From Candidatus Nitrosymbiomonas proteolyticus (GTDB taxonomy: Bacteria; Armatimonadota; Fimbriimonadia; Fimbriimonadales; Fimbriimonadaceae): 64,000 nucleotides of DNA. Shown here piece after piece: positions 1 to 64,000 of this stretch (its first letter is position 1; each line of letters opens with the position of its first letter). Location of the stretch: the NCBI GenBank assembly GCA_017347465.1, contig AP021858.1:496001-560000 (forward strand), in the 5' to 3' direction. Position numbers and translations under genes: made by a program. A model generated the notes under the pieces. That model was not told where the DNA came from, did no database searches, and saw only the letters and a list, made by a program, of their open reading frames with translations.

Positions 1-1
1 G

Positions 2-301
2 GAAGGGAGATTCGACCAAGCCGCTGCGCACTATGAGATCGCGCTACGAGCCGTCGGGCACTACCCTGACCTGCACTGCAAGTATGCGCAGGTTCTGTTG
101 GAACTCGACCGGCTCGGCCAGGCCCTCGACCACCTCGATACCGCAGTAAGGCTCAACCCGAGGTACGCCGAGGCTCACGCGCAACGGGGGATCGCCTTGC
201 GGCGGCTTGGGCGCAGTGACGACGCCCGAGAGGCGTTTCGGGAAGCCCTGAAATTCGATCCGCACCACGTGATCGCCGAACTCGAAGTCCTGCGACCCTA
301 G
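2..301 (+). CDS. TPR-repeat protein, C-terminal fragment
   Basis: The reading frame is already open at the window edge and stops with TAG at 299-301, so only the last 99 residues are visible and the start lies outside. The visible part has at least two and a half tetratricopeptide repeats: alternating Gly/Ala and Tyr/Ala positions, helix-turn-helix periodicity of about 34 residues, and the hallmark patterns 'LNPRYAEAHAQRG' and 'DDAREAFREALKFDP'. TPR units are protein-protein interaction scaffolds; the partner cannot be read from this fragment. It converges on the anti-sigma gene, which ends 9 bp away on the other strand. Confidence 0.75.
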   Translation, partial: EGRFDQAAAHYEIALRAVGHYPDLHCKYAQVLLELDRLGQALDHLDTAVRLNPRYAEAHAQRGIALRRLGRSDDAREAFREALKFDPHHVIAELEVLRP

Positions 302-310
302 GCGAGCCGC

Positions 311-1015
311 TCAGGATCGGTGCAGAGTCTGCGCCGCCGCTTCGATGGCAACCTTCCAGCGGGTGTCTTCGTCGCCCCCGAGGACCTGGTACGTGAAGTT
401 CGGGCAACTCCAGCAAATCCCCTCATCGACATAGAATGGAACTCCGTCGACGAGCCTCTTTTGCCCTGGAAGCTGCTCAGTGCGCTCGCGAATCACGAGC
501 TTGTATTCCTTGCCTTCGACCATGAACTCGTAACAAGCCCAACCCGAGCCGTAGCAGCAATGGTTGAGGTCGGCGACCCCCGCCAAGTTGACCATCGGCA
601 CGGGGCCGAGGCTTGCGTTCTGGCGGAGCCAATCCCTTGCGAACGTCGGATCGCTGATCATCTGGCCGTTGACGGCGACGAGGTCCGATCCGAAAGAAGA
701 ACCGCTGGGTCGGAACCAACTCAGGGCCATGACGAGAACGAGAATCGCCGCAGCCGCGGCAAAAGACCACTGGAACCAGGGCCGGGGAGCGGGGCGAGCT
801 TCTCTGGGAGTCTGGACAACCTGGGAGAGGCCGCGTCGCAGCGACTCGATGGGGACCGCTTCCGTGAGGGCAGCCTGGCGGACCGCGCTTCGAAGCCGCT
901 TGAGGGCTTCGAGCTCCGCTTGCGCCCGAGCGTCCTCGGCGAGCAGGGATTCTGCTTGCCGAAGCTCTTCGCCTTCGAGCGACCCGTCCAGGTACGACTG
1001 CCAGTCCACGTTCAT
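311..1015 (-). CDS. membrane anti-sigma factor with Cys-rich outer domain
   Basis: This 234-residue protein sits directly downstream of an ECF sigma gene; the two overlap by 4 bp (1012-1015), so they are translationally coupled. Residues 1-75 form a charged helical region starting 'MNVDWQSYLDG', typical of the sigma-binding N-terminus of anti-sigma factors. It lacks the HxxxCxxC zinc motif of ZAS proteins. One membrane helix follows at about 81-101. The outer part (about 105-234) carries five cysteines: CC at 153-154, C161, and C201/C204 in a CxxC arrangement ('GICWSCPNF'), plus H152. Inferred role: hold the sigma factor at the membrane and release it on an envelope signal, possibly thiol or metal related. 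The role comes from context and topology; the sensor domain is not one I can name. Confidence 0.75.
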   Translation of the reverse strand: MNVDWQSYLDGSLEGEELRQAESLLAEDARAQAELEALKRLRSAVRQAALTEAVPIESLRRGLSQVVQTPREARPAPRPWFQWSFAAAAAILVLVMALSWFRPSGSSFGSDLVAVNGQMISDPTFARDWLRQNASLGPVPMVNLAGVADLNHCCYGSGWACYEFMVEGKEYKLVIRERTEQLPGQKRLVDGVPFYVDEGICWSCPNFTYQVLGGDEDTRWKVAIEAAAQTLHRS

Positions 1016-1581
1016 TCTAAATCAGATTCGGGAATCGATCCCGCTAAGCCGGCCAATTGGCGCTGGATGAGCTTTCGCCCTCGGAACAACCGTGAGCGAA
1101 CCGTCCCAATCGGAACCTCCATCGCTTCGCTGGCCTCTTCATACGTCATGTCTTCTACATCGCAGAAATGCACCGCGAGCCGATAGGGTTCCGGCAATGT
1201 CTCAATGGCCCTAAGAATCTCGTCGGCATCGAGCCTGTCGGCGATCACCGACCAGAACGTGGAATCCGGTTCTTCCACCAGTTCGATGTCGTCGATGTTG
1301 TCGACCGGCCGCGCCGATCTTAGGTTCATAAGGCGCTCGTTCCGAAGGATTCGAATGAGCCAACTCCGCAAGAACCGGCCATCGAACCGGTCCCATTGCT
1401 GGTAGGCCTTGAGCAGCGTCGTTTGCACAAGGTCTTCGGCTTCTTCAGAAGTTGCGCCCATGCGGCGCGCCACTCGAAACAGAACGGAAAGCTCTGGCTC
1501 GACGGCCTTTTCGAAGTCGCGAGGTCGTAAGAAGTAACTCAAGGTCATTCCGGCGCGAGCCAACGATGACGCGCCGCGCAT
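1012..1581 (-). CDS. ECF-family RNA polymerase sigma factor
   Basis: The 189 residues have the two-domain ECF layout. Region 2 (about 30-100) includes 'EEAEDLVQTTLLKAYQQWDRF' and the -10 contact helix 'LRSWLIRILRNERLMNLR'. Region 4 (about 130-180) contains 'LPEPYRLAVHF', 'MTYEEASEAMEVPIGTVRSRLFRGR', the usual sigma-70 region 4 helix-turn-helix for -35 recognition. A start at ATG 1581 is favoured because a TACGCT -10-like element ends 5 nt before it; the inner ATG at 1548 is the alternative. The cognate anti-sigma factor overlaps its 3' end, so the pair forms a two-gene unit. The regulon is unknown. Confidence 0.9.
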   Translation of the reverse strand: MRGASSLARAGMTLSYFLRPRDFEKAVEPELSVLFRVARRMGATSEEAEDLVQTTLLKAYQQWDRFDGRFLRSWLIRILRNERLMNLRSARPVDNIDDIELVEEPDSTFWSVIADRLDADEILRAIETLPEPYRLAVHFCDVEDMTYEEASEAMEVPIGTVRSRLFRGRKLIQRQLAGLAGSIPESDLE

Positions 1582-1586
1582 TCCTA

Positions 1587-1592
1587 AGCGTA
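1587..1592 (-). promoter_or_regulatory. TANNNT -10 element, sigma-factor gene
   Basis: Read on the minus strand, TACGCT is followed by TAGGA and then the ATG at 1581. The 5-nt gap places the expected transcription start at or within 1-2 nt of the start codon, matching the leaderless pattern seen at several other genes here. Confidence 0.45.
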
Positions 1593-1632
1593 CAACATCG
1601 CGCGCGCCGTTGGCTGGAACGCACTGACGGGG

Positions 1633-3285
1633 TCAGGGTTCAGGTGTCGGGATTTCGCCGAGATTCCAACCCGAAGCCGTCGCCGTCGCGGAGACCACCG
1701 TCCGCGCTTGCAGCCGAAGTCTCGGATCGACGAATTGCCTCAGGTCTTGCTCGATTCGTCGGACGGCTTCGGGGCCGACCACTTCCGGCGCTTCGATCCG
1801 AACCCTCACCCACACAACGCTTGCGCGCTCCTCGAATTGCACCTCCCCCACGACCGCACCGGGGATTACCGCCATGCGACGGCCGATCACTTCCGTCACC
1901 CTCTTCTGCAGAGCGATCTCAGATTCAGTCAGGCGCGGCGCTTTCTCCGGGACGGGATCGTAGATGAACCTCTCGGAGTTGGCGTCTCGGGTGAGAACCG
2001 ACCTGACGATCAGCCTGGACTTCGCATCGAGCCTTCGATTCAGCCCCTCCTCCATGGCGGCGACGGATTCCGGGCCGATCGGGACGGGGGTAGCCACAAC
2101 TGCGGTGAATTCGAGGCTGGCGTTCGACTGTGTTCGGTAAAGATCGGTCAGGCTTGCTCCTTCAAACTTGGAGAGCGACTCCACAAGGGAATCCCGAGCG
2201 CTCCCAAGAACGGCTCGACCCTCTTCGGCGATCTCTGAGGCGAGCCTCTCGCCCGCGGTGTGAAACACGATGCCGTCTCGATCCGCGTCGCGAGACTGGA
2301 TCGACCTCACGATCAGGCGCACGTCGCGGTCGCAGGCCTGACAGAGTCGATCCTCGATCTCTTCGATGTGGGTCGGCTCGAAGGGTCGGGGGGTGAGCGC
2401 GACCGCAGTGACGACGAGCGCCCCGTTCTCCTCCCGAATCTCAGGCGCCCCTTGTAGCCTTCCGCCCGTTCGCTTGGCAAACTGCTCCGAAAGCTCCCGG
2501 ACCAACTGGGTTTGCAGCCTCCTGTCGTCAATGATTCGAGTCAAGGTCCCGGTCAAGAACCACGCCATGAGCACCACTCCCAAGAGACTCGGCGTAAACC
2601 GCACAATGAACTTGCCGACCCCAAGCCGGCGAACCTCTCGCTCCGCTCCCAGGTTGAAAACGAGGTAGACGCCGCAGGAGGCGAGTTGGATCGCGAAGAA
2701 GTTGGCGGTGAACAACAGGAATGCGCCCAGACTGGCCGAGTACTCTCCCAGCGCCAAGTACAGCCCGCAAGAAGCGAGCGGAGGCACGAGAGCGACCGAG
2801 ATCGCCACACCGGGCAGTGCCGCGTTGACGCGAGAGTTTGCGCTCGCATACGCGCCCGCCATGCCCGAGAAGATCGCGATCAAGAGGTCATAGAGAGTCG
2901 GGGCAATGCGGGCTTGCATCTCCGGCGTCGCCCCCATATTGAGGGGCATCGAACCGATCAACCATCCGATCCCGATGGCGAGCGCCACGCCGAAGACCTC
3001 GGCGATCAACGAGCGCTTCATCAGAACCGCGTGGCCTGTGACGGTGGCGAGCGCCAAACCGAAGATCGGGCCCATAAGGGGGGCGACCAGCATCGCGCCC
3101 ACCACCACCGCGGTGCTGTTCGCGAGAAGTCCGTAGGCCGCGATCGCCGTCGAGAGAAACGTGAGGACCCAAAAACGCCAGGAAGGCGACGAAGAAGACT
3201 CGATCTCCTTGAAAACGGCCTTACGCTGCTCGCGGGTCAGTCGGGGCCGCAGGTCGTACCAAGGCCGGCTCTCGGCATCGATCAC
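1633..3285 (-). CDS. DUF389-family integral membrane protein
   Basis: The product is about 550 residues from the GTG at 3285; the frame stays open to 3396, but that stretch overlaps atpC and does not look like protein. After a short acidic N-terminus come the DUF389 signatures 'FWVLTFLSTAIAAYGLL', 'NSTAVVVGAMLVAPLMGPI' and 'PGVAISVALVPPLASCGL', giving about six to seven membrane helices within the first 240 residues. The remaining roughly 300 residues are soluble and mostly alpha/beta, with three similar segments each containing 'RLIVRS' or 'RLQARTV', an apparent internal triplication. DUF389 proteins are widespread and of unproven function; a transport or membrane-stress role is only a guess. 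It lies 70 bp downstream of atpC on the same strand. Confidence 0.85.
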   Translation of the reverse strand: MIDAESRPWYDLRPRLTREQRKAVFKEIESSSSPSWRFWVLTFLSTAIAAYGLLANSTAVVVGAMLVAPLMGPIFGLALATVTGHAVLMKRSLIAEVFGVALAIGIGWLIGSMPLNMGATPEMQARIAPTLYDLLIAIFSGMAGAYASANSRVNAALPGVAISVALVPPLASCGLYLALGEYSASLGAFLLFTANFFAIQLASCGVYLVFNLGAEREVRRLGVGKFIVRFTPSLLGVVLMAWFLTGTLTRIIDDRRLQTQLVRELSEQFAKRTGGRLQGAPEIREENGALVVTAVALTPRPFEPTHIEEIEDRLCQACDRDVRLIVRSIQSRDADRDGIVFHTAGERLASEIAEEGRAVLGSARDSLVESLSKFEGASLTDLYRTQSNASLEFTAVVATPVPIGPESVAAMEEGLNRRLDAKSRLIVRSVLTRDANSERFIYDPVPEKAPRLTESEIALQKRVTEVIGRRMAVIPGAVVGEVQFEERASVVWVRVRIEAPEVVGPEAVRRIEQDLRQFVDPRLRLQARTVVSATATASGWNLGEIPTPEP

Positions 3286-3355
3286 GGCATAAGGATAACC
3301 GTTTCTCGAACCAGATGGAAACGATGGGGGCTCGCGAGTCGTCGGGGACCAGGAG

Positions 3356-3766
3356 TTAGTGCTTCGTTTGGGCAGCGCGGAGTCGGCTGATGGCAACGTC
3401 GATGGCCCGCTGAGCCTCTTCAGTGGTCATTTCGGAAGACTCTCCCTTCAGAGCGGCCCTCGCCATCTCAAGGTCCTGCTGAGCTTTGGCGACGTCGATT
3501 TCGCTGGCGAGATCGGCGCTGTCGGCGAGCACCGTCGCCCGCTTGCCATCCATCTCAAAGAACCCACCGCCAAGGGCCACGAATTGGCGCTGTCCGTCGG
3601 GGAGTTCGTATTCGAGAAGACCGGCCTTGAGCGCGGCGACGAACGGCACGTGGTTCGCGAGCGTTCCGAAGTACCCTTCTTGGCCCGGAGCAACGATCGA
3701 AACGACCTCCAGCTCGACCACGCTTCGGTCGGGAGCGACGACGGCTAGATGAAACGACTGTGGCAT
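3356..3766 (-). CDS. atpC: F-type ATP synthase epsilon subunit, isolated gene
   Basis: The 136-residue protein matches the epsilon subunit in length and order. The N-terminal beta-sandwich begins 'MPQSFHLAVVAPDRSVVE' and has the conserved 'PGQEGYFGTLANHVPFVAAL' region and 'FVALGGGFFEM'. A C-terminal helical hairpin (about 95-136) is rich in Ala, Glu and Arg. Epsilon couples the F1 central stalk to the c-ring and inhibits ATP hydrolysis. ATG 3766 is chosen because homology begins there and a perfect TATAAT ends 10 nt upstream. In most bacteria atpC follows atpD; here no other ATP synthase gene is adjacent. Its neighbours are a divergent FAD oxidoreductase and DUF389, so the atp operon is split. 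Confidence 0.9.
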   Translation of the reverse strand: MPQSFHLAVVAPDRSVVELEVVSIVAPGQEGYFGTLANHVPFVAALKAGLLEYELPDGQRQFVALGGGFFEMDGKRATVLADSADLASEIDVAKAQQDLEMARAALKGESSEMTTEEAQRAIDVAISRLRAAQTKH

Positions 3767-3776
3767 CTGAGTTCGA

Positions 3777-3782
3777 ATTATA
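3777..3782 (-). promoter_or_regulatory. TATAAT -10 element, atpC
   Basis: A consensus TATAAT on the minus strand ends 10 nt before the atpC ATG. A transcription start 6-7 nt downstream would leave a leader of only 3-4 nt, too short for a Shine-Dalgarno site, so initiation is probably leaderless or nearly so. Confidence 0.55.
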
Positions 3783-3913
3783 CCGCCGTGCGCCGGGAAC
3801 TCCGGCTCAAGTAACATGGCCTAGGGCAAGAGCGGGGGGCCTTCGCTCTTTGTTGGGACTGATCCAATGCACACCCTTCGAACGACAAGAACGCCCGAGC
3901 CGGGTGCGCAGCT

Positions 3914-4897
3914 TTGAGGGTTGCCGTTATCGGCGCTGGGATCTCGGGACTTGCAGCCGCTCGCCAACTCAAACGCGCGGGCATCGATTGCGTCGTGTTC
4001 GAAAAATCAGATCGAGTCGGGGGCCGAGTCGAAACCCGCTCGCTCGGCGGCTACGTTTTCGACACAGGCGCGACGAGCATCGCTCCACGGGGCCGCTCGA
4101 TTGAGCCCGTGATGTTCGATGAACTTTGCACAGAGGGCCTCGTGCAAGTCGAACTGCCGATCTTCGTGCATTCGGGGTTGCGGGCGTCTTTGGGCCATGC
4201 GTCGGTCAACATGCTCGCGCGTTTCACTTACCTCAAGGGAAACGAGCAGCTTCCGCTTCGGCTAAGCGAGGGCCTCGACATTCGATTTGATGCCAACGTC
4301 TTGAGGATCGGGTCCCTGCCGCAAGCAAGGTATGAGGTCGCCGGAGAGGAGTTCGACGCGTTGATTCTGACTCCGCCTGTGCCCATCACGAAGGAGCTCC
4401 TCGCCTCGATTGGGGAAAGCAGGGCCCTTGCAAACGCTTCGTACCGCTCCTGTCTCAGCGTCATGCTGGGCTACGCAAAGCCGCTCGAGGGCCTCAAATA
4501 CCACGCGCTTCTGGACCCCGACCAGACGCACCCTTTGACCTGGTTGAGCATCGAGAGCGCGAAATGCCCGGAGAGGGCGCCCGAAGGCCACACGGCTTTC
4601 GTGGCTCAGTTGGGGCCCCGATACAGCGCGATGAACTTCGAGAGTGAGGACGACACCATAGTGGCCGCTACGATCTCTTACGTCACCCGTCTTTACGGTA
4701 AGGATTGGGATCAGCCCGAAGTGGCTGGGGTCGTCCGCTACAGGTTCAGCCACCCCGAAACCACATCGCTGTTCGAATCGGTCAACTCGAAGATGTCTCG
4801 CGTGATCGTCGCCGGAGACGGTGTGTACGGCGCGAGGATCGAGTACGCTTTCGAATCGGGCGAAAGGGCGGCGAGCCTGCTACTGAAACCGACATGA
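3914..4897 (+). CDS. FAD-dependent amine-oxidase-like oxidoreductase
   Basis: The 327-residue protein opens with a textbook dinucleotide-binding fold: '[17 protein letters not shown]' (GxGxxG), an acidic strand end '[17 protein letters not shown]' and the second flavin motif 'GGRVETR'. The C-terminus has the expected FAD-binding end '[24 protein letters not shown]'. This architecture is shared by protoporphyrinogen oxidases, renalase-like and monoamine-oxidase-like enzymes. At 327 residues it is shorter than classical HemY (about 450), closest to renalase-type proteins. The substrate is not predictable. The start is TTG 3914; no better start keeps the Rossmann strand intact. Its stop overlaps the next gene's ATG (ATGA, 4894-4897), so the two are probably co-translated. 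Confidence 0.8.
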
Positions 4898-5559
4898 AAC
4901 CGCGACCCTTAATCAAGCTGATGGCCCTTGCCGTGGGGGCCTCATCCCTTGCGGCTCAGAACCTCTCGGGGGGGCAAGTCAAGCTCCAAATCACCATGCA
5001 AGGGGCGTCGAGCGGTTCCTCCACCTACACCCACAAACTCCTTCCGGATGGGAACAAGGTGGTGCAGCTCAGCGTCGACCTCGAAGCGGTCGGCGGCCGG
5101 AAGGTCACCGTGAGGACCGAATCGACCTACGGCGGCAAAGGCGAGCCCTTGAGGGTGTTTCACGTGACGACCTCCGAGGGTCCGCGCATGCGGCGACAGG
5201 TTGTGGTCACCTTCGACGAGAAGGGCGCTCACGCCGTCGAAGAAGTCAATGGGGTGAGAAAAGTCCACACCGTCGAACTGGCTCCAACCGCTCCCAGCCT
5301 CAATCCCAGCCAATTCTGGTTCCTGCGCGACGCACCGAAAGTCGGCGATTCCGTCCAGTACTTCCGCTTCGACGTCAACGAACTTCGATGGCGGCTGGCA
5401 ACGACCGAATACCGCGGAACGGAATCTATCCAGTGGAACGGTAAGGCTCTCAAAGCCCACCTTGTCGTCGAGGGGGACAGCAAGGCGTGGCTGGATGACA
5501 AGGGACTCCCCTACAGAATGGATGTAAGCGGAGTGAAAATGGAGCGCCTTGCCCCGTAA
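4894..5559 (+). CDS. secreted protein of unknown function
   Basis: The predicted protein has 221 residues. Its N-terminus '[22 protein letters not shown]' is a clear signal peptide (basic n-region, hydrophobic core, A-A-Q cleavage site). The mature part is beta-rich with repeated strands such as '[12 protein letters not shown]', '[19 protein letters not shown]' and '[27 protein letters not shown]'; the last resembles DUF3108-like outer-membrane or periplasmic proteins, a weak resemblance only. ATG 4894 is preferred over an upstream in-frame start because it begins exactly with the signal peptide and overlaps the oxidoreductase stop codon. A small hairpin follows the stop. Function unknown. 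Confidence 0.7.
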
Positions 5560-5562
5560 GAA

Positions 5563-5584
5563 TCCCGTTTGCGGGACTTTTCTC
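5563..5584 (+). terminator. weak intrinsic terminator
   Basis: Just after the TAA at 5557-5559 lies TCCCG-TTTG-CGGGA (5-bp stem, 4-nt loop, 5563-5576) followed by CTTTTCTC. The stem is short but GC-rich and placed correctly to end the two-gene unit 3914-5559. Confidence 0.45.
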
Positions 5585-5655
5585 GTCGAAAGCGATTGAA
5601 CGTCTCCGTTTCTTCAGCGTCTGTTGTACCATAGGTATCAGCAGGGAGAAGTGAA

Positions 5656-6888
5656 GTGAACGATTTCCTTTCGCGCAGGGACCTCTTCCGAATGAGCGGC
5701 TTGATCGCCGTCGGACTGACTTCGCCACGGTGGCTGTCCTCGATTGCCAAGGCCGACCTCATTCGGCAGGCGACCGGAGGAAAGCGGCTGAAGGACACGG
5801 TGCTCGTCGTTTGCCAATTGTCCGGCGGGAACGACGGGTTGAATACGGTGATTCCCTACGCCCGCGCCGAGTACCGCCAGTTGCGGCCCACGCTGGGAAT
5901 CCCCGAAGAGCAGGTCCTGAAGCTGGACGACAATCTGGGGCTTCACCCAGGGCTTTCGGGGTTTGCCGAGCTTTTCAAGCAGGGCAAGGTGGCGATCGTT
6001 CAGGGCGTTGGCTATCCCCGGCCCGATCGGTCGCACTTTTCGAGCATGGACATCTGGCAGTCCGGGGGGCGTGACACTCCTCGCTACGGATGGCTGGGAC
6101 GCCATGCGGACGGCGAACTCAAGTCCGGCAAGTTCAACCCGGTCTATGCCATCGGCCTGTCGACCGACCGACCCCGAGCCTTACACGCGAAAGATGCAAG
6201 CATCCCGTGCTTTGCGAGCCTGACGGACATCCAATCGATGATCGGAGACCCTGACGTCGAGCGAATGTTGCGCCAGATCCAAGGTCCGCCCGCAAAGGAG
6301 GGCTCGCCTGAGCGAGTCGTGCAGCAAGCCAACATCGCCGCCTTCGACGCGATGTCCGAACTCAATAAGAGGCTTTCGCAGTTCACCCCGGCTGAGCAGT
6401 ATGGCAACGACGCGTTCGGCAACGGGTTCCGGCAGATCGCGCAACTCTTGGCCACTTCACCGGCGACACGCATCGTCTATTTCAGCGCGGGCGGCTTCGA
6501 CACCCACGCGCGACAAGCGGACGCCCACCAACGGCTCCTGAGTACTTTCAGCGCGGGGGTTTCAGCGTTTCAGCGCGAGATTGAGAAGATCGGAATCGCC
6601 GATAACGTGGTCGTGCTGGTGTTCTCCGAGTTCGGCCGCAGGTCGTATGAGAACGCTTCGGGGGGCACCGATCATGGCGCTGCGGGGCCGATGTTCCTGA
6701 TCGGCAAGCGCGTCAAGGGTGGCTTCCACGGGCCGATCCCGGACCTGAACGATCTGCAGAACGGCGACCTCAAGTTCTCGATCGACTTCCGACAAGTCTA
6801 TGCCGCAACTCTCGATCAGTGGCTGGGAGGCGACTCGAAGACCGTGCTGGGTGAGGCGTTCACCCCGCTCGGCGTGTACGGCGCCTGA
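5656..6888 (+). CDS. DUF1501 domain protein (exported)
   Basis: The 410-residue protein starts at GTG 5656 with 'MNDFLSRRDLFRMSGLIAVGL', a twin-arginine-like signal (RRDLF followed by a hydrophobic stretch). DUF1501 hallmarks follow: 'VLVVCQLSGGNDGLNTVIPY', 'LGLHPGLSGFAELF', 'GVGYPRPDRSHFSSMDIWQ', 'FSAGGFDTHARQ' and 'VVLVFSEFGRR..ENASGGTDHGAAGPMFLIG'. The conserved Asp, His and Glu residues place it in the alkaline-phosphatase-like/sulfatase-like superfamily of metal enzymes; its substrate is unknown. DUF1501 genes are usually followed by DUF1800, which is absent here. A TACCAT element and a GGGAG Shine-Dalgarno lie upstream (about 5627-5650), so this gene looks leadered. Confidence 0.85.
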   Translation: MNDFLSRRDLFRMSGLIAVGLTSPRWLSSIAKADLIRQATGGKRLKDTVLVVCQLSGGNDGLNTVIPYARAEYRQLRPTLGIPEEQVLKLDDNLGLHPGLSGFAELFKQGKVAIVQGVGYPRPDRSHFSSMDIWQSGGRDTPRYGWLGRHADGELKSGKFNPVYAIGLSTDRPRALHAKDASIPCFASLTDIQSMIGDPDVERMLRQIQGPPAKEGSPERVVQQANIAAFDAMSELNKRLSQFTPAEQYGNDAFGNGFRQIAQLLATSPATRIVYFSAGGFDTHARQADAHQRLLSTFSAGVSAFQREIEKIGIADNVVVLVFSEFGRRSYENASGGTDHGAAGPMFLIGKRVKGGFHGPIPDLNDLQNGDLKFSIDFRQVYAATLDQWLGGDSKTVLGEAFTPLGVYGA

Positions 6889-6896
6889 ACCTAGGG

Positions 6897-8276
6897 CTAC
6901 TTCGCCGCGATATCGAACGACGTCCGCACAATGATGCCGTCGATCCAAGCTGCGAGGTAGCCTTTGCCCGCAGCCGACGCTCGGAAGAGACCGCCCTGGT
7001 CGATCCAGCCCGCGCCGCCTCCGGCCCACACCACTTGAAGGTTCGGGACCGCCCCGCCCCACTTGTCCACGACCCTAAGCTGGATCACATCGCCCACCTT
7101 CACCGCGGAGGGAACGGGAATCGAATACGCGCTGCCTCCTCCGTTGGCGGCCCGCAAGCCTTCCGAAAACACTAAGAGAGCGTTCGCAACCGGGCGCTCC
7201 CTTCCATCGCTCGGGCGGTTGAGGGTGATCCCGAAGAGATTGAACGTCGTGCTGCCCCCACCGTCAAGGTTCACGGCATCGAGGCAGCCCAGCCGAAGCA
7301 TGAGGCGAGCGGTTTCTTCGAGGGTCGCCCCTGCGCTGATCGATTGCCGGCCGTCCACAGTGACGACCCAAACGTCACCTTCCGAGGTGATCCCTACGGC
7401 AGTTCGCGGGTGGCGGTTGGCGCTGAAAGCGGCGTTGAATCCCTGCTGCGAGGCGTCGATGCCGATCCTGCCGGTCCGAACGAGGAATGGCCCTCCGCCC
7501 AGGGCGTGCTTGACCCTCGGCCAATCGAGCCCGGTCCCTCGAATCGTGAGGCTCGCGGCGTTGCCAGGGAAAAGCGGACCCAGGGCCGAGACCTTATTCC
7601 CCCTTGCGGCGATCACAACTCGACCTTCGGGCACCGGGACGCTGGGATTGTCGAGGGCTACGGACTCCAGCTCGAGCCTCGCGGCCCCTCCAACCGACAG
7701 CGAACCGTCGACGATGCGATAGGTCGCTTGGACACAAGGGGCGGCCGCCTTGGAAACGCCCGCTACGGCGGTGTTGAGGGTCACTGCGTTCGCGCCGCAC
7801 TCTTCGTTCCAACCGTCGAGAGTGAGGCTCCTCGCTTCGGGCAGGTAAAGAATCGCCTCGGTCGTGCAAGTGCCCACCCCGCTCTCCGAGTCGTTCCACC
7901 AGAAAACAGCCCGTTTCGAGGCAAAGCTAAGGAGTTCCCCGTTGCGGATCATGAGCCCGAGGGGGTCGCCGTTGAAAGGAAAGAAATCGGCATTGACTCC
8001 GCCGATCGCCCCAGTTCGGCTCGTCATCGCTGAAAGGGTCTCCCGGCTGTCGGTGGCGTTAGTTCGGAAGACCTTGCCAGTCGCGATCTCAGGCAGCGCG
8101 CGTACCTCCGGGCTGGCGAGGCTCAGCCGAAACGCGTGGATTAACCGAGGCGTCAAGAGGTCGGCCTCCATTCGGTACGTCAGTCCGGGTGCGAGCATTT
8201 TTTCCCAAACCTGGGCTTGCGCGATCCCGACAAGGCTCCAAGCTGCGAGGAGAGCCGTTTGCCGGATCATTCGCAA
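6897..8276 (-). CDS. secreted phosphodiester glycosidase (NAGPA-like) with C-terminal Ig-like domain
   Basis: The protein has 459 residues. It begins with a signal peptide ('MRMIRQTALLAAWSLVGIAQA'). Its catalytic core matches the phosphodiester glycosidase family (PF09992, named after NAGPA): 'GGVNADFFPFNGDPLGLMIRNGE', 'NRHPRTAVGITSEGDVWVVTVDGRQ' and the diagnostic 'CLDAVNLDGGGSTTFNL'. Such enzymes cleave GlcNAc-phosphodiester or related exopolysaccharide/teichoic-type linkages outside the cytoplasm. The final 75 residues form a small beta domain resembling bacterial Ig-like (Big) repeats ('VKVGDVIQLRVVDKWGGAVPN'), probably for adhesion or binding. The gene overlaps the upstream LD-carboxypeptidase by 10 bp, suggesting a joint role in envelope polymer turnover (inference). 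Confidence 0.85.
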   Translation of the reverse strand: MRMIRQTALLAAWSLVGIAQAQVWEKMLAPGLTYRMEADLLTPRLIHAFRLSLASPEVRALPEIATGKVFRTNATDSRETLSAMTSRTGAIGGVNADFFPFNGDPLGLMIRNGELLSFASKRAVFWWNDSESGVGTCTTEAILYLPEARSLTLDGWNEECGANAVTLNTAVAGVSKAAAPCVQATYRIVDGSLSVGGAARLELESVALDNPSVPVPEGRVVIAARGNKVSALGPLFPGNAASLTIRGTGLDWPRVKHALGGGPFLVRTGRIGIDASQQGFNAAFSANRHPRTAVGITSEGDVWVVTVDGRQSISAGATLEETARLMLRLGCLDAVNLDGGGSTTFNLFGITLNRPSDGRERPVANALLVFSEGLRAANGGGSAYSIPVPSAVKVGDVIQLRVVDKWGGAVPNLQVVWAGGGAGWIDQGGLFRASAAGKGYLAAWIDGIIVRTSFDIAAK

Positions 8277-9199
8277 TGTGCCTCCATATACTCAAGAACC
8301 CCTCGCTTTGCGTCGAGCCGCGCCCTCACTCCAAGCGGCAGGCTAAGCATGTCCTTCATGTGGCCAAACGGGAAATCGAGGATGCACGGAACTCCCAACG
8401 GTCCAAGCCTCTCGCTCACGATCTCACGCCACAGACGCCCTCCGATTCCTTCGTCGATCCTCTCGTCGCTCCGCGTCATTTCGCCCACGACGATCCCCGC
8501 AGCCCGAGCCAAAGACCCGGTGTTGAGCAAGTGGGTCAGAAGCGCATCGACCCTGTGCGACGACTCGTCGACGTCTTCGATCAGCACGATCTTCCCGGCG
8601 AAGTCCAACTCCTCGGGCGTACCCAGCGAATCGCAGATCAGGCAAAGACAGCCTCCCACGACCTCGCCTTCCGCTGAGCCATCCACGAGGCACTCGCCCG
8701 TCGGGGCGTCGGGAGGAATCGGGTTTTCGCCCACAAGAGATCGTCGCAACGACTCGTACACCCAGTCGCTCCGCCGAGTGGCGAGGGTGAGCGCCATCGG
8801 CGCGTGAACTGTGGCAAGTCCCCTCTTGTTCAGGGCCAGGTGGAGCGTGGTGATGTCGCTGAACCCGAGAAAGAGCTTCCGGCTCCCAGCAATGAGGTCG
8901 AGATCGAGGTAGGGAAACAACCTCGCGCAACCGTAGCCCCCACGAGTGCAATAGACTGCGGACACCTCGGGGTCTTCAAACGCCTCCCTCAAGTCGTTGG
9001 CTCGATCGACGTCCGGCCCTGCGAGGTAATCGGTCCGGTCAAGCGCGTGGGGAGCGAGTTGCACGGTGAAGCCCCACGATTCGAAAAGGGTGATCGCGTC
9101 AGAAATCTTCTCGCGCGCAAGGGGAGAGGCAGGCGTGACGAATCGAATCACGTCGCCGGGTTTGAGGGGGGAAGGCCTGAGGGACTGCACAGCCACCAT
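8267..9199 (-). CDS. LD-carboxypeptidase / MccF-like peptidase S66
   Basis: The 310-residue product has the S66 layout. The N-terminal half contains 'GDVIRFVTPASP', 'AVYCTRGGYGCARLFPYLD' and the nucleophile motif 'FLGFSDITTLHLAL' (Ser in GFSD). The C-terminal half supplies the acid and base: 'IVLIEDVDESSHRVDALLTHLL' and 'FPFGHMKDMLSLPLGVRA' (His). The family hydrolyses L,D-peptide bonds of murein tetrapeptides in the cytoplasm (LdcA) or microcin C adducts (MccF). With a secreted glycosidase overlapping downstream, murein recycling is the simpler reading. A TAGCGT element lies 4 nt before the ATG. Confidence 0.88.
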   Translation of the reverse strand: MVAVQSLRPSPLKPGDVIRFVTPASPLAREKISDAITLFESWGFTVQLAPHALDRTDYLAGPDVDRANDLREAFEDPEVSAVYCTRGGYGCARLFPYLDLDLIAGSRKLFLGFSDITTLHLALNKRGLATVHAPMALTLATRRSDWVYESLRRSLVGENPIPPDAPTGECLVDGSAEGEVVGGCLCLICDSLGTPEELDFAGKIVLIEDVDESSHRVDALLTHLLNTGSLARAAGIVVGEMTRSDERIDEGIGGRLWREIVSERLGPLGVPCILDFPFGHMKDMLSLPLGVRARLDAKRGVLEYMEAHCE

Positions 9200-9231
9200 T
9201 GTGACGCTACCGAACCTCGCTTGGCACGCAG

Positions 9232-10509
9232 TCAGGCGGCCGCGCCGATCGGAGACCCGTGGTTGCCCATAGGGTTGGCCTTGTCGCCCGACGCCTTCAA
9301 CTTCTCGATTGCCTTTTCAATCGCGGTCGCGGCAGGGGCCGAGCGCTCGACCTCGATATCGGGCTTGAGCGGGTTGCCCTCCAACCGAACCCCTTTGGCG
9401 GTCACATAGTCGCTCACTGGATATTGAATTTCAAAACCGTGCGGCAGCCTTCCGAACACTGAGGCCAACACCGCTCCCGCCGAGTTCTGCCCTACCAGGA
9501 TCGCGTTCGCGGCGTCCCGCAGCGCCGAAGCGCACATTTCGGAAGCGCTCGCCGATCCGCGGTTGATGAGAACGGCGACCTTGCCCTTGAAATACTCCTC
9601 GTTGCCCCCGCGCGGACCGAACTTGCGACTTGACCACTCCCCGATCTTCGCGAGGTCGCTCGGGTCGCCCTTGGTTTCTTCCACGTAACGCTCGACAGTG
9701 CGCTTCGACACCATCGTTCCAACCGGGGCATTCGGAGGGAGCAAGAACGAAAGGAAATGTTGGAGGTTGTTGGCCAATCCACCCCCATTGGAGCGAAGGT
9801 CGATCACCAGGTACTTCGCCTTCTTGGCTTCTTGGAAGAGGGTCGAGATGTGAGAGCGATCGTAAGTGCGATTGAAGCTGCGAAGGCGGAGGACCGCGCT
9901 CTCAGAATCGGCCCAAGTCAACGTATCTGCGCTGGGCGAGGCGCCTTGCTGAGGCTTTTCGAGTTGGAGCTCGACGACTTCGCCCGAGGACTTCTTCACC
10001 TTCAGCGTGATCTTCTCGGCCTCCGTGACGAGGAGGTCGCGGGGCGCGCCGGGCTGTTTGCCGTTGGCTTCGATGATGAGATCGCCGGTGGAAAGCCCCA
10101 GCTTCGACATCGGACTTGTCTCGGCGACCGCGGACACCTTCAGGCCCTCCGACAATCGCTCGAAGGTGACTCCGAGAACCACGTTGTCGGGGTTGATGCG
10201 CCGCCGTTCAGCCGATTGAGGCGTCCGGAGGCTTATGTGGCTCATGCCAAACTCGCGTAGCGCCCGATTGACCGCGCCCACGAAAGCGGCTGGAGTCGCC
10301 GCCGAATCGATCGCCTCTTGATGCTTTGCCAGGTTCTCAGGCCACTTCTTGAGGTCCACCCCGACCGCGAACGCGCGGTTTTCTACGATGTCCGTGACCG
10401 CTTTGAGAACTTCCGACTTCTGCTCGGAACTAAGGTCTTGGGCGAAGGCCGCGCCAATCGAAAGCAACGTGGCCCAGCAGACGACAGAAACCGCTCGCAA
10501 CCGATTCAT
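9232..10509 (-). CDS. secreted S41-family peptidase with PDZ domain
   Basis: The protein has 425 residues. A signal peptide ('MNRLRAVSVVCWATLLSIGAAFAQ') is followed by a helical cap with 'FGMSHISL', a PDZ domain (about 115-190, 'LGLSTGDLIIEANGKQPG') and the S41 core: 'KYLVIDLRSNGGGLANNL', 'VAVLINRGSASASEMCASAL' (nucleophile Ser in SASE) and 'NAILVGQNSAGAV'. Where CtpA-type enzymes have the catalytic Lys (GKGSVQ) this protein has Ala, while the His in 'MSHISL' sits where Ser-His members carry theirs. It is therefore probably not a classical Ser-Lys Ctp. The likely role is cleavage of exported proteins. A TAAGGT element ends 8 nt before the ATG. Confidence 0.83.
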   Translation of the reverse strand: MNRLRAVSVVCWATLLSIGAAFAQDLSSEQKSEVLKAVTDIVENRAFAVGVDLKKWPENLAKHQEAIDSAATPAAFVGAVNRALREFGMSHISLRTPQSAERRRINPDNVVLGVTFERLSEGLKVSAVAETSPMSKLGLSTGDLIIEANGKQPGAPRDLLVTEAEKITLKVKKSSGEVVELQLEKPQQGASPSADTLTWADSESAVLRLRSFNRTYDRSHISTLFQEAKKAKYLVIDLRSNGGGLANNLQHFLSFLLPPNAPVGTMVSKRTVERYVEETKGDPSDLAKIGEWSSRKFGPRGGNEEYFKGKVAVLINRGSASASEMCASALRDAANAILVGQNSAGAVLASVFGRLPHGFEIQYPVSDYVTAKGVRLEGNPLKPDIEVERSAPAATAIEKAIEKLKASGDKANPMGNHGSPIGAAA

Positions 10510-10517
10510 CGTGAAAT

Positions 10518-10523
10518 ACCTTA
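10518..10523 (-). promoter_or_regulatory. TANNNT -10 element, S41 peptidase gene
   Basis: TAAGGT on the minus strand ends 8 nt before the ATG at 10509, with no Shine-Dalgarno sequence between. It fits the recurrent leaderless arrangement of this window. Confidence 0.4.
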
Positions 10524-10572
10524 CGACAATTTCTGCCGCCGAGGTGCCCCGAATTGCCCCGCAGCCTCGCGT

Positions 10573-11658
10573 TTACGCCAGATCGATGTCGCCGCAAAGG
10601 TAGACGTCTTGGATCGCGTTGAGCAATTCGACGCCCATCTCCATCGGCTTCTGGAACGCCTTTCGCCCGCTGATCAGACCCTGGCCCCCCGCTCGCTTGT
10701 TGATGACGGCGGTCCGGACTGCGTCCGCAAGGTCGTTCTCCCCAGAAGCCCCGCCGCTGTTGATCAGTCCGATACGGCCCATGTAGCAGTTCGCCACCTG
10801 GTAGCGGCAGAGGTCGATCGGATGGTCGCTAGCAAGTTCGGAGTACATCCGCTTGTCGAGCTTGCCGTAGCTGGAGTCGCCGGAGTTGAGGGCAACGTAG
10901 CCGCCGTTGTTTTCAGGCAACTTTTGCTTGATGATGTCTGCCTCGAGCGTCACGCCCAAGTGGTTGGCTTGTCCGGTCAGGTCGGCCGCCACATGGTAGT
11001 CCTTGTCCTTCTTGAACGAAGGGTTCCTGAGGTAGCACCAGAGAACCGTCGCCATCCCCAACTCGTGAGCGTGAGCGAAGGCCTGCCCCACCTCCACAAT
11101 CTGGCGTGAGGCCTCGTCACTCCCGAAGTAGATCGTAGCTCCGACGGCCACGGCGCCCATATCCCAAGCCTGTTCGACGGTGGAAAACATCACCTGATCG
11201 AACTTGTTGGGATACGTGAGAAGCTCGTTGTGGTTGATCTTCACGAGAAACGGAATCTTGTGGGCGTACTTCCGGGCAACCACGCCCAGCCCACCCAGCG
11301 TCGAAGCCACGGCGTTGCAGCCCCCTTCGATCGCTAGCTTGACGATGTTCTCAGGGTCGAAGTACTGCGGCGCCTTGGCGAAACTCGCGCCGGCCGAATG
11401 CTCGATCCCCTGGTCGACGGGCAAAATGCTGACATACCCCGTACCCGCGAGCCTGCCGTGTCCGTAGATCGTCTGCAGGCTGCGAAGCACGCGGAGGTTT
11501 CGGTCGGCGTTCGAAAACACCTTGTCGACGAAGTCGGGTCCGGGAGCCGCGAGCGTGGACCGGGGGATCCCCGAGCACTTGTGGTTGAGAAGGGAACTCG
11601 CTTCCGATCCCAGCAGTTCCGCAATCCCGTCGATCGTCGATTTCATGGTCGTTGCCAT
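10573..11658 (-). CDS. fbaB: class I fructose-bisphosphate aldolase, DhnA/FbaB type
   Basis: The 361-residue protein is a TIM-barrel aldolase of the archaeal-type class I family. Diagnostic segments: '[22 protein letters not shown]', the Schiff-base lysine region '[13 protein letters not shown]', and the phosphate-binding end '[14 protein letters not shown]' with '[14 protein letters not shown]'. It interconverts fructose 1,6-bisphosphate with dihydroxyacetone phosphate and glyceraldehyde 3-phosphate in glycolysis and gluconeogenesis. A GGAGGG Shine-Dalgarno lies about 7 nt before the ATG, so this gene is leadered. It is the last gene of the minus-strand series that begins at rpmH, 74 bp after jag, and may have its own promoter. 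Confidence 0.93.
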
Positions 11659-11732
11659 CGTAATACCCTCCGTCGCCTAAAGACTCCGGCTCTCCTTATT
11701 CTCCCTCGGAATCCTGCGATCGAGTCCTTAGA

Positions 11733-12535
11733 CTACGCCTTTCCAGCGGTTTCTTCCGCGGGCGCGATCACGACTCTGCGGTTCGGCTCTTCGCCCTCGC
11801 TATACGTCGTGACCCCATCGATCTCGGAGAGGGCCTTATGGATAATCCGCCGCTCGAATGCGGGCAGAGGGTCGAGCACGGCCTCTTCGCGCCGGTTTCT
11901 GACCTCTTGGGCGATCCGCTCGGCGTAGCGCATGAGCGAAGTCTCACGCTGCGACCGGTAGTCATCGGCGTCGAGAGTCACCCGAACTCCGTTGTTGAGG
12001 CTTTGGCTGATCGAGATGTTCATCAGGTACTGGAGGGCGTTCAGCACCTCGCCGTTGCGCCCGATCAAGTAGCCCGCTTCCTCCCCGTCGATTTCAAGGT
12101 TCACATAGCGCGACTGCATGTTCTTCAGGCGAACGTTGACTTCGAGACCGCTCGCCGCCAAGACCTCTTCAACCCTTGGGATGATCGCATCGGCGTCTTC
12201 TTGGGTTGCGACGATCTCTTCGACGACCCCCGACGACACAGGGGGCGCGGCGACTTCGACCACGGCTTCTGCCTGAGGCTCTTGGGGGCCTCCTCTTTGG
12301 GCTTCGCTTTGGTGGCTCTCGGTTTGCGGCTCGGCTTTTCCGGCGCCTTCTCGGCGGCGGGCTCTTCGGCAGGCTGCTTGAGCGTCGCCTGGACCCTCAC
12401 CGTGCCCTTCCCAAAAAGCCCCTTCGACTGATCGAGCACCTTGATTTCGAGCTGTTCCGCCGGAACCCCCAGTTTTTCGGAGGCGGCGGCGGTGGCTTCT
12501 TCCACGGTGCTGGCTGTGAACTCATGTGTTTCCAT
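11733..12535 (-). CDS. jag: Jag (KhpB-like) RNA-binding protein, split by a one-base frame change
   Basis: The N-terminal Jag_N domain ('METHEFTASTVEEATAAASEKLG', ending 'QSKGLFGKGTVRVQ') is read from ATG 12535 in one frame, followed by a Lys/Pro/Ala/Glu linker. The KH domain ('GYLIGRNGEVLNALQYLMNIS') and R3H domain ('RRIIHKALSEIDGVTTYSEGEEPNRRVVI') are in a different frame that ends at 11733. The frames can be joined at a C5 run (12284-12288): one extra C, or a -1 slip, turns 'EEAPKSL' into 'EEAP-QEPQAEAVVEV' and gives about 267 residues, a normal Jag length. Position after yidC is the conserved Jag location. Jag/KhpB binds RNA and affects cell elongation and division in firmicutes. Sequencing error, mutation or programmed slippage cannot be told apart here. 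Confidence 0.85.
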
Positions 12536-12557
12536 ACGACTTTCCTCGAAAACGCGA

Positions 12558-13913
12558 TTATTTCTTTTTCTTGGGCCGGTGCTTGACGGGCCGTCCGGTC
12601 TTGGCGGCCTGTCCGTTCCCGCTCGCAGGCGCATCGGGAGGAATGACCCCCCCGGCAGTCGAGACCTTCTTCACCAGCGGCGGCGGAGGCATTCGGTAGG
12701 CCCGGAGCATCTGAATCGTCGCAAAAACGTTGGTGAACACCCAGTATAGGACGAACGCCGAGGGGAGCGGGTAGAAGAACATCGCGATCGAGAAGAAGAC
12801 CGCGATGAACAGCCCCATCATCCTCTGCTGGCGGACATTGTTGGGGTCCGAAACCGGCGTCAAAAGGGTCGTGACGATCATCGACGCCGCATAGATCACG
12901 ATGAGCAGATAGTCACGCTCGCCGAGGTTAGGGGCGATGAACCCGTTGGTGGCCGCAGAAGCGCCGGGGTTGATCCAGAGGAAGGTCCCGTTCTGAAAAT
13001 CCAACCGGTACTGAACCATGCACTGGTAAATGAGCAGGAAGTAGGGAATCTGAATCAGCGCGGGCAGGCAACCCGACATCGGGTTGATCCCATACTCCCG
13101 ATAGAGGCCCATGACCTTCTGGTTGAACTCCTGCATGTCGCGGACCTGGCCCGTGTTCTTGTCGGTGTACCGGGCCTTGATCTCCGCGACAAGCGGCGCA
13201 AGCTGCGACATTTGCCGCCCCCAGAGATACTGTTTCTGCGCCAGCGGCCAGATCATTCCCCGGACGATCAACGCGAGCAGGAACGCAGCGAACGCATAGC
13301 TGAAAGCCGGTACCGCCCCGGTCAGCTTGACGAGAGCGTCGATCAGCCGGTGCCCAGGGATCAACCCCAAAATCAGGTGGTTTGAAGACTGGAGCTTGAG
13401 TTGCCCGGTAATTTCCTCGTGCAGGGTCGCCACCGTGTAGCTCGACTTTTCGAATTTCTCGTGGGGCGGAACTTCAAACGATTTCGCGGCGATGACCGGG
13501 TTCTTGAGGTTGCGGCGGTAGGTGTCGTGGAGCGAAATGTACGCCTGGCTCACTGGCCCCATGTCGTTGTCGAGCGAGCCCACACGAAGCTGGCCCACAC
13601 CCAAGAGCACTTCGCCATTCATCTGCCGCTCGAACTCGGCTTCAGGCGTGATCTTCCCTTCCTGTCGTTCCGCGCCGAGCCTTTGCTTGAGCGCGCCGAG
13701 CGCGGATTGCAGGGTCCGGAGTTTCTGTTGCCTTTCGGCCGATCCGCCCTCGCCAAGTTCGCCGAGCGTCTTCGACATCGTGGTCAGGATTTCTTCCGAA
13801 GGGCGAGTGTCCGGCGGTCCCTTCGGCGCCATGAACATCTGGAACAAAAGGAAGATCACCGTCGCGATCAGCAACGTCTGAATGAGATTCGACTTGGGCG
13901 AGGGTTTGCTCAT
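12558..13913 (-). CDS. yidC: membrane protein insertase YidC/Oxa1
   Basis: The 451-residue protein starts at ATG 13913 ('MSKPSPKSNLIQTLLIATVIFL', the first membrane helix). A periplasmic domain of about 170 residues follows, then the Oxa1 core: 'ALIVRGMIWPLAQKQYLWGRQMSQLAPLVAEIKARY', 'NPMSGCLPALIQIPYFLLIYQCM' and three further helices, the last 'SIAMFFYPLPSAFVLYWVFTNVFATIQ'. The tail is Lys-rich ('VKHRPKKKK'), as often seen for ribosome contact. YidC inserts proteins into the cytoplasmic membrane alone or with SecYEG. The periplasmic domain is shorter than in E. coli. It lies between yidD and jag in the conserved rpmH cluster. Confidence 0.95.
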   Translation of the reverse strand: MSKPSPKSNLIQTLLIATVIFLLFQMFMAPKGPPDTRPSEEILTTMSKTLGELGEGGSAERQQKLRTLQSALGALKQRLGAERQEGKITPEAEFERQMNGEVLLGVGQLRVGSLDNDMGPVSQAYISLHDTYRRNLKNPVIAAKSFEVPPHEKFEKSSYTVATLHEEITGQLKLQSSNHLILGLIPGHRLIDALVKLTGAVPAFSYAFAAFLLALIVRGMIWPLAQKQYLWGRQMSQLAPLVAEIKARYTDKNTGQVRDMQEFNQKVMGLYREYGINPMSGCLPALIQIPYFLLIYQCMVQYRLDFQNGTFLWINPGASAATNGFIAPNLGERDYLLIVIYAASMIVTTLLTPVSDPNNVRQQRMMGLFIAVFFSIAMFFYPLPSAFVLYWVFTNVFATIQMLRAYRMPPPPLVKKVSTAGGVIPPDAPASGNGQAAKTGRPVKHRPKKKK

Positions 13914-13929
13914 GAGGAATACGTTAGGT

Positions 13930-14139
13930 TTAGGGTACGGGATCGTGCCCGCCAGGATGGAAGGGGTGGCACCGGCCAATCCGCTTCAGCCCAAGCCAGC
14001 TTCCCTTGACGAGGCCATGCTTGAGGATGGCCTGGCGAGTGTATTCGGAGCAACTGGGGGTGTAGCGGCAAGTCGCCGGCAGAAAGGCGCTGCCTCTTTG
14101 GTACATGCGGATCATCAACACGCCTATTCGCTTTCCCAT
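13930..14139 (-). CDS. yidD: membrane protein insertion efficiency factor YidD
   Basis: The 69-residue protein contains the full YidD signature: an amphipathic N-terminus ('LMIRMYQRGSAFLPATCRYTPSCSEY') with the paired Cys residues in 'CRYTPSCSEY', then 'AILKHGLVKGSWLGLKRIGRCHPFHPGG'. YidD associates with the inner membrane and helps YidC-dependent insertion. It overlaps rnpA by 16 bp upstream and lies 16 bp before yidC, in the usual gene order. Confidence 0.95.
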   Translation of the reverse strand: MGKRIGVLMIRMYQRGSAFLPATCRYTPSCSEYTRQAILKHGLVKGSWLGLKRIGRCHPFHPGGHDPVP

Positions 14140-14450
14140 CGCTCTCGCATCTTCGTTAGGGCTTGCTTGAGGTCCGCCACGATCTCGAAGAAATCGGCGT
14201 CCGCCGCCTCAGGTCGCGCCCCCACCACGATGTCCAACTCTCGATCGGGCGGCTCGGCACACTCACGAACGGCCGCCGCCAGCCTTCTCCTCACTCGGTT
14301 TCTCCTTGCGATCGACCCGACTTTGCGCGAAACTGCGAACCCCACTCTTCCTTCACCCGGCAAGGCCATCAGCCGACAAAACTTTGCCTGCACGCGCTTT
14401 CCGGTGCTGAAAACCTCTTCGAACCTCGCTCTCGTCAGTCCGGTCTTAAT
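14124..14450 (-). CDS. rnpA: ribonuclease P protein component, non-canonical start
   Basis: RnpA is the protein subunit that helps the RNase P ribozyme bind and cut pre-tRNA 5' leaders. The conserved RNR motif is plain ('[18 protein letters not shown]'). The first in-frame GTG (14393) would remove the conserved N-terminal strand and helix, yet the frame upstream encodes exactly those residues ('[20 protein letters not shown]'). Between the in-frame stop at 14456-14454 and that segment the only possible starts are ATT 14450 and CTG 14438. ATT 14450 overlaps the rpmH stop (ATTAA), which would couple translation. The product would be about 108 residues, a normal RnpA length. The exact start is inference. 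Confidence 0.88.
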
Positions 14451-14580
14451 GGGTCAGTCGCGCGCGGCCCCGCAGGCGTCGGCGCTTGATCACGTTGCGT
14501 CCGTCGTTCGATCGCATTCGGACGCGGAAACCGTGGGTCTTACTCTTGTGCCGGTTGTTCGGCTGATACGTGCGCTTCAT
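14446..14580 (-). CDS. rpmH: 50S ribosomal protein L34
   Basis: The 44-residue protein is the universal L34 form: it starts '[18 protein letters not shown]', continues '[17 protein letters not shown]' and ends 'GRARLTH'. It is part of the large ribosomal subunit and heads the rpmH-rnpA-yidD-yidC-jag cluster. The stop TAA (14448-14446) overlaps the presumed rnpA start. In many bacteria dnaA lies next upstream; here the next gene is a divergent membrane protein, so there is no evidence for an origin at this place. Confidence 0.97.
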
Positions 14581-14615
14581 GGCAAATCCAGTTCAAATCG
14601 TCGTTGTGAGCGGGG

Positions 14616-14621
14616 ATTATA
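14616..14621 (-). promoter_or_regulatory. TATAAT -10 element for the rpmH operon
   Basis: A perfect TATAAT on the minus strand lies 35 nt upstream of the rpmH ATG, giving a leader of about 28 nt. The -35 region (around TTCCCG, 18 nt upstream) is weak. Unlike the leaderless genes nearby, this highly expressed ribosomal gene has a leader. Confidence 0.6.
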
Positions 14622-14723
14622 CCCGCAGCGACGCCGAAGCGGGAAATCGGTTATATTGGACCTACGCTTGGGGCGATTCAGGAATCGGCCCTGGCGCAAG
14701 CTCGAAGGGAGGGTAGGTTTTCG

Positions 14724-16067
14724 ATGGCGACGCGGTCGGCGAAGTGGCTCTGGATCGGACTCGGATTCCTCTGCGCCGTTTGCGGACTGAGCGGCGTGCT
14801 CATGTACAAGTTCCTCACGAACCTCCTGGTGGGCGACCTCTCGGAGCTTGCCGCCGCCGTGGAAAAGGAGCGCGCGGAAACCCGCCGACAAGGGATTCCC
14901 CTTGAACCTGAGGACTTGCAGCGAACCCCGGCCGTTCCCCCCGATCGGAACGCCGCGCCGCTGTATCGGGAGGCTTTTCGGAAGCTGCCCGAAATCCCGA
15001 GCGACGTGGATCAAGCGATCCAGCGAGTGCTCAGAAGCGAAGCCTCGGAACCTGATTTCACGCAGGTCGCGGCCAAGTTCGATGGCTTAGAACCGTGGCT
15101 TCAGACGGTCATCCGCGCCACGCGGCTCCCGAACTGCGATTTCGAGCGCGATTGGTCGCAAGGTATGTACCTCGAACTGCCCGAGCTTGCGGAAATGAAG
15201 AAGTGCGCGAAATGGCTTACCATCCGCGGGGTCATCGCCGCACGCCGCGGCAACGTTGCGAAGTTCGAGGAATCGCTCCGGGCCGCGAGCCAGATCGGAG
15301 TGCATCTATCACAAGAACCTATCCTCATCTCGTCGCTGGTTCAAATCTCCTGCGATATGGTCGCGCAGCAAGGCATTGCGGCCGCACTTCGAGCGAACCC
15401 CAGCAATGCCGCGTTGTTGTCGGCTTCGAAGAAGGTCCTGCTTTCTTCGTTTCCTCGGCCCGACCTGAGATCGATCCTGGGCGGGGAGTGTGTGTTGACT
15501 GTCGCGGCAATCCGCCGTTTGACGAACCTCAACGAGCTCTATCCGGAAGCATCGGCAACCGAATCGCTCTCCGTGTCGTCAGCGGTGACCCCCGAAATGA
15601 AGAAGGCGTTTGAGACGCAGTACTTGAGGAAACTCCGAGAGTGCGTTCAGATCGTTGCCAAGTACGACGAGGACTATCTGTTGCAGGCTGAGGCCCTTCA
15701 AGGGCTCCTGGGGACCAAGAGGACGATCCCCAGAGTCATCGACTTGGTCGACATGGCCCTTTTCCCGGCCATCGAACAAGTGTCCCACTCGATCGGGAGG
15801 CATCAGGCCCGTTACGAACTGACCAAGGCGTACGTCGCCATCCTCGACTTTCACCGAACGAAGAAGCGATGGCCGAAGGACCTCGCGGAGGTCGGAGAAT
15901 TCGTCGATCCTCTTGCGAAGCGGCCCCTGAGGTACTTCCCGTCCGACGGCGGATTCACGATCTACAGCGTCGGCGTGGACGGTAGGGACGACGGAGGTAG
16001 GGAGCGACGAGAGGCGGGCCCTACGGACTCGCCAACGGCTTTCGACGAAGTGATGAAGTTCCCGTAA
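14724..16067 (+). CDS. hypothetical membrane-anchored protein with GspG-like C-terminal end
   Basis: The 447 residues start with one membrane helix ('WLWIGLGFLCAVCGLSGVLMYKFL', about 8-33) and continue as a large, mostly helical extracytoplasmic domain. The middle region ('AKWLTIRGVIAARRGNVAKFEESLRAASQIGVHL') looks like a TPR-like solenoid. The last 100 residues change character: 'YELTKAYVAILDFHRTKKRWPKDLAEV' followed by 'LRYFPSDGGFTIYSVGVDGRDDGG' strongly resembles the C-terminal strand and Ca-loop of type II pseudopilins (GspG). Planctomycetes and Armatimonadota have many such proteins of unknown function. A GGGAGG Shine-Dalgarno and a TAGGTT element both precede the ATG. Function unknown. 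Confidence 0.65.
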   Translation: MATRSAKWLWIGLGFLCAVCGLSGVLMYKFLTNLLVGDLSELAAAVEKERAETRRQGIPLEPEDLQRTPAVPPDRNAAPLYREAFRKLPEIPSDVDQAIQRVLRSEASEPDFTQVAAKFDGLEPWLQTVIRATRLPNCDFERDWSQGMYLELPELAEMKKCAKWLTIRGVIAARRGNVAKFEESLRAASQIGVHLSQEPILISSLVQISCDMVAQQGIAAALRANPSNAALLSASKKVLLSSFPRPDLRSILGGECVLTVAAIRRLTNLNELYPEASATESLSVSSAVTPEMKKAFETQYLRKLRECVQIVAKYDEDYLLQAEALQGLLGTKRTIPRVIDLVDMALFPAIEQVSHSIGRHQARYELTKAYVAILDFHRTKKRWPKDLAEVGEFVDPLAKRPLRYFPSDGGFTIYSVGVDGRDDGGRERREAGPTDSPTAFDEVMKFP

Positions 16068-16079
16068 GGTCGCGCCACC

Positions 16080-17021
16080 CTACCAGCCCCGCGTCGCGAG
16101 TAGCTGGCCCTCTTCGAGCGAACTCACGTTGATCCCGACCATCGGCTCGCCCAGCCCGCGACTAATCTCCGCGAGTTTCTTCGGGTCATTGTAGAAAAGC
16201 ACCGCCTCCACGATGGCCTTCGCTCGCGCAGCTTGGGCTTGGATGCGCTCGGCCTCCGAAAGACCCGCACCCGCTTTGAAAATCCCAGACCCGACGAAAA
16301 CCGACTCCGCGCCCAACTGCATCATCAAGCTGGCGTCCGCGGGCGTGGCGATCCCGCCTGCGGAGAAATTGGGCACTGGCATCTTGCCTGTTCGATGAAC
16401 TTCCTGGATCGCGTCGAGAGGGGCCTGGAGTTCCTTTGCCAGGGTGGAAAGCTCGTCCTCACGAGCCGAATGCACCCTACGAAGCTCGCTCATGATCCGT
16501 CTCATGTGCCGAACCGCTTCGACAACGTCGCCGGTTCCCGCCTCGCCCTTCGTTCGGATCATCGCCGCGCCTTCCCCATACCGGCGCAACGCCTCGCCGA
16601 GGTTGCGCGCCCCGCAAACGAACGGGACGGTAAATCCGTGTTTGTCGACGTGGTGCTCCTCGTCGGCGGGCGTTAGGACCTCGCTTTCGTCGATGAAGTC
16701 GACTTCGAGCGCTTCGAGAATCTGGGCCTCGGCGAAGTGGCCGATCCTGCACTTGGCCATCACCGGGATGCTAACGGCCGCCTTGATCCCGAGGATCATC
16801 TCCGGATCGCTCATACGAGCGACTCCACCTTGAACCCGAATGTCCGCAGGGACCCGTTCGAGAGCCATTACGGCCACAGCCCCAGCGTCTTCGGCGATCT
16901 TTGCCTGCTCGACGTTGGTGACGTCCATGATCACGCCGCCCTTGAGCATCTCAGCGAGACCGACCTTCTCTCGCCAGGTCTTTTCGCGGGTCTCTCTCGA
17001 ACCGTTGGAGGCCGTTGCCAT
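16080..17021 (-). CDS. pdxS: pyridoxal 5'-phosphate synthase lyase subunit PdxS
   Basis: The 313-residue product has all PdxS hallmarks: '[42 protein letters not shown]', the Schiff-base Lys in '[33 protein letters not shown]' and '[32 protein letters not shown]'. With PdxT-derived ammonia it makes pyridoxal phosphate from ribose 5-phosphate and glyceraldehyde 3-phosphate. pdxT is not adjacent, so the glutaminase is elsewhere or ammonia is used directly. ATG 17021 is chosen over the upstream in-frame ATG at 17063 because TACAAT ends exactly 6 nt before it. Confidence 0.95.
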
Positions 17022-17027
17022 GCTGCG

Positions 17028-17033
17028 ATTGTA
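17028..17033 (-). promoter_or_regulatory. TACAAT -10 element, leaderless pdxS
   Basis: TACAAT on the minus strand is followed by CGCAGC and the pdxS ATG (gap 6 nt). A transcription start 6-7 nt downstream coincides with the A of the ATG; there is no Shine-Dalgarno sequence. Confidence 0.6.
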
Positions 17034-17175
17034 CCGCCTGGGGGTCATCGGAACTGGGCCCAAGTGCCGCGCCCGAGGCTGAGGAAAAAACCCCCTAAAG
17101 ATGCCGGGACGAATGCCGACAATCCTAACAGGGCCACTCAGCCCAGATTCAAAAACCTGAAGTGGACTGTTAGCG

Positions 17176-17955
17176 ATGAGAGTTCAAGACGTGGAGTGCA
17201 AACTGGCGCAAGGCCAGATCCAGCGATACCTCGCCGGGGAGTCGCTATCGGCAACCGCGACCCGGCAGCTCCGCGACCACATCCACGAATGCGCCCGATG
17301 CTCGGAACTCGTTGCGACGCGGAAGCGAGCTTTGGAGTCGATGGTCGCCGTCGGTTCGGCCGTCGTCCAAATGGAAGAACCCGAAGCCGCGCCTGAGCCT
17401 GAAACTACGCCTCAGGCCGACCCTGCTCAGACGCTTCTCGATTTCGTGCGTCAGAAGGCAACTGCCTTCGCCCCGCAGCAGCCCCAACCGGAAGATCGAC
17501 CCAAGAGCCGCATCCACTGGAAGCCGCTCGCATGGTCTACCGCGCTCGCCCTCGTTCTGATCGTGATGTCGCAAATCTCGCGCGACCCCACAAGGCTCTT
17601 TGGCGATCGCGCGTCGGAAGTTTCTCTTAGCACCCCCTCGAAAGCGGCCGAAGTTGACACGGCCGCGACCTCTCAGGGAAGCAGTACGGACGGTCCGCAG
17701 GAACCTTCGCCGGAACCTGCGCCGTCCTCTGCTCTCACCGCGGCGAACCCCTCGCCCGCAGAGGCTAAAGCCGCCTCACCCAACGTCTCCGAGACCCCGA
17801 ATTCGAGCGAGCCTGCCGCAGGCGCCTCGTCCGAAGCAACCAGACAGCCGCAGCCCCGCCTCAAGCCGAAGACTGCCGCCGCACAGCCCGCAACCGGTCC
17901 TGCCGCCAGCTCGATCCGGGTCTATGACGCCAGTGGCAATCCGATTTCCCGTTGA
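17176..17955 (+). CDS. zinc-finger (ZAS-like) single-pass membrane protein
   Basis: The 259-residue protein begins with a zinc-binding anti-sigma-type helical domain: '[28 protein letters not shown]' contains the HxxxCxxC motif (H40, C44 and C47, approximately). An acidic linker leads to one membrane helix ('[17 protein letters not shown]', about 115-132). The outside is a long Ala/Pro/Ser/Glu-rich disordered region ending '[14 protein letters not shown]'. The head looks like an anti-sigma factor, but no sigma gene is adjacent; the next gene encodes an exported STN-repeat protein 28 bp downstream, probably co-transcribed. It may serve as an anchor or envelope sensor. Function unproven. Confidence 0.65.
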
Positions 17956-17983
17956 TCTCGAACGACCCACCAGGAGGAACCCC

Positions 17984-18637
17984 ATGAAACTCGCAGCCCT
18001 CACTCTCGCAACCCTCGTTTTGGGAGCGATCGCGTTCGCCCAAGAAGAAGCCACCGTTCAGGGCGGGGCTACCGGAACCGTTTCGATTCATTCGAAGGGC
18101 GCGGATGTCCGCAACGTCATCCACGACCTCTTTCAGCAAGTCGAACGAAACTACGTACTCGAACCCAACGTGCGCTTCGTTCTGTATCTCTCGCTCAACG
18201 ATCTTGAGTTTGAGGAAGCGCTGCAACTCGTGTGCAAGCTCTCCAGCCTCGACTATGAGATTCAGAACGGCATCTACTTTGTCGGCAAGAAGAAGGTCGG
18301 ATCGGGTTCTCCGGCAACGCAACCCACCACCCAACCCCTCAAGCCGAAAGGCAAGCTCGACCCGGCGGTGCTCAACAAGCGGGTCACGACTCGGTTCGAC
18401 AAGATCGACCTTCGCCAGTTGATGACCGAACTCGGCAAGCAAACGGGAATCTCGATCGAAGTGGACGCTACCGTGCCGAGTTACAAACTCGACGCCTATC
18501 TCATCGACACCTCGCTGAAATATGCGCTCGACGTGATTACCGAAGCGACGAAGCTCAAGTTCGAGTTCACCGACAACCTCTCGATCCGCTTAGCCAAGGC
18601 CGAGAAGGTCGGCGTTTCGCTGGTGTCGGGCTCCTGA
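17984..18637 (+). CDS. exported protein with two STN/secretin N-domain-like repeats
   Basis: The product has 217 residues and a strong Shine-Dalgarno (AGGAGG, 7 nt before ATG 17984). A signal peptide ('MKLAALTLATLVLGAIAFAQ') is followed by two similar about 75-residue modules. The first, 'SIHSKGADVRNVIHDLFQQVERNYVLEPNV' to 'LEFEEALQLVCKLSSLDYEIQNGIYFVGKK', and the second, 'TTRFDKIDLRQLMTELGKQTGISIEVDATV' to 'SLKYALDVITEATKLKFEFTDNLSIRLA', have the beta-alpha-beta pattern of STN domains found at the front of secretins and TonB receptors. No secretin beta-barrel follows. It may be a periplasmic adaptor for a secretin or pilus machine encoded elsewhere (inference). Confidence 0.7.
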   Translation: MKLAALTLATLVLGAIAFAQEEATVQGGATGTVSIHSKGADVRNVIHDLFQQVERNYVLEPNVRFVLYLSLNDLEFEEALQLVCKLSSLDYEIQNGIYFVGKKKVGSGSPATQPTTQPLKPKGKLDPAVLNKRVTTRFDKIDLRQLMTELGKQTGISIEVDATVPSYKLDAYLIDTSLKYALDVITEATKLKFEFTDNLSIRLAKAEKVGVSLVSGS

Positions 18638-18678
18638 TTCGACCCGTAGGGAATCCCTGGATCGATAGCTCCTCAGCA

Positions 18679-18715
18679 GGGGGTTTCGCGCCGTAGCGAG
18701 CCCCCTCGCGCTTTT
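18679..18715 (+). terminator. intrinsic terminator after the STN-protein gene
   Basis: GGGGG-TTT-CGC at 18679-18689 pairs with GCG-AG-CCCCC ending at 18705, giving an interrupted GC-rich hairpin followed by a short CTTTT (18711-18715). It separates the 17176-18637 pair from yebC. Confidence 0.45.
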
Positions 18716-18735
18716 CCCCGTGCCAGAATGAGGAA

Positions 18736-19479
18736 ATGGCTGGCCACTCCAAGTGGAAGAACATTCGGCTTCGCAAGGGCAAGCAGGACGCGATTCGCGG
18801 CAAGCTGTTTACCAAGTTGAGCCGCGAAATCATCGTCGCAGCGCGGATGGGGGGAGGGGACCCCTCCGGCAACCCTCGGCTCCGACTGGCGATCTCCAAA
18901 GCTCGCGAGGCGGCGATGCCCAGCGACAACGTCGAGCGAGCGATCAAACGAGGAACCGGCGAGACCGAGGGCGCGGCCTACGAAGAGGTGACCTACGAGG
19001 GATACGGCCCGGGCGGAGCGGCACTTATCGTCGAGTGTTACACCGAGAACCGCAACCGGACCGTCGCCGACCTGCGGCACGCGTTTTCGAAGAACGGGGG
19101 CAACCTCGCCGAGAACGGATCGGTCGCATGGCGATTCAAGTACATCGGCGAGATCATCGTGCCGCCCGACGGGATCGACGAAGAGGAGTTCACCCTTGCG
19201 GCGATCGACGCGGGTGCCGACGATGTCGTGCGCGATGACGACGGCTTCAACGTATACACCTCGATCGAAACGCTCCACAGCACGAACGAAGCCCTGGAAA
19301 CGGCGGGGTACAAGCCCGTGGAGGTGGGACTCACCTACCTTCCCGCAGATAAGGCAGAACTCTCCGATTCCGACGCAAGGCGGCTCCTCAACCTCATGGA
19401 GATGCTCGAAGACCTCGACGACGTCAAGGAAACGTACGTCAACGTCGAGATCACAGACGACATGATGGACGACGCATGA
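18736..19479 (+). CDS. yebC: YebC/PmpR family protein (TACO1 homologue)
   Basis: The 247-residue protein starts with the invariant 'MAGHSKWKNIRLRKGKQD' and has the family motifs 'KLSREIIVAARMGGGDPSGNPRLRLAI', 'MPSDNVERAIKRGTGE', 'YEGYGPGGAALIVECYTENRNRT' and 'GSVAWRFKY'. YebC proteins were long annotated as transcription regulators; recent work supports a role in translation of difficult stretches such as polyproline and in mitochondrial COX1 translation. It is first of four genes joined by overlaps or a 2-bp gap. A CAGAAT element ends 6 nt before the ATG. Confidence 0.96.
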   Translation: MAGHSKWKNIRLRKGKQDAIRGKLFTKLSREIIVAARMGGGDPSGNPRLRLAISKAREAAMPSDNVERAIKRGTGETEGAAYEEVTYEGYGPGGAALIVECYTENRNRTVADLRHAFSKNGGNLAENGSVAWRFKYIGEIIVPPDGIDEEEFTLAAIDAGADDVVRDDDGFNVYTSIETLHSTNEALETAGYKPVEVGLTYLPADKAELSDSDARRLLNLMEMLEDLDDVKETYVNVEITDDMMDDA

Positions 19480-20567
19480 ATGAGCGCCCCCAGGTTCCCA
19501 TCGTCACCTTACTCCTGATCGTCGCCAACATCGGCGTTTCGTTCGTCCTGACGTGGCAGCCCGAATTGCTCGAGCGCTTCGCCTTCGATCCTTTGCAGCC
19601 TTCCTTCCAAACGGCCTTGACGAGCCTGTTTCTTCATGTCAATACCGTCCACCTGCTTGGCAACATGGTGTTTCTGGCCGCGGTCGGCCCCGCCGTCGAG
19701 CAAGCGGGAAGCTCGTGGCGGCTGGCGCTCACCTACCTTGCGGGGGGCCTCTCGGGGATCGGCGCCCACTGGGCGCTCGAAGGGCGCAACGCTGACCCGA
19801 GCCCCGTCGTGGGGGCGAGCGGCGCGGTGGTGGCGTGCGTGGCCTATTATAGCGTTCGATATAGCTTCATTAAGGTGCCTCTCGCCCCGAAAGTGAACGT
19901 GAGTATAGTGTTCGTTACAGCCGCTTGGCTGGTCATGCAGGTGGCTTCGGCCTTTGTGAACATCGGGGCTACCCTCCCTTCGCAGGCGTATTGGGCTCAC
20001 GGAGGAGGGTTTGCCGCCGGCCTGATCTTGAGCCTGTTCTTCCGCGCTCCGAAAGAGGCCCGCCTCCAACAAGGCCGCGCGATGATCGCAAGGCTCGGCG
20101 AGCGCAGTCCGGGCGCGACCTTGTCGGCCGCCGAACAGCACCTGGCCGAGCACCCGACGGACCTTATCGCTTTGCGAAATCTGGCCGACGCGAAGGCGCA
20201 GGTCAACGATGTCGAGGGGGAGTCCGAGGCGCTTTGCGGCCTTCTCGACGCTCTCCCGGAGTCGCAACAACCGGAAATCGCCCTTCGCCTTAAGGCCATT
20301 GGGCGGCTCGATCGGCTCCCCTCCCTGCGTCGAGCGCTGATGGCCGAACGTATGAAGGAATCGAACCCCGAGGCGTCGGTTGCGCTTCTGGAGAGCATTG
20401 TGGGTTGCGCCGACGACCCTCAACGGCCCGAGGCGCTTTATTCGCTCGCATTGCTCCTCAACGGCGACGATCCCAAGCGTTCCCAAGCGTTGAGGGACGA
20501 ACTGAAGGCGGAGTACCCGATGCACCCGGCTTCTGAACGGGCGCGTCTCAGGGAGTTGGAGTCTTGA
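19476..20567 (+). CDS. rhomboid intramembrane serine protease with C-terminal helical repeats
   Basis: The 363-residue protein has six or seven membrane helices in the first 200 residues. Rhomboid residues are visible: 'HVNTVHLLGNMVFLAAVGPAVEQ' in the L1/TM2 region, the nucleophile motif 'PVVGASGAVVACVAYY' (GASG) and the catalytic His in 'AYWAHGGGFAAGLIL'. The C-terminal 150 residues are soluble with TPR-like spacing ('LSAAEQHLAEHPTDLIALRNLADAKAQ'). Rhomboids cut substrates within or near their transmembrane helices; the substrate is unknown. It overlaps yebC by 4 bp (ATGA) and the acyltransferase by 4 bp. Confidence 0.9.
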   Translation: MNERPQVPIVTLLLIVANIGVSFVLTWQPELLERFAFDPLQPSFQTALTSLFLHVNTVHLLGNMVFLAAVGPAVEQAGSSWRLALTYLAGGLSGIGAHWALEGRNADPSPVVGASGAVVACVAYYSVRYSFIKVPLAPKVNVSIVFVTAAWLVMQVASAFVNIGATLPSQAYWAHGGGFAAGLILSLFFRAPKEARLQQGRAMIARLGERSPGATLSAAEQHLAEHPTDLIALRNLADAKAQVNDVEGESEALCGLLDALPESQQPEIALRLKAIGRLDRLPSLRRALMAERMKESNPEASVALLESIVGCADDPQRPEALYSLALLLNGDDPKRSQALRDELKAEYPMHPASERARLRELES

Positions 20568-21235
20568 AGAACTGGTGGCGGCGGGTTCGGCCCAGGGTGC
20601 TTGGCGGGCTCGCCGCATTGTTTATTCGATTGCTGGGGGCCACCTTTCGCATCACGACCCTGGGCGAAGTTCCCGTGCAAGAACCAGGAAAGGGCATGAT
20701 CCTCTGCGTGTGGCACGCCCTGACGCTTCCCTCTGCCCAGAAGCACAAGCACAAGGGCATTTGGGCGCTCTTCAGCCTTTCAAGGGACGGAGAACTGCAA
20801 TCCAAGGTGTTTCAGGGTCTGGGCTACCGGGTGATTCGGGGGAGCACGGGCCGAGGGGGGGCGCGCGCGCTCGTCGAGTGCATTAGGGTCCTGAAGCAAG
20901 GCGATGTCATGGCCATCACTCCAGACGGCCCACGTGGCCCCGATCGGAAAGTGCAGCCAGGGGTACTCGTGATGGCGCAAAAGTCCGGCGCGATGCTGGT
21001 TCCTCTCGCCGCTGCCGCACGACCCTGCTGGTTCGCTCCCTCGTGGGACCGCTATGTCATCCCGTTTCCGTTCGCAAGGGTCGTCATTGCTTATGGCAAG
21101 CCGATCGAAATCGCCGAGGACGCGGGGGAGGAAGGGATTTCCAGGGCGCACGAGGCCCTCCAGAGCGCTTTGGAAGGCGTCGAAGAACAGGCCTGGTCCT
21201 CGCTCGGAGTCAAGCCCAAAAGGGGCAGGGCGTAG
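20564..21235 (+). CDS. DUF374 lysophospholipid-acyltransferase-like protein
   Basis: The 223-residue protein carries acyltransferase signatures: 'GMILCVWHALTLPSAQKHK' (the catalytic His of the HX4D-like block in DUF374), 'LGYRVIRGSTGRGGARALVECIR', and the substrate-binding block 'DVMAITPDGPRGPDRKVQPGVLVMAQKSG'. One hydrophobic N-terminal segment suggests inner-membrane association. DUF374 proteins resemble LpxL/PlsC-type enzymes and probably acylate a lipid. Start TTG 20564 overlaps the rhomboid stop (TTGA). tatD begins 2 bp after its stop, so yebC to tatD is one operon. Confidence 0.85.
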   Translation: MKNWWRRVRPRVLGGLAALFIRLLGATFRITTLGEVPVQEPGKGMILCVWHALTLPSAQKHKHKGIWALFSLSRDGELQSKVFQGLGYRVIRGSTGRGGARALVECIRVLKQGDVMAITPDGPRGPDRKVQPGVLVMAQKSGAMLVPLAAAARPCWFAPSWDRYVIPFPFARVVIAYGKPIEIAEDAGEEGISRAHEALQSALEGVEEQAWSSLGVKPKRGRA

Positions 21236-21237
21236 GG

Positions 21238-22008
21238 ATGTCCGGGCTGTTCGACACTCATTGCCACCTCAATTTGGAGGAGCATTTTCCTTCACCGGAG
21301 CAGGAGATTCGGTTGGCGCACGAGTCAGGGGTCGAACGGCTCTGCGTGGTGGGTATCGACGTGGCATCCAGTCAGCGGGCCTTGGAGCTCGCTGAGGGTC
21401 ACGAGGGGGTCTATGCGATCGTCGGCTGGCACCCCTCGGGGGCAAATGAGTTCTCTCCAAAGGCAATCGACGATCTCGAACGCTTGGCGGGCGACCCGAA
21501 TTGTGTCGCGGTGGGCGAAATCGGCTTGGACTTCCATTGGAAGACCGCGACGTTCGAAGAACAAAAGTCGTGTCTCGACGCGCAACTCGACCTAGCGCGT
21601 CGGCTCGGCAAACCGGTGGTGTTCCACTGCCGCGAGGCTTATCCCGAACTCCTTGCAGCCCTCGAATCCCGCGATCCCTGGCCCTACCTGTTCCACTGCT
21701 TTTCGGGCTCCGCCGACGATCTTGGACGGGCGCTCCGACTGGGGGCCAAGCTGGGGGTCGACGGACCGGTGACCTACCCCAAAGCGACGGAACTCCGCGA
21801 ACTCTTAGCGAGCTCTCCCCGCGACGCGTGGGTGCTGGAGACCGACAGCCCCTACCTATCACCCGTGCCGTTTCGTGGGAAGCCGAATCGCCCCGCGCAC
21901 CTGCGCTGGGTCGCCGAAGAGGTCGCGCGGGTTTGGCGCGCCGACTTCGAAGAGGTCGCTGAACAAACGACGCGAACGGCGTGCGAGTTCTTTGGAATCA
22001 GCGTCTGA
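21238..22008 (+). CDS. tatD: TatD-family metal-dependent DNase
   Basis: The 256-residue product begins 'MSGLFDTHCHLNLEEHF' (metal-binding HxH) and contains 'VGWHPSGANEF', 'CVAVGEIGLDFHW' (metal-bridging Glu), 'LGKPVVFHCREAY', 'PYLFHCFSGSADDL' and 'AWVLETDSPYLSPVPFRGKPNRPAHL'. These are the TIM-barrel metal ligands of the TatD hydrolase family, Mg-dependent 3'-5' exonucleases linked to repair of oxidised DNA. ATG 21238 lies 2 bp after the DUF374 stop. It is the last gene of the yebC operon and converges on the gene ending at 22025. Confidence 0.95.
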   Translation: MSGLFDTHCHLNLEEHFPSPEQEIRLAHESGVERLCVVGIDVASSQRALELAEGHEGVYAIVGWHPSGANEFSPKAIDDLERLAGDPNCVAVGEIGLDFHWKTATFEEQKSCLDAQLDLARRLGKPVVFHCREAYPELLAALESRDPWPYLFHCFSGSADDLGRALRLGAKLGVDGPVTYPKATELRELLASSPRDAWVLETDSPYLSPVPFRGKPNRPAHLRWVAEEVARVWRADFEEVAEQTTRTACEFFGISV

Positions 22009-22024
22009 CGGATCGCTCGCCGAG

Positions 22025-22438
22025 CTACCCGCCCTCTCCCGCGGAGCCATCCGGGGGTGGATCGGCCGGGGGTGGTTCGGTGGGAGGCGGTTCGTTAGGG
22101 GGTTCGCCGCCGGGTGGTTCCTCGTCGGGCGGCGGGACGTCGTCACTTTCAGGGGGAATCTCCGGCTCAGGGGTCCTTTCGACCGTTCGAACCGGGGCAA
22201 CCCGCTTGATCGGCTTCGAACTCACCTCGACGTCCGGCCCTTGAGCGCCGCCCGAGGTCGGTTCGGGCTCGGCTCCGTCTTCCTCTTCCAACTCCGGGCT
22301 GGCAAGTGCGGGGCGTTCGAGTCCTTCGACGTTGCCAATTCGGGGCCCAACGACGAAGAAACCGAGGGCAGCGAGTCCGACCGGAATGACGAACCACTTC
22401 ACTAGAGACTTGAGTACCGCCGCCGATTGTCGTGGCAT
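22025..22438 (-). CDS. single-pass membrane protein with Pro/Glu-rich tail
   Basis: The 137 residues have a short basic N-terminus and one membrane helix ('WFVIPVGLAALGFFVVGP', about 15-32), then a low-complexity tail that becomes almost purely Pro/Glu/Gly/Asp ('EEPPGGEPPNEPPPTEPPPADP'). There is no recognisable domain. An extended acidic-proline stalk could span the periplasm as in TonB-like proteins, but no TonB C-terminal domain is present. The gene is likely real: TACAAT lies exactly 6 nt upstream of the ATG and coding composition is consistent. Function unknown. Confidence 0.55.
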   Translation of the reverse strand: MPRQSAAVLKSLVKWFVIPVGLAALGFFVVGPRIGNVEGLERPALASPELEEEDGAEPEPTSGGAQGPDVEVSSKPIKRVAPVRTVERTPEPEIPPESDDVPPPDEEPPGGEPPNEPPPTEPPPADPPPDGSAGEGG

Positions 22439-22444
22439 TGGCGT

Positions 22445-22450
22445 ATTGTA
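22445..22450 (-). promoter_or_regulatory. TACAAT -10 element, Pro-rich membrane protein
   Basis: TACAAT on the minus strand, then ACGCCA, then the ATG at 22438: a 6-nt gap, the modal spacing of the leaderless class in this window. Confidence 0.55.
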
Positions 22451-22552
22451 GCAGAGGTAATCTCGTCAGCCCCTGTAGCGAGTTCCCGAGCGGCTCGGGC
22501 CTGAATCGCCCTCCACTCGGGCCGCAACCACCTTCAAGTCAATCGTCACCCG

Positions 22553-24346
22553 ATGCCTGCCACGATCCGAGAGAGTTCGATCCGCCTCAGGTTCCCCGAG
22601 GTCGAAGCGTTGTTTCCGCGCCCCGAAGAAGACGGGCCGCTGCCCCATGTCTTCCCCTACCCGGAACTGCGCCTCACCGGGCGAAACGCGGAGCGGGAGT
22701 TGGACATCGTCGTACTCGAAAACGACGCTCTCGAAGTGTGGCTAGCGCCGGACTTAGGGGGGCGGCTGCTTCGCGTCCATCTCAAGGCCGAGGCGATCGA
22801 CCTCCTTTCGGTTCCGGATGAACTCGGCGTTACCTTGAGCAAGGAGGGCTGGCTGTGCGCCGACGCCGGGATCGAATGGAGGGTCGGAGGCAACCCAGGG
22901 CCACTTTCGCTCGGTCCGGTCGATTTCGCCTTGCTTCCCCCAGGGGATCAGTCCGAGCCGGCCAGGGTAGCGATGTTTCAGTGGCTTTACGGCCACGACC
23001 TCAGTTGGAATCTGGAGGTCGCCCTCGATCCCTCGCGCCCTCGGATCGACTTCCAGGGGTCCGTGCTCAATCGCTCGCTTCGCTTTCAGCGGTTTTTCCG
23101 AGGAATCGTGCTCTCGGGATTCGGCCGCGAGTGGCGAGCGAGCCGTCTCCCCGGCGTTGCGGCCGCCAACTTGCGGGAGGGGTGGGCGGTGAGGATCGCC
23201 TGGGGTCCGAGCGACTTCGCCTCCGTACGGTCGGACGAAGGCTCATGCCATCTGTCTCGAAACGTCGAACTCGCTCCCCGACAGGTGGAAACGTGGAAGT
23301 TGAGCCTTGAGTTCGCGCAGATCGGAGTTCCCATCGAGTTTCTCAGCCCCGAACTCGCGGCGACCGGCACAGGCGAGAGCCTCGTCCTCTGGCCCGGCGA
23401 AGTCTCGGGCGAGGGATCGATCCACGTGCTCGACTCCTCAGGCAACGAGTTCGAGAGCCCGATGCCACTCCAGAGCGGAGTCCCCGTCGAGGTCGACGTC
23501 TCCAGGTTCGAATCGGGCGTGCAAGCCCTGGCTTGGAAAAGCGCAGACGGCAGCGTCTACGAGGGGATTCGAGACTCTACGCGTGCCGTAGACCTTAACG
23601 CCGAGGAAGCGAACTGGTGGGACGATTCGCCCCAACCGAGCCGATTCGACAGTTGGGACGGCGGGGAGCTTTCTCAGGACGACGGCGAGGCTTCCCGCTT
23701 GCAGTTGATCGAAGCGACTCGCTGGCCGGAGCTGCGCGGAGGCGCGTGGGTCGCGCTGGCGGCGAGGGCGATGAGGATGGGCGAATGGGATGAGGCGTGG
23801 AGTCATGCGGAGTCTGCCATCGCCCACAACGCCACCGACCCCTTAGCTTGGTGGATGGGTAGCGTGGCGCTCTCAGAGTCTGAGCAACCGGAGATGGCCT
23901 CAGAGGCGCTTTTCACCGCTCACACCCTTTCCCCTTTGGAGCCTTTGCTTCGCGTGGAGGCGTTTCTCCATCAGCCTCACGCGGCAGGCAAAGGTCCGAA
24001 TCCGCTCGCGCGGCCAGCGGCGCAGAACCCACAAACGGCCGTGGGCGTCGCCGCGTTATTGGTGGGAACGGGCCGCCTCGCCGAGGCCTCTCAGTGGATC
24101 GAAGAGGCGCTGCGAGTGGGTGAAATTCCGCTCCTGCGCTACTTGCTGGCGTGGCTGCTGCTTCTCAAAACTCGCCACGCGACCGAAGCGGCGCACCAGG
24201 TTCGCAAGGCCGCCCAAGAGCCCTGGGGTCCCCCTTTTCCTTGGAGAAACGTCGAGGTTCGAGCGATTCGAGAACTCGCCTCGGCGTTCCCGAACGACGA
24301 AAGGCTGTCCGAATGGACGGCTCTGCTGAATCGCAGCCGGGTCTAG
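22553..24346 (+). CDS. DUF5107-like sugar-mutarotase-fold protein with C-terminal TPR region
   Basis: The 597-residue protein has two parts. Residues about 1-340 look like a galactose-mutarotase-type beta-sandwich as in DUF5107 proteins: 'VLENDALEVWLAPDLGGRLLRVH' is the typical opening, with the later aromatic-rich segments 'GPVDFALLPPG' and 'GRVLRG'-like turns. Residues about 390-590 are TPR-like ('AARAMRMGEWDEAWSHAESAIAHNATDPLAWWMGSVAL'). DUF5107 proteins with TPR tails are usually linked to carbohydrate metabolism. The precise substrate is unknown. Its stop codon shares the palindrome CTAG with the stop of the convergent L25 gene. Confidence 0.6.
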   Translation: MPATIRESSIRLRFPEVEALFPRPEEDGPLPHVFPYPELRLTGRNAERELDIVVLENDALEVWLAPDLGGRLLRVHLKAEAIDLLSVPDELGVTLSKEGWLCADAGIEWRVGGNPGPLSLGPVDFALLPPGDQSEPARVAMFQWLYGHDLSWNLEVALDPSRPRIDFQGSVLNRSLRFQRFFRGIVLSGFGREWRASRLPGVAAANLREGWAVRIAWGPSDFASVRSDEGSCHLSRNVELAPRQVETWKLSLEFAQIGVPIEFLSPELAATGTGESLVLWPGEVSGEGSIHVLDSSGNEFESPMPLQSGVPVEVDVSRFESGVQALAWKSADGSVYEGIRDSTRAVDLNAEEANWWDDSPQPSRFDSWDGGELSQDDGEASRLQLIEATRWPELRGGAWVALAARAMRMGEWDEAWSHAESAIAHNATDPLAWWMGSVALSESEQPEMASEALFTAHTLSPLEPLLRVEAFLHQPHAAGKGPNPLARPAAQNPQTAVGVAALLVGTGRLAEASQWIEEALRVGEIPLLRYLLAWLLLLKTRHATEAAHQVRKAAQEPWGPPFPWRNVEVRAIRELASAFPNDERLSEWTALLNRSRV

Positions 24347-24990
24347 CCCTCGCCGCCTGATTCCGACTCGCGTTCCGATTCGCCGCCGACCAATTCCGGT
24401 TCTGCGCCTCCTTCGGTTGGCTCGGCCTCCGACTCAACTTGGACGACGATCGGCGCGATGGTCGCGATCGTGGCGTCGAGCGGCGTGAGAACCTCCAGCT
24501 TGTCCGAAATCGTAAGGTCGCTTACCGAGGCCGAATGGTTCATTTCGAGGCCGGAAATGTCGATTTCGAGCGAATCGGGCAGGTCTTGGATCTGGCCTCG
24601 AACCTTGAGGTGCGTCGTCGGGTGAAGCACGGTGCCTTCCTTCTGCTCGACGGGCGCGGGCGTCCCCACGAAGTGGATCGGAACTTCGACGATGACCACG
24701 TCGGTCTGGCTCACTTCGAGAACGGCCACGTGAAGAAGGCGGTTCGCGACGGGGTCCTTATCGACCGACTTCAGAATCACGCTACGGGGGGTCTTTTCCC
24801 CGTTGATCTGCACCTTGAACTGGCCGAGAGCGCTGGCGCCCTTCAACGCGTCGAGGATGCTCCGCTCCGGAGCTTGCAGGACGACGGTCCCTTTGTTCTT
24901 CTCGATGATCGCCATGGGCGTGATCCCCATGCGACGAAGCTGCTTCGTCGTCGGCCCTTCCGCTCTGGGTTCTGCTTGTAGAATCGACAT
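24343..24990 (-). CDS. rplY: 50S ribosomal protein L25 (general stress protein CTC form)
   Basis: The 215-residue protein is the long CTC type: an N-terminal L25 5S rRNA-binding domain ('AEGPTTKQLRRMGITPMAIIEKNKGTVVLQAPERSILDAL'), a TL5-type beta domain ('HPTTHLKVRGQIQDLPDSLEIDISGLEMNHSASVSDL') and an acidic, Gly/Ser/Glu-rich tail. It binds 5S rRNA. ATG 24990 begins the homologous region; a TAGAAT -10 element lies about 55 nt upstream (near 25047), so it appears leadered. Confidence 0.92.
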   Translation of the reverse strand: MSILQAEPRAEGPTTKQLRRMGITPMAIIEKNKGTVVLQAPERSILDALKGASALGQFKVQINGEKTPRSVILKSVDKDPVANRLLHVAVLEVSQTDVVIVEVPIHFVGTPAPVEQKEGTVLHPTTHLKVRGQIQDLPDSLEIDISGLEMNHSASVSDLTISDKLEVLTPLDATIATIAPIVVQVESEAEPTEGGAEPELVGGESERESESGGEG

Positions 24991-25108
24991 GGTTCGTTCT
25001 CTCCGTTCGCGCAAAGAGTGAGCGCATTCACCGGAGCCCAAGATTCTACCCCAAGCCTCATGGCTTCAGAACCCCCGTCAGATTACCGAGATACCCAGTA
25101 GGAACCGA

Positions 25109-26932
25109 ATGAAAGAACTTATCGTCCGCTGGTTCGGGTCGGGGCTGCTGCTGCTGGGTGTGGGGGTCTTGGGACTGCCCGAATTCACGTCTCTGATGCT
25201 CCCGGCGGCAGGGTATTGCTTGTTTGCGTTTGGCGTGTTCCGACTCCCCAACGAGCGGCGCGCGAATCCAGGCGTCGCGGGATTCGTCGCCTTCGGAGAC
25301 GCGCTCACGATTTCGTGGATTCTCGCCACCCTCGGCGGGTCAGGAACGCTCGGGTTCCTGTGCGCCGCGCCCTGCGCCTTCGCGGTGAGCCGCTACGGCA
25401 CACAGCCCCTTTCGCTCGCTCCTTTGGCGGCAAGTTCGCTGTTCGTCTCGGCTTACCTTCTTGGGGGGCCCTTCGACGCCGCGCTCTTGGGGCAAGCCGT
25501 CGGGGTGTTGGTTCTCTGCTTCATGCTCGAGAGCAAGCGCATCGTCGCGACGACCCATCGCGCGCTCGATCCTGAGGAGCTTCGTCCCCTCGAAGGCGAA
25601 GAGCCGACGGCGTATCTCGAACTGCGAGAGAGTCTCCGGCGCATGAGGGAGATGTACAGGGACCTCCAATACCGGGCGCGGCGCGACGGCTTCGCCACGC
25701 AGGTTGCAGAGCTTCGCCACGGTCCTGAGGCCAACTTCCTTCGGAGGGTCGTCAACAAGCTCGCGGACCTCTCCCAAGCAGAGTCGCTCTCGCTCTACAC
25801 GCTGGGCCCCGCCGGGAGTAGCTTGGTGTTTCGCGCCGGAAAGGGAGCAACTCCCAACGCTCGCGCGGATACGCTCCCCCTTAATCCCGATCATGCGCCG
25901 GCTCAGGTAACCCATTTCGCGGCGAAAGCGCTCGACGCCTTGGCCAGCGACGAACGAAAGGGAACGTTCCGCAACGTCGTGCTGAGGCACCGCGGCAAGC
26001 TGGTAGGGCTCCTCTGCGCGAGCGATCCCGATCCAGTTGGATTGGAACAAACTGCCGATGCCCTGGAACAGATCGCGCCGTACGTCGCCCAAGCGATTGC
26101 CGAGGAAGCTGAGCATCGCGCCTGGCGATTTTCCGCCGAACGCGCGGAGTTTCTTTATGATCTGGGCTCGTTGCTCCGCGACATCGACTCCTTGGAATCG
26201 GGCGTCGCGCTGGTGACGGCCGAACTCGCCCAGACCCTCAGCGGCGCGGACGTTCGAATCGAGGCGCTCAGGCTTCCTCCTTTGCCAGAAGGCGAGCCAT
26301 CCCGACAGGAGGGGCATTGGTGGATCGGGGACGAAGCCTCCGCCTTCGCACGCGATTGGCTTGGGGAGGACCCGGGCATCCGTTCGCTCGCGGTGGTGCC
26401 GGTCGAGGGGGCGTCGCCGCTCGCGATCGTGGCCTTTTCGCGCGTTGCGGATGGGCTCGACGAGTCGCAGGTCGAAGTGATGCGCTGGGGGGCGCTCGAG
26501 CTTTCCCGAGCGATTCGCGCTCTCAATTCCCGTCGCAGAGTCCGAGGCTGGCTCCCCGACGACGAGTTTCGCCAAACCGTTCGCCAGGCCGGGCAAGGTT
26601 GCCTCATCGTGTTCTCGCCTCTTCCGACCGCCTCCCCATCGGATTCGCGGCCGCTAAGACAGGAGCGCAGGAGTTGGCGGCTTTTCCGGCGAAGGTTGAC
26701 GCTCGCGCTGCCAGCCGACGCCGTCGCCTCTGCGCGGTCGAACGGAGTGATCGCGGTCTGGTCGGAATCGTGGGATTCCCCGAAGGCGTCGAATTGGGCT
26801 CGGGCCGTGATCGAGGGCTCGCCCGCCGCTTCGTCCGGCGCCCACGAGTGGGGCTTCAAGATCGCTCCCAGCCAAGCGCTCGCGGCACTAAGCGCCGATT
26901 CCGGGGCCAAGGCGGCGCTCGCTCATTCGTAA
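25109..26932 (+). CDS. polytopic membrane protein with GAF-like cytoplasmic region
   Basis: The protein has 607 residues. The first 145 hold about six hydrophobic helices ('GLLLLGVGVLGLPEF', 'FGDALTISWILATLGGSGTLGFL', 'AALLGQAVGVLVLCFML'), followed by a charged coiled-coil-like linker (about 160-200, 'LELRESLRRMREMYRDLQY'). Two GAF-like segments follow: about 205-340 ('FLRRVVNKLADLSQAESLSLYTLG', 'HRGKLVGLLCASDPDPVGLEQ', 'LEQIAPYVAQAIAEEAEHR') and about 345-470. The C-terminal 120 residues match nothing I know. No histidine-kinase, GGDEF or helix-turn-helix output domain is visible, so signalling output is unclear. The 3' end overlaps the convergent permease gene by 10 bp. Confidence 0.65.
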   Translation: MKELIVRWFGSGLLLLGVGVLGLPEFTSLMLPAAGYCLFAFGVFRLPNERRANPGVAGFVAFGDALTISWILATLGGSGTLGFLCAAPCAFAVSRYGTQPLSLAPLAASSLFVSAYLLGGPFDAALLGQAVGVLVLCFMLESKRIVATTHRALDPEELRPLEGEEPTAYLELRESLRRMREMYRDLQYRARRDGFATQVAELRHGPEANFLRRVVNKLADLSQAESLSLYTLGPAGSSLVFRAGKGATPNARADTLPLNPDHAPAQVTHFAAKALDALASDERKGTFRNVVLRHRGKLVGLLCASDPDPVGLEQTADALEQIAPYVAQAIAEEAEHRAWRFSAERAEFLYDLGSLLRDIDSLESGVALVTAELAQTLSGADVRIEALRLPPLPEGEPSRQEGHWWIGDEASAFARDWLGEDPGIRSLAVVPVEGASPLAIVAFSRVADGLDESQVEVMRWGALELSRAIRALNSRRRVRGWLPDDEFRQTVRQAGQGCLIVFSPLPTASPSDSRPLRQERRSWRLFRRRLTLALPADAVASARSNGVIAVWSESWDSPKASNWARAVIEGSPAASSGAHEWGFKIAPSQALAALSADSGAKAALAHS

Positions 26933-28131
26933 CGCAGGCTCTCGACAGGATCGCGGAACGCGGCCTTCATCGCGGGGATCAACCCAAAGATTGTCCCCAC
27001 ACCCACGCAGACCCCAAGGCTGAGCGTCACAACGCCCGGAGTGATCAGCGGCTTCACGGGCGTCAGCCACGCCAGGAATCCTGTGGCGATCGCACTCAAA
27101 ACGACGCCTCCTGCCCCGCCGAGCAGGGCGATCACCACCGACTCAAAGAGGAACTGGGCGAAGACGTCGCCCCTTGTTGCGCCCGCGGTCTTGCGGATCC
27201 CAATCTCCTTCGCGCGCTCATTGACCGACATCAGCATCACCGTCATGATGCCCACGCCGCCCACGAACAGCGCGATCGAGGTCAGCCCCACCAGAAGCCA
27301 CGTCAGGATCGACATGAACTTGAAGACCAGCTTAAGAAGGTCCTTCTGCGTGATCACCGAGTACGAATCGCGGTTCAAACGCTTCCCCAAAAGCCCCTCG
27401 ACGGAAGCGACGAGCCGGTCCGGGTCCTCCCCTGGCGCGAACTGAATCATGATGCGGCTGATCGGGGCCTCAGGCTGCTTGGCCTTGAGCCACCGATACG
27501 GGATATACACCATGTTCTCAAAGCCCCCTTGTGAAAGGAGGGAGGACGAACTCTCGGTGCTTTGACTTACGCCGACCACCTTGAACTCGTCGTCGAGATA
27601 GCGAATCGACTTTCCCAACGCAGGAGCATCGCCGAAGAGCTTGTCTTTCGCCTTCGACCCAAGCACGCACACCGCCGAGGCTTCAGATTCGGAGTCGAAA
27701 GGCGCGCCTTCGCGAAACGCCATCGACCGCATCCGAAACCAATCCGGCTCACAGGCGATCACCAGCGTCGCGGGGCTCTCCGCGGTATCGAACCTAGGGC
27801 CTGCTCCTACGAAGGTGAGCGGAGACACGCCGGCAACGCCAGGAAGCGCACGAACCCCTTCGACATCCGGGTATGCCAGTTGGCTGATCCCCATGAGGCC
27901 CGGAGCGAACATCGAGTCGTCTTCGAGTCGACTGGGAAGGACGATTAGGATGTTGACTCCGAGTTCGTCGACCTCCGAACTGACGTCGCGCTCCACGCCG
28001 AGGGCGATGCTGATGAGGGACACGATCGCGAACGAGGCGACGAGGATGCCGAGCGCGCTCAAGACCGACCTTCGCCATTGCTCACGAAGGCTGATGAGCG
28101 CCACTCCCAAGTTCGAGGTCAACCTGCTCAC
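26923..28131 (-). CDS. ABC transporter permease, MacB/FtsX type
   Basis: The approximately 402-residue protein has the MacB layout: an N-terminal helix ('LREQWRRSVLSALGILVASFAIVSLISIALGV'), a periplasmic MacB_PCD domain of about 200 residues, then three helices of the FtsX domain ('ILTWLLVGLTSIALFVGGVGIMTVMLMSVNERAKEIGIRKTAGATRGDV', 'ALLGGAGGVVLSAIATGFL', 'VVTLSLGVCVGVGTIFGLIPAMKAA'). The 'NERAKEIGIRKTAGA' motif is diagnostic. Such permeases work with a MacB-like ATPase in lipoprotein or peptide export by mechanotransmission; no ATPase gene is adjacent. GTG 28131 is the likely start, with a TTG at 28158 as alternative. Confidence 0.88.
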   Translation of the reverse strand: MSRLTSNLGVALISLREQWRRSVLSALGILVASFAIVSLISIALGVERDVSSEVDELGVNILIVLPSRLEDDSMFAPGLMGISQLAYPDVEGVRALPGVAGVSPLTFVGAGPRFDTAESPATLVIACEPDWFRMRSMAFREGAPFDSESEASAVCVLGSKAKDKLFGDAPALGKSIRYLDDEFKVVGVSQSTESSSSLLSQGGFENMVYIPYRWLKAKQPEAPISRIMIQFAPGEDPDRLVASVEGLLGKRLNRDSYSVITQKDLLKLVFKFMSILTWLLVGLTSIALFVGGVGIMTVMLMSVNERAKEIGIRKTAGATRGDVFAQFLFESVVIALLGGAGGVVLSAIATGFLAWLTPVKPLITPGVVTLSLGVCVGVGTIFGLIPAMKAAFRDPVESLRYE

Positions 28132-28188
28132 ATCCGATTCAACGCATCGATCCGGCAAGTCAGCGCTTGGGTCCCAGCAGCGATGGGG

Positions 28189-28842
28189 CTACTTGTTCAA
28201 AAACACGCGGAAGTTCGAAGGTCCTGCGAACGCCACCTTGCTCTTCGCCATGAGCTGCTTGATGATGTCGGTTACCTCGAATCGAACCACGAACTTGTCG
28301 GGCTTCTGACCGGATTTGACGTACCATTCCAGTCTGCGGGACACCATCGCTCCGGGGGCGAGCTCCGAAAATGAAAGCTCGTTGGCCGCGCGGTCCGAGC
28401 GGGGGAGTGAGTCCAGTTTCCCCGAGTCCGCGGCGAACAGGTCGGGCCACTTCATGCCGGTTTCGGTGGGCCGGAGGGTCTGGCTCGTCATGTTTCGCAC
28501 TTCCCAATCGATCGAGTAGACGCCATCTTCGAGTCTCGGATTGGAGAGCCTCATGCGCCAAACGCCGTTCGACAACCACTCGCCGACAACCCCTTCGTTG
28601 GCGTCGAGTTGCACCGCGCCTGCGATGGGGGTGAACCGAACGGAAACCTTTCCGCCCACTTTCTGAATCTCCGCGCCCGCTTCCTTGAGCGTCGAGAGCG
28701 GGATGTAAATCTCGCCCTCTTTCTCGATGGGCGGCGTCTTACCCGCCTTGCCGTTGACGAGCACGGAGCTTTGAAGGAGCAGCGGCGAGGCGAGAGCGAG
28801 AGCGCCGATCGAAAAAGCGATCCAAACCGAAAGCCGTTTCAT
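28189..28842 (-). CDS. secreted protein with stalk (copper-amine-oxidase-N-like) domain
   Basis: The 217-residue protein starts with a signal peptide ('MKRLSVWIAFSIGALALASPLL'). Residues about 27-75 ('VLVNGKAGKTPPIEKEGEIYIPLSTLKEAGAEIQKVGGKVSVRF') match the 'stalk domain' also called copper amine oxidase N-terminal-like, a small cell-surface beta module. The rest forms an Ig-like beta domain ('VYSIDWEVRNMTSQTLRPTETG', 'WYVKSGQKPDKFVVRFEVTDI'). It probably acts outside the cytoplasm as a structural or binding protein. A TATACT element and a GGAG Shine-Dalgarno precede it, so it is leadered. It precedes the permease by 57 bp and may be co-expressed. Confidence 0.65.
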   Translation of the reverse strand: MKRLSVWIAFSIGALALASPLLLQSSVLVNGKAGKTPPIEKEGEIYIPLSTLKEAGAEIQKVGGKVSVRFTPIAGAVQLDANEGVVGEWLSNGVWRMRLSNPRLEDGVYSIDWEVRNMTSQTLRPTETGMKWPDLFAADSGKLDSLPRSDRAANELSFSELAPGAMVSRRLEWYVKSGQKPDKFVVRFEVTDIIKQLMAKSKVAFAGPSNFRVFLNK

Positions 28843-28958
28843 AATGAGTCATCTCCAAGATATGAGCTAGCTTCGAGTATAGCGGTCCTGGTGGAGGCCG
28901 ACGGCGATTTTCGCCCTTTCGCCCCGAAAAGCCGGGGGCCAGAGCGTGGATCGGAGCG

Positions 28959-30473
28959 TCAATAGGCCTTCGCGAAGACGACCCTCTGGGGGCTGGGGCG
29001 GCCCGTGAGAACGCACTTGCCTGGCTTGGCGTCGTCCGGATGGAGCGGCTCTCGGAGAATGCACCGAATCGTGGCCTTCGTTCGTTCAGAGATCGCCAGT
29101 TCCGTCTCGTCGGTGCCGTCCCAGTGCGCCAGCACGAAGCCCGCGCCGCCTTCCCCTTCAAAGTGCTTCTCGAAATCCTCCCAAGTGTCGATTCGGAAGG
29201 TGTTTTCGTCGCGGAAGCGCTTCGCGTTCTCAAAAAGGGCGCGTTGCATATCCGCTAGGCGTTCGCCCACCGCGCTGACAACCTCATCGAGGGGAACGGT
29301 AGCCTTCTCGCCCGTGTCGCGCCGAGCCAGTACGACCGTCCCGCCTTCGAGGTCCCGGGGTCCGAGTTCGATCCTCAAACACGCGCCCTTGAGCTCCCAA
29401 TCGTTGAACTTGAAGCCCGGAGACTCCCGCTCGCGCTTATCGACCTTCACGCGTACCGCCAGGCCGTCCCAGCCGGACTTCTTCAGGTCTTCTGCGAGCC
29501 GATCTGCAGCCGAATAGGTCGCCTCGCGAGCCGCCTCATCCTTTCCGAGCGGAACGATCGCCACCTGCACGGGCGCGAGCCGAGGCGGAGCGACGAGGCC
29601 CTTGTCGTCGGAATGAACCATGATGAGGGTTCCTACCATCCGCGTGGAGAGTCCCCACGAGGTCGCGTGGACGTACTCCAACTTGCCCTCAGGCGATTGG
29701 TACGTCACGTCGAACGCTCGAGCGAAATTGTCGCCGAGGTGGTGCGAGGTCCCCGCTTGAATGCACTTGCCTTCTTGCGAAAGCGCCTCGATGCAGTAGG
29801 TGTGATGGGCGCCCGCGAACTTCTCGGTGTTCGACTTGACCCCGCTGAGCACGGGCACCGCCATCCACTCTTCCGCGAACCGACGGTAGATTTCGAGGAT
29901 CGTGAGCGCTTCTCGCTCGGCGTCCTCGAACGTAGCGTGCGCCGTATGGCCCTCTTGCCAAAGGAACTCTGCAGTTCGCAGGAACAGTCGTGTGCGCAGT
30001 TCCCAGCGCATCACGTTGCACCATTGATTCAAAAGGACCGGCAGGTCGCGGTAGCTCTGGATCCACTTTTTGTACATGTTCCAAATGATCGTCTCGCTGG
30101 TCGGGCGGATAACGAGCTCTTCCTCCAGCTTTGCGTCAGGGTCGACGACGACGCCAGGCCCCTCTGGGTTCGCCATGAGCCGGTGGTGCGTGACGACGGC
30201 GCATTCCTTGGCGAAACCCTCGACGTGCTCGGCTTCCTTCGAGAGAAACGACTTGGGGATCAGGAGCGGAAAGTATGCGTTCTCGTGACCCGTGTCCTTG
30301 AACATGCCGTCGAGCGCCCCTTGCATCAGTTCCCAAATGCGGTAGCCGTTCGGCTTGATCACCATACAGCCGCGAACCGGCGAGTAGTCGGCAAGGTCGG
30401 CCTTCTGGACCAGTTCGTTGTACCAATCACTGAAGCCTTCGCTTCGTTTGGGGATGCCGAGGTTGCTGCTCAT
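28959..30473 (-). CDS. proS: prolyl-tRNA synthetase, archaeal/eukaryal (type 3) class
   Basis: The 504-residue enzyme is the short ProRS form without the INS editing domain: N-terminal '[38 protein letters not shown]' (motif 1 region), motif 2 '[35 protein letters not shown]' and '[16 protein letters not shown]', and motif 3 '[32 protein letters not shown]'. The anticodon-binding domain and a C-terminal domain follow, ending in Tyr ('VFAKAY') as is typical for this class. It charges tRNA-Pro with proline. Lacking the INS domain, it would need a free-standing YbaK-like editor for mischarged Ala-tRNA-Pro. Confidence 0.95.
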
Positions 30474-30578
30474 GGGGAACAGGATTTTGACATATCGGCG
30501 GGCGAGGCTTGGGCAGCTCCGTGGGACGAGGAGCGAGCGGCACGAAAAAATACTGGGATTGACCCCGTTGGATGACTT

Positions 30579-30607
30579 TTGTCACAAATTGCCAGGTCGC
30601 AGACAAT
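30579..30607 (+). promoter_or_regulatory. candidate promoter of the PEP-CTERM gene
   Basis: TTGTCA (30579-30584), a 17-nt spacer and GACAAT (30602-30607) form a sigma-70-like pair 47 nt before ATG 30654. The -10 matches consensus at four of six positions. The resulting leader of about 40 nt carries the AAAGGAGA Shine-Dalgarno. Confidence 0.35.
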
Positions 30608-30653
30608 TACCGATTGAGAGGACTACGTCTTGGACTTCTCAAAGGAGAAACAA

Positions 30654-31595
30654 ATGTATCTGAAAAGGTTGACGGTTGCCGCGTTCGTCGCTTCGCTCGC
30701 GACGTTTACTGCGGCGCAATGGTCGGGTGCGCCGATCTTCAGTTCCGTCCTGACGGGGGACTACGTCACCGCGGGCGCAAACACCCGAACTGCCGCGATG
30801 GGTGGCGGTCCGGTTTCGCTCGCGATGGCGACGCCCGTAGGATCGACTTACGTCGCATCGTTCCTAGTCTGGAACTTCCTGGGGGGCGTAGCAGGCTATG
30901 ACCCGCTGGAAGCCAGCATCACGGTCGGGGGAACGCCGGTCGTGGGCGCCGGGTTCGCAATGGGTACGGAGTTGTGTTGGGGCATGACCTCTTCGAACTC
31001 CTACTTGGCTGACGTTACAGCACTGGTTGCCGCAGACGGCGTTTACACAATCGGCGGGGTTTCCGACAAGCTCAACTCGACTGGAGGCACTTCGCTCGCC
31101 GAAGGTGTAAGCCTGTTGAGTGTGTACTCCAACCCTTCGGTCGGTCTTCGAAGCGTAGACGTTTATTTCGGTAACGTCGGCGAAGCTGGCGGCGTAGCTG
31201 CAGGCGCGATGGGGTTCAGCAGCACCTACCTCGGTGGTGATGCGCACTTCTTCCTGAATGGGATGGACGGCCAGGACTTTGGCGATGACTTCTTCATCAA
31301 TGGTTTCTTGGCGAGTGGGTTCCCCGGAACGTTCACTCCCGGCGATGCCTGGAGCGGAATGCTCGGAGTTGGGGACATCGGCGGAGGTGGCACCGGCTAC
31401 GACCACGCCGAGGGCGATGCTAGCGTCTTCATGACCCCTGGCGACACTTCCCTCTTGTTCGCGACCGACGGGTCGTTGGGCGACTGCATCGGCCATAGCA
31501 TTGGCGCGATCTCGTTCGCGGCTGTTCCGGAGCCTGCCTCGATGCTGGCTCTTGGCCTCGGAATCGTTCCTCTTCTGCGACGCCGCAAGAAGTAG
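30654..31595 (+). CDS. PEP-CTERM sorting domain surface protein
   Basis: The 313-residue protein has a signal peptide ('MYLKRLTVAAFVASLATFTAAQ') and ends with a complete PEP-CTERM tail: 'VPEPASMLALGLGIVPLLRRRKK' in pattern, that is a PEP motif, a membrane helix and a basic end. The body is Gly/Ala/Ser/Thr-rich beta material ('GYDPLEASITVGGTPVVGAG', 'DGVYTIGGVSDKL'). Such tails are recognised by exosortase, which cleaves at PEP and transfers the protein to the surface or exopolysaccharide. No exosortase is in the window. ATG 30654 is fixed by an AAAGGAGA Shine-Dalgarno 8 nt upstream. Confidence 0.88.
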   Translation: MYLKRLTVAAFVASLATFTAAQWSGAPIFSSVLTGDYVTAGANTRTAAMGGGPVSLAMATPVGSTYVASFLVWNFLGGVAGYDPLEASITVGGTPVVGAGFAMGTELCWGMTSSNSYLADVTALVAADGVYTIGGVSDKLNSTGGTSLAEGVSLLSVYSNPSVGLRSVDVYFGNVGEAGGVAAGAMGFSSTYLGGDAHFFLNGMDGQDFGDDFFINGFLASGFPGTFTPGDAWSGMLGVGDIGGGGTGYDHAEGDASVFMTPGDTSLLFATDGSLGDCIGHSIGAISFAAVPEPASMLALGLGIVPLLRRRKK

Positions 31596-31617
31596 GGCAC
31601 GACCTCCTTTCGATTGG

Positions 31618-31650
31618 GAAGCCCCTTGCTTTGGCCGGGGGCTTCTTGCT
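31618..31650 (+). terminator. intrinsic terminator after PEP-CTERM gene
   Basis: GAAGCCCC (31618-31625) pairs perfectly with GGGGCTTC (31638-31645) across a 12-nt loop, followed by TTGCT. The strong 8-bp stem sits 23 nt after the stop codon; the T-tract is weak. Confidence 0.65.
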
Positions 31651-31685
31651 ATAGGCCTCCCTTGCGCTCGCGGCGGCATCCGGTC

Positions 31686-31691
31686 TAACCT
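31686..31691 (+). promoter_or_regulatory. TANNNT -10 element, ftsY
   Basis: TAACCT ends 8 nt before the ftsY ATG at 31700, with no Shine-Dalgarno sequence between, consistent with a leaderless or 1-2 nt leader transcript. Confidence 0.42.
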
Positions 31692-31699
31692 CTGGACTC

Positions 31700-33864
<2,165 letters not shown>

Positions 33865-33872
33865 CCCGCTGG

Positions 33873-33878
33873 TAACAT
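33873..33878 (+). promoter_or_regulatory. TANNNT -10 element, leaderless sdhC
   Basis: TAACAT, then GATTCC, then ATG 33885: gap 6 nt. Any -35 contact for this promoter would have to lie inside the eno leader or start codon. Confidence 0.55.
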
Positions 33879-33884
33879 GATTCC

Positions 33885-34535
33885 ATGTCCTTCGCGCTCA
33901 CGCGGGAGAGCTTCTTTTGGCATCGGGTTCATTCTCTGACCGGCATCGTACCGATCGGGTTCTATATGCTCCAGCACCTCACGCTGAACTCCTTCAGCCT
34001 GGCGGGCCCAGCGAAGTTCGACGGCGTCATCGGGTTCTTCGAGTCGGTCCCGAAGCACGTCCTCCTTGCAGCCGAAGCACTGCTCATTTGGACGCCGCTG
34101 CTCTTCCACGCCCTCTATGGGCTGTTTATCGCGAACCGAAGCAAGCCCAACTACTTCGGCTCGCGCTACAACTGGTCCCAGAACCTGATGTACGTGCTGC
34201 AGAGATGGAGCGGGATCGCGCTGTTCTTCTTCCTCACCTACCACGTGATCTCAACGACCGTTCACAAGTACGCGACGAACGATCCGCGAGTGATCGAGTA
34301 CGCCGCGTGGCAGGCGAAGCTGACCGGGAACGGGTACCTGCTCCTTGCGGTGTATGCGCTTGGGGTCCTTGCGGCCTCCTATCACCTGAGCTATGGGATT
34401 TGGAACTTCTGCATCCGTTGGGGCATCACCGTCAGCGATCGTTCGCAGGCCGCGGTCCAGCGGTTTTCGGCAGTGGCGTTCGTGGCGATTACGTTGCTCG
34501 GGTGGGCTGCGCTCGCCGGGTTCCTCATGCACTAG
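33885..34535 (+). CDS. sdhC: succinate dehydrogenase / fumarate reductase cytochrome b subunit (B-type)
   Basis: The 216-residue protein has five membrane helices and the His set of B-type di-haem SdhC/FrdC: 'FFWHRVHSLTGIVPIGFYMLQHL', 'LLFHALYGLF', 'GIALFFFLTYHVISTTVH' and 'LAASYHLSYGIWNFCIRWGITVS'. In the complex it anchors SdhAB, binds two haems b and passes electrons to or from (mena)quinone. The gene normally precedes sdhA and sdhB; here the next gene is coaBC on the opposite strand, so the catalytic subunits must be elsewhere. Confidence 0.9.
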   Translation: MSFALTRESFFWHRVHSLTGIVPIGFYMLQHLTLNSFSLAGPAKFDGVIGFFESVPKHVLLAAEALLIWTPLLFHALYGLFIANRSKPNYFGSRYNWSQNLMYVLQRWSGIALFFFLTYHVISTTVHKYATNDPRVIEYAAWQAKLTGNGYLLLAVYALGVLAASYHLSYGIWNFCIRWGITVSDRSQAAVQRFSAVAFVAITLLGWAALAGFLMH

Positions 34536-34546
34536 CTCCACGAAGC

Positions 34547-35725
34547 TCAATCGAAGACGTTTTCCAAGAGCCAAAACGCGCACAGGAGCTTGGGGGCCTT
34601 GGGGCAATGGAGCTTTCTGCCGTCCTGAAAAAGGAGCGTGAGCTCGTTCTCGTCTGCGCCGAAGCCGATGTCCCGACGCGAGATGTCGTTGATCGCGAGA
34701 GCATAAAGGCCCTTCCGCCTGATCTTCTCTTCGGCGGCTTCGGTGTCGGGGGTCGGTTCAGCTGCAAAGCCGATTGCGCGCGCATCGGGCCCTGCCTTCT
34801 CGGCGAGCGCGGCCAAAACATCGGGGTTGGGTTCAAACTCGATGATCATCGGTTTCCCCTCCCTGCGGATCTTGCCTTCGAATGGAGACTTCGGCCGAAA
34901 GTCTGCGACGGCCGCAACGCCAAGGATCGCATCGACCCCGTCGGCCATTCCGAGGCCCGCCTCCAGCATTTCGCGCGCCGAGTCTACGCGCACGATTTGC
35001 GCCAGCCGAGGCAAAGGGGCTTCTGAGGGGCCGGATACGATTCTTAGGTTCGCTCCCATCATTTGGGCGGCCTGAGCGATCGCCGCGCCCATCTTGCCGC
35101 TCGACCGGTTGCCCACAAACCGCACGCTGTCGATCGCCTCGTGAGTGGGCCCGGTCGTGAGCAAGATCGTCTTGCCCTTCAGCCGCCCGAGACGGCGGTG
35201 CGATTCCACGGTGAATTCAACGATGCGGGAGTTGGCGGCGAGCTTGCCCTGCCCCGACTCCCCGCAGGCCACGTCGCCCTCGGCGGGTTCGATCACGAGG
35301 ACCGCCCGCTCCCGGAGTTCCCGAAGAGACTTCTGAGTTGTGGGGTCGAGGAACATCGAGGGGTTCATCGCGGGCGCGACGATGACCGGCCCCTCGTAGG
35401 CGAGCGCGAGGGTGGTCAACATGTCGTCCGCGATCCCAGCGGCGAGATTGTTGAGAGTGCTCGCGGTGGCCGGAGCGATCAGGAGCACGTCGGCTTGGCG
35501 CGCCCAATCGATGTGCGCCATTCGGCCGCGCTCCGGTTCATCGAAAACGTCGGTCAGGCAAGGTTGCCCCGTGAGCGCCTCAAACAGATCGGGCGTTACG
35601 AACCTCTCCGCGGCATCGGTCAGGCAAACGCGCACCGAAAACCCCGCGCGCATCAGATCTCGGGCAAGGTCGGCGGCGCGATACGCAGCCACGCTTCCAC
35701 TCACGCCCAGGACTAGATTCGGCAC
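34547..35725 (-). CDS. coaBC: bifunctional phosphopantothenoylcysteine synthetase/decarboxylase
   Basis: The approximately 392-residue protein joins CoaC (residues about 1-180: 'LVLGVSGSVAAYRAADLARDL', flavin-binding 'PATASTLNNLAAGIADDMLTT', 'VIVAPAMNPSMF', catalytic Cys region 'VACGESGQGKLA') to CoaB (about 185-392: 'ILLTTGPTHEAIDSVRFVGNRSSGKMGAAIA', 'ILGVAAVADFRPKSPFEGKI', 'ALAINDISRRDIGFGADENELTLL'). It makes 4'-phosphopantetheine from phosphopantothenate and cysteine on the way to coenzyme A. GTG 35725 is preferred because it starts directly at the flavoprotein strand. Confidence 0.95.
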   Translation of the reverse strand: MPNLVLGVSGSVAAYRAADLARDLMRAGFSVRVCLTDAAERFVTPDLFEALTGQPCLTDVFDEPERGRMAHIDWARQADVLLIAPATASTLNNLAAGIADDMLTTLALAYEGPVIVAPAMNPSMFLDPTTQKSLRELRERAVLVIEPAEGDVACGESGQGKLAANSRIVEFTVESHRRLGRLKGKTILLTTGPTHEAIDSVRFVGNRSSGKMGAAIAQAAQMMGANLRIVSGPSEAPLPRLAQIVRVDSAREMLEAGLGMADGVDAILGVAAVADFRPKSPFEGKIRREGKPMIIEFEPNPDVLAALAEKAGPDARAIGFAAEPTPDTEAAEEKIRRKGLYALAINDISRRDIGFGADENELTLLFQDGRKLHCPKAPKLLCAFWLLENVFD

Positions 35726-35787
35726 GCAGCGAGGTTTACCCGGTTTGACCGCGCTCCGGCCCGGACCGGATTGGGCCACAATAGGCC

Positions 35788-36732
35788 ATGCGGGCTGTTG
35801 TGACCGGCGGGGCGGGGTTCTTGGGTTCTCACCTCACCGACCGGCTGGTCGAGCGCGGATGGGAAGTCACGGTCATCGACAACCTCATCACCGGCAGCGC
35901 CGAAAACTTGGCCGCGCACTTGGGTTCGGGCCGCGTCCGGTTCATCAAGCAGGACGTCACTGAGTACCTGTTCCTGGAAGGGTCGGTGGACGCGGTTTTC
36001 CACTTCGCCAGTCCTGCAAGCCCTGTCGACTTCGACCGCTTCCCGATCCAAGTTCTCAAGGCTGGCGCCCTCGGTACCCATAAGGCGCTCGGACTCGCCA
36101 AGCACAAGCGCGCGAGGTTCGTCTTGGCCAGCACGAGCGAGGTTTATGGCGACCCCGAGGTCTCGCCTCAACCCGAAACCTATTGGGGCAACGTGAATCC
36201 GATCGGACCGCGCGGCGTCTATGACGAAGCCAAGAGGTTCGCTGAAGCGATGACGATGGCCTACAATCGCATCCACGGCGTCGACACCCGGATCGCGCGG
36301 TTCTTCAACTCTTACGGACCGAGGATGCGCCTCGACGATGGGCGGGTCGTCCCGAACTTCGTGGCCCAAGGGCTTCGAAGCGAGCCGCTTACCGTGTTTG
36401 GCGACGGGTCGCACACGCGGTCCTTTTGCTATGTGGACGACACGATCGAAGGCGTCCTCAAGCTCTTTGAGTCTGATTTTGTCGAACCCATCAACATCGG
36501 GAGCGAGCATGAGCTTTCGGTGAGCGAATTCGCCGAGATGATCCTTAGACTCACCGGCTCGACGGCTGGCATCGTTCACACCGACGCCGTTCCTGACGAT
36601 CCCAAGCGAAGACGCCCCGACCTCACGCGGGCAAGAACGATCCTGAATTGGTCGCCTATGACTCCGGTCGAAGAGGGCCTACGGCTCACCATTGAGCACT
36701 TTCGGGATCGGCTGCGCGAAGGTTCAGAGTAG
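35788..36732 (+). CDS. UDP-glucuronate decarboxylase-like NAD-dependent sugar epimerase
   Basis: The 314-residue extended-SDR enzyme has the Rossmann motif '[21 protein letters not shown]', the catalytic Ser/Tyr-xxx-Lys ('[43 protein letters not shown]') and the '[21 protein letters not shown]' stretch. The combination '[14 protein letters not shown]' and '[11 protein letters not shown]' is typical of UDP-xylose synthase (UXS), which converts UDP-glucuronate to UDP-xylose for surface polysaccharides. A related UDP-sugar epimerase cannot be excluded. CACAAT ends 5 nt before the ATG. The 3' end overlaps the HAD gene by 9 bp. Confidence 0.85.
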
Positions 36733-37347
36733 AGCGCCGCGGTGCGCGAGGGCCAGGCGCATCTGCTTGGCGGGATCGTCTTCGGGGTCGATCAGTACGG
36801 CGTCCCATCCCAAACGAATCGCGGCCTCGACGTTCGCGGGGCCATCTTCGAAGTACAGGATTTCGTCGGGGCTCGCTTGTACGCCTACTTCGAACGTCCT
36901 ATAGGCGCGTGGCTCCGGTTTGGACTGCCGGATTTCGTGCGAGGCGATCGGAAACTGGAGAGACCGGATCGCCGGAAACCGCTCGGTGTGATGCATGAGA
37001 TGCCAGTGGGGAGCGTTCGTGTTGCTCAGGCAACCCGTCACGATTTGGGAGGAGTGCAGGCTCTCCACGACTTCGAGAACGCCCCGAAACTCGGTGGCGA
37101 GGATGGCGTTATGAACCTCCAGCGCGTCGGCGGAATCGATCCCCCCGATGAACTCGGCTAAGCCCTCGAGATACTCGTTTTCGGCGATCTCGCCCGCTTG
37201 GAATCGGTCGAAGCCCTCGAACTCGGTCAGGTGAACGCTCGTGCGGAGTCTGGCGGCGTCGGCAAGTCCGGCAGCCTCGATGCACTCGAGCCAATCCTGC
37301 CGCACGGAAACGAGCACACCCCCGAGATCGAAGCAAACGACGCGCAC
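36724..37347 (-). CDS. HAD-superfamily hydrolase (subfamily IA phosphatase-like)
   Basis: The 207-residue protein shows HAD motif I ('[17 protein letters not shown]'), motif II ('[14 protein letters not shown]'), motif III (Lys in '[50 protein letters not shown]') and a helical cap between. The DxGGV motif I (Gly in place of the second Asp) groups it with epoxide-hydrolase N-terminal, YihX-type phosphatases. The substrate is unknown; small sugar phosphates are typical. Start GTG 37347 is supported by a TACAAT exactly 6 nt upstream. Confidence 0.88.
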
Positions 37348-37353
37348 AACCCT

Positions 37354-37359
37354 ATTGTA
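37354..37359 (-). promoter_or_regulatory. TACAAT -10 element, leaderless HAD gene
   Basis: TACAAT on the minus strand, then AGGGTT, then GTG 37347. The expected transcription start falls on the G of the GTG. Confidence 0.55.
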
Positions 37360-37420
37360 GGCTACCGCCGGGTCCTGCGATAGGTGGGCTAAGGGTCAGG
37401 ACTCGGCGCGCGGATCGGGG

Positions 37421-38590
37421 CTACCTGTCGGGCGGTTCCGTCCCACGGCTCAGGATCGCGATGTAGTCGGAGTAGCTGAACAATCGGTTGCGTTTCTTCT
37501 CGGTCAGTTCCCGCACGATGCCAAGCCTCACAAGATGGCCGAGCGCATTGTTGACCGAAGCTGGGGTAAGACCAGTTTTTGCCACAAGCGAGTTCGAAGT
37601 AGCCACGGGCCGCTCCATGAGCGCTCGATGGACCTGTAGCGCAGAACGGGCCGCCCGGCCGAGGTCGCCGATCCGGGTTCGGTCTTGCTTCGATAGATCA
37701 TGAAGCTGCTGAGCGGTCTGAACGGCCTGATTCGAGGTGAACGTCACCGCCTCGGCGAAGAAGTCGAGCCACGACTCCCAATCGCCCGTGAGCCGGAGGC
37801 TGTTCAGAAGTTCGAAATATCTCTGGCGATGAGTCTTGAAGTAGAGGCTAAGGTAGAGCATCGGTTCCCTGAGCGCCCCCTGCTCGCACAGCAAGAGGGT
37901 GATCAAGAGCCTTCCAAGCCTGCCGTTCCCGTCAAGAAACGGATGAATGGTCTCGAATTGCACGTGAGCCAGCGCCGCCTTGAGCAGCGGAGGGGTGGGT
38001 TCTGGGACGTCGTGGAGAAACAACTCAAGCTGATTCATGCATTCCTGCACTTCATCTGCCGGTGGGGGAACGAATGACGCATTGCCAGGTCGAGTACCCC
38101 CGATCCAGTTCTGGCTGCGCCTGAACTCCCCCGGAGTCTGGACGCTGCCCCTTCCCTTCGCAAGGAGCACCCCATGCACCTCCCGAATCAACCTCAGAGA
38201 GAGAGGAAGCCCTTCGTCGAGCAGCCGCAATCCATGATGGAGCGCCGAAACGTAGCGGCTCACCTCGCTCACGTCATCCAAAGGCACCCCAGGTTCCTGA
38301 TCCAGCTCAAACAGCAACAAGTCCGAAATCGACGACTGGGTCCCCTCGATCATGGAGGACAGCACGGCTTCCTTTCGGACGTACATGTAGAGAAACAGCG
38401 AGGTGTCGGGAAGCAGGGTTGAAACGCTATCCAGTCGGCCAAGGGCCAGCAGCGCCTGGTCGAACTTGCTCCGTAGTGAAGGGGTCCAGTCGATCGGCGG
38501 GTCGGGCGGCAGCGGCGCGGGCACGAAGGCCCGAGCAACTTCTCCCACCTTCGAAAGCACCACGTATCTGCCCTGAAGTCCTCGCTTCAT
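37421..38590 (-). CDS. Fic-domain adenylyltransferase (AMPylase) with C-terminal winged helix
   Basis: The 389-residue protein carries the complete Fic catalytic motif 'HPFLDGNGRLGR' (H216 to R227, matching HPFx[D/E]GNGRxxR) and an N-terminal inhibitory helix 'SSMIEGTQSS' (S78-E82-G83, the (S/T)xxxE(G/N) motif of class II Fic proteins), so it should be active but self-restrained. A flap region 'GGTRPGNASFVPPPADEV' precedes the motif. The C-terminal 90 residues form a winged helix ('SNSLVAKTGLTPASVNNALGHLVRLGIV'), suggesting DNA binding and autoregulation. Three copies of CTAAAATA lie immediately upstream of the ATG. Fic enzymes transfer AMP to Ser, Thr or Tyr of target proteins; the target is unknown. 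Confidence 0.92.
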   Translation of the reverse strand: MKRGLQGRYVVLSKVGEVARAFVPAPLPPDPPIDWTPSLRSKFDQALLALGRLDSVSTLLPDTSLFLYMYVRKEAVLSSMIEGTQSSISDLLLFELDQEPGVPLDDVSEVSRYVSALHHGLRLLDEGLPLSLRLIREVHGVLLAKGRGSVQTPGEFRRSQNWIGGTRPGNASFVPPPADEVQECMNQLELFLHDVPEPTPPLLKAALAHVQFETIHPFLDGNGRLGRLLITLLLCEQGALREPMLYLSLYFKTHRQRYFELLNSLRLTGDWESWLDFFAEAVTFTSNQAVQTAQQLHDLSKQDRTRIGDLGRAARSALQVHRALMERPVATSNSLVAKTGLTPASVNNALGHLVRLGIVRELTEKKRNRLFSYSDYIAILSRGTEPPDR

Positions 38591-38591
38591 C

Positions 38592-38640
38592 CTAAAATAC
38601 CGATGTTCGTTATTTTAGCTTAGGGCCATATCCTAAAATA
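38592..38640 (-). promoter_or_regulatory. three-copy AT-rich operator/promoter of the Fic gene
   Basis: CTAAAATA occurs at 38592-38599 and 38633-38640 and as its exact reverse complement TATTTTAG at 38611-38618. The first two form a palindrome with an 11-nt spacer that touches the Fic start codon. The block is strikingly AT-rich against its surroundings and includes TAAAAT, a plausible -10. A winged-helix factor bound here would block the fic promoter; the Fic protein's own C-terminal domain is the obvious candidate (inference). Confidence 0.65.
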
Positions 38641-38733
38641 AAGACTCGACAGAGACCCAGAGGATGGAGCCGACGAACCATCGGTCCAAGAAGGGCGCTG
38701 AGGTAAGGCGCGGGGATTTCCGGAAGATCGCCA

Positions 38734-38749
38734 CGGGACGGCGGTCCCG
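38734..38749 (-). other. hairpin 3' of tmRNA, possible terminator
   Basis: CGGGAC-GGCG-GTCCCG (6-bp stem, 4-nt loop) lies 12 nt beyond the mature tmRNA 3' end. It lacks a T-tract, so termination or 3' processing is only possible, not shown. The remaining sequence between it and the Fic operator (38641-38733) contains nothing I can identify. Confidence 0.3.
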
Positions 38750-38760
38750 GACCAGAAGAC

Positions 38761-39117
38761 TGGTGGAGGCGGCGGGAATTGAACCCGCTTCCAAAACTGT
38801 CGTACCTACGGTTCCCACGAGCGTCTCCCCTACTTAGGTTTTCGTCGCGGAGCCCTCCAAGGGGCGGGCTGCCCCGCGCTTAGCTCGATTGTTTTAGCCT
38901 ACGCGCGCTCCGAGCCGAAGCTCACGCAAGCGATCCGGATTTGGCTACGCCTGAAGGTTGCCTACCGGCTCGGCGGACCCCAGACGCGCGGCAGCTATTA
39001 GGCCGCGTAAGCGAAGTTGTTGTTCGCAGTTGCTTTGTTTGCCGCTTTTTACGAGGCCAGCGGCGCCTCGGCTCGCAACCGAAGATCGAACCAGCTCTGT
39101 CGAACCCGTTCGCCCCC
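38761..39117 (-). ncRNA. ssrA: transfer-messenger RNA (tmRNA)
   Basis: The 357-nt gene is on the minus strand. The 5' end GGGGGCG (39117-39111) pairs with the 3' CGCCTCC (one G-U), followed by ACCA encoded at 38764-38761. The T-arm has the GGTTCAATTCC loop. In the middle, after the conserved CTCGTAAAAAGC block, lies the tag reading frame, whose stop TAA is at 39000-38998. If translation resumes at GCG (39027-39025) the degradation tag is ANNNFAYAA, with the conserved A-A end read by ClpXP-type proteases; an earlier GCA at 39042 is an in-frame alternative. tmRNA rescues stalled ribosomes together with SmpB. The encoded CCA and single-piece form are clear; pseudoknots were not folded. Confidence 0.95.
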
Positions 39118-39225
39118 AAAGTTGTCTCAGTCAGTATGACGCGTTTCCTCAGGTTCCGGTTCCTCTGCTGGGACCTTTCCACTAGAAGGACAACAGGCGC
39201 CGGAGCTCGAACAACCCACTTGGAG

Positions 39226-40209
39226 ATGGACGACGGACTCGATCGTCTGATACGGGACCACCGCGAGCGTGGGAAGGAATCCCTTTTTGTTGGAGAGGAA
39301 CGTCGAGAGTACGTTCACCCTGTGGCTCCGCCTGCAACCTTCCTCCAAGCGCTGGAGCGGTCCTTTACAGGCGCAAAGAAGGCAGCGGAGGATGCGAAGA
39401 GGTTTTGGAATCAGCCTATTCGAGATGTTCTTCGTCGCACCACGGGTCTGAGGCTGGTGGTCGGCGACTGGAACGCTCAAGTTCCTGTCAGGGTAGTGGA
39501 TAACGTCATGCCCGAATTCCTCTGGGTCATTGGAGCGCTCAATGATGAGGCCGGGTGGGACGTAATCTTCGCGATGGACGCCCTTCTCGACGCCGCAAAG
39601 GGGCTCAAGCGGCTCGCAAGCCTTGCTCGAAAACACCCCGGCTTAGGCTTTACGGTGGGAGAGTGTGAAGCCGAAAGCGAGAGAATTCACAGCCTCCTCA
39701 GGGCCAGCGGCGCTTCGGCGCTCTTGCAGCGGTTCCGGAGCGTGCCCAGGGACATTCTCGGGTGCTATTGGTACGACCCGTTAGACCCGAGAATCGACCT
39801 GTATTGGATGGCGATCGCCACCCTTGCGAAGGTCCTGAACGTTTCGGTCGAGTCGCTCACCGTCGTCGTGCTGGCTCATGAACTGGCTCACGCCTACTCT
39901 CAACTGGGTCGAGACATCGATAAGTGGGATTGGCCGGTGTTCTTCTTCCATAAGACATCGAAAGATGTGGTGGAAGGCATCGCCCAGTTCTACACAGAGC
40001 TTGTCGTCCACGACCTTGCCCCCCGATATCCCGATGCCAGACGCGCCTACCAGAGACTCTTGAAGCTCCAATCGGGGCCTTACCTCGCTCACCTTGATTG
40101 GAAACCGAACGACACCCATCGAGGGGAGATCATTCGCTCGGCGATGATGGAGTTTCGTCGATCGGGCGAGCTCACGCACGAGGAGTTCCTGAGACGCCTG
40201 GATCGGTAG
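39226..40209 (+). CDS. HExxH metallopeptidase-like protein
   Basis: The predicted 327-residue protein contains a zincin motif 'VVLAHELAHAYSQLGRD' (H218, E219, H222), with a candidate third zinc ligand E250 in 'VVEGIAQFYTELV', 28 residues later, a gluzincin-like spacing. The N-terminal 200 residues are mixed helical with no recognised domain. There is no signal peptide, so it is probably cytoplasmic. ATG 39226 is chosen because the open frame further upstream runs into the tmRNA gene and its promoter and is arginine-rich nonsense; there is no convincing Shine-Dalgarno. It lies between tmRNA and the convergent MFS-HEAT gene. Substrate unknown. Confidence 0.65.
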   Translation: MDDGLDRLIRDHRERGKESLFVGEERREYVHPVAPPATFLQALERSFTGAKKAAEDAKRFWNQPIRDVLRRTTGLRLVVGDWNAQVPVRVVDNVMPEFLWVIGALNDEAGWDVIFAMDALLDAAKGLKRLASLARKHPGLGFTVGECEAESERIHSLLRASGASALLQRFRSVPRDILGCYWYDPLDPRIDLYWMAIATLAKVLNVSVESLTVVVLAHELAHAYSQLGRDIDKWDWPVFFFHKTSKDVVEGIAQFYTELVVHDLAPRYPDARRAYQRLLKLQSGPYLAHLDWKPNDTHRGEIIRSAMMEFRRSGELTHEEFLRRLDR

Positions 40210-40226
40210 GCTGGGTACAAGCTGGA

Positions 40227-42545
40227 TTACCGAGCCTCGACGGCAAGGGGATAGGCCACCAAGAACGACTCTTCAACTTCGTAGTCCAAGAGCGGCTTGA
40301 GAACCTTGCATTGGGGTCGGCGCAGCAGGAGCCGAAGGGCGCCCTTTTCATCGCCAGAAGAGAAGTGGTCGAGGGCGGCCCGCACGGAGGGATCGCGCCT
40401 TCCCCCCGACGAAGCCATCGAAAGCAGCGCCGCATCCCGCTCGAACCCCTCCGTCATGAAGAGGCGATAGGCTGTCGATTCGACGCCGACGATCCGGGCG
40501 ACTCCGAGCAAGCAGCGGCGGCGCGTGATGACCGAGCGGCACTGCGCCGCAATGCCGAGGATACGGGGAATGTCGCCTTCATCTCCCACCGCTCCGAGCG
40601 CATACGCCATCTCGCTTTCGGCCTCGTCGCCGTGTCTGCCAAGGGTCTCGCGGAGGACACTTGCGAGTTCCCGGAAGCCGATTTCAGCTACAGCCTCCGC
40701 AGCAGCGATTCGCAGGCTGGGGTAGGGGTCCCTGAGAGCCTCGGCCACGACATCGATGGCTGCCGTTGAGCCCAAAACACGAAGCGCCTGGAGCGAACTC
40801 CTTCGAAGATCGGCATCGTTGGGATCGGACGCGGCAGAGATGAGCGGCTGCTCGGCCTCCTTACATCCCAACTTGCCTAAGGCCTTCGCTGCCGCTCGCC
40901 GAAGGTTCGATCGGGGGTTTTGAAGGTGCAAGACCAGCGATTCGAGAGCCCTAGGATCGCCAATCTGCCCGAGCGCTTCGATGGTCTCTTCCTCGACCAG
41001 GTCTTGGTGCTCCGTCAGTTGGTGGACGAGTTCGACGACCGCTCGCTCCGTACCCATGGTCGCAAGCGCGAGGGCCGCCTCTCGCCGAACGGAAGGCGAG
41101 GGGTCATGGAGCGACTTCGCAATCTCATCGACGGCGAGCGTGAACCGGCTCTTGGCGGCCGACCGAATCGCGTCGCCGCGGCGGGACGGGTCCGTCGAGC
41201 GCGCAAGCCTCTTGACCGCTCGGAATCCGGCGGGATTGACCTGTTTCAGTTGCCGAAACGCCTCACGAAGCCTGAGCGACCCCGCCTCGCGCACCGGAAG
41301 CAAGAAGAAGACCGAGGTAAACCGAAGCCCCATCGTGACGGAAAACACGACCTTGTAGGCGTCGGGAGCGGCGAGAACGCCCCGAAGGATCTCCATCGTC
41401 GCCGCGCCGGCAAGGGGGGCCAAGCCGCCCACAATCGCCTGCAATGCTAGGCCGACGCCGATGTACGTCGCGCGGTCCTCCGTCTTGGCGGTTGCGAATA
41501 GAAGATTAAGCTGGCAGAGCGCGACACCGCCCCAAACGGCCCCGCTGAACACATGGCCGGAAATGAGAATCGCCGCGTTGGCGACATCTCGACCCGGAAA
41601 GCAGAACAGCCACATCAAAGGGGAGAACGCAAGGCCGATCGAAAGCAGGGCAAGGACGGGGCGGTTGCCATAGCGGTCGGCGAGATAACCCCAGAATGGC
41701 GTCAGCGCGATGCTGCCCAGCGCGTGGGTCGCCGCAGCGAACTGGATCACCGTGAAGGGCATTTTGAGGCTCTCCAAAGCAAAAGCAGAGAAGAGGTTGC
41801 CCGGAAACACCTGCCCAATCACGAATACTGCGAGGAACCCCAAGACGGGTCGGAAGCCGTGGTCCTTCAGCGGCCCGACGAACGACACGATCGCCCTCTT
41901 GAGCGGCATCCGGATCGGCCTTTCGCGCGTCAGGTCGCGCATGAAGAGAAACATAGTGAAGCTGGCGACCGCGCACACCCACCCCACGCCAAACACCACC
42001 GAGTACCCCAATGCCTCGTTTCCCGACCTTTCGAACGCATCGAGCACGAGCCCCATCAGGGTCCCGGCGAGGGCGCCGACCGCGGTCGCGATCATTTGGC
42101 GTCGTCCGAAGTACCAGCCTCGGGAAGAAGGAGGGACCAGTTCGGCGAGCCAGTCGTTGTAGATCGGGTTCACCAACAGGACGGCCGCTCCCGCCAACGA
42201 CACGCAGACGGCGAGGAACGTCAGACGCCAGGTGTCGGGCAAAGGCAGCAGCGGCAGCGCGACGAGCGGCAGATACAGCAAACGCCAAATGAGCGCGCCC
42301 GGAAGCACGAACCGTTTGTACGACTCGACGCCGCGACCCCAGATCGCGCCGGGAATCTGGAGAACGCCCAACATGCTGGGGAGCGCCACCAGCAAGTTCA
42401 CCCACGCATCGGAACCCCCCAAGTACCGAACGAAACCCACCAGAAACGCTCCTGTGACGAGGGTGGCGAACGCGGTGGCAAACGCTGCGTCGAGAGTGGC
42501 AAAACGCAGCGTTCGGAGCGTTTGAAGGCGATTCGGGGGTTCCAT
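40227..42545 (-). CDS. MFS transporter fused to a C-terminal HEAT-repeat domain
   Basis: The 772-residue protein from ATG 42545 has two clear halves. Residues about 1-420 form a 12-helix major facilitator core with the MFS loop motif 'GYLADRYGNRPVLALL' and 'FFLLPVREAG' at its end. Residues about 450-700 are six or so HEAT/PBS-lyase-like repeats ('DPSPSVRREAALALATMG', 'QIGDPRALESLVLHLQNPRSNLRRAAAKALGKLG', 'DPYPSLRIAAAEAVAEIG', 'AYALGAVGDEGDIPRIL'). The HEAT part would be cytoplasmic and may regulate or tether the transporter. Substrate unknown. The downstream gene is convergent, so it is probably monocistronic. Confidence 0.88.
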   Translation of the reverse strand: MEPPNRLQTLRTLRFATLDAAFATAFATLVTGAFLVGFVRYLGGSDAWVNLLVALPSMLGVLQIPGAIWGRGVESYKRFVLPGALIWRLLYLPLVALPLLPLPDTWRLTFLAVCVSLAGAAVLLVNPIYNDWLAELVPPSSRGWYFGRRQMIATAVGALAGTLMGLVLDAFERSGNEALGYSVVFGVGWVCAVASFTMFLFMRDLTRERPIRMPLKRAIVSFVGPLKDHGFRPVLGFLAVFVIGQVFPGNLFSAFALESLKMPFTVIQFAAATHALGSIALTPFWGYLADRYGNRPVLALLSIGLAFSPLMWLFCFPGRDVANAAILISGHVFSGAVWGGVALCQLNLLFATAKTEDRATYIGVGLALQAIVGGLAPLAGAATMEILRGVLAAPDAYKVVFSVTMGLRFTSVFFLLPVREAGSLRLREAFRQLKQVNPAGFRAVKRLARSTDPSRRGDAIRSAAKSRFTLAVDEIAKSLHDPSPSVRREAALALATMGTERAVVELVHQLTEHQDLVEEETIEALGQIGDPRALESLVLHLQNPRSNLRRAAAKALGKLGCKEAEQPLISAASDPNDADLRRSSLQALRVLGSTAAIDVVAEALRDPYPSLRIAAAEAVAEIGFRELASVLRETLGRHGDEAESEMAYALGAVGDEGDIPRILGIAAQCRSVITRRRCLLGVARIVGVESTAYRLFMTEGFERDAALLSMASSGGRRDPSVRAALDHFSSGDEKGALRLLLRRPQCKVLKPLLDYEVEESFLVAYPLAVEAR

Positions 42546-42566
42546 TCGATCCCTTTCGAATCCCCA

Positions 42567-42595
42567 AAAAAGAGGGCGCCTCGCCGACCCCCTCG
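42567..42595 (-). terminator. intrinsic terminator after the Doc-like gene
   Basis: Reading the minus strand, GAGGG (42595-42591) and CCCTC (42577-42573) enclose a GC-rich loop and are followed directly by TTTTTT (42572-42567). It is correctly placed 49 nt after the Doc-like stop codon. Confidence 0.6.
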
Positions 42596-42644
42596 TCGAG
42601 GTGAGACGCAAACTTTTGGGATTCGAATTCGTGTTGGCGGGAGC

Positions 42645-43109
42645 TTACGCGGTCAGCGCGTTGGAGGACTCCACGAGGGCTCGCGTCGTTTCGGCGTACC
42701 GGTTCATAACGCCGCGCGCAACCTGCACGATCTCGCCCTCATGCTTCGATTCGAACTCATGGGTCGCGTTTCGAATGGACTCTTCCGCCGACGATGCGCT
42801 CGCAACGGCCTTGCGATACCAGGAAACGCCCCCTTCGTCCTCGATTTCGAGGAACATCCCATTCACGGCGAGGAACGTTACGGTAGCGACGAAGCCGGTC
42901 GCTTCATTGCCCCGTTGAAACGGGTGCTTACGGTCGAAAGCGAACAGAAGTTGCCCGGCTTGCTTCAAGATGTCGTTGTTCGAGCCGTAGGAGTACTGAG
43001 CATGAGTCGCGGCCTCTAGCGCCAACGCGTCGAACGACAGCGGCGTGCGCGTGACCTGGAGGTTGAGCCAGATCATGTCTTGAACCGTAAGATATCGAGG
43101 GCCGCACAT
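42645..43109 (-). CDS. Doc/Fic-fold protein with degenerate active-site motif
   Basis: The 154-residue protein has the size and opening of Doc-family proteins ('RYLTVQDMIWLNLQVT', then 'LEAATHAQYSYG'). At the position of the Fic motif it reads 'KHPFQRGNEATGFVA' (H62 to T71): the His and Phe are kept, but the Asp/Glu is Arg, and the second Gly and the Arg of GNGR are replaced (GNEA). Doc itself uses HxFxxANKR to phosphorylate EF-Tu; this variant has neither pattern. No antitoxin (Phd-like) gene is adjacent. It may be an inactive or differently reactive Fic-fold protein. The start ATG 43109 is convincing. Confidence 0.75.
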   Translation of the reverse strand: MCGPRYLTVQDMIWLNLQVTRTPLSFDALALEAATHAQYSYGSNNDILKQAGQLLFAFDRKHPFQRGNEATGFVATVTFLAVNGMFLEIEDEGGVSWYRKAVASASSAEESIRNATHEFESKHEGEIVQVARGVMNRYAETTRALVESSNALTA

Positions 43110-43194
43110 TGCGTGAGATTATCCCTTATTGGAGGCGTTTTCGGCTTGGGTTCTTGGGACGAAAGAGCCGGGAGAACGCGCGCGGAGTTCAACT

Positions 43195-45012
43195 CTACTC
43201 GGTCGTCAAGACCGCTTTCTTCCACCCGCGCACGGAGTTCATGGCGGCCCACTCTTCGACCCGTCCCAGGTCGCCGAGGGTCAGAATCCGCGTGGAGAGC
43301 TTGCCCGCCCGGATCAACTCCGCCCGAAAAACGCCCTCCAAGAGGCCGCACTCGACCGGAGGCGTGTACCAATCACCCTCGAAACGGTAGGCGATGTTGG
43401 CGCGTGACGTCTCCGTAACTTCGCCGCGCACGTTGACCCGGAGGACATCATCCGCGTCGGGGTGGCGGGCGAGCGCTTCTTGCCACTCTTCTCGAATCGT
43501 GGTCTTGTGGTAGTGGAAGGCCTGCCCAGGGTCGATCGGCGTTGCGTCAAGGGCAACGCGAAGTGGCCTCTCGGGCCAAGGGACGAGGGCTTCGGCCTCG
43601 ATGTTGATTCCTCCTCGCGAGTCGAGGATCAGCCGAACTCTCCGGGGCGAAACGTCCCATCCGAGCGCCGACTCCAGGAGCTTTCGTCGCGCCGCGCTCG
43701 GGTCGAAGGGAAACGTCCAATACTCGGCGGATTGGCTCAGCCGCAAAAGGTGGGCGTCGAGAAGCCAGTAGCCGATCTCCTCGTCGGCGGCGTCGGGAAC
43801 CGAAGCCGGTGGCCTGCCCCACAAAAGTGTCTCGAAGAGGTCGAACGGGGGCAGCGCAGACTCCGCAATGAGAGCCTTCATCCGGCACTCGTCGAACTCA
43901 AGTTCGGGGTCGGAGTCCGAGATGATGCCCGACCCCACGGAATAGGTCGTGAGCCCCGAATCGAAGTCGGTAAGGGCCGTCCGGATGGCGACGCTGAACT
44001 GCGCACTCCTCCCCGGAAGCACGCAGCCAATCGCGCCGCAATAGACTCCCCGAGGGGCGCCTTCCAACTCCCGAATCAGCTGCGTGGCCCGGACCTTCGG
44101 CGCGCCGGTAACCGATGCGGGCGGAAATGTCGCGGCGAGAATCCTCTCCAGGCTGGCGTCGGTCTCTGCCCGGACCGTCGAGGTCATCTGCAACACGGTG
44201 GGATGACGCTCGACCTCAAAAATCGGATCGACGCGAACCGTGCCCGTGCGGGCTACTCGCCCCAGGTCGTTCCTCACCATATCGACGATCATGCGGTTCT
44301 CGGCCCGGTCCTTTTCGGAGCGTGCCAACGCCCTCATCTGCTGCACGTCCTGCGCATAGGTCAACCCTCGCCTCGCGGTTCCTTTCATCGGCTTGGAGAC
44401 CACCTCATCGCCCGAAATCGAGAGGAAGAGCTCGGGCGATAGGCTCGTCACGGCGAACCTGGGAGTCTGAAGGAACGCAGCGTATCGGAGGGCGGCAGGC
44501 GAGTTCGCGGCCTGAAAGAGCAGAAACGGGTCGAAGGCGAGTTCGCTCGCAAGCTGAAACGTAAAATTGACCTGATACGCATCGCCGTCGTGCAGGTAGT
44601 CCTTGATCCGCCGGAGAGACTCGAGGTACGCGGACCTTTCGATGCCCTCTCGCCACAAAACGGCCGGAAGCGGCGCGAAGCTGGCGGGAGACTCAGACTC
44701 AGCCAATTGGTCGTAGATGGCGAACCACAAGAGCGGAAGCCCGGAAAGGGGGGAGTGCGATTCGATCGAGGGATCGAACGCCGGACCTGCTTCGTACGAG
44801 AGGAAACCTACGGCGCACGCGCCTCGATGGGTGAGCCGCTCGATCTCTCGCAGGGCAGAGGGCACTTCGCCTGGCTCGAAACACTCGATGAGGGCGCGGG
44901 GGGATTCCCCTTGCAGCCATCGACCGCCTGCATCGTCATGAATTCGGAGGAGGGCGAACCCTGGGGATTTGAGGGGGCGGCGAATGGGCTGGAGCGGGTT
45001 CGAACGGATCAA
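43195..45012 (-). CDS. pabBC: fused aminodeoxychorismate synthase I and aminodeoxychorismate lyase
   Basis: The 605-residue fusion has PabB first (about 1-370): 'DAYQVNFTFQL', 'SLSPELFLSISGDEVVSKPMKGTARRG', 'ENRMIVDMVRNDLGRVARTGTV', 'FPPASVTGAPKVRATQLIRELE', 'RGVYCGAIGCV', 'YSVGSGIISDSDPELEFDECRMKA'. The PabC-like class IV aminotransferase follows (about 380-605): 'FDLFETLLWGRP', the PLP lysine in 'QAFHYHKTTIREEWQEAL' and 'VNVRGEVTETSRANIAYRF' with 'PPVECGLLEGVFRAELI'. Together with a PabA glutaminase it makes p-aminobenzoate from chorismate for folate. It lies 39 bp downstream of dnaE2 and may be read from the same transcript. Confidence 0.94.
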   Translation of the reverse strand: MIRSNPLQPIRRPLKSPGFALLRIHDDAGGRWLQGESPRALIECFEPGEVPSALREIERLTHRGACAVGFLSYEAGPAFDPSIESHSPLSGLPLLWFAIYDQLAESESPASFAPLPAVLWREGIERSAYLESLRRIKDYLHDGDAYQVNFTFQLASELAFDPFLLFQAANSPAALRYAAFLQTPRFAVTSLSPELFLSISGDEVVSKPMKGTARRGLTYAQDVQQMRALARSEKDRAENRMIVDMVRNDLGRVARTGTVRVDPIFEVERHPTVLQMTSTVRAETDASLERILAATFPPASVTGAPKVRATQLIRELEGAPRGVYCGAIGCVLPGRSAQFSVAIRTALTDFDSGLTTYSVGSGIISDSDPELEFDECRMKALIAESALPPFDLFETLLWGRPPASVPDAADEEIGYWLLDAHLLRLSQSAEYWTFPFDPSAARRKLLESALGWDVSPRRVRLILDSRGGINIEAEALVPWPERPLRVALDATPIDPGQAFHYHKTTIREEWQEALARHPDADDVLRVNVRGEVTETSRANIAYRFEGDWYTPPVECGLLEGVFRAELIRAGKLSTRILTLGDLGRVEEWAAMNSVRGWKKAVLTTE

Positions 45013-45051
45013 GTCCGGATGAATTATCGCACAGGCTTCGGGGCCGCTGGG

Positions 45052-48000
45052 CTACCCGACGAGGAAGTCGGCGGTCTTGTGGGGGAGCGAGGCCGCGTTG
45101 CTGGCCAGTTCGACGAGTCGCGGGGCATAAGCAAACACCCGCTCCGCAAGAAACGCCGTATGCCCATCTCGGTCTTGGGCTCGGCCGACCACCGTCACAT
45201 AAGGCGAACAGACGATCGCGTGCCCATATTTCCGGTACACCGCGTCGAAGCACGTCACGTTCAGTAGCCCGGTCTCGTCTTCCAGGTCAAAAAACACGAC
45301 GCACTTGCCGCTTGGAGTCGGAGGAAATCGAAGGCGGATCGGGTTCCCGACGACGAAAGCCTTCACCCCTTGAGGGAGCCTTCGCGCGTCCGCGGCCGTA
45401 AGCCCCCCTCTCTCTCGGATTCTCTCTCGCTCGAAGGACAGCAGGTGGCTCTCGACGTCGAGATCGAGAAGGGCGCGTTCGTGGAGAGCCTTCTCAGCCG
45501 CGTTGAAGTCCGCGATCCCGTCGGGAATTTCGGGTTCCGGGACGCCGAGGTCGAGCCCTCCGTGCTCCTTTCTGGCATGGGCGAAGTCGAGCGCGCGCGG
45601 GATCGCCCAAAGCATCGCCCGCCGATTGGGGTGAAGGGCGTCCAACGCGCCGCAAAGCAGGAGAGCTTCGAGTTCGTCTCGTTCGGGCCGCGTCCTCGCA
45701 ACGAACTCGAAGAAGGAGGACGCTGCCTGCCCCCCGCTGACTCTTCGGGCAACGGTCTGGGGCGCGGGGTCGCTCGCACTGCACGCCAGTTCACCAGCGC
45801 CTAGCTGGGGCTCACCGGACGAAAAATTCGCGGCGTTTCGGACGGCTTCTGCGGGAGAAGTCGCAAGGTCATCGCCCCAAGGTTTGGCATCGAGGATTCT
45901 CCTGCATGTGTCTTTCGAGAGGCCCTTGATCTGCATCAGCCCGACTCGAATCGCGCTACGGGGAACCAGAAGTTGGGGGTCGGTGCGGGATCGAAAATCC
46001 TCGACGGAAAAGGTCTCGCAACTCCTCTGGACGCAGGGCGACAAGATCGCCACGCCCCGCGCGCGAGCTTCATTGACGAGGGTATGCGGGCCGTAATAGC
46101 CTGCGGGCTGGGCCGTAAGAAGCGCAGCGAAGTACTCGGCTGGATAGTTCTGCTGGCAGTAGATCGAGCGGATCGAAATCTCCGCGAAAGCGAGCGCATG
46201 CCCTTGCGCGAAGCCGTACCCCTTGAAGCCCGCGACGTACTCATACACCTGCTCCGCGACCCCTTCTGAAAAGCCCTGTTCCTGGATTCTCTTCAGTATC
46301 TGTTCTTTGATCTGAGCGCCGTAATCCTCGCGCCTGCGCTTGTGGATCGACTCCCGCATCTCCTCAGCCTCGCCGGAGGTGAACCCGCAAAAGGTCTGCA
46401 AGAGTTGATCGACCTGCTCCTGAAACACGATGATCCCGTAGGTGAGCCCCAATATCCTCTCGAACTCGGGGTGCGAGAAGGTGTAGGGTTTCCCCCTTCG
46501 CCGAGCGATGAGTTCGTTGATCTTGACCGCGCCGCCCACTCCAGGCCGGATGCCCGCCTGCACAAGGCTCGCATCGTGCAGGTTATCCGTGCGCAGCCGG
46601 ACATGAGCCTGCCTCATCGCGGGGGAAGCGGACTGAGGGATGCCGATCAACTCCCCCGACCTCATCGCCCGGTAGGTTTCAGAGTCGTCGAGGGCGATCG
46701 ACTCGACGTTGAACTCGGAATCGGAAACCCGAATTCGCTCCTGAGTGCCTGAAAGAACGTCTTGCCCCCGAAGGCAAAGGATGTCGAACTTATCGAAGAA
46801 GTACTTTGCGCTCCTCTTGTCCCATTGAATGATCCGAAAACCGGCCTCTTCCCCTTCGAAGAGTTTGGAAGGCGTCGGGAGCGGGAACTCGTCCGGAAGC
46901 CCGGCCCCTTCCCGCTCGAACGAGGGGATTCTTTCCCGCACGAAGGGGGACGCCGACTCCATGACCGGGACCGTCTCCGCAAGAGGGGAACTCGAAATCA
47001 CGAGCCCGGACGAATGCGCCCGGATGTTGCGAGGGACATCCATCAACCTCTCCGCGAGATCGAGCACCCACCGGAAGCGCTCCTTGGGAATCGCCGAGCC
47101 CGCCAGTTCGGGTCGCTTTTCGAGCGCGGCCTCCAGGTGGTGGGGCGAGATGCCCCCATGAATCCTCTTGGCCAAGAACCCGATCATCTCTTGCGGGAGA
47201 CCGAGGGCCTTGCCCACGTCCCGCACGATTCCGCGCGTGCAATAAGCGCCGATCGCAGAAATCCCGGCGACCCTGTCCGCGCCATAGGTTCGGGTCAGGT
47301 AAGCCCGCACCGCATCGCGTTGAGAAGCTTCGAAGTCGATATCGATATCGGGCCTCTTGCTGCCGTCTTCGGGAAGGAACCGGTCGAAATGGAGATTGTG
47401 TTCGTAGGCGTCGATCCTCGAAAGCCCCAAAACGAAGGCCGTCACGGAATCGACGACCGAGCCGCGTCCGCTGAAGAGGATGTTGTGGTCGCTCGCCCAC
47501 CTGCACGCATCCCAAATCGTCAGGAAGTGGTCGGCGAAGTTCAACTGGCAGATTCGATCGAGCTCGTGGTCGAGCCTTCGCTGAAATCCCGACGTCAACC
47601 GCTTTCTTCGCAGGGCAGCGCCGGCATAGGCGACTTCGCGGAGGGCCTGAGGGGGGTCAGGGAACCTCGAAGGCAGGCGGGTCCTGCTCGGCAACACCTC
47701 CGAATCGCATCGCTCGACGACCCGAAGAGTGTTTTCGAGTAGGTCCACCCGGTCGGCGAACAACTCGCTCATTTCCGCCGAGGAACGAAGGTACCTCTCC
47801 GCGTTCAGCGACCTTTCGGGCCAGGGCGGCGCGAAGGGCTGGCTGGGGTGGCGGAGGAGCTTTCGTCCGATCAATTCCTCGACCGTGCAGAGGGTTTGGG
47901 AACAAACGAGCACGTCTTGAGCGGGAAAGTGCTCCGGCCGCGCATGGGTGACGACTCCTCCAGCTACCGGCACGACCTGCATCGACTCCGCCAGGTGCAG

Positions 48001-48918
48001 GAGGTCTTCGTTGCAGGTTCTTTGCCAAGGGAGGAAGCTGCGCTCGATCTCGACGAACACGTTGTCCCGCCCGTAGAGGTCGATCAGCCTCGCAAGCTCC
48101 CTTCGCGCGTCGTCGTAGCGCTTTTGGATCACCAACCGGTCGACCGGCCCCCCATCCCCTCCGGTCAGGCAGACCAGCCCCCGCGCGTGTCGGGCGAGCC
48201 GATCATAGGTACAAAGGGGGTACTGGCGAGGCTCATTCAAATGGCATTCGGTGAGGAGCTGGGAGAGGCTGCCGTACCCTTCCTTGCTGCGAGCGAGGAG
48301 GACGTACTTCCCTCCACAGGGCATCTCGACGCTCGCCCCGACGAGGGGTTGGACTCCTAACGCTTTACACCTCTTCGCAAACTCCACCGCGCCGACCAGC
48401 GAAAAGGGGTCCGCCAGAGCTGCGGCGCGCATTCCCCCAGCTGCGAGCAAGCTGGGAATCTCCTCAGCGAGCATCGTGCTCCGCCCGAACGCGTACCCGG
48501 AGTATAGGTGCAGGGGCGCATAGTCGGCCACGCGTCGTTTCTGGGCACCGGCTTCGCGTAGCGGGGATGAGGAACGACGGCTTTCCGCAGGGTTCTCGCC
48601 CGACCAGGAGCGGAAGTAATTCTCATCGCTGGACCAATCGGGCTCCTTCACCAACCCGAGCGCGCGACTTACCTTCTCGTCGCGAACTTTTCGTACCCGG
48701 AGGTTCCATTCGTTGCGGTGATCCTCCTCGTAGGCGGGGGCGTTGCCGGGGTTCGTCGACACGGGCGAGTCGAGCTCCCGGATCGCCTCACGGCGAATCC
48801 CTCGCGGGTCCAAAAAGCGCACGACCTCACGCGCGGGCGCGCCCATCCACCATTCTCCGGCCTCTCGCCATCGGGCAAGGACTCGGCGCTGAACCTGGGC
48901 ATTGTCCGCGTCCGCCAT
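45052..48918 (-). CDS. dnaE2: error-prone DNA polymerase III alpha subunit, DnaE2 type
   Basis: The 1288-residue protein is a C-family polymerase. The palm has 'GRGSVVDSVTAFVLGLSRIDAYEHNLHFDRFLPEDGSKRPDIDIDFEASQRDAV' in segments, with catalytic D524/D526/D528 in PDIDIDF. Finger motifs ('VIFQEQVDQLLQTFCGFTSGEAEEMRESI'), the tandem HhH region and a C-terminal OB fold follow. The PHP domain (from about residue 134) is degenerate: HLYSGYA replaces HxHxxYS and ADPFSL replaces TDHGNL, so metal binding is probably lost. A 130-residue N-terminal extension contains 'ARWREAGEWWMGAPAREVVRF', which resembles the DUF6504 module found beside imuB in actinobacteria (inference). imuB lies 3 bp upstream; together they form a translesion mutasome. 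Confidence 0.93.
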   Translation of the reverse strand: MADADNAQVQRRVLARWREAGEWWMGAPAREVVRFLDPRGIRREAIRELDSPVSTNPGNAPAYEEDHRNEWNLRVRKVRDEKVSRALGLVKEPDWSSDENYFRSWSGENPAESRRSSSPLREAGAQKRRVADYAPLHLYSGYAFGRSTMLAEEIPSLLAAGGMRAAALADPFSLVGAVEFAKRCKALGVQPLVGASVEMPCGGKYVLLARSKEGYGSLSQLLTECHLNEPRQYPLCTYDRLARHARGLVCLTGGDGGPVDRLVIQKRYDDARRELARLIDLYGRDNVFVEIERSFLPWQRTCNEDLLHLAESMQVVPVAGGVVTHARPEHFPAQDVLVCSQTLCTVEELIGRKLLRHPSQPFAPPWPERSLNAERYLRSSAEMSELFADRVDLLENTLRVVERCDSEVLPSRTRLPSRFPDPPQALREVAYAGAALRRKRLTSGFQRRLDHELDRICQLNFADHFLTIWDACRWASDHNILFSGRGSVVDSVTAFVLGLSRIDAYEHNLHFDRFLPEDGSKRPDIDIDFEASQRDAVRAYLTRTYGADRVAGISAIGAYCTRGIVRDVGKALGLPQEMIGFLAKRIHGGISPHHLEAALEKRPELAGSAIPKERFRWVLDLAERLMDVPRNIRAHSSGLVISSSPLAETVPVMESASPFVRERIPSFEREGAGLPDEFPLPTPSKLFEGEEAGFRIIQWDKRSAKYFFDKFDILCLRGQDVLSGTQERIRVSDSEFNVESIALDDSETYRAMRSGELIGIPQSASPAMRQAHVRLRTDNLHDASLVQAGIRPGVGGAVKINELIARRRGKPYTFSHPEFERILGLTYGIIVFQEQVDQLLQTFCGFTSGEAEEMRESIHKRRREDYGAQIKEQILKRIQEQGFSEGVAEQVYEYVAGFKGYGFAQGHALAFAEISIRSIYCQQNYPAEYFAALLTAQPAGYYGPHTLVNEARARGVAILSPCVQRSCETFSVEDFRSRTDPQLLVPRSAIRVGLMQIKGLSKDTCRRILDAKPWGDDLATSPAEAVRNAANFSSGEPQLGAGELACSASDPAPQTVARRVSGGQAASSFFEFVARTRPERDELEALLLCGALDALHPNRRAMLWAIPRALDFAHARKEHGGLDLGVPEPEIPDGIADFNAAEKALHERALLDLDVESHLLSFERERIRERGGLTAADARRLPQGVKAFVVGNPIRLRFPPTPSGKCVVFFDLEDETGLLNVTCFDAVYRKYGHAIVCSPYVTVVGRAQDRDGHTAFLAERVFAYAPRLVELASNAASLPHKTADFLVG

Positions 48919-48921
48919 CGC

Positions 48922-50124
48922 TCAATTCCATCCAGTGGCGTCTCTCCAGAGCTTCAGGAGTTTGACTCGTCGTGGGAACGAGAGGTCGGAGGCATGAACG
49001 ACCGACTTCGCGCCGTATTGCTCTCGAATCGTATGAAGAGCCGGTTCGACCTCCCTCCTTTCCGAGGGGATAGAAAGGTATCGAAAGTCCGACTGAGTTC
49101 GCCGGGCGGGCTGTAGTGCGGGAAGGCGCGCGGACATCGCGACGATGGGAGCTTGAGGGCGCTCCCTGAGAATCGCCTGCAAGGCGCATTCCACCGACCT
49201 GGCGTCTCGAAGCGGCTTAGCGAAACTCCGTTTGCGAACCTCAGGCGCGCCTGATTCAACCTCGATGCGAAGGTTCAGTCGTTGACCCTGCTGCTCGGAG
49301 TCTGTGAGCTTTCGCCCCAACTCCTCGGCGAGATCGCGGACCGCGTCTAGCAGTCCCCCTTCCGCTTCGACGGGAGAATCGAACGAGACCCTGGCGAACA
49401 CGGAACGAGGAGGATAAAGGGCGCGAACGGGCGCGCTCCCCTTGCCAAGCGCGCAGAGTCGGATGAGAGGGGCTTCCTCGCCGAATTGCTCCCGAAGCAC
49501 CTCCTGGGGGAGATCGGCAACCTGTCCCGCCGTCCGATAGCCGAGGAACCGAAGCCGTTCTCGCGTGGAGGGCGCCAGAGGAGTGAGCAGGCTCAAGGGA
49601 AGAGAGGCCACGAAATCCCTCGGCGCAAGCGTGGCGGTCTTGCACTCTTCGACCCACTCCGCGGAGCCAAAACGGTGGCCCGCGACCTCGCACACCACCC
49701 GCGACAGCCACTTCGCCGAACTCATTCCCCCGCGAAACGCCATCGAAGTCCGGTCGTGCAGCGCAAGCCGCAGTTCCCGAGCCGTCAGATAGGGGTCGGG
49801 CTGAGCCGACAGATCGAGATACGCCCGGTCATCCGATTCGGGCTCGATGACATCGGCGAACTCGGCGCAAACGTCGAGCCAAGCCTCCTTATAGGGGCGC
49901 AAGGCCTCTTCGGAACGTTCGACGATCGCGCAGTCCTTCACCAGGGTGCGCGCTTCGGCTATCCTCATTCCAAGCCGCACCCCGCGAGCGAGAGCCTCGG
50001 GGGAGGCGTCGAGCACCCTTTTTGCCTCCTCGACGACGAAGGGCGCTCCGCGCAAGGCCGAGTGAATCTCGGTGAACACAAACGAGTAGAAATGAAGTGC
50101 GCTAAGGTGCAATATATAGTGCAT
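48922..50124 (-). CDS. imuB: ImuB, catalytically dead Y-family polymerase-like protein
   Basis: The 400-residue protein follows the Y-family fold ('ASPEALARGVRLGMRIAEARTL', 'DDRAYLDLSAQPDPY', 'GMSSAKWLSRVVCEVAGHRFG', 'LPLSLLTPLAPSTRERLRFLGYRTAGQVADLP'). Polymerase residues are missing: the first acidic motif reads 'ILHLSALHFYSFV' with no Asp, and the DE pair of the palm is DR. This is the ImuB pattern: a hub linking DnaE2 to the beta clamp. imuA/imuA' is not adjacent; the upstream neighbour is a divergent 3-methyladenine glycosylase. A TATAAT promoter ends 11 nt before the ATG. SOS control is likely by analogy, but no LexA box was recognised. Confidence 0.9.
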   Translation of the reverse strand: MHYILHLSALHFYSFVFTEIHSALRGAPFVVEEAKRVLDASPEALARGVRLGMRIAEARTLVKDCAIVERSEEALRPYKEAWLDVCAEFADVIEPESDDRAYLDLSAQPDPYLTARELRLALHDRTSMAFRGGMSSAKWLSRVVCEVAGHRFGSAEWVEECKTATLAPRDFVASLPLSLLTPLAPSTRERLRFLGYRTAGQVADLPQEVLREQFGEEAPLIRLCALGKGSAPVRALYPPRSVFARVSFDSPVEAEGGLLDAVRDLAEELGRKLTDSEQQGQRLNLRIEVESGAPEVRKRSFAKPLRDARSVECALQAILRERPQAPIVAMSARLPALQPARRTQSDFRYLSIPSERREVEPALHTIREQYGAKSVVHASDLSFPRRVKLLKLWRDATGWN

Positions 50125-50135
50125 GCTTGTCTACC

Positions 50136-50163
50136 ATTATAGGGCATTTTTTCTTGAACACAA
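50136..50163 (-). promoter_or_regulatory. sigma-70 promoter of imuB-dnaE2
   Basis: On the minus strand TTGTGT (50163-50158), a 16-nt spacer and a perfect TATAAT (50141-50136) form the best promoter in the window. The start site would lie about 5 nt before the imuB ATG, so there is almost no leader. The element sits inside the presumed leader of the divergent glycosylase gene, so the two promoters may overlap. Confidence 0.65.
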
Positions 50164-50867
50164 CACCCTTTCGAAAAAACAATCCGAAAATCCACGCCCC
50201 ACCAGGCGGCCACGCGCTCGGCGCCTTCTGGAGCGACCTCCGCACGGTGCTTTCAGGCGACCCCTTCGACGCCGTGATCCCCCTTCTCAGTTGCGATCTC
50301 GCGCTGGGCGAGTGCCGCGTCCGGATCGTCGAAATCGAGTTGTATCGGGGCGCGAGCGACCCAGGCAGCCACGCCTACCGAGGCCAGACCCCTCGCAACG
50401 CCACAATGTTCGGTCCTCCCGGCAGGGCTTATGTGTACTTCACCTACGGCAACCACTGGATGCTGAACATCTCGGCCGCGCCAGAGGGCGTGCCGTCGGC
50501 CTTTCTCCTCCGAGCCGCGCAGCCCCTCGAAGGGATCGAGTCGATGCAAGCCCAGCGATCCAAGGCGAAGTCCCCCGCCGATCTGCTTTCGGGACCAGGC
50601 AAGCTCACTCAAGCCCTCGCCATCGACCGGGGATTCGACGGCGCGGACCTGCTCGATTTGTCATCGACCCTCAGAATCTTGCCCGGATCAGCCTGTTCAG
50701 AAGTCCTCTACGGCACGAGGATCGGCATTGCGAAAGGGAAGGGGGACCTTCACCCCTGGAGGTTCGTTCGGGCGGACCTCTCGGAGTGGCGATCGAGCCG
50801 CTCCGTCGTCCTCACACCGCTCCGGGATTGGCGCGATCCCCGTTCGCACCTTGGAGAAATGGGGTAG
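50154..50867 (+). CDS. 3-methyladenine DNA glycosylase (AAG/MPG type)
   Basis: The protein has AAG-family signatures: 'CRVRIVEIELYRGASDPGSHAYRGQTPRNATMFGPPGRAYVYFTYGNHWMLNI', with the catalytic Glu in the VEIELY strand, and 'LLSGPGKLTQALAIDRGFDG'. It removes alkylated and deaminated purines such as 3-methyladenine and hypoxanthine from DNA. The start is uncertain: TTG 50154 is used here, TTG 50127 and GTG 50247 are alternatives; no ATG or Shine-Dalgarno is present. It is divergent from imuB, linking base excision of alkylation damage with translesion synthesis. Its end runs into the terminator of the PEP-CTERM gene. Confidence 0.88.
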   Translation: MNTTPFRKNNPKIHAPPGGHALGAFWSDLRTVLSGDPFDAVIPLLSCDLALGECRVRIVEIELYRGASDPGSHAYRGQTPRNATMFGPPGRAYVYFTYGNHWMLNISAAPEGVPSAFLLRAAQPLEGIESMQAQRSKAKSPADLLSGPGKLTQALAIDRGFDGADLLDLSSTLRILPGSACSEVLYGTRIGIAKGKGDLHPWRFVRADLSEWRSSRSVVLTPLRDWRDPRSHLGEMG

Positions 50868-50869
50868 GC

Positions 50870-50904
50870 AAAAAACGAAGAAGGCCACCCTGGCGGCGGC
50901 CTTC
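50870..50904 (-). terminator. intrinsic terminator of the second PEP-CTERM gene
   Basis: On the minus strand GAAGGCC (50904-50898) pairs perfectly with GGCCTTC (50886-50880), followed by TTCG and TTTTTT (50875-50870). It is a strong terminator 23 nt after the stop; the stem may also stop glycosylase transcripts. Confidence 0.8.
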
Positions 50905-50927
50905 GAATCGCGAGTGGCTACGGGGAA

Positions 50928-51530
50928 TTATCGATTGCGCTTGCGCCGAGACGCAAGAGCGACAGCGCCCAATCCAAGGGCCATCAGGCTCCCAGGTTCG
51001 GGAACGATCGAAATGGTCTGCTGAACCAAACCGACGGACGCAAGGTCGAACGCCTGCGAATCGACGGCGGAGAGCGTGAAGGTCTTTTTCACACGAATCT
51101 TGTCGGAACCGTAGTCGAAAAGGATCGTGTGGGAGTAAGGAAGCTGCGAGTTCTCATCGAGCACGGCATTGTGCGAACCGATGACCGTGGGGTTCTGGGG
51201 ATCCGCCAGGTCCTCGATAACCTCGTTCAGGAAGATGGTCCCGCTCCCCGAAAGCGCTCCGAGCACGTTGAGGACCAAGAGGTCGCTCACCATCATCGCA
51301 GGAGCAGCCGCATCGTACGTGATGAGAATGCTCCCAACGCGATCGGGCAACGAATCTCCGACGCTCGCGTTCGGGAAGTAGAAGTCGATGTAGTTCGGGC
51401 CGGTCGCGTAACTCGCCCCCGACACGAGTGAGCCCACAATGCTCACGTTGGAAAAGATGATTTGAGCCTGGGCCGCCGATAGGGTCAATGCGCCCAAAGC
51501 CGCCAGACCGAACAGCCGAAATGATTTCAT
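50928..51530 (-). CDS. PEP-CTERM sorting domain protein
   Basis: The 200-residue protein from ATG 51530 has a signal peptide ('MKSFRLFGLAALGALTLSAAQA'), a beta-rich body ('SGASYATGPNYIDFYFPNASVGD', 'HTILFDYGSDKIRVKKTFTLS') and a C-terminal exosortase signal: VPEPGS, membrane helix 'LMALGLGAVALA', basic end 'SRRKRNR'. It is expected to be cleaved by exosortase and displayed outside the cell. A GGAGAGG Shine-Dalgarno lies about 11 nt before the ATG. The 260-bp region upstream (51531-51790) contains the hsp20 terminator but no further gene. Confidence 0.85.
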   Translation of the reverse strand: MKSFRLFGLAALGALTLSAAQAQIIFSNVSIVGSLVSGASYATGPNYIDFYFPNASVGDSLPDRVGSILITYDAAAPAMMVSDLLVLNVLGALSGSGTIFLNEVIEDLADPQNPTVIGSHNAVLDENSQLPYSHTILFDYGSDKIRVKKTFTLSAVDSQAFDLASVGLVQQTISIVPEPGSLMALGLGAVALASRRKRNR

Positions 51531-51729
51531 ACCAAGCATAACCTCTCCAAGAATCACCGACAAGAGGGGCAAGCGGCAAGCAAAGCGAATCCGCTAGGCA
51601 CCCTCGAACGAACGATGCACTTAGGATACACCATTTGGCTAACTCTCTCCCCGCAAAGTTGCTACCACGGAAGGCTGGTGCTTCGAAGGCCCTTCAAAAC
51701 TGGCGTTTTTGCGGGGCTCTATGCGTCAC

Positions 51730-51769
51730 AAAACGAAAAGAGGGCGCCGGAGCGACCCTCCGACGCCCT
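51730..51769 (-). terminator. intrinsic terminator of hsp20
   Basis: On the minus strand AGGGCG (51769-51764) and CGGAG pair with CTCCG and CGCCCT (51746-51741) with one mismatch and a 5-nt loop, followed by CTTTTCGTTTT. It is a strong stem with an adequate T-rich tail 21 nt after the stop. Confidence 0.75.
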
Positions 51770-51790
51770 ACCTGGACCGGAGAAGCCCCT

Positions 51791-52240
51791 TTAGGACTTG
51801 TTCCGTACGACGATCTTTCGGGTCTTCGGCTCCGGCTCTTGAGCCAAGGGCATAGACACGTATACGAAGCCCTTATCGAACTCGGCGTCGACCTGAGACA
51901 CGTCGACGCCCTCGGGCAAGACGAGCGATCTTGAGAACGCGCCGTAGGAATACTCTCGCCGGTAAACCCGCGCGCTTTCGGCGAGCTCCTCAGTCTTGGT
52001 CTCCCCGCGAATCGTAAGAACGCGGTCTTCGATCGAGACGTTGAGGTCCTCGGGAGCGATGCCCGGGACGGCGGCCTTGATGACCAGCTTGCCCTCGGTC
52101 TCAAACACATCGATCGGCAAAGCCGACATTCCGGCGCGCCCAGTTCGAGGGGTCGGCAAAGGGCCGAACATCCTGTCGAACCAGTCCGAAACTTCGGCCA
52201 GCCTTTCAAAGGGGTCGATTCGAATGAGTGAGTTGTTCAT
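51791..52240 (-). CDS. small heat-shock protein (Hsp20/alpha-crystallin)
   Basis: The 149-residue protein has a short N-terminal arm ('MNNSLIRIDPFERLAEVSDWFDRMFG'), an alpha-crystallin domain ('DVFETEGKLVIKAAVPGIAPEDLNVSIEDRVLTIRGE', 'YGAFSRSLVLPEGVDVSQVDAEFDKGFVYVSMPL') and the C-terminal I-x-V motif ('KTRKIVVRNKS'). It forms oligomers that hold unfolding proteins for ATP-dependent chaperones. An AGGAGG Shine-Dalgarno precedes the ATG. The 5' region carries a long inverted repeat (52273-52311) that may be an operator or a temperature-sensitive RNA structure. No CIRCE element is present. Confidence 0.93.
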   Translation of the reverse strand: MNNSLIRIDPFERLAEVSDWFDRMFGPLPTPRTGRAGMSALPIDVFETEGKLVIKAAVPGIAPEDLNVSIEDRVLTIRGETKTEELAESARVYRREYSYGAFSRSLVLPEGVDVSQVDAEFDKGFVYVSMPLAQEPEPKTRKIVVRNKS

Positions 52241-52272
52241 AGTGTTCCTCCTTGATGTTTCGATTCTGCCGA

Positions 52273-52311
52273 GTCATCCGAAGGCTACTCGAATGACATG
52301 AGCCTTATGAC
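52273..52311. promoter_or_regulatory. long interrupted palindrome between hsp20 and an FAD oxidoreductase gene
   Basis: GTCAT (52273-52277) and AAGGCT (52281-52286) are mirrored by AGCCTT (52301-52306) and ATGAC (52307-52311): 11 paired bases with a 3-nt bulge and 14-nt loop. A direct repeat ATGACAT (52293-52299 and 52307-52313) overlaps it. It lies 33-71 nt upstream of the hsp20 ATG and 84 nt upstream of the divergent oxidoreductase, so it could serve either gene. Confidence 0.5.
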
Positions 52312-52394
52312 ATCAACTTACATTAGTGTATAAGCAATAGGGTTCGGAAAAGTTCCCGACTGGGGCGAGGTGCCAGAATCTCGGACGAGGCAAC

Positions 52395-53987
52395 ATGAGG
52401 GAACTCGCGTGCGAGATTTTGGTCGTAGGCGGAGGGGTGGGCGGATGCGCGGCGGCGCTCGCCGCGGCCGACGCGGGCCGGTCCGTCATCATGGCCGAAC
52501 CGACCGCCTGGATCGGGGGCCAATTCACTTCGCAAGCCGTGCCGCCCGACGAGCATCCTCACATCGAGAGCTTCGGCTGCACGAGATCGTATCGATCGTT
52601 TAGGGAGCGGGTTCGGGCACACTATCGCGCCGAGTTCTCGCTCTCGGCGCGGGCGATGCGCGACCCCCACTTGAACCCAGGGGCCGGGTGGGTCAGCCGA
52701 CTGTGCTTTGCGCCGCACGTGGGCGTTCGCGTACTGGAAGAGATGCTCGCCGGACCCATGGCCGACGGTCGACTGACGTTGCTCAGGCGGTATGAGGCCG
52801 TTCGAGCGGAAGCCGACCGGGACTTGGTCCGAAGTGTCGAGTTCCGCTCGCTGGACTCCGGGGAACGCCTCGTCATCGCCGCGAAGTTCGTTCTGGACGC
52901 GACCGAGACCGGGGACCTTCTGCCTTGGGTCGGGGCTGAGTACCGCGTCGGCGCTGAGTCGCAATCGGAAACCGGGGAGCCCCACGCCTTACCCGGCCCT
53001 TCCCGCCCGGAGTGCGTACAAGGCATCACGTGGTGCTTCGCAATGGGCTTCCAAGAAGGCGCGGACAACACGATCGAGCGGCCCCGAAGTTACGAACGGT
53101 GGAGAGCCTACCGGCCTGATGTCTGGCCGGGGCATCTTCTCAGCTGGACGACGCAGGATGTTCAAACCCTTCAGCCCCGCCGGTGGACCCTTTGGGGGAA
53201 AGACTCCCCCGAGGGACTGGGTTTGTTCGAATACAGGCGGATCGTGGGCCGCGAGACCCTCGCCGACCCAGGCGCAGAGGAGGTGTCGATCGTCAACTGG
53301 CCGCAAAACGACTACTTCGTCGGACGGGTGATCGACGAGCCTCCCGAAGTCGTCGCTCAGCGGCTCGAGGATGCCCGCGAGTTGTCACTGAGCCTCCTCT
53401 ATTGGCTGCAGACGGAGGCCGAGCGACCCGACGGCGGAATGGGTTATCCCGAACTCCGGTTGCGCCCGGACATTACGGGAACGGAGGATGGTTTGGCTCT
53501 GGCTCCGTACCACCGCGAGTCCCGACGCATCGTCGCTCAGTGGACCGTCTCGGAGAATTACGTGGCTTCAGCCTGCAACCCAGGCAGAACCCACGCCGAG
53601 CCGATCCCGGACTCGGTGGGAATCGGGAGCTATCGCATCGACCTGCACCCGCGCACCGGTGGGCTGGGGACGATCGATATCCCTTCGGTCCTGTTTCAGA
53701 TCCCCTTGCGCTCGCTGACGCCAGTGCGGCTCCGCAACCTCTTGCCGGCGGCGAAGAATTTGGGCGTCACCCACATCGCCAACGGCTGTTACCGATTGCA
53801 CCCGATCGAATGGAACGTGGGGGAAGCAGCGGGGACTCTCGCGGCATTCTGTCTCTCCTCCGGGTGCGAGCCAAAGGACGTTTCGAACTCCGAGACGCTC
53901 CTCCGATCGCTGCAAAACCAATTGCGCGCGCGGGGAGTGGAGTTGGAATGGCCTCCCGAGGCGACCCCTCCTGGCTGGCCTTATTGA
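52395..53987 (+). CDS. FAD-dependent oxidoreductase (FAD_oxidored family)
   Basis: The 530-residue protein starts with the flavin-binding fold 'ILVVGGGVGGCAAALAAADAGRSVIMAEPTAWIGGQFTSQ', where GGQFTSQ is typical of this family. The C-terminus has the closing FAD segment 'NLLPAAKNLGVTHIANGCYRLHPIEWNVGEAAGTLAAFCL'. An acidic 'DATETGDLLPW' motif lies in the middle. These enzymes are common in Planctomycetes, Acidobacteria and Armatimonadota, and the substrate is undetermined. A possible TTATGA/TATAAG promoter lies near 52306-52335. The next gene is a rhodanese 79 bp downstream; a functional link is not evident. Confidence 0.82.
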   Translation: MRELACEILVVGGGVGGCAAALAAADAGRSVIMAEPTAWIGGQFTSQAVPPDEHPHIESFGCTRSYRSFRERVRAHYRAEFSLSARAMRDPHLNPGAGWVSRLCFAPHVGVRVLEEMLAGPMADGRLTLLRRYEAVRAEADRDLVRSVEFRSLDSGERLVIAAKFVLDATETGDLLPWVGAEYRVGAESQSETGEPHALPGPSRPECVQGITWCFAMGFQEGADNTIERPRSYERWRAYRPDVWPGHLLSWTTQDVQTLQPRRWTLWGKDSPEGLGLFEYRRIVGRETLADPGAEEVSIVNWPQNDYFVGRVIDEPPEVVAQRLEDARELSLSLLYWLQTEAERPDGGMGYPELRLRPDITGTEDGLALAPYHRESRRIVAQWTVSENYVASACNPGRTHAEPIPDSVGIGSYRIDLHPRTGGLGTIDIPSVLFQIPLRSLTPVRLRNLLPAAKNLGVTHIANGCYRLHPIEWNVGEAAGTLAAFCLSSGCEPKDVSNSETLLRSLQNQLRARGVELEWPPEATPPGWPY

Positions 53988-54066
53988 GCGCGTTCGGAGA
54001 GGAACTTGCCGAGCGGGTGAATCCTGAGAGGTTCTGACTCGTAATCATGCATTAAGGAGGTTGCAA

Positions 54067-54936
54067 ATGGTTCCCGTTGAGCAAAGGGGTTATGTACATC
54101 CAGAGGCGCTAGTGTCGACCGATTGGCTCGCAGAGAATCTGGACGATCCGTCCATTCGTGTGTTCGAAGTCGATGAGGACACGGCACTTTATGGCCAGGG
54201 GCACGTTCCCGGGGCGATCGAGTTGCACTGGATGCGCGACCTGAACGACCCCGTCGTGCGGGACTATATCGACCGAGAGCAATTCGAGCGCCTCATGGGT
54301 GGGTTTGGGGTTTGCGCCGAAACGCCAGTAGTCCTCTATGGAGACCGCAACAACTGGTGGGCCGCCTACGCCTTGTGGCTGTTCTCCCTGTTCGGACACC
54401 GGGACCTGAGGATCGTAGATGGGGGCCGGCAGAAATGGATCGCCGAAGGCAGGCCGCTAACGAAGGCGATTCCTACCTTCGAACCCGCGCTCTACCGGGC
54501 CAAATTGCGAGACGACTACCGCGAGCGGGCCTTCCGCGATGAGGTCCTCGAACACGTCAAGAAACACGGCAAGCTCGTCGACGTGAGGTCACCCGAGGAA
54601 TTCAGTGGGGAGACCTCGTTCCTCCCCGAGTATCCGAACGAGGGCGCCTTGCGCGGAGGGCATATCCCAGGCGCGGTCAACGTCCCTTGGGCAAGGGCGG
54701 TCGATGCGGCCACGGGCTGCATCAAGGGCGCGGACGAACTCAGGAAAACCTACGAGATCGATGCCCATTTGACCCCCAGCGACGACCTCATCGTGTACTG
54801 CCGAATCGGCGAGCGGAGCAGCCACACCTGGTTCGTCCTCAAGTACCTCTTGGGGTTCCGCCACGTTCGCAACTACGACGGGAGTTGGGCCGAATGGGGG
54901 AACCTCGTCGGCGTCCCGGTGGCCAAGTCTCCCTAG
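54067..54936 (+). CDS. two-domain thiosulfate/3-mercaptopyruvate sulfurtransferase (rhodanese)
   Basis: The 289-residue protein contains two rhodanese domains. The N-terminal one is inactive ('[24 protein letters not shown]', '[19 protein letters not shown]', with Asp where Cys would be). The C-terminal one has the active loop '[18 protein letters not shown]' (Cys of CRIGERS). '[12 protein letters not shown]' and '[16 protein letters not shown]' are the CDC25-like and rhodanese A motifs. CRxGxRx(S) favours thiosulfate over mercaptopyruvate as sulfur donor; transfer to cyanide or thiols. ATG 54067 is fixed by an AAGGAGG Shine-Dalgarno 7 nt upstream. Confidence 0.93.
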
Positions 54937-54937
54937 C

Positions 54938-57900
54938 TTAGTCTGAAGTCCGCGGGCCCTTCGAACTCGGTTCCAGCAGCAGCGTGATGATTTCGAAGGG
55001 TCGATATTCGAGGATGAACGCATCCTCCGATCTCTCGACGGGTTGCTCCTTTCGCTCTTCGAGGTTGCACCGCCATGCCTTTCGGATGGGCCGTGAGCAC
55101 GTCAGGTGGGCTCGCCCCCGCGTGTTGTGGCACTCGTAAAGCCGCACGAGGATGCCGTTGCCGTCCTCGGCTCTCTTGACGGATTCGACCACTAGGTTCG
55201 CATCGTCTATGGCCACGAAGGGGTCGAGTTCGTGGGTCTCGCCCTCGGTAGGGTCGAGCCACGCCCACCGCACCGGACTGTTGATTGCGTAGGCCGCGCC
55301 GACAACCTCGGAGTAGTTGAGCGGACCATAGTGAGGGTAGAGCACGTAGGTGAACCTGTGTAGGCCCATGTCGCATTCGGGATCGGGGGCCTTCGGCGCG
55401 CGGAGCAGGCTCAACCGCATCACGTTCCCGTGGATGTCGTAGCCGTACTTGCAGTCGTTGAGCAGCGCCACACCTCGGTCGCCCTCGCTGAGGTCGGCCC
55501 ACTTCTGGGCGGGGACCTCGAATCGAGCGAGGTCCCAACTCGTGTTGTAATGGGTGGGGCGTTCGACGTGGCCGAACTGAATCTCGTAGGTGGCCCTCAT
55601 CGCGTTCACGTTGACCGGGAAGGCGACCTTGAGCAGCTTGTCCTCTTCGTGCCAATCGACTTCGGTGTCAAACCGGATCCCCGGCGTTGGTCCCAAGCTG
55701 ACGCGCTGGCGAATCGTGCTCTTGCCCACCTTCCTCACCGACTCGACGGCGACGCGCACAGGACCTCGCTCCACGACCTCGAAGCTCTCGGCTTTCACGA
55801 GATCCTTGCGGGTCTCGTAGGCGAACACGTCGATGTCCCAAGCCGACCAAAACAGCGGCTTGTCCTCGAAGAGTTGGAACACATTGGCGAGTTGGCCCGG
55901 TTGTACGAACTCGACCCCGTCTTCGAGGCTCTGAATGCTGGTGATGTTGCCGTGAGCGTCGAAACGGACCGCCACTTCGTCGTTTTGAATCTTCCGGCCG
56001 CTGACTCGAAGGCGGGGTTTCTGCGAAGGGGACTCGTCGCCGATCTCGCCCACAGCGACCGAACCCAGAGCCGCTGAAGGGGTGGCGAACAACAGCGCCT
56101 TCTCGCCGAACGGCTCGGCCACTTGAACCGGCAGCACCTGTCTCCCCACCCGAATCGAAGACGGCTCGCCCTCCTCGTTCCAGGGAATCTGAGCCTGGGA
56201 AGAAAGCGTCGAATTGTGGAACAACGCGAGGGGCCGCTTCAGGTCCCGAGAGTCCAGCTGCGACCCGATTTCTACGAGCTTTTCCCGGACGATCTCTCCG
56301 GCCTCCTTCTGAACCCGCTCGTAATCTCGTGCGGCGTCGACATACACTTCCCGCACCGACGAGCCCGGCAAAATGTCGTGGAATTGGTTGAGGAGCAGGA
56401 GCTTCCAGAGACCTTCGAGCTGGGCCGCGGGGTAGTTCTTGGGGAACTTCGGCGAAAAGCAGCAAAGCAGTTCCGCGTCCCGAAGGAGGAACTCTCCGAG
56501 GCGGTTGCCCTTCTTCACCGCCGCCTGGCTCGTGTAGGTTCCCCGGTGCATTTCGAGGTAAAGCTCGCCGACCCAGACGGGTAGGTCGCGGCTGCGGGAC
56601 TTGGCCACCCGGAAGAATTCCGCAGCGCTCTTGCCGAATTGAACCTGGGGAAGCAACGGCGTGTGAGAGGCGCGAGTGAGAAACTCGAGGTGCCGCTCGG
56701 TCGGTCCCCCTCCCCCATCGCCGAAGCCGAACACGTACAGTGAGTGGTTGGAGCGGGCGTGGTCTTTATGTTGCCGGACGCTCTTGAGAATCTGGCTGGG
56801 CGTGCAATCCCCGATGTAGGTGTCGGCCGGGGGGAAGTGCGACCAAACTTGCGTGCCGTCGATGCCCTGCCACCAGAAGGTGTTGTGCGGAAACTTGTTG
56901 AACTGGTTCCAACTGATCTTCTGCGTCAGGAAGTACTCGATGCCGAACTGAACGAGGATTTGAGGCAGCGCGGCGGAGTATCCGAACACGTCGGGAAGCC
57001 ACATATCGACCGTCGAGACTCCCAGCTTTTCGCGAAAGTACTTTCTACCGTAAAGGAACTGCCGCACCAGGGACTCCCCGCCGGTCAAGTTGCAGTCGGC
57101 TTCGATCCACATCGACCCAACCGGCTCCCATCGGCCCTTTCGGGTCGCGTCGCGGATGCGCTCGAAGAGCTTGGGGTATTCGGTTTCGACCCACTCGTAC
57201 TGCGCGGCCTGAGAATGCACGAAAACGTAGTTGGGGTACTCCTCGATCAGCGCGAGCTGGTTGGCGGCGGTATGCGCCATCTTCTTCTGAGTGACGTCGA
57301 TTGGCCAGAGCCAAGCGGTGTCGAGGTGGGCGTGCCCCACCGGCGTCAAGGAGTGCCGGTGCTCGCCGGAGAGGCCTGCGAGAGCCTTTTGCAGCGATTT
57401 GCGACACTTCGGAAGCGTCGACCGATCCTCAAAATCGACGTTGTTGACGGCGGCGTTGAGCGCGCGAAGCAAGGTGTGATAGGCGGGCTCGTTTTCGTCG
57501 AGGGCGCTCAGGAGATCGAGCGCGAACTCCATGTCGTAGGTGAGGGCCTTGACCTCCCGATCGATCGCCACCAGCCAGGCGCCCTGAACGGTCTCGACTT
57601 CCGGCTCCCGGGGCAACTCGCGCAAATGAACGCGGCACTGGGGGTTCCGGGTGTAAACCTGAATGAGGGCCTCGAACGGCTTGCCAGCCTTCCCCTCGAC
57701 GGCGATGGGCTCTTCGAGGGTGTTCCAGATGGGAAACACGTGGTGTTCGACGTCGAGGCCGCGGTAGGGAGAGCCGTCTTTCCACACCGTCCGCTCGCCG
57801 CCCACCTCCGCCATCAGTCCAACTTGCCCGCCCGCGAACCTCTCGGGAGTCGTCCCCCGAACGCGGAACCAAATTGTGCGGTACGCCGGCCCGTAGCGGA

Positions 57901-58072
57901 ACCCGGCGTCGACCCTCTCCCAGGGCCCGGATCGGGCTCGTTTTTCGTCGGCGTGAGGTTCCGGGCAGAACTCGATGTCGAGGGGCTCGCGGTCGGGCCA
58001 AACTCTCGGCTGCAATTCGTGGGTCACGAACTGGGAGATCCTGCGAACCGTAAGGCTGGGGTGCTTGAGCAT
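54938..58072 (-). CDS. alpha-mannosidase, glycoside hydrolase family 38
   Basis: The 1044-residue enzyme has the GH38 plan: an N-terminal beta domain, then the catalytic barrel with 'LTPVGHAHLDTAWLWPIDVTQKKMAHTAANQLALIEEYPNYVFVHSQAAQYEW', the zinc-binding HAHLD and nucleophile region 'SMWIEADCNLTGGESLVRQFLYG' (Asp of EADCN), 'DMWLPDVFGYSAALPQIL', 'NTFWWQGIDGTQVWSHFPP', and the helical and C-terminal beta-sandwich domains. It cleaves alpha-mannosyl residues, probably from glycoproteins or oligomannosides. No signal peptide is seen, so it is predicted to be cytoplasmic. No sugar transporter or regulator is adjacent; a TAAACT element lies 16 nt before the ATG. Confidence 0.94.
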   Translation of the reverse strand: MLKHPSLTVRRISQFVTHELQPRVWPDREPLDIEFCPEPHADEKRARSGPWERVDAGFRYGPAYRTIWFRVRGTTPERFAGGQVGLMAEVGGERTVWKDGSPYRGLDVEHHVFPIWNTLEEPIAVEGKAGKPFEALIQVYTRNPQCRVHLRELPREPEVETVQGAWLVAIDREVKALTYDMEFALDLLSALDENEPAYHTLLRALNAAVNNVDFEDRSTLPKCRKSLQKALAGLSGEHRHSLTPVGHAHLDTAWLWPIDVTQKKMAHTAANQLALIEEYPNYVFVHSQAAQYEWVETEYPKLFERIRDATRKGRWEPVGSMWIEADCNLTGGESLVRQFLYGRKYFREKLGVSTVDMWLPDVFGYSAALPQILVQFGIEYFLTQKISWNQFNKFPHNTFWWQGIDGTQVWSHFPPADTYIGDCTPSQILKSVRQHKDHARSNHSLYVFGFGDGGGGPTERHLEFLTRASHTPLLPQVQFGKSAAEFFRVAKSRSRDLPVWVGELYLEMHRGTYTSQAAVKKGNRLGEFLLRDAELLCCFSPKFPKNYPAAQLEGLWKLLLLNQFHDILPGSSVREVYVDAARDYERVQKEAGEIVREKLVEIGSQLDSRDLKRPLALFHNSTLSSQAQIPWNEEGEPSSIRVGRQVLPVQVAEPFGEKALLFATPSAALGSVAVGEIGDESPSQKPRLRVSGRKIQNDEVAVRFDAHGNITSIQSLEDGVEFVQPGQLANVFQLFEDKPLFWSAWDIDVFAYETRKDLVKAESFEVVERGPVRVAVESVRKVGKSTIRQRVSLGPTPGIRFDTEVDWHEEDKLLKVAFPVNVNAMRATYEIQFGHVERPTHYNTSWDLARFEVPAQKWADLSEGDRGVALLNDCKYGYDIHGNVMRLSLLRAPKAPDPECDMGLHRFTYVLYPHYGPLNYSEVVGAAYAINSPVRWAWLDPTEGETHELDPFVAIDDANLVVESVKRAEDGNGILVRLYECHNTRGRAHLTCSRPIRKAWRCNLEERKEQPVERSEDAFILEYRPFEIITLLLEPSSKGPRTSD

Positions 58073-58168
58073 GGGGCAGAGGTTGCAGAGTTTACACCGA
58101 GAGATTTCCCGCGAACGAATCGACGGGAGGGACCGTCCATAATCAGTACCAAAGTCATTGGATATCTG

Positions 58169-59128
58169 ATGTCGAGCGTTCGCGACGCCTTACTTCTGCA
58201 AGCTAGGCCGGAGTTCTACGGCCCGCTTCTCTGCGCGCTCTATTTGCGGGGCGCCCCTCGCGGGTACGCGCCTTCGAAGTCGGCTTGGCCAGGGGTCGCG
58301 CGAGCTCTCCTTGGGGCTGAAGGGGAAGCCCGTGAGGCGGCCAAGCGTCTTCGGGCGTTTGGGTCGAGGGGTGAGGCTCTTCTGCTCGAGGACGAGTCCC
58401 TGCTCGCATGGGCCAGAGAGGTGTGGGGAAGCGGCAGCGCGATGACCGCCGCCGATCCGGAGTACCCGGAGGCTTGGCTCTTTCGTTTGGGCCGAGCTTC
58501 GCCGCCCGCGTTCTGGATTCAGGGCCCCATGCCGTCCGCTCCGTTCGTGGGAGTCGTCGGCAGCCGCGCCGTGGGGTCGTCGGTGCTTGCGTTTTCGCGC
58601 GCGGTGGGGGCGCGGGCCGCGGAGCTTGGGTACTCGGTGGCGAGCGGGGGCGCGGAGGGCTGCGATCGCGCAGCCTTGCGGGGCGCTCACATGCGCGTAG
58701 GGGGCACGCCCTCCGAGCGCCGAGCCCAAGGAGTCCTGGAGATTCTGCCTTGCGGCCTCGACGTCGCGGGTCCGCGAGTTCCTTGGACGAGGGTCTCCTT
58801 GTGCGCGCCCAGCTCGCCCTTTACGACGGGGCAAGCAATGGAGCGAAACGCCCTAATCTACGCGATCTCCAAATCCACGATCGTCGCGCACGTTCGCTAC
58901 CGCCAAGGGGGCTCTTGGCATGGTGCGATCTCCGCGCTCCGCGGACGCTTGGGCGGCTTGATCGTTCGCCGCGATGGAGAGAAGGGTTCTTCCGCCTTAC
59001 TCTCCCTCGGCGCGATCCCGATCCGATCCGCCAAAGACCTCGAGTCCGCGCTGGCTCTAGCCGACTCGGGCGCGGGTCCGCAGCGTCCCCTCCCCTTCTC
59101 ACCGCCTTCCGATGAGCCTCCGGCATGA
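58169..59128 (+). CDS. divergent DprA/SMF-like Rossmann protein
   Basis: The 319-residue protein resembles the DprA/Smf family in order but not in detail: 'FVGVVGSRAVGSSVLAFSRAVGARAAELGYSVASGGAEGCDRAALRGA' corresponds to 'AIVGSR...SGGARGID..AH', 'GVLEILPCGLDVAG' to the 'VLG.GLD' strand and 'FTTGQAMERNALIYAISKSTIVAHVRYRQGGSWHGA' to 'F..RNRIIAGLS'. It lacks the GID and downstream winged-helix residues of true DprA, which loads RecA onto transforming ssDNA. About 100 helical residues precede the Rossmann part. The frame remains open far upstream through GH38 antisense; ATG 58169 is where protein-like composition begins. Role uncertain. Confidence 0.72.
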   Translation: MSSVRDALLLQARPEFYGPLLCALYLRGAPRGYAPSKSAWPGVARALLGAEGEAREAAKRLRAFGSRGEALLLEDESLLAWAREVWGSGSAMTAADPEYPEAWLFRLGRASPPAFWIQGPMPSAPFVGVVGSRAVGSSVLAFSRAVGARAAELGYSVASGGAEGCDRAALRGAHMRVGGTPSERRAQGVLEILPCGLDVAGPRVPWTRVSLCAPSSPFTTGQAMERNALIYAISKSTIVAHVRYRQGGSWHGAISALRGRLGGLIVRRDGEKGSSALLSLGAIPIRSAKDLESALALADSGAGPQRPLPFSPPSDEPPA

Positions 59129-59162
59129 CGCAGGTCATTCCGGGCTCCAAGCCCCGAAGCGG

Positions 59163-59168
59163 TATCAT
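59163..59168 (+). promoter_or_regulatory. TANNNT -10 element, tdh
   Basis: TATCAT ends 8 nt before the GTG start of the threonine dehydrogenase gene at 59177, consistent with a leaderless or 1-2 nt leader transcript. Confidence 0.45.
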
Positions 59169-59176
59169 CGCCGGAC

Positions 59177-60214
59177 GTGAAAGCCATCGCCAAGACCCGG
59201 CCCGAAGCAGGGGTCGAACTCATCGACGTCCCGGAACCCCAAGTAGGCCCAGGGTCCGTCAAGGTCCGGCTCGAGGCGGCTTCCGTATGCGGGACCGACC
59301 TTCACATTTACTCTTGGGACGAATGGGCCGCCAAGCGAATCCAGCCTCCTCGAATCATTGGGCACGAGTTCTGTGGAACGATCGTGGAGGTGGGCCCCGG
59401 CGTGGTCGACCGGCAGGTAGGGGACTTCGTCGCGAGCGAATCTCACATCACGTGCGGAGTCTGCCGGCAGTGCCGCTTGGGTTTGGGCCACGTCTGCGTC
59501 AACACTCGAATCTTGGGGGTGGACGTCGATGGCGGGTTCGCTCCGTTCGTAGTGATCCCCAAAGACAACGCTCAACCGATCTCTCGTTCCATCCCCCCAA
59601 AGATCGCCTCGTTCCTCGACGCTTTTGGAAACGCGGTGCATACGGTCAACGCGGGCCCGGTGCTCGACCAGAAGGTGCTGATTACGGGCATGGGCCCCAT
59701 CGGGATGTTCGCGGCGGCGGTATGTAAGGCCGAAGGGGCCTCGCTCGTGGCCGCGACGGAGATCAGCGACTTCCGAACTGGACTCGCCCGACAAATGGGC
59801 GCAGACGCCGTGCTCGACCCGCGCCGAGACGACCTCGAAGCCGCGCTTCGCGAGCTCGCCCCCGAAGGGTTCGACGCCGTGCTCGAGATGTCCGGAAGTC
59901 CAGCGGCCCTGGACCTGGCCGTTCGTTCGGTTCGTCCTGGGGGTCGCCTGAGCCTCCTTGGAGTCTACAAAGAATCCCGGCAATCCGTCGATATGAACGC
60001 CCTCGTTTTCGGAGGGGTGGAGGTCCAGGGGATCGTCGGGCGCAGGCTCTGGGAGACCTGGGTGCAAATGCGGGGGCTCCTCGAACGCGGGGCGGTCGAT
60101 CTCGAACCCGTGGTGACTCACGAACTTCCCTACACGGAGTTCGCCTACGGCATGGAACTCATGAAGAAAGGGGAAGCCGGCAAGGTCGTGTTCCAATTCG
60201 ACGGGGCGGCGTGA
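59177..60214 (+). CDS. tdh: L-threonine 3-dehydrogenase-type zinc alcohol dehydrogenase
   Basis: The 345-residue MDR enzyme has the catalytic zinc ligands 'ASVCGTDLHIYSWDEWA' (Cys) and 'IIGHEFCGTIVEVGPGV' (His-Glu), the four-Cys structural zinc lobe 'ITCGVCRQCRLGLGHVC', and the NAD Rossmann motif 'VLITGMGPIGMFAAAVCKAEGA'. 'DLHIYSWDEWA', 'GHEFCG' and 'IVGRRLWETWVQM' are hallmarks of threonine 3-dehydrogenase, which oxidises threonine to 2-amino-3-ketobutyrate. Its usual partner kbl is not adjacent. GTG 59177 is the only reasonable start. Confidence 0.93.
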   Translation: MKAIAKTRPEAGVELIDVPEPQVGPGSVKVRLEAASVCGTDLHIYSWDEWAAKRIQPPRIIGHEFCGTIVEVGPGVVDRQVGDFVASESHITCGVCRQCRLGLGHVCVNTRILGVDVDGGFAPFVVIPKDNAQPISRSIPPKIASFLDAFGNAVHTVNAGPVLDQKVLITGMGPIGMFAAAVCKAEGASLVAATEISDFRTGLARQMGADAVLDPRRDDLEAALRELAPEGFDAVLEMSGSPAALDLAVRSVRPGGRLSLLGVYKESRQSVDMNALVFGGVEVQGIVGRRLWETWVQMRGLLERGAVDLEPVVTHELPYTEFAYGMELMKKGEAGKVVFQFDGAA

Positions 60215-60244
60215 GCGAGCGGCCCGAGGGGAAGGCGCGACTGG

Positions 60245-60250
60245 TACAAT
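60245..60250 (+). promoter_or_regulatory. TACAAT -10 element, leaderless TPR gene
   Basis: TACAAT, then CGCTTC, then GTG 60257 (gap 6 nt). It lies between tdh and the TPR gene and shows that the latter has its own promoter. Confidence 0.58.
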
Positions 60251-60256
60251 CGCTTC

Positions 60257-62095
60257 GTGAAGCTCGCCGTTCTCCCCTTCAACGTGTCCGAAGGCATCAA
60301 GCCCGGAATCGGACGCCAGTTCTCTAACTTCGCGTCCGACTTGGTCCGGCTCTCGACGGGCACGGAGAACCTCCACCCCGTGAGCTTTCTGGCCCAAGTG
60401 GAAGACGCGGAGGGCCCTCGCGCAGCCTATGTGAACGTTTCCGACACCCTCCTTGAACCGGATTGGATTCGCCAGCTTTTCGAGCAGTCGGACGTCGACC
60501 GGGCCATGGATGGGCTCCTGTCCTCGACCGGCGAGGGCTCCTATTCGCTTCGGCTTCGGTTTCACGAACGGAGCAACGACGAGCCCCTGTTCGACGAGAC
60601 GTTCGAGTTCGAGCTACCAGGGTTGTTCTCGGTGCTGGATCGGCTGGTCCGGGAACTCGCCAAGCACGCAGACGCCCCGCTGCCCGCGGAAATGGAGTCC
60701 GGAGGGGTTGACTTTGGCACGGACAACCCCGAGTCGTTCCTTCAGTTCTTCGAGGGGTACGACGCGGTTCAGTACATCCAGCAGACGAACGGGCGCGTCG
60801 CCAAGGAGTTTTCGCCCGCGCCCGCCATCGAGGCCCTCCTGAAGGCCTACGAACTCGACCCGGAGTTTCTCGGACCTTATGAATCCCTCGTGCAACTCGG
60901 CCGGTTGTGCGCGCAGTTTCGACTCGGCGACTTCAACGTGATCCACGACGCGCTCGTCAAGCTCACAGAAAGCACCCCTGACGACTACCGGGCTCACTTC
61001 GCGCTGGGCGAGCTTTTTCAGGCGGTCAACAACGCCTCCAAGGCCGCCGAATGGTACGAGAAAGCCGTGCAGATCGAGCCTTCGGAGCCCGCCCTTCTGA
61101 CCCGGCTTGGGGTGTCCCAAATGCTGATGGGGATGCCCGTCAACGCCGAGAGGAATTTCCGCAAGGCCATCGAGCTCGAAGGGGAGGAGAAGCCTTCTCT
61201 CGACTACTTGGCCACCGTGCTCCAGCAGACGGGCCGCGAACACGAAATCGCGGGGATGTGGAAAGAGCAGGTCCAGAGGCAGCCCCAAAACGCGCAGGCC
61301 CACGCCAAGTACGCGATCGCGCTGATCCAGACTCAGCAGGAGGCCGAGGGGGAACGGGCGTTCGAAGAAGCGCTCGAGCTTCTGGAGGACACGGCCCTCA
61401 TCAAACGGTACTACGCCCCGTACCTCGCGCAGAAGGGCGAACTGGACCGGGCGATGGACTACTACGAGGATTGCCTCGACCTCGCGCCGGCCGACGCGCA
61501 ACTGCTGCTCGAATACGCCAACACGCTCAAGCTCGCCGACCGCGAATTCGAGATTCCCAAGGTCTTGCGAGACGTCTTGGCCACGAACCCCGATCCGAAC
61601 ACGCGGGCGCAGACCCTCGCTTGGCTGATCGAACTGGAGCAGCCGAGGAGAGCCGAAATGGTCAATCAGGCGCGCGAGAAGCTCGAGCAGCGCGACCCCG
61701 ACGCGGCGGTCGGGCTCCTCCGGCCCCTGCGGAACTGGCTGGCCGACTACTGGAAGATGTGGGCGATGCTGAGCGCGGCGAACAACGAGTTGGGGAACTT
61801 CCCCGAAGCGGAAGAGGCTGCGAAGCGGGTGATCGACCTGTTCCCAGGGTGCGAACCGGCCTATGGCGAGCTTCTAAAGGCGCTTTCGGCCCTCAAGAAG
61901 CACGACGAAGCCTACAACATGATGCGATATGGGACCGTGAACCTTCCCCAGTCGCTGACGGCCCACGTGAACCTAGCTCTGGCCGCTCACAGGTCGGGGC
62001 GGCGCGACGAGGCGGTGGGGTTGTCTCGGCAGATACGGGAGGCCGTCGGCCCCAACGAAGAACTCGAAGCGATTCTGGCCGAGATCCCCAGTTAG
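60257..62095 (+). CDS. TPR protein with TolB/FlgO-like N-terminal domain
   Basis: The 612-residue protein begins 'MKLAVLPFNVSEGIKPGIGRQF', the strand-turn pattern seen in TolB-type and FlgO-like alpha/beta domains ('LAVLPF'), spanning about 150 residues. From about 180 to 610 it is a run of TPR units ('AHFALGELFQAVNNASKAAEWYEKAVQIEPSEPALLTRLGVSQMLMG', 'NAERNFRKAIELEGEEKPSLDYLATVLQQTG', 'AYNMMRYGTVNLPQSLTAHVNLALAAHRSG'). There is no signal peptide and no membrane helix, so it is cytoplasmic. The next gene starts 39 bp downstream with its own -10 element. Function unknown; a scaffold is likely. Confidence 0.75.
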   Translation: MKLAVLPFNVSEGIKPGIGRQFSNFASDLVRLSTGTENLHPVSFLAQVEDAEGPRAAYVNVSDTLLEPDWIRQLFEQSDVDRAMDGLLSSTGEGSYSLRLRFHERSNDEPLFDETFEFELPGLFSVLDRLVRELAKHADAPLPAEMESGGVDFGTDNPESFLQFFEGYDAVQYIQQTNGRVAKEFSPAPAIEALLKAYELDPEFLGPYESLVQLGRLCAQFRLGDFNVIHDALVKLTESTPDDYRAHFALGELFQAVNNASKAAEWYEKAVQIEPSEPALLTRLGVSQMLMGMPVNAERNFRKAIELEGEEKPSLDYLATVLQQTGREHEIAGMWKEQVQRQPQNAQAHAKYAIALIQTQQEAEGERAFEEALELLEDTALIKRYYAPYLAQKGELDRAMDYYEDCLDLAPADAQLLLEYANTLKLADREFEIPKVLRDVLATNPDPNTRAQTLAWLIELEQPRRAEMVNQAREKLEQRDPDAAVGLLRPLRNWLADYWKMWAMLSAANNELGNFPEAEEAAKRVIDLFPGCEPAYGELLKALSALKKHDEAYNMMRYGTVNLPQSLTAHVNLALAAHRSGRRDEAVGLSRQIREAVGPNEELEAILAEIPS

Positions 62096-62122
62096 GGGTC
62101 CGGCCGCGTCGCTCCGAAGGGA

Positions 62123-62128
62123 TAGATT
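62123..62128 (+). promoter_or_regulatory. TANNNT -10 element, gene 62135
   Basis: TAGATT, then CTGGCA, then ATG 62135 (gap 6 nt). No Shine-Dalgarno sequence is present. Confidence 0.5.
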
Positions 62129-62134
62129 CTGGCA

Positions 62135-63046
62135 ATGGGTCTTTGGCCGTTTTCCAAGGAGAAGAAACCCCCGGTAACCCTCAGCAAGGGCTATTACCTC
62201 ACGGTCCTGAGCAGCAAGCCTACGCTACCCCCGCTGTTGCAGATTCTTGAACCGAAGGGCGAAGGGGGCGCCGTCGTCGGGATGGGAGCGCCGCTCTCCG
62301 ACCAAGCCTCGAAGGACTCGCTCCAAAAGCCGATGGTGCGGGGCATCTACGCACTGGCGTCCCTCGACCGCAAGACCGTCCTGAGACTGATGGTGATGCC
62401 GCGAGACGAGGCGGGTTTCTCGCCGGAAGCCGTCGAGAGAAGTCCCTTGTCCTCGCACCTTCCCCAAGAGATCCTGGCCCGCATCCGGGGCACCTGGATG
62501 GTGCTGCAGTTCTCCTTCGAGAGCTACGACCCCCAGACTTACCCGGCGCTCGACTTCCTCTGGAACCTTGCGCGGCGGACGGCGGAACTTACCGACGGCG
62601 TGATCGCCGACCCGTTAGCTCAACGCTACCTCTTGCCCGATCAAGCGAAGTCGATGCCTCCCGATGACTCCCCGGTCGACGCGGCCCTTCACGTTTCTGT
62701 TCGAATGTTTGAGGATCGCGAAGGCAAACTCACCTGCCACACCTGTGGGCTGGCGAAGTTCGACCTGCCTGAGTTAGAAATGACGAACGTGAGCCTAGCG
62801 TGGGCGCAGGTCGCGCAGGCGTTTCTCCTCTCGGCCTCCCAGCTTCAACTCCTGGGCCGGACCTTGCGAGTGGGGGAGGTCTTTGGGTCGCGAGAGGCGC
62901 CGTTCCAAATCGCGGAAGGCGGGCATGACCTCGCACGATGGGAAGGGATTGCGTGCTACGACCTGCTCCCTCGGAACAACGCCAATACCGACGCCGCGCT
63001 CAAGGCTTGGGCGGACGGGTTGGAAGCTGACCTCGACGAAGGCTGA
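62135..63046 (+). CDS. hypothetical cytoplasmic protein, DUF4261-like C-terminus
   Basis: The 303-residue protein has no signal peptide or membrane helix. It opens 'MGLWPFSKEKKPPVTLSKGYYLTVL' (short basic arm then beta strand) and contains 'GTWMVLQFSFESYDPQTYPALDFLWNLARRTAELTDGVIADPLAQRYL', a layout seen in DUF4261 and immunity-like proteins. 'LTCHTCGLAKFDLPELEMTNV' looks like the 'TxGLxxFGLPELE' strand of that family, but I am not certain. It follows the TolB/TPR gene and may act with it. Function not assigned. Confidence 0.6.
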   Translation: MGLWPFSKEKKPPVTLSKGYYLTVLSSKPTLPPLLQILEPKGEGGAVVGMGAPLSDQASKDSLQKPMVRGIYALASLDRKTVLRLMVMPRDEAGFSPEAVERSPLSSHLPQEILARIRGTWMVLQFSFESYDPQTYPALDFLWNLARRTAELTDGVIADPLAQRYLLPDQAKSMPPDDSPVDAALHVSVRMFEDREGKLTCHTCGLAKFDLPELEMTNVSLAWAQVAQAFLLSASQLQLLGRTLRVGEVFGSREAPFQIAEGGHDLARWEGIACYDLLPRNNANTDAALKAWADGLEADLDEG

Positions 63047-63047
63047 G

Positions 63048-63491
63048 CTAACTGCCAGCGGCCGAATACGGGATGTTCAGAACCATCCAGTAGCGCTCGA
63101 TCTGACGCAACGTGTCGAGAAACGCGCTGAATTGAATGGGCTTGCGGATGTAGCTGTTCGCCCCAAGACGAAAACTCTCGGCCACGTCGCGCTCCTCGTC
63201 AGAGGAGGAAAGCACGATCACGGGGATGTGCCGAGTGACGCTACTGCCCCGGATGGCGGCAAGGACCTCGAGCCCGCCGACCTTCGGCAACTTCAGATCG
63301 AGCAAGATCGCCGTCGGCAGGATGACCGGCTGAGAGGAGTTCCCCTCGGGCCCGAACAGAAGCTGAAGGGCCTGCGCGCCGTCGCGCGCGACCACGAGGT
63401 GGGTTCGCTCTTCGACCAACTCCAGCGCTCGGCGCATGAGCTTTTCGTCGTCGGGGCTGTCTTCGATGATGAGAAAGACCTTTGACTGCAT
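63048..63491 (-). CDS. stand-alone response regulator (Rcp1/CheY-like receiver)
   Basis: The 147-residue protein is a single receiver domain: acidic pocket 'FLIIEDSPDDEKLM', phospho-acceptor Asp in 'AILLDLKLPKVGGLEVL', conserved 'IPVIVLSSSDEERDV' (Ser/Thr) and Lys in 'GANSYIRKPIQF'. The insert between strands 2 and 3 ('FGPEGNSSQPVILPT') is typical of Rcp1-type regulators that partner with phytochrome-like or hybrid kinases. No output domain and no kinase gene are adjacent. ATG 63491 is chosen with an AAGG just upstream. Confidence 0.92.
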   Translation of the reverse strand: MQSKVFLIIEDSPDDEKLMRRALELVEERTHLVVARDGAQALQLLFGPEGNSSQPVILPTAILLDLKLPKVGGLEVLAAIRGSSVTRHIPVIVLSSSDEERDVAESFRLGANSYIRKPIQFSAFLDTLRQIERYWMVLNIPYSAAGS

Positions 63492-63699
63492 CGTCCTTAG
63501 GCGTCTGTCCGGAATATGGATAAGTATTGCATGAAGTTGCTCTCCGTACAAGAGTTTGTCTTTCAGATTTCGTCCCCGACCCGCCGAACCGTTTGTGCCT
63601 AGGCCGCCGAACGAACCGGAGCACGGCGACGTTTGTCGAATCAGCGCCGCTCGGCGGTATCCTTGGGAGCAGGCGGGAGTCGGTCCCTCCAACACACTT

Positions 63700-64000
63700 A
63701 TGTCCAACGACCCTACATCGCCAGTTGAGAGCGCGTACCCGATTCTGGAGAAAATCGTACATCCTGCGGACCTCCACGGGCTCTCGGACGAGGAACTGGT
63801 CGAACTCGCTTCCGAGGTGCGGAAGGCGATCCTCGACAAAGTCAGCAAGACCGGGGGGCACTTTAGCTCCAACCTGGGGACGGTCGAATTGACCGTGGCC
63901 CTCTACGCCTCGTACACGCTTCCGCCGGACCAAGTCGTCTGGGACACCGGGCACCAGGCTTACCCCCACAAGCTGCTCACGGGAAGGCTGCCCCGATTCG
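63700..64000 (+). CDS. dxs: 1-deoxy-D-xylulose-5-phosphate synthase, N-terminal fragment
   Basis: The first 100 residues are visible; the gene continues past the window edge. They match Dxs closely: 'YPILEKIVHPADLHGLSDEELVELASEVRKAI', 'VSKTGGHFSSNLGTVELTVALY' and 'DQVVWDTGHQAYPHKLLTGR', including the thiamine-pyrophosphate-site His residues. Dxs condenses pyruvate and glyceraldehyde 3-phosphate, the first step of the MEP isoprenoid pathway. The 208-bp region upstream (63492-63699), shared with the divergent response regulator, contains no gene, riboswitch or clear promoter that I can recognise. Confidence 0.93.
   Translation, partial: MSNDPTSPVESAYPILEKIVHPADLHGLSDEELVELASEVRKAILDKVSKTGGHFSSNLGTVELTVALYASYTLPPDQVVWDTGHQAYPHKLLTGRLPRF

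Follow-up and report, generated by a model that had tools for sequence, protein, structure and literature searches.

A helically phased three-site array ahead of a SoFic-type fic gene, a candidate self-operator in Candidatus Nitrosymbiomonas proteolyticus

Fic proteins of the SoFic family are listed by PADLOC as anti-phage defence, and Millman et al. 2022 is reportedly a study on defence systems. Autorepression by a Fic protein has already been published in one other case, CccR of Yersinia pseudotuberculosis. The portion of that paper available to us reports reporter, EMSA, ITC and footprint experiments in which CccR represses its own promoter via a helix-turn-helix domain, and it describes CccR as a secreted T6SS effector (PMC9755527). 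A second related protein is CbFic2 of Coxiella burnetii, a Fic with a C-terminal helix-turn-helix, which according to the accessible part of the report binds DNA, dimerises upon it and then favours deAMPylation (PMC10628234). For E. coli Sofic, the sections of PMC12249575 covered here state that leaky expression makes the protein toxic even though it inhibits itself, that cloning of the wild type succeeded only with three lac operators in front of it, and that toxicity requires the C-terminal domain. The same sections report an antitoxin gene, AS1 (47 aa), downstream of Sofic in one strain, E. coli H397; they leave the activation and control of the enzyme open and describe no Sofic operator, and a search of the main text by word start found none of 'HTH', 'winged', 'upstream' and 'transcription'. 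Because a Streptococcus SoFic had minimal effect on the tested phages, as stated in the consulted part of PMC11514479, phage defence is not to be assumed for each member of the family. Our literature search on Fic operators and autorepression, with subscription papers and preprints mostly outside its coverage, found CccR, and no operator described as phased or as specific to a clade. The kind of system is known. Within the literature searched, an operator of this phased and clade-specific form is a new variant for a family of phage-defence proteins.

We analysed a window of 64,000 nucleotides of the genome, in which the fic gene and its parts lie as follows.

37421 to 38590, minus strand: fic gene for a SoFic-type class II Fic AMP-transferase with a predicted C-terminal winged helix, 389 aa (open frame, Pfam, PADLOC)
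37448 to 37660, minus strand: winged-helix domain, codons 311-381 (predicted structure and a weak HTH_24 match)
37526 to 37564, minus strand: putative recognition helix, codons 343-355 (predicted structure and co-variation with the operator, weak in the held-out set)
37910 to 37945, minus strand: catalytic motif HPFLDGNGRLGR, codons 216-227 (intact, with H216 to R227 conserved)
38342 to 38359, minus strand: class II inhibitory motif S-x-x-x-E-G, codons 78-83 (alignment A1)

The protein matches the Pfam families Fic_N (8.3e-25) and Fic (6.3e-21). By profile its family is SoFic, which the preliminary description of this locus did not name: the PADLOC SoFic profile PDLC03963 matches with an E-value of 1.7e-116 over profile positions 7-360 of 361, and it also matches 45 of the 45 members of alignment A1. 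The score against the NCBIfam SoFic equivalog NF046030 is 141.8 bits, below the curated cut-off of 550 bits. An inhibitory helix precedes the intact catalytic motif, the arrangement that defines class II (class names follow PMC12249575, as far as that text was covered). The preliminary description had claimed an intact Fic motif, an intact inhibitory motif and a C-terminal winged helix, and all three hold: the catalytic motif is complete, S78, E82 and G83 are invariant in alignment A1 (n = 45 sequences), and a winged helix appears in the predicted structure (mean pLDDT 90.2, pTM 0.89), with helices at 311-326, 332-339 and 343-355 and the accompanying strands at the C-terminus. The corresponding HTH_24 match, at 318-360, scores 19.5 bits and so stays below the Pfam cut-off of 21.9.

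Among solved structures, the closest fold is that of the Mycobacterium marinum Fic (PDB 7cb8), with Z 40.6 over 372 residues at 27% identity. Shewanella SoFic (PDB 3eqx, 3zcn, 3zec) shares the fold over 353-355 residues (Z 39.7-40.0) together with the class II inhibitory and Fic motifs, although its identity to the protein here is merely 25-26%. CbFic2 (PDB 8cil) is less similar in structure (Z 26.2, rmsd 7.6), and in the part of the CbFic2 report available it binds random DNA and no operator is described (PMC10628234). From its description in the accessible text, CccR resembles our protein in joining a Fic domain to a C-terminal DNA-binding domain and in having inverted repeats at its own start, through which CccR represses its promoter; the CccR operator is a pair of 10-bp repeats at a distance of 26 bp, whereas fic here has three sites at offsets of 23 and 18 (PMC9755527).

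The three sites form the following candidate operator.

38593 to 38640, minus strand: candidate operator, TATTTTA-N16-TAAAATA-N11-TATTTTA in fic direction (534593-534640 of its own genome)
38633 to 38640, plus strand: site 1, CTAAAATA, farthest from fic
38611 to 38618, minus strand: site 2, inverted copy of CTAAAATA
38592 to 38599, plus strand: site 3, CTAAAATA, with 1 nt between the site and the ATG

Two direct copies and one inverted copy thus stand before the ATG, separated from one another by 11 and 14 nt, as had been described previously, down to the 11 nt that separate the inverted pair. The sites had also been called unusual for this sequence, a statement that is true of their clustering and not of the single word. 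In the window, three matches to CTAAAATA compare with a mean of 0.11 and a maximum of 1 in dinucleotide shuffles. The complete genome, a single contig of 2,809,316 bases, has six copies of CTAAAATA, three of them before fic, and five copies of the control word obtained by reading it backward, so the frequency of the word is ordinary and the cluster of three is the notable part. The pair TATTTTAG-N14-CTAAAATA occurs once in the genome; the two next-best places carry three mismatches. A regulon had been envisaged, to be defined by scanning the genome for further copies. We reject it for this genome, where the paired site is found at fic alone and the other three copies of CTAAAATA, inspected by sequence only, are solitary.

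Across the phylum, the array with at most one mismatch occurs at six places in 5 of 291 genomes (its own included), all of them directly before a fic match, while the array read backward as a control gave one match in the same 291 genomes. Both gene and array are kept in a second genome of the species (G150); a genome of the same genus (G001) has no fic match. For a wider comparison, relatives were drawn from phylum genomes, named genomes and viral contigs. Of 276 loci, 264 were located and 249 were eligible, and removal of proteins at least 85% identical left 198 representatives. Arrays in forward-reverse-forward order with a score of 24 or higher out of 30 were present in 95 of the 198, compared with 0.7% of dinucleotide shuffles; by a second scoring (at least 23 of 27), the array was present in 94 of the 198 and in 3 of 594 mononucleotide shuffles. 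The remaining 104 representatives had no array above the threshold of the second scoring.

The spacing of these arrays is quantised. Measured between copies 1 and 3, a distance that is independent of how the arms are registered, it was 30-31 in 10 of the 94 arrays, 40-42 in 70 and 50-52 in 12, with values of 55 or 57 in the other 2; in 92 of the 94 it thus deviates by at most 1 bp from 31, 41 or 51. These distances are steps of one helical turn, that is, they indicate helical phasing. The letters are less constant. Of the 28 close relatives examined (at least 62% identity, with near-duplicates counted), a TATTTTA array could be detected in 23, exactly 23/18 in 20 of the 23. Beyond this clade the operator letters differ (for example CTTAATAAG, AAAGAAAGGAT, TTATTTCA and CTTTACTAG). 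The search of relatives that the preliminary description had proposed thus yields fic orthologues with an array upstream, with the letters of CTAAAATA in the nearest clade only. That description held that letters unconserved upstream of orthologous genes would speak against it. Taken literally, such is the finding outside the nearest clade; the layout, on the other hand, is widely kept, and changes in the letters go along with changes in the protein. Judging from these comparisons, a conservation test should rest on the helically phased layout and not on the letters.

We measured this co-variation on 139 representatives with an operator above threshold, a set thereby selected for having one. 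For each of 378 windows of 12 residues, operator similarity was compared with window identity, given the identity of the Fic core. Window 342-353, in the recognition helix, ranks first of the 378 with a partial r of 0.258; windows outside 321-376 have a mean r of 0.005 (sd 0.044) and a maximum of 0.127. Under a stronger correction the helix retains r 0.234, where 1000 label permutations peak at 0.085. When control DNA at -300 or +60 is substituted for the operator, the helix window falls to r 0.028 and 0.036, and other windows reach 0.137 and 0.206. The leading single positions are A344, in the recognition helix, and N368, in the wing. Among 69 path-disjoint pairs of the Fic-core tree the helix has r 0.34 (p 0.003). 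This is good, though not final, evidence that Fic's own winged helix is what reads the array.

Several results weaken that reading. Among the path-disjoint pairs, window 230-241 of the Fic core (r 0.416) outranks the helix. In a held-out set of 32 loci, the same criteria gave an operator for 21, and among these the helix window came 11th of 378, with r 0.143; 9 of these 21 come from one clade by nearest relatives, and 12 plasmid loci entered without the 85% filter. In nearest-neighbour prediction of the operator, the helix is not significantly better than the core, while among 12-residue windows the helix windows are again on top. Letter rules spotted by eye and then counted, such as TGTAA operators in 6 of 6 proteins with H343 and 3 of 133 without it, are leads only, since there are too few independent pairs for significance.

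The region around the start codon bears on how such an array would act. In close relatives, site 3 and the ATG are separated by a spacer of about 15 nt that includes purine-rich sequence. This spacer is missing at 38591 in the present species (here and in G150), where the array abuts the start codon. Translation of fic may therefore begin on a very short leader, and the gene may be without a ribosome-binding site of its own. A scan of 38500-38800 found no sigma-70-like promoter and no terminator. In the 52 relatives with a promoter-like site, the overlap of operators with promoter hexamers was 0.71, against 0.58 for random placement. The repeats could instead work in RNA, as a hairpin of sites 2 and 3 that controls translation from ahead of the start codon. 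Consistent with this, the 60 nt before the ATG fold at -13.9 kcal/mol (z -2.4 against shuffles) with sites 2 and 3 paired; such folding is, however, expected of any inverted repeat, and a hairpin leaves the third copy, the 10-bp steps in the distance between the direct copies and the link to the recognition helix unexplained. We consider control by a hairpin highly improbable.

The reading we consider probable is autorepression: with its winged helix bound to the phased array, this class II Fic would shut down its own promoter, gene and operator forming a mobile unit. Fic dimers would dock on the array (38593-38640) with the C-terminal domain, the contact being made by recognition helix 343-355, probably aided by the wing. 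Sites 1 and 2, an inverted pair, would be bound by a dimer. Site 3 shares a DNA face with site 1, at a distance of four turns, and one more subunit bound to it would add to occupancy. Protein on the array would lie over the start region, presumably also over the promoter, and fic would be repressed, which would keep scarce a toxic enzyme whose self-inhibition leaks. Autorepression has its precedent in CccR, to the extent that paper was available (PMC9755527). The self-contained, autoregulated Fic module proposed earlier gains support, on comparative grounds, from the conserved layout, the genome-unique pair and the helix that tracks the operator letters. Evidence against autorepression through this array comes from the 104 of 198 representatives without an array, the absence of a recognisable promoter in 38500-38800, the near-random overlap with promoter hexamers and the arrays in viral contigs that have no fic match (see below).

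A further possibility, compatible with autorepression, is that the array mainly controls the enzyme, with DNA-bound dimers kept inactive or deAMPylating. The behaviour of CbFic2, a protein of similar architecture that dimerises on DNA and then favours deAMPylation, points in this direction (PMC10628234, as far as accessible), as does the dependence of E. coli Sofic toxicity on the C-terminal domain (PMC12249575, sections covered). Yet CbFic2 responded to random DNA sequences according to the same part of its report (PMC10628234), and an operator at the gene's own start favours transcription. We hold control of the enzyme as the array's main role to be a tentative option, on the unlikely side.

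If autorepression is right, gene and operator would travel between phyla as a single unit, independent of any host regulator. In the named collection, the closest relatives come from Desulforhopalus (83%), Halothiobacillus (83%), Methylococcaceae (82%) and Desulfatitalea (82%), followed by Lysobacterales, Lentisphaerae and Acidobacteria at 80-81%; several near relatives are metagenome bins, so that single taxon assignments may be wrong. Beyond its own species, the next relatives from its own phylum stand at 74%, below these relatives from other phyla. The Fic-core tree has 36 changes of phylum label, compared with a mean of 41.7 and a minimum of 39 in 200 shuffles, and relatedness thus tracks phylum weakly. 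Genes around fic vary among the six relatives with frames listed. On 12 plasmids the neighbours of fic include partition, relaxase, integrase and restriction genes. SoFic relatives on plasmids pSYSX and pVV8 (L530, L531) adjoin type I restriction or HicA/HicB toxin-antitoxin genes. A DNA search with the Rahnella gene found no E. coli relatives.

In the window, the ten neighbours of fic that were scanned include no clear defence gene and gave two weak partial PADLOC matches. The 73 nt between fic and the next gene (a HAD frame, 36724-37347) are too short for an AS1-like 47-aa gene without overlap. On the other side lies a tmRNA at 38761-39117, minus strand, with tag ANNNFAYAA and its 3' end towards fic. 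The locus had been presented as a module next to tmRNA. The adjacency is real, and the neighbour looks incidental, since ARAGORN found no tmRNA in the 60 loci scanned out of 80 on genome contigs and G001 has a tmRNA without a fic match; we therefore rejected the tmRNA as a part of the module. The tmRNA of G001 and of two other family members sits in a different setting. Farther along, frame 39226-40209 carries a HELAHA motif, which we take to be as in zinc metallopeptidases, and has no match in Pfam (searched with the longer frame from 38941) or PADLOC. In frame 40227-42611 (794 aa), the start resembles a membrane transporter and residues 452-585 match a PADLOC HEAT-repeat model.

The same array also occurs in viral contigs. 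The exact TATTTTA array (23/18) was found in 41 viral stretches (L538-L578), at one place per stretch and in some with overlapping copies; 2 have a fic relative and 39 have no fic match. Examples are L549:3982-4029 and L538:4205-4252. As a control, shifting the middle site by 2 bp gave no matches and rotating the letters gave five. Leaving out the fic cases, the near-duplicates and any array at the end of a stretch reduced these to 23 distinct arrays. The extended half-site is TTATTTTA-n-TTT in the orphan viral arrays, as against TTATTTTAGGaT for fic. Many viral arrays directly precede small genes, and four without fic lie inside open frames of more than 150 codons (L543, L563, L570, L571). 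Of the ORFs beside orphan arrays, 78 of the 111 listed were scanned, and no family recurred in more than two of them. When three arrays were compared with annotated phages, two had partial matches only and one had no match. An array of the TATTTCA class, for which there was no control, occurs in 16 viral stretches, 6 with fic directly beside it, 1 with fic 6 kb away and 9 without fic. Because viral contigs are fragments, a fic gene may lie elsewhere in the same phage or in the host. The orphan arrays may be decoys, the phage's own operators or remnants.

That viral contigs hold arrays of the same core and spacing without a fic match would also be expected if a different regulator, from host or phage, bound the sites and fic just used that operator. 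All six arrays in the phylum precede fic, though, the operator letters follow the recognition helix of Fic rather than the rest of the protein, and the array is retained by close relatives from other phyla; we judge a foreign regulator quite unlikely. A wider reading builds on Fic as the regulator: the operator would be a clade-specific 'password' that the helix reads from the phased array, orphan viral arrays would be SoFic decoys or sites for sensing phage DNA, and operator occupancy would be the defence switch. We offer it as speculation and regard it as rather doubtful.

If autorepression by this Fic is true, the enzyme would be silenced at a further level, by a conserved self-operator that its own C-terminal domain reads, and the covered sections of PMC12249575 describe no such layer. 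The array and the recognition helix supply the sites, residues and helix swaps with which such silencing can be tested, and the natural sequence variation makes this a family in which the recognition code of a winged helix could be deciphered.
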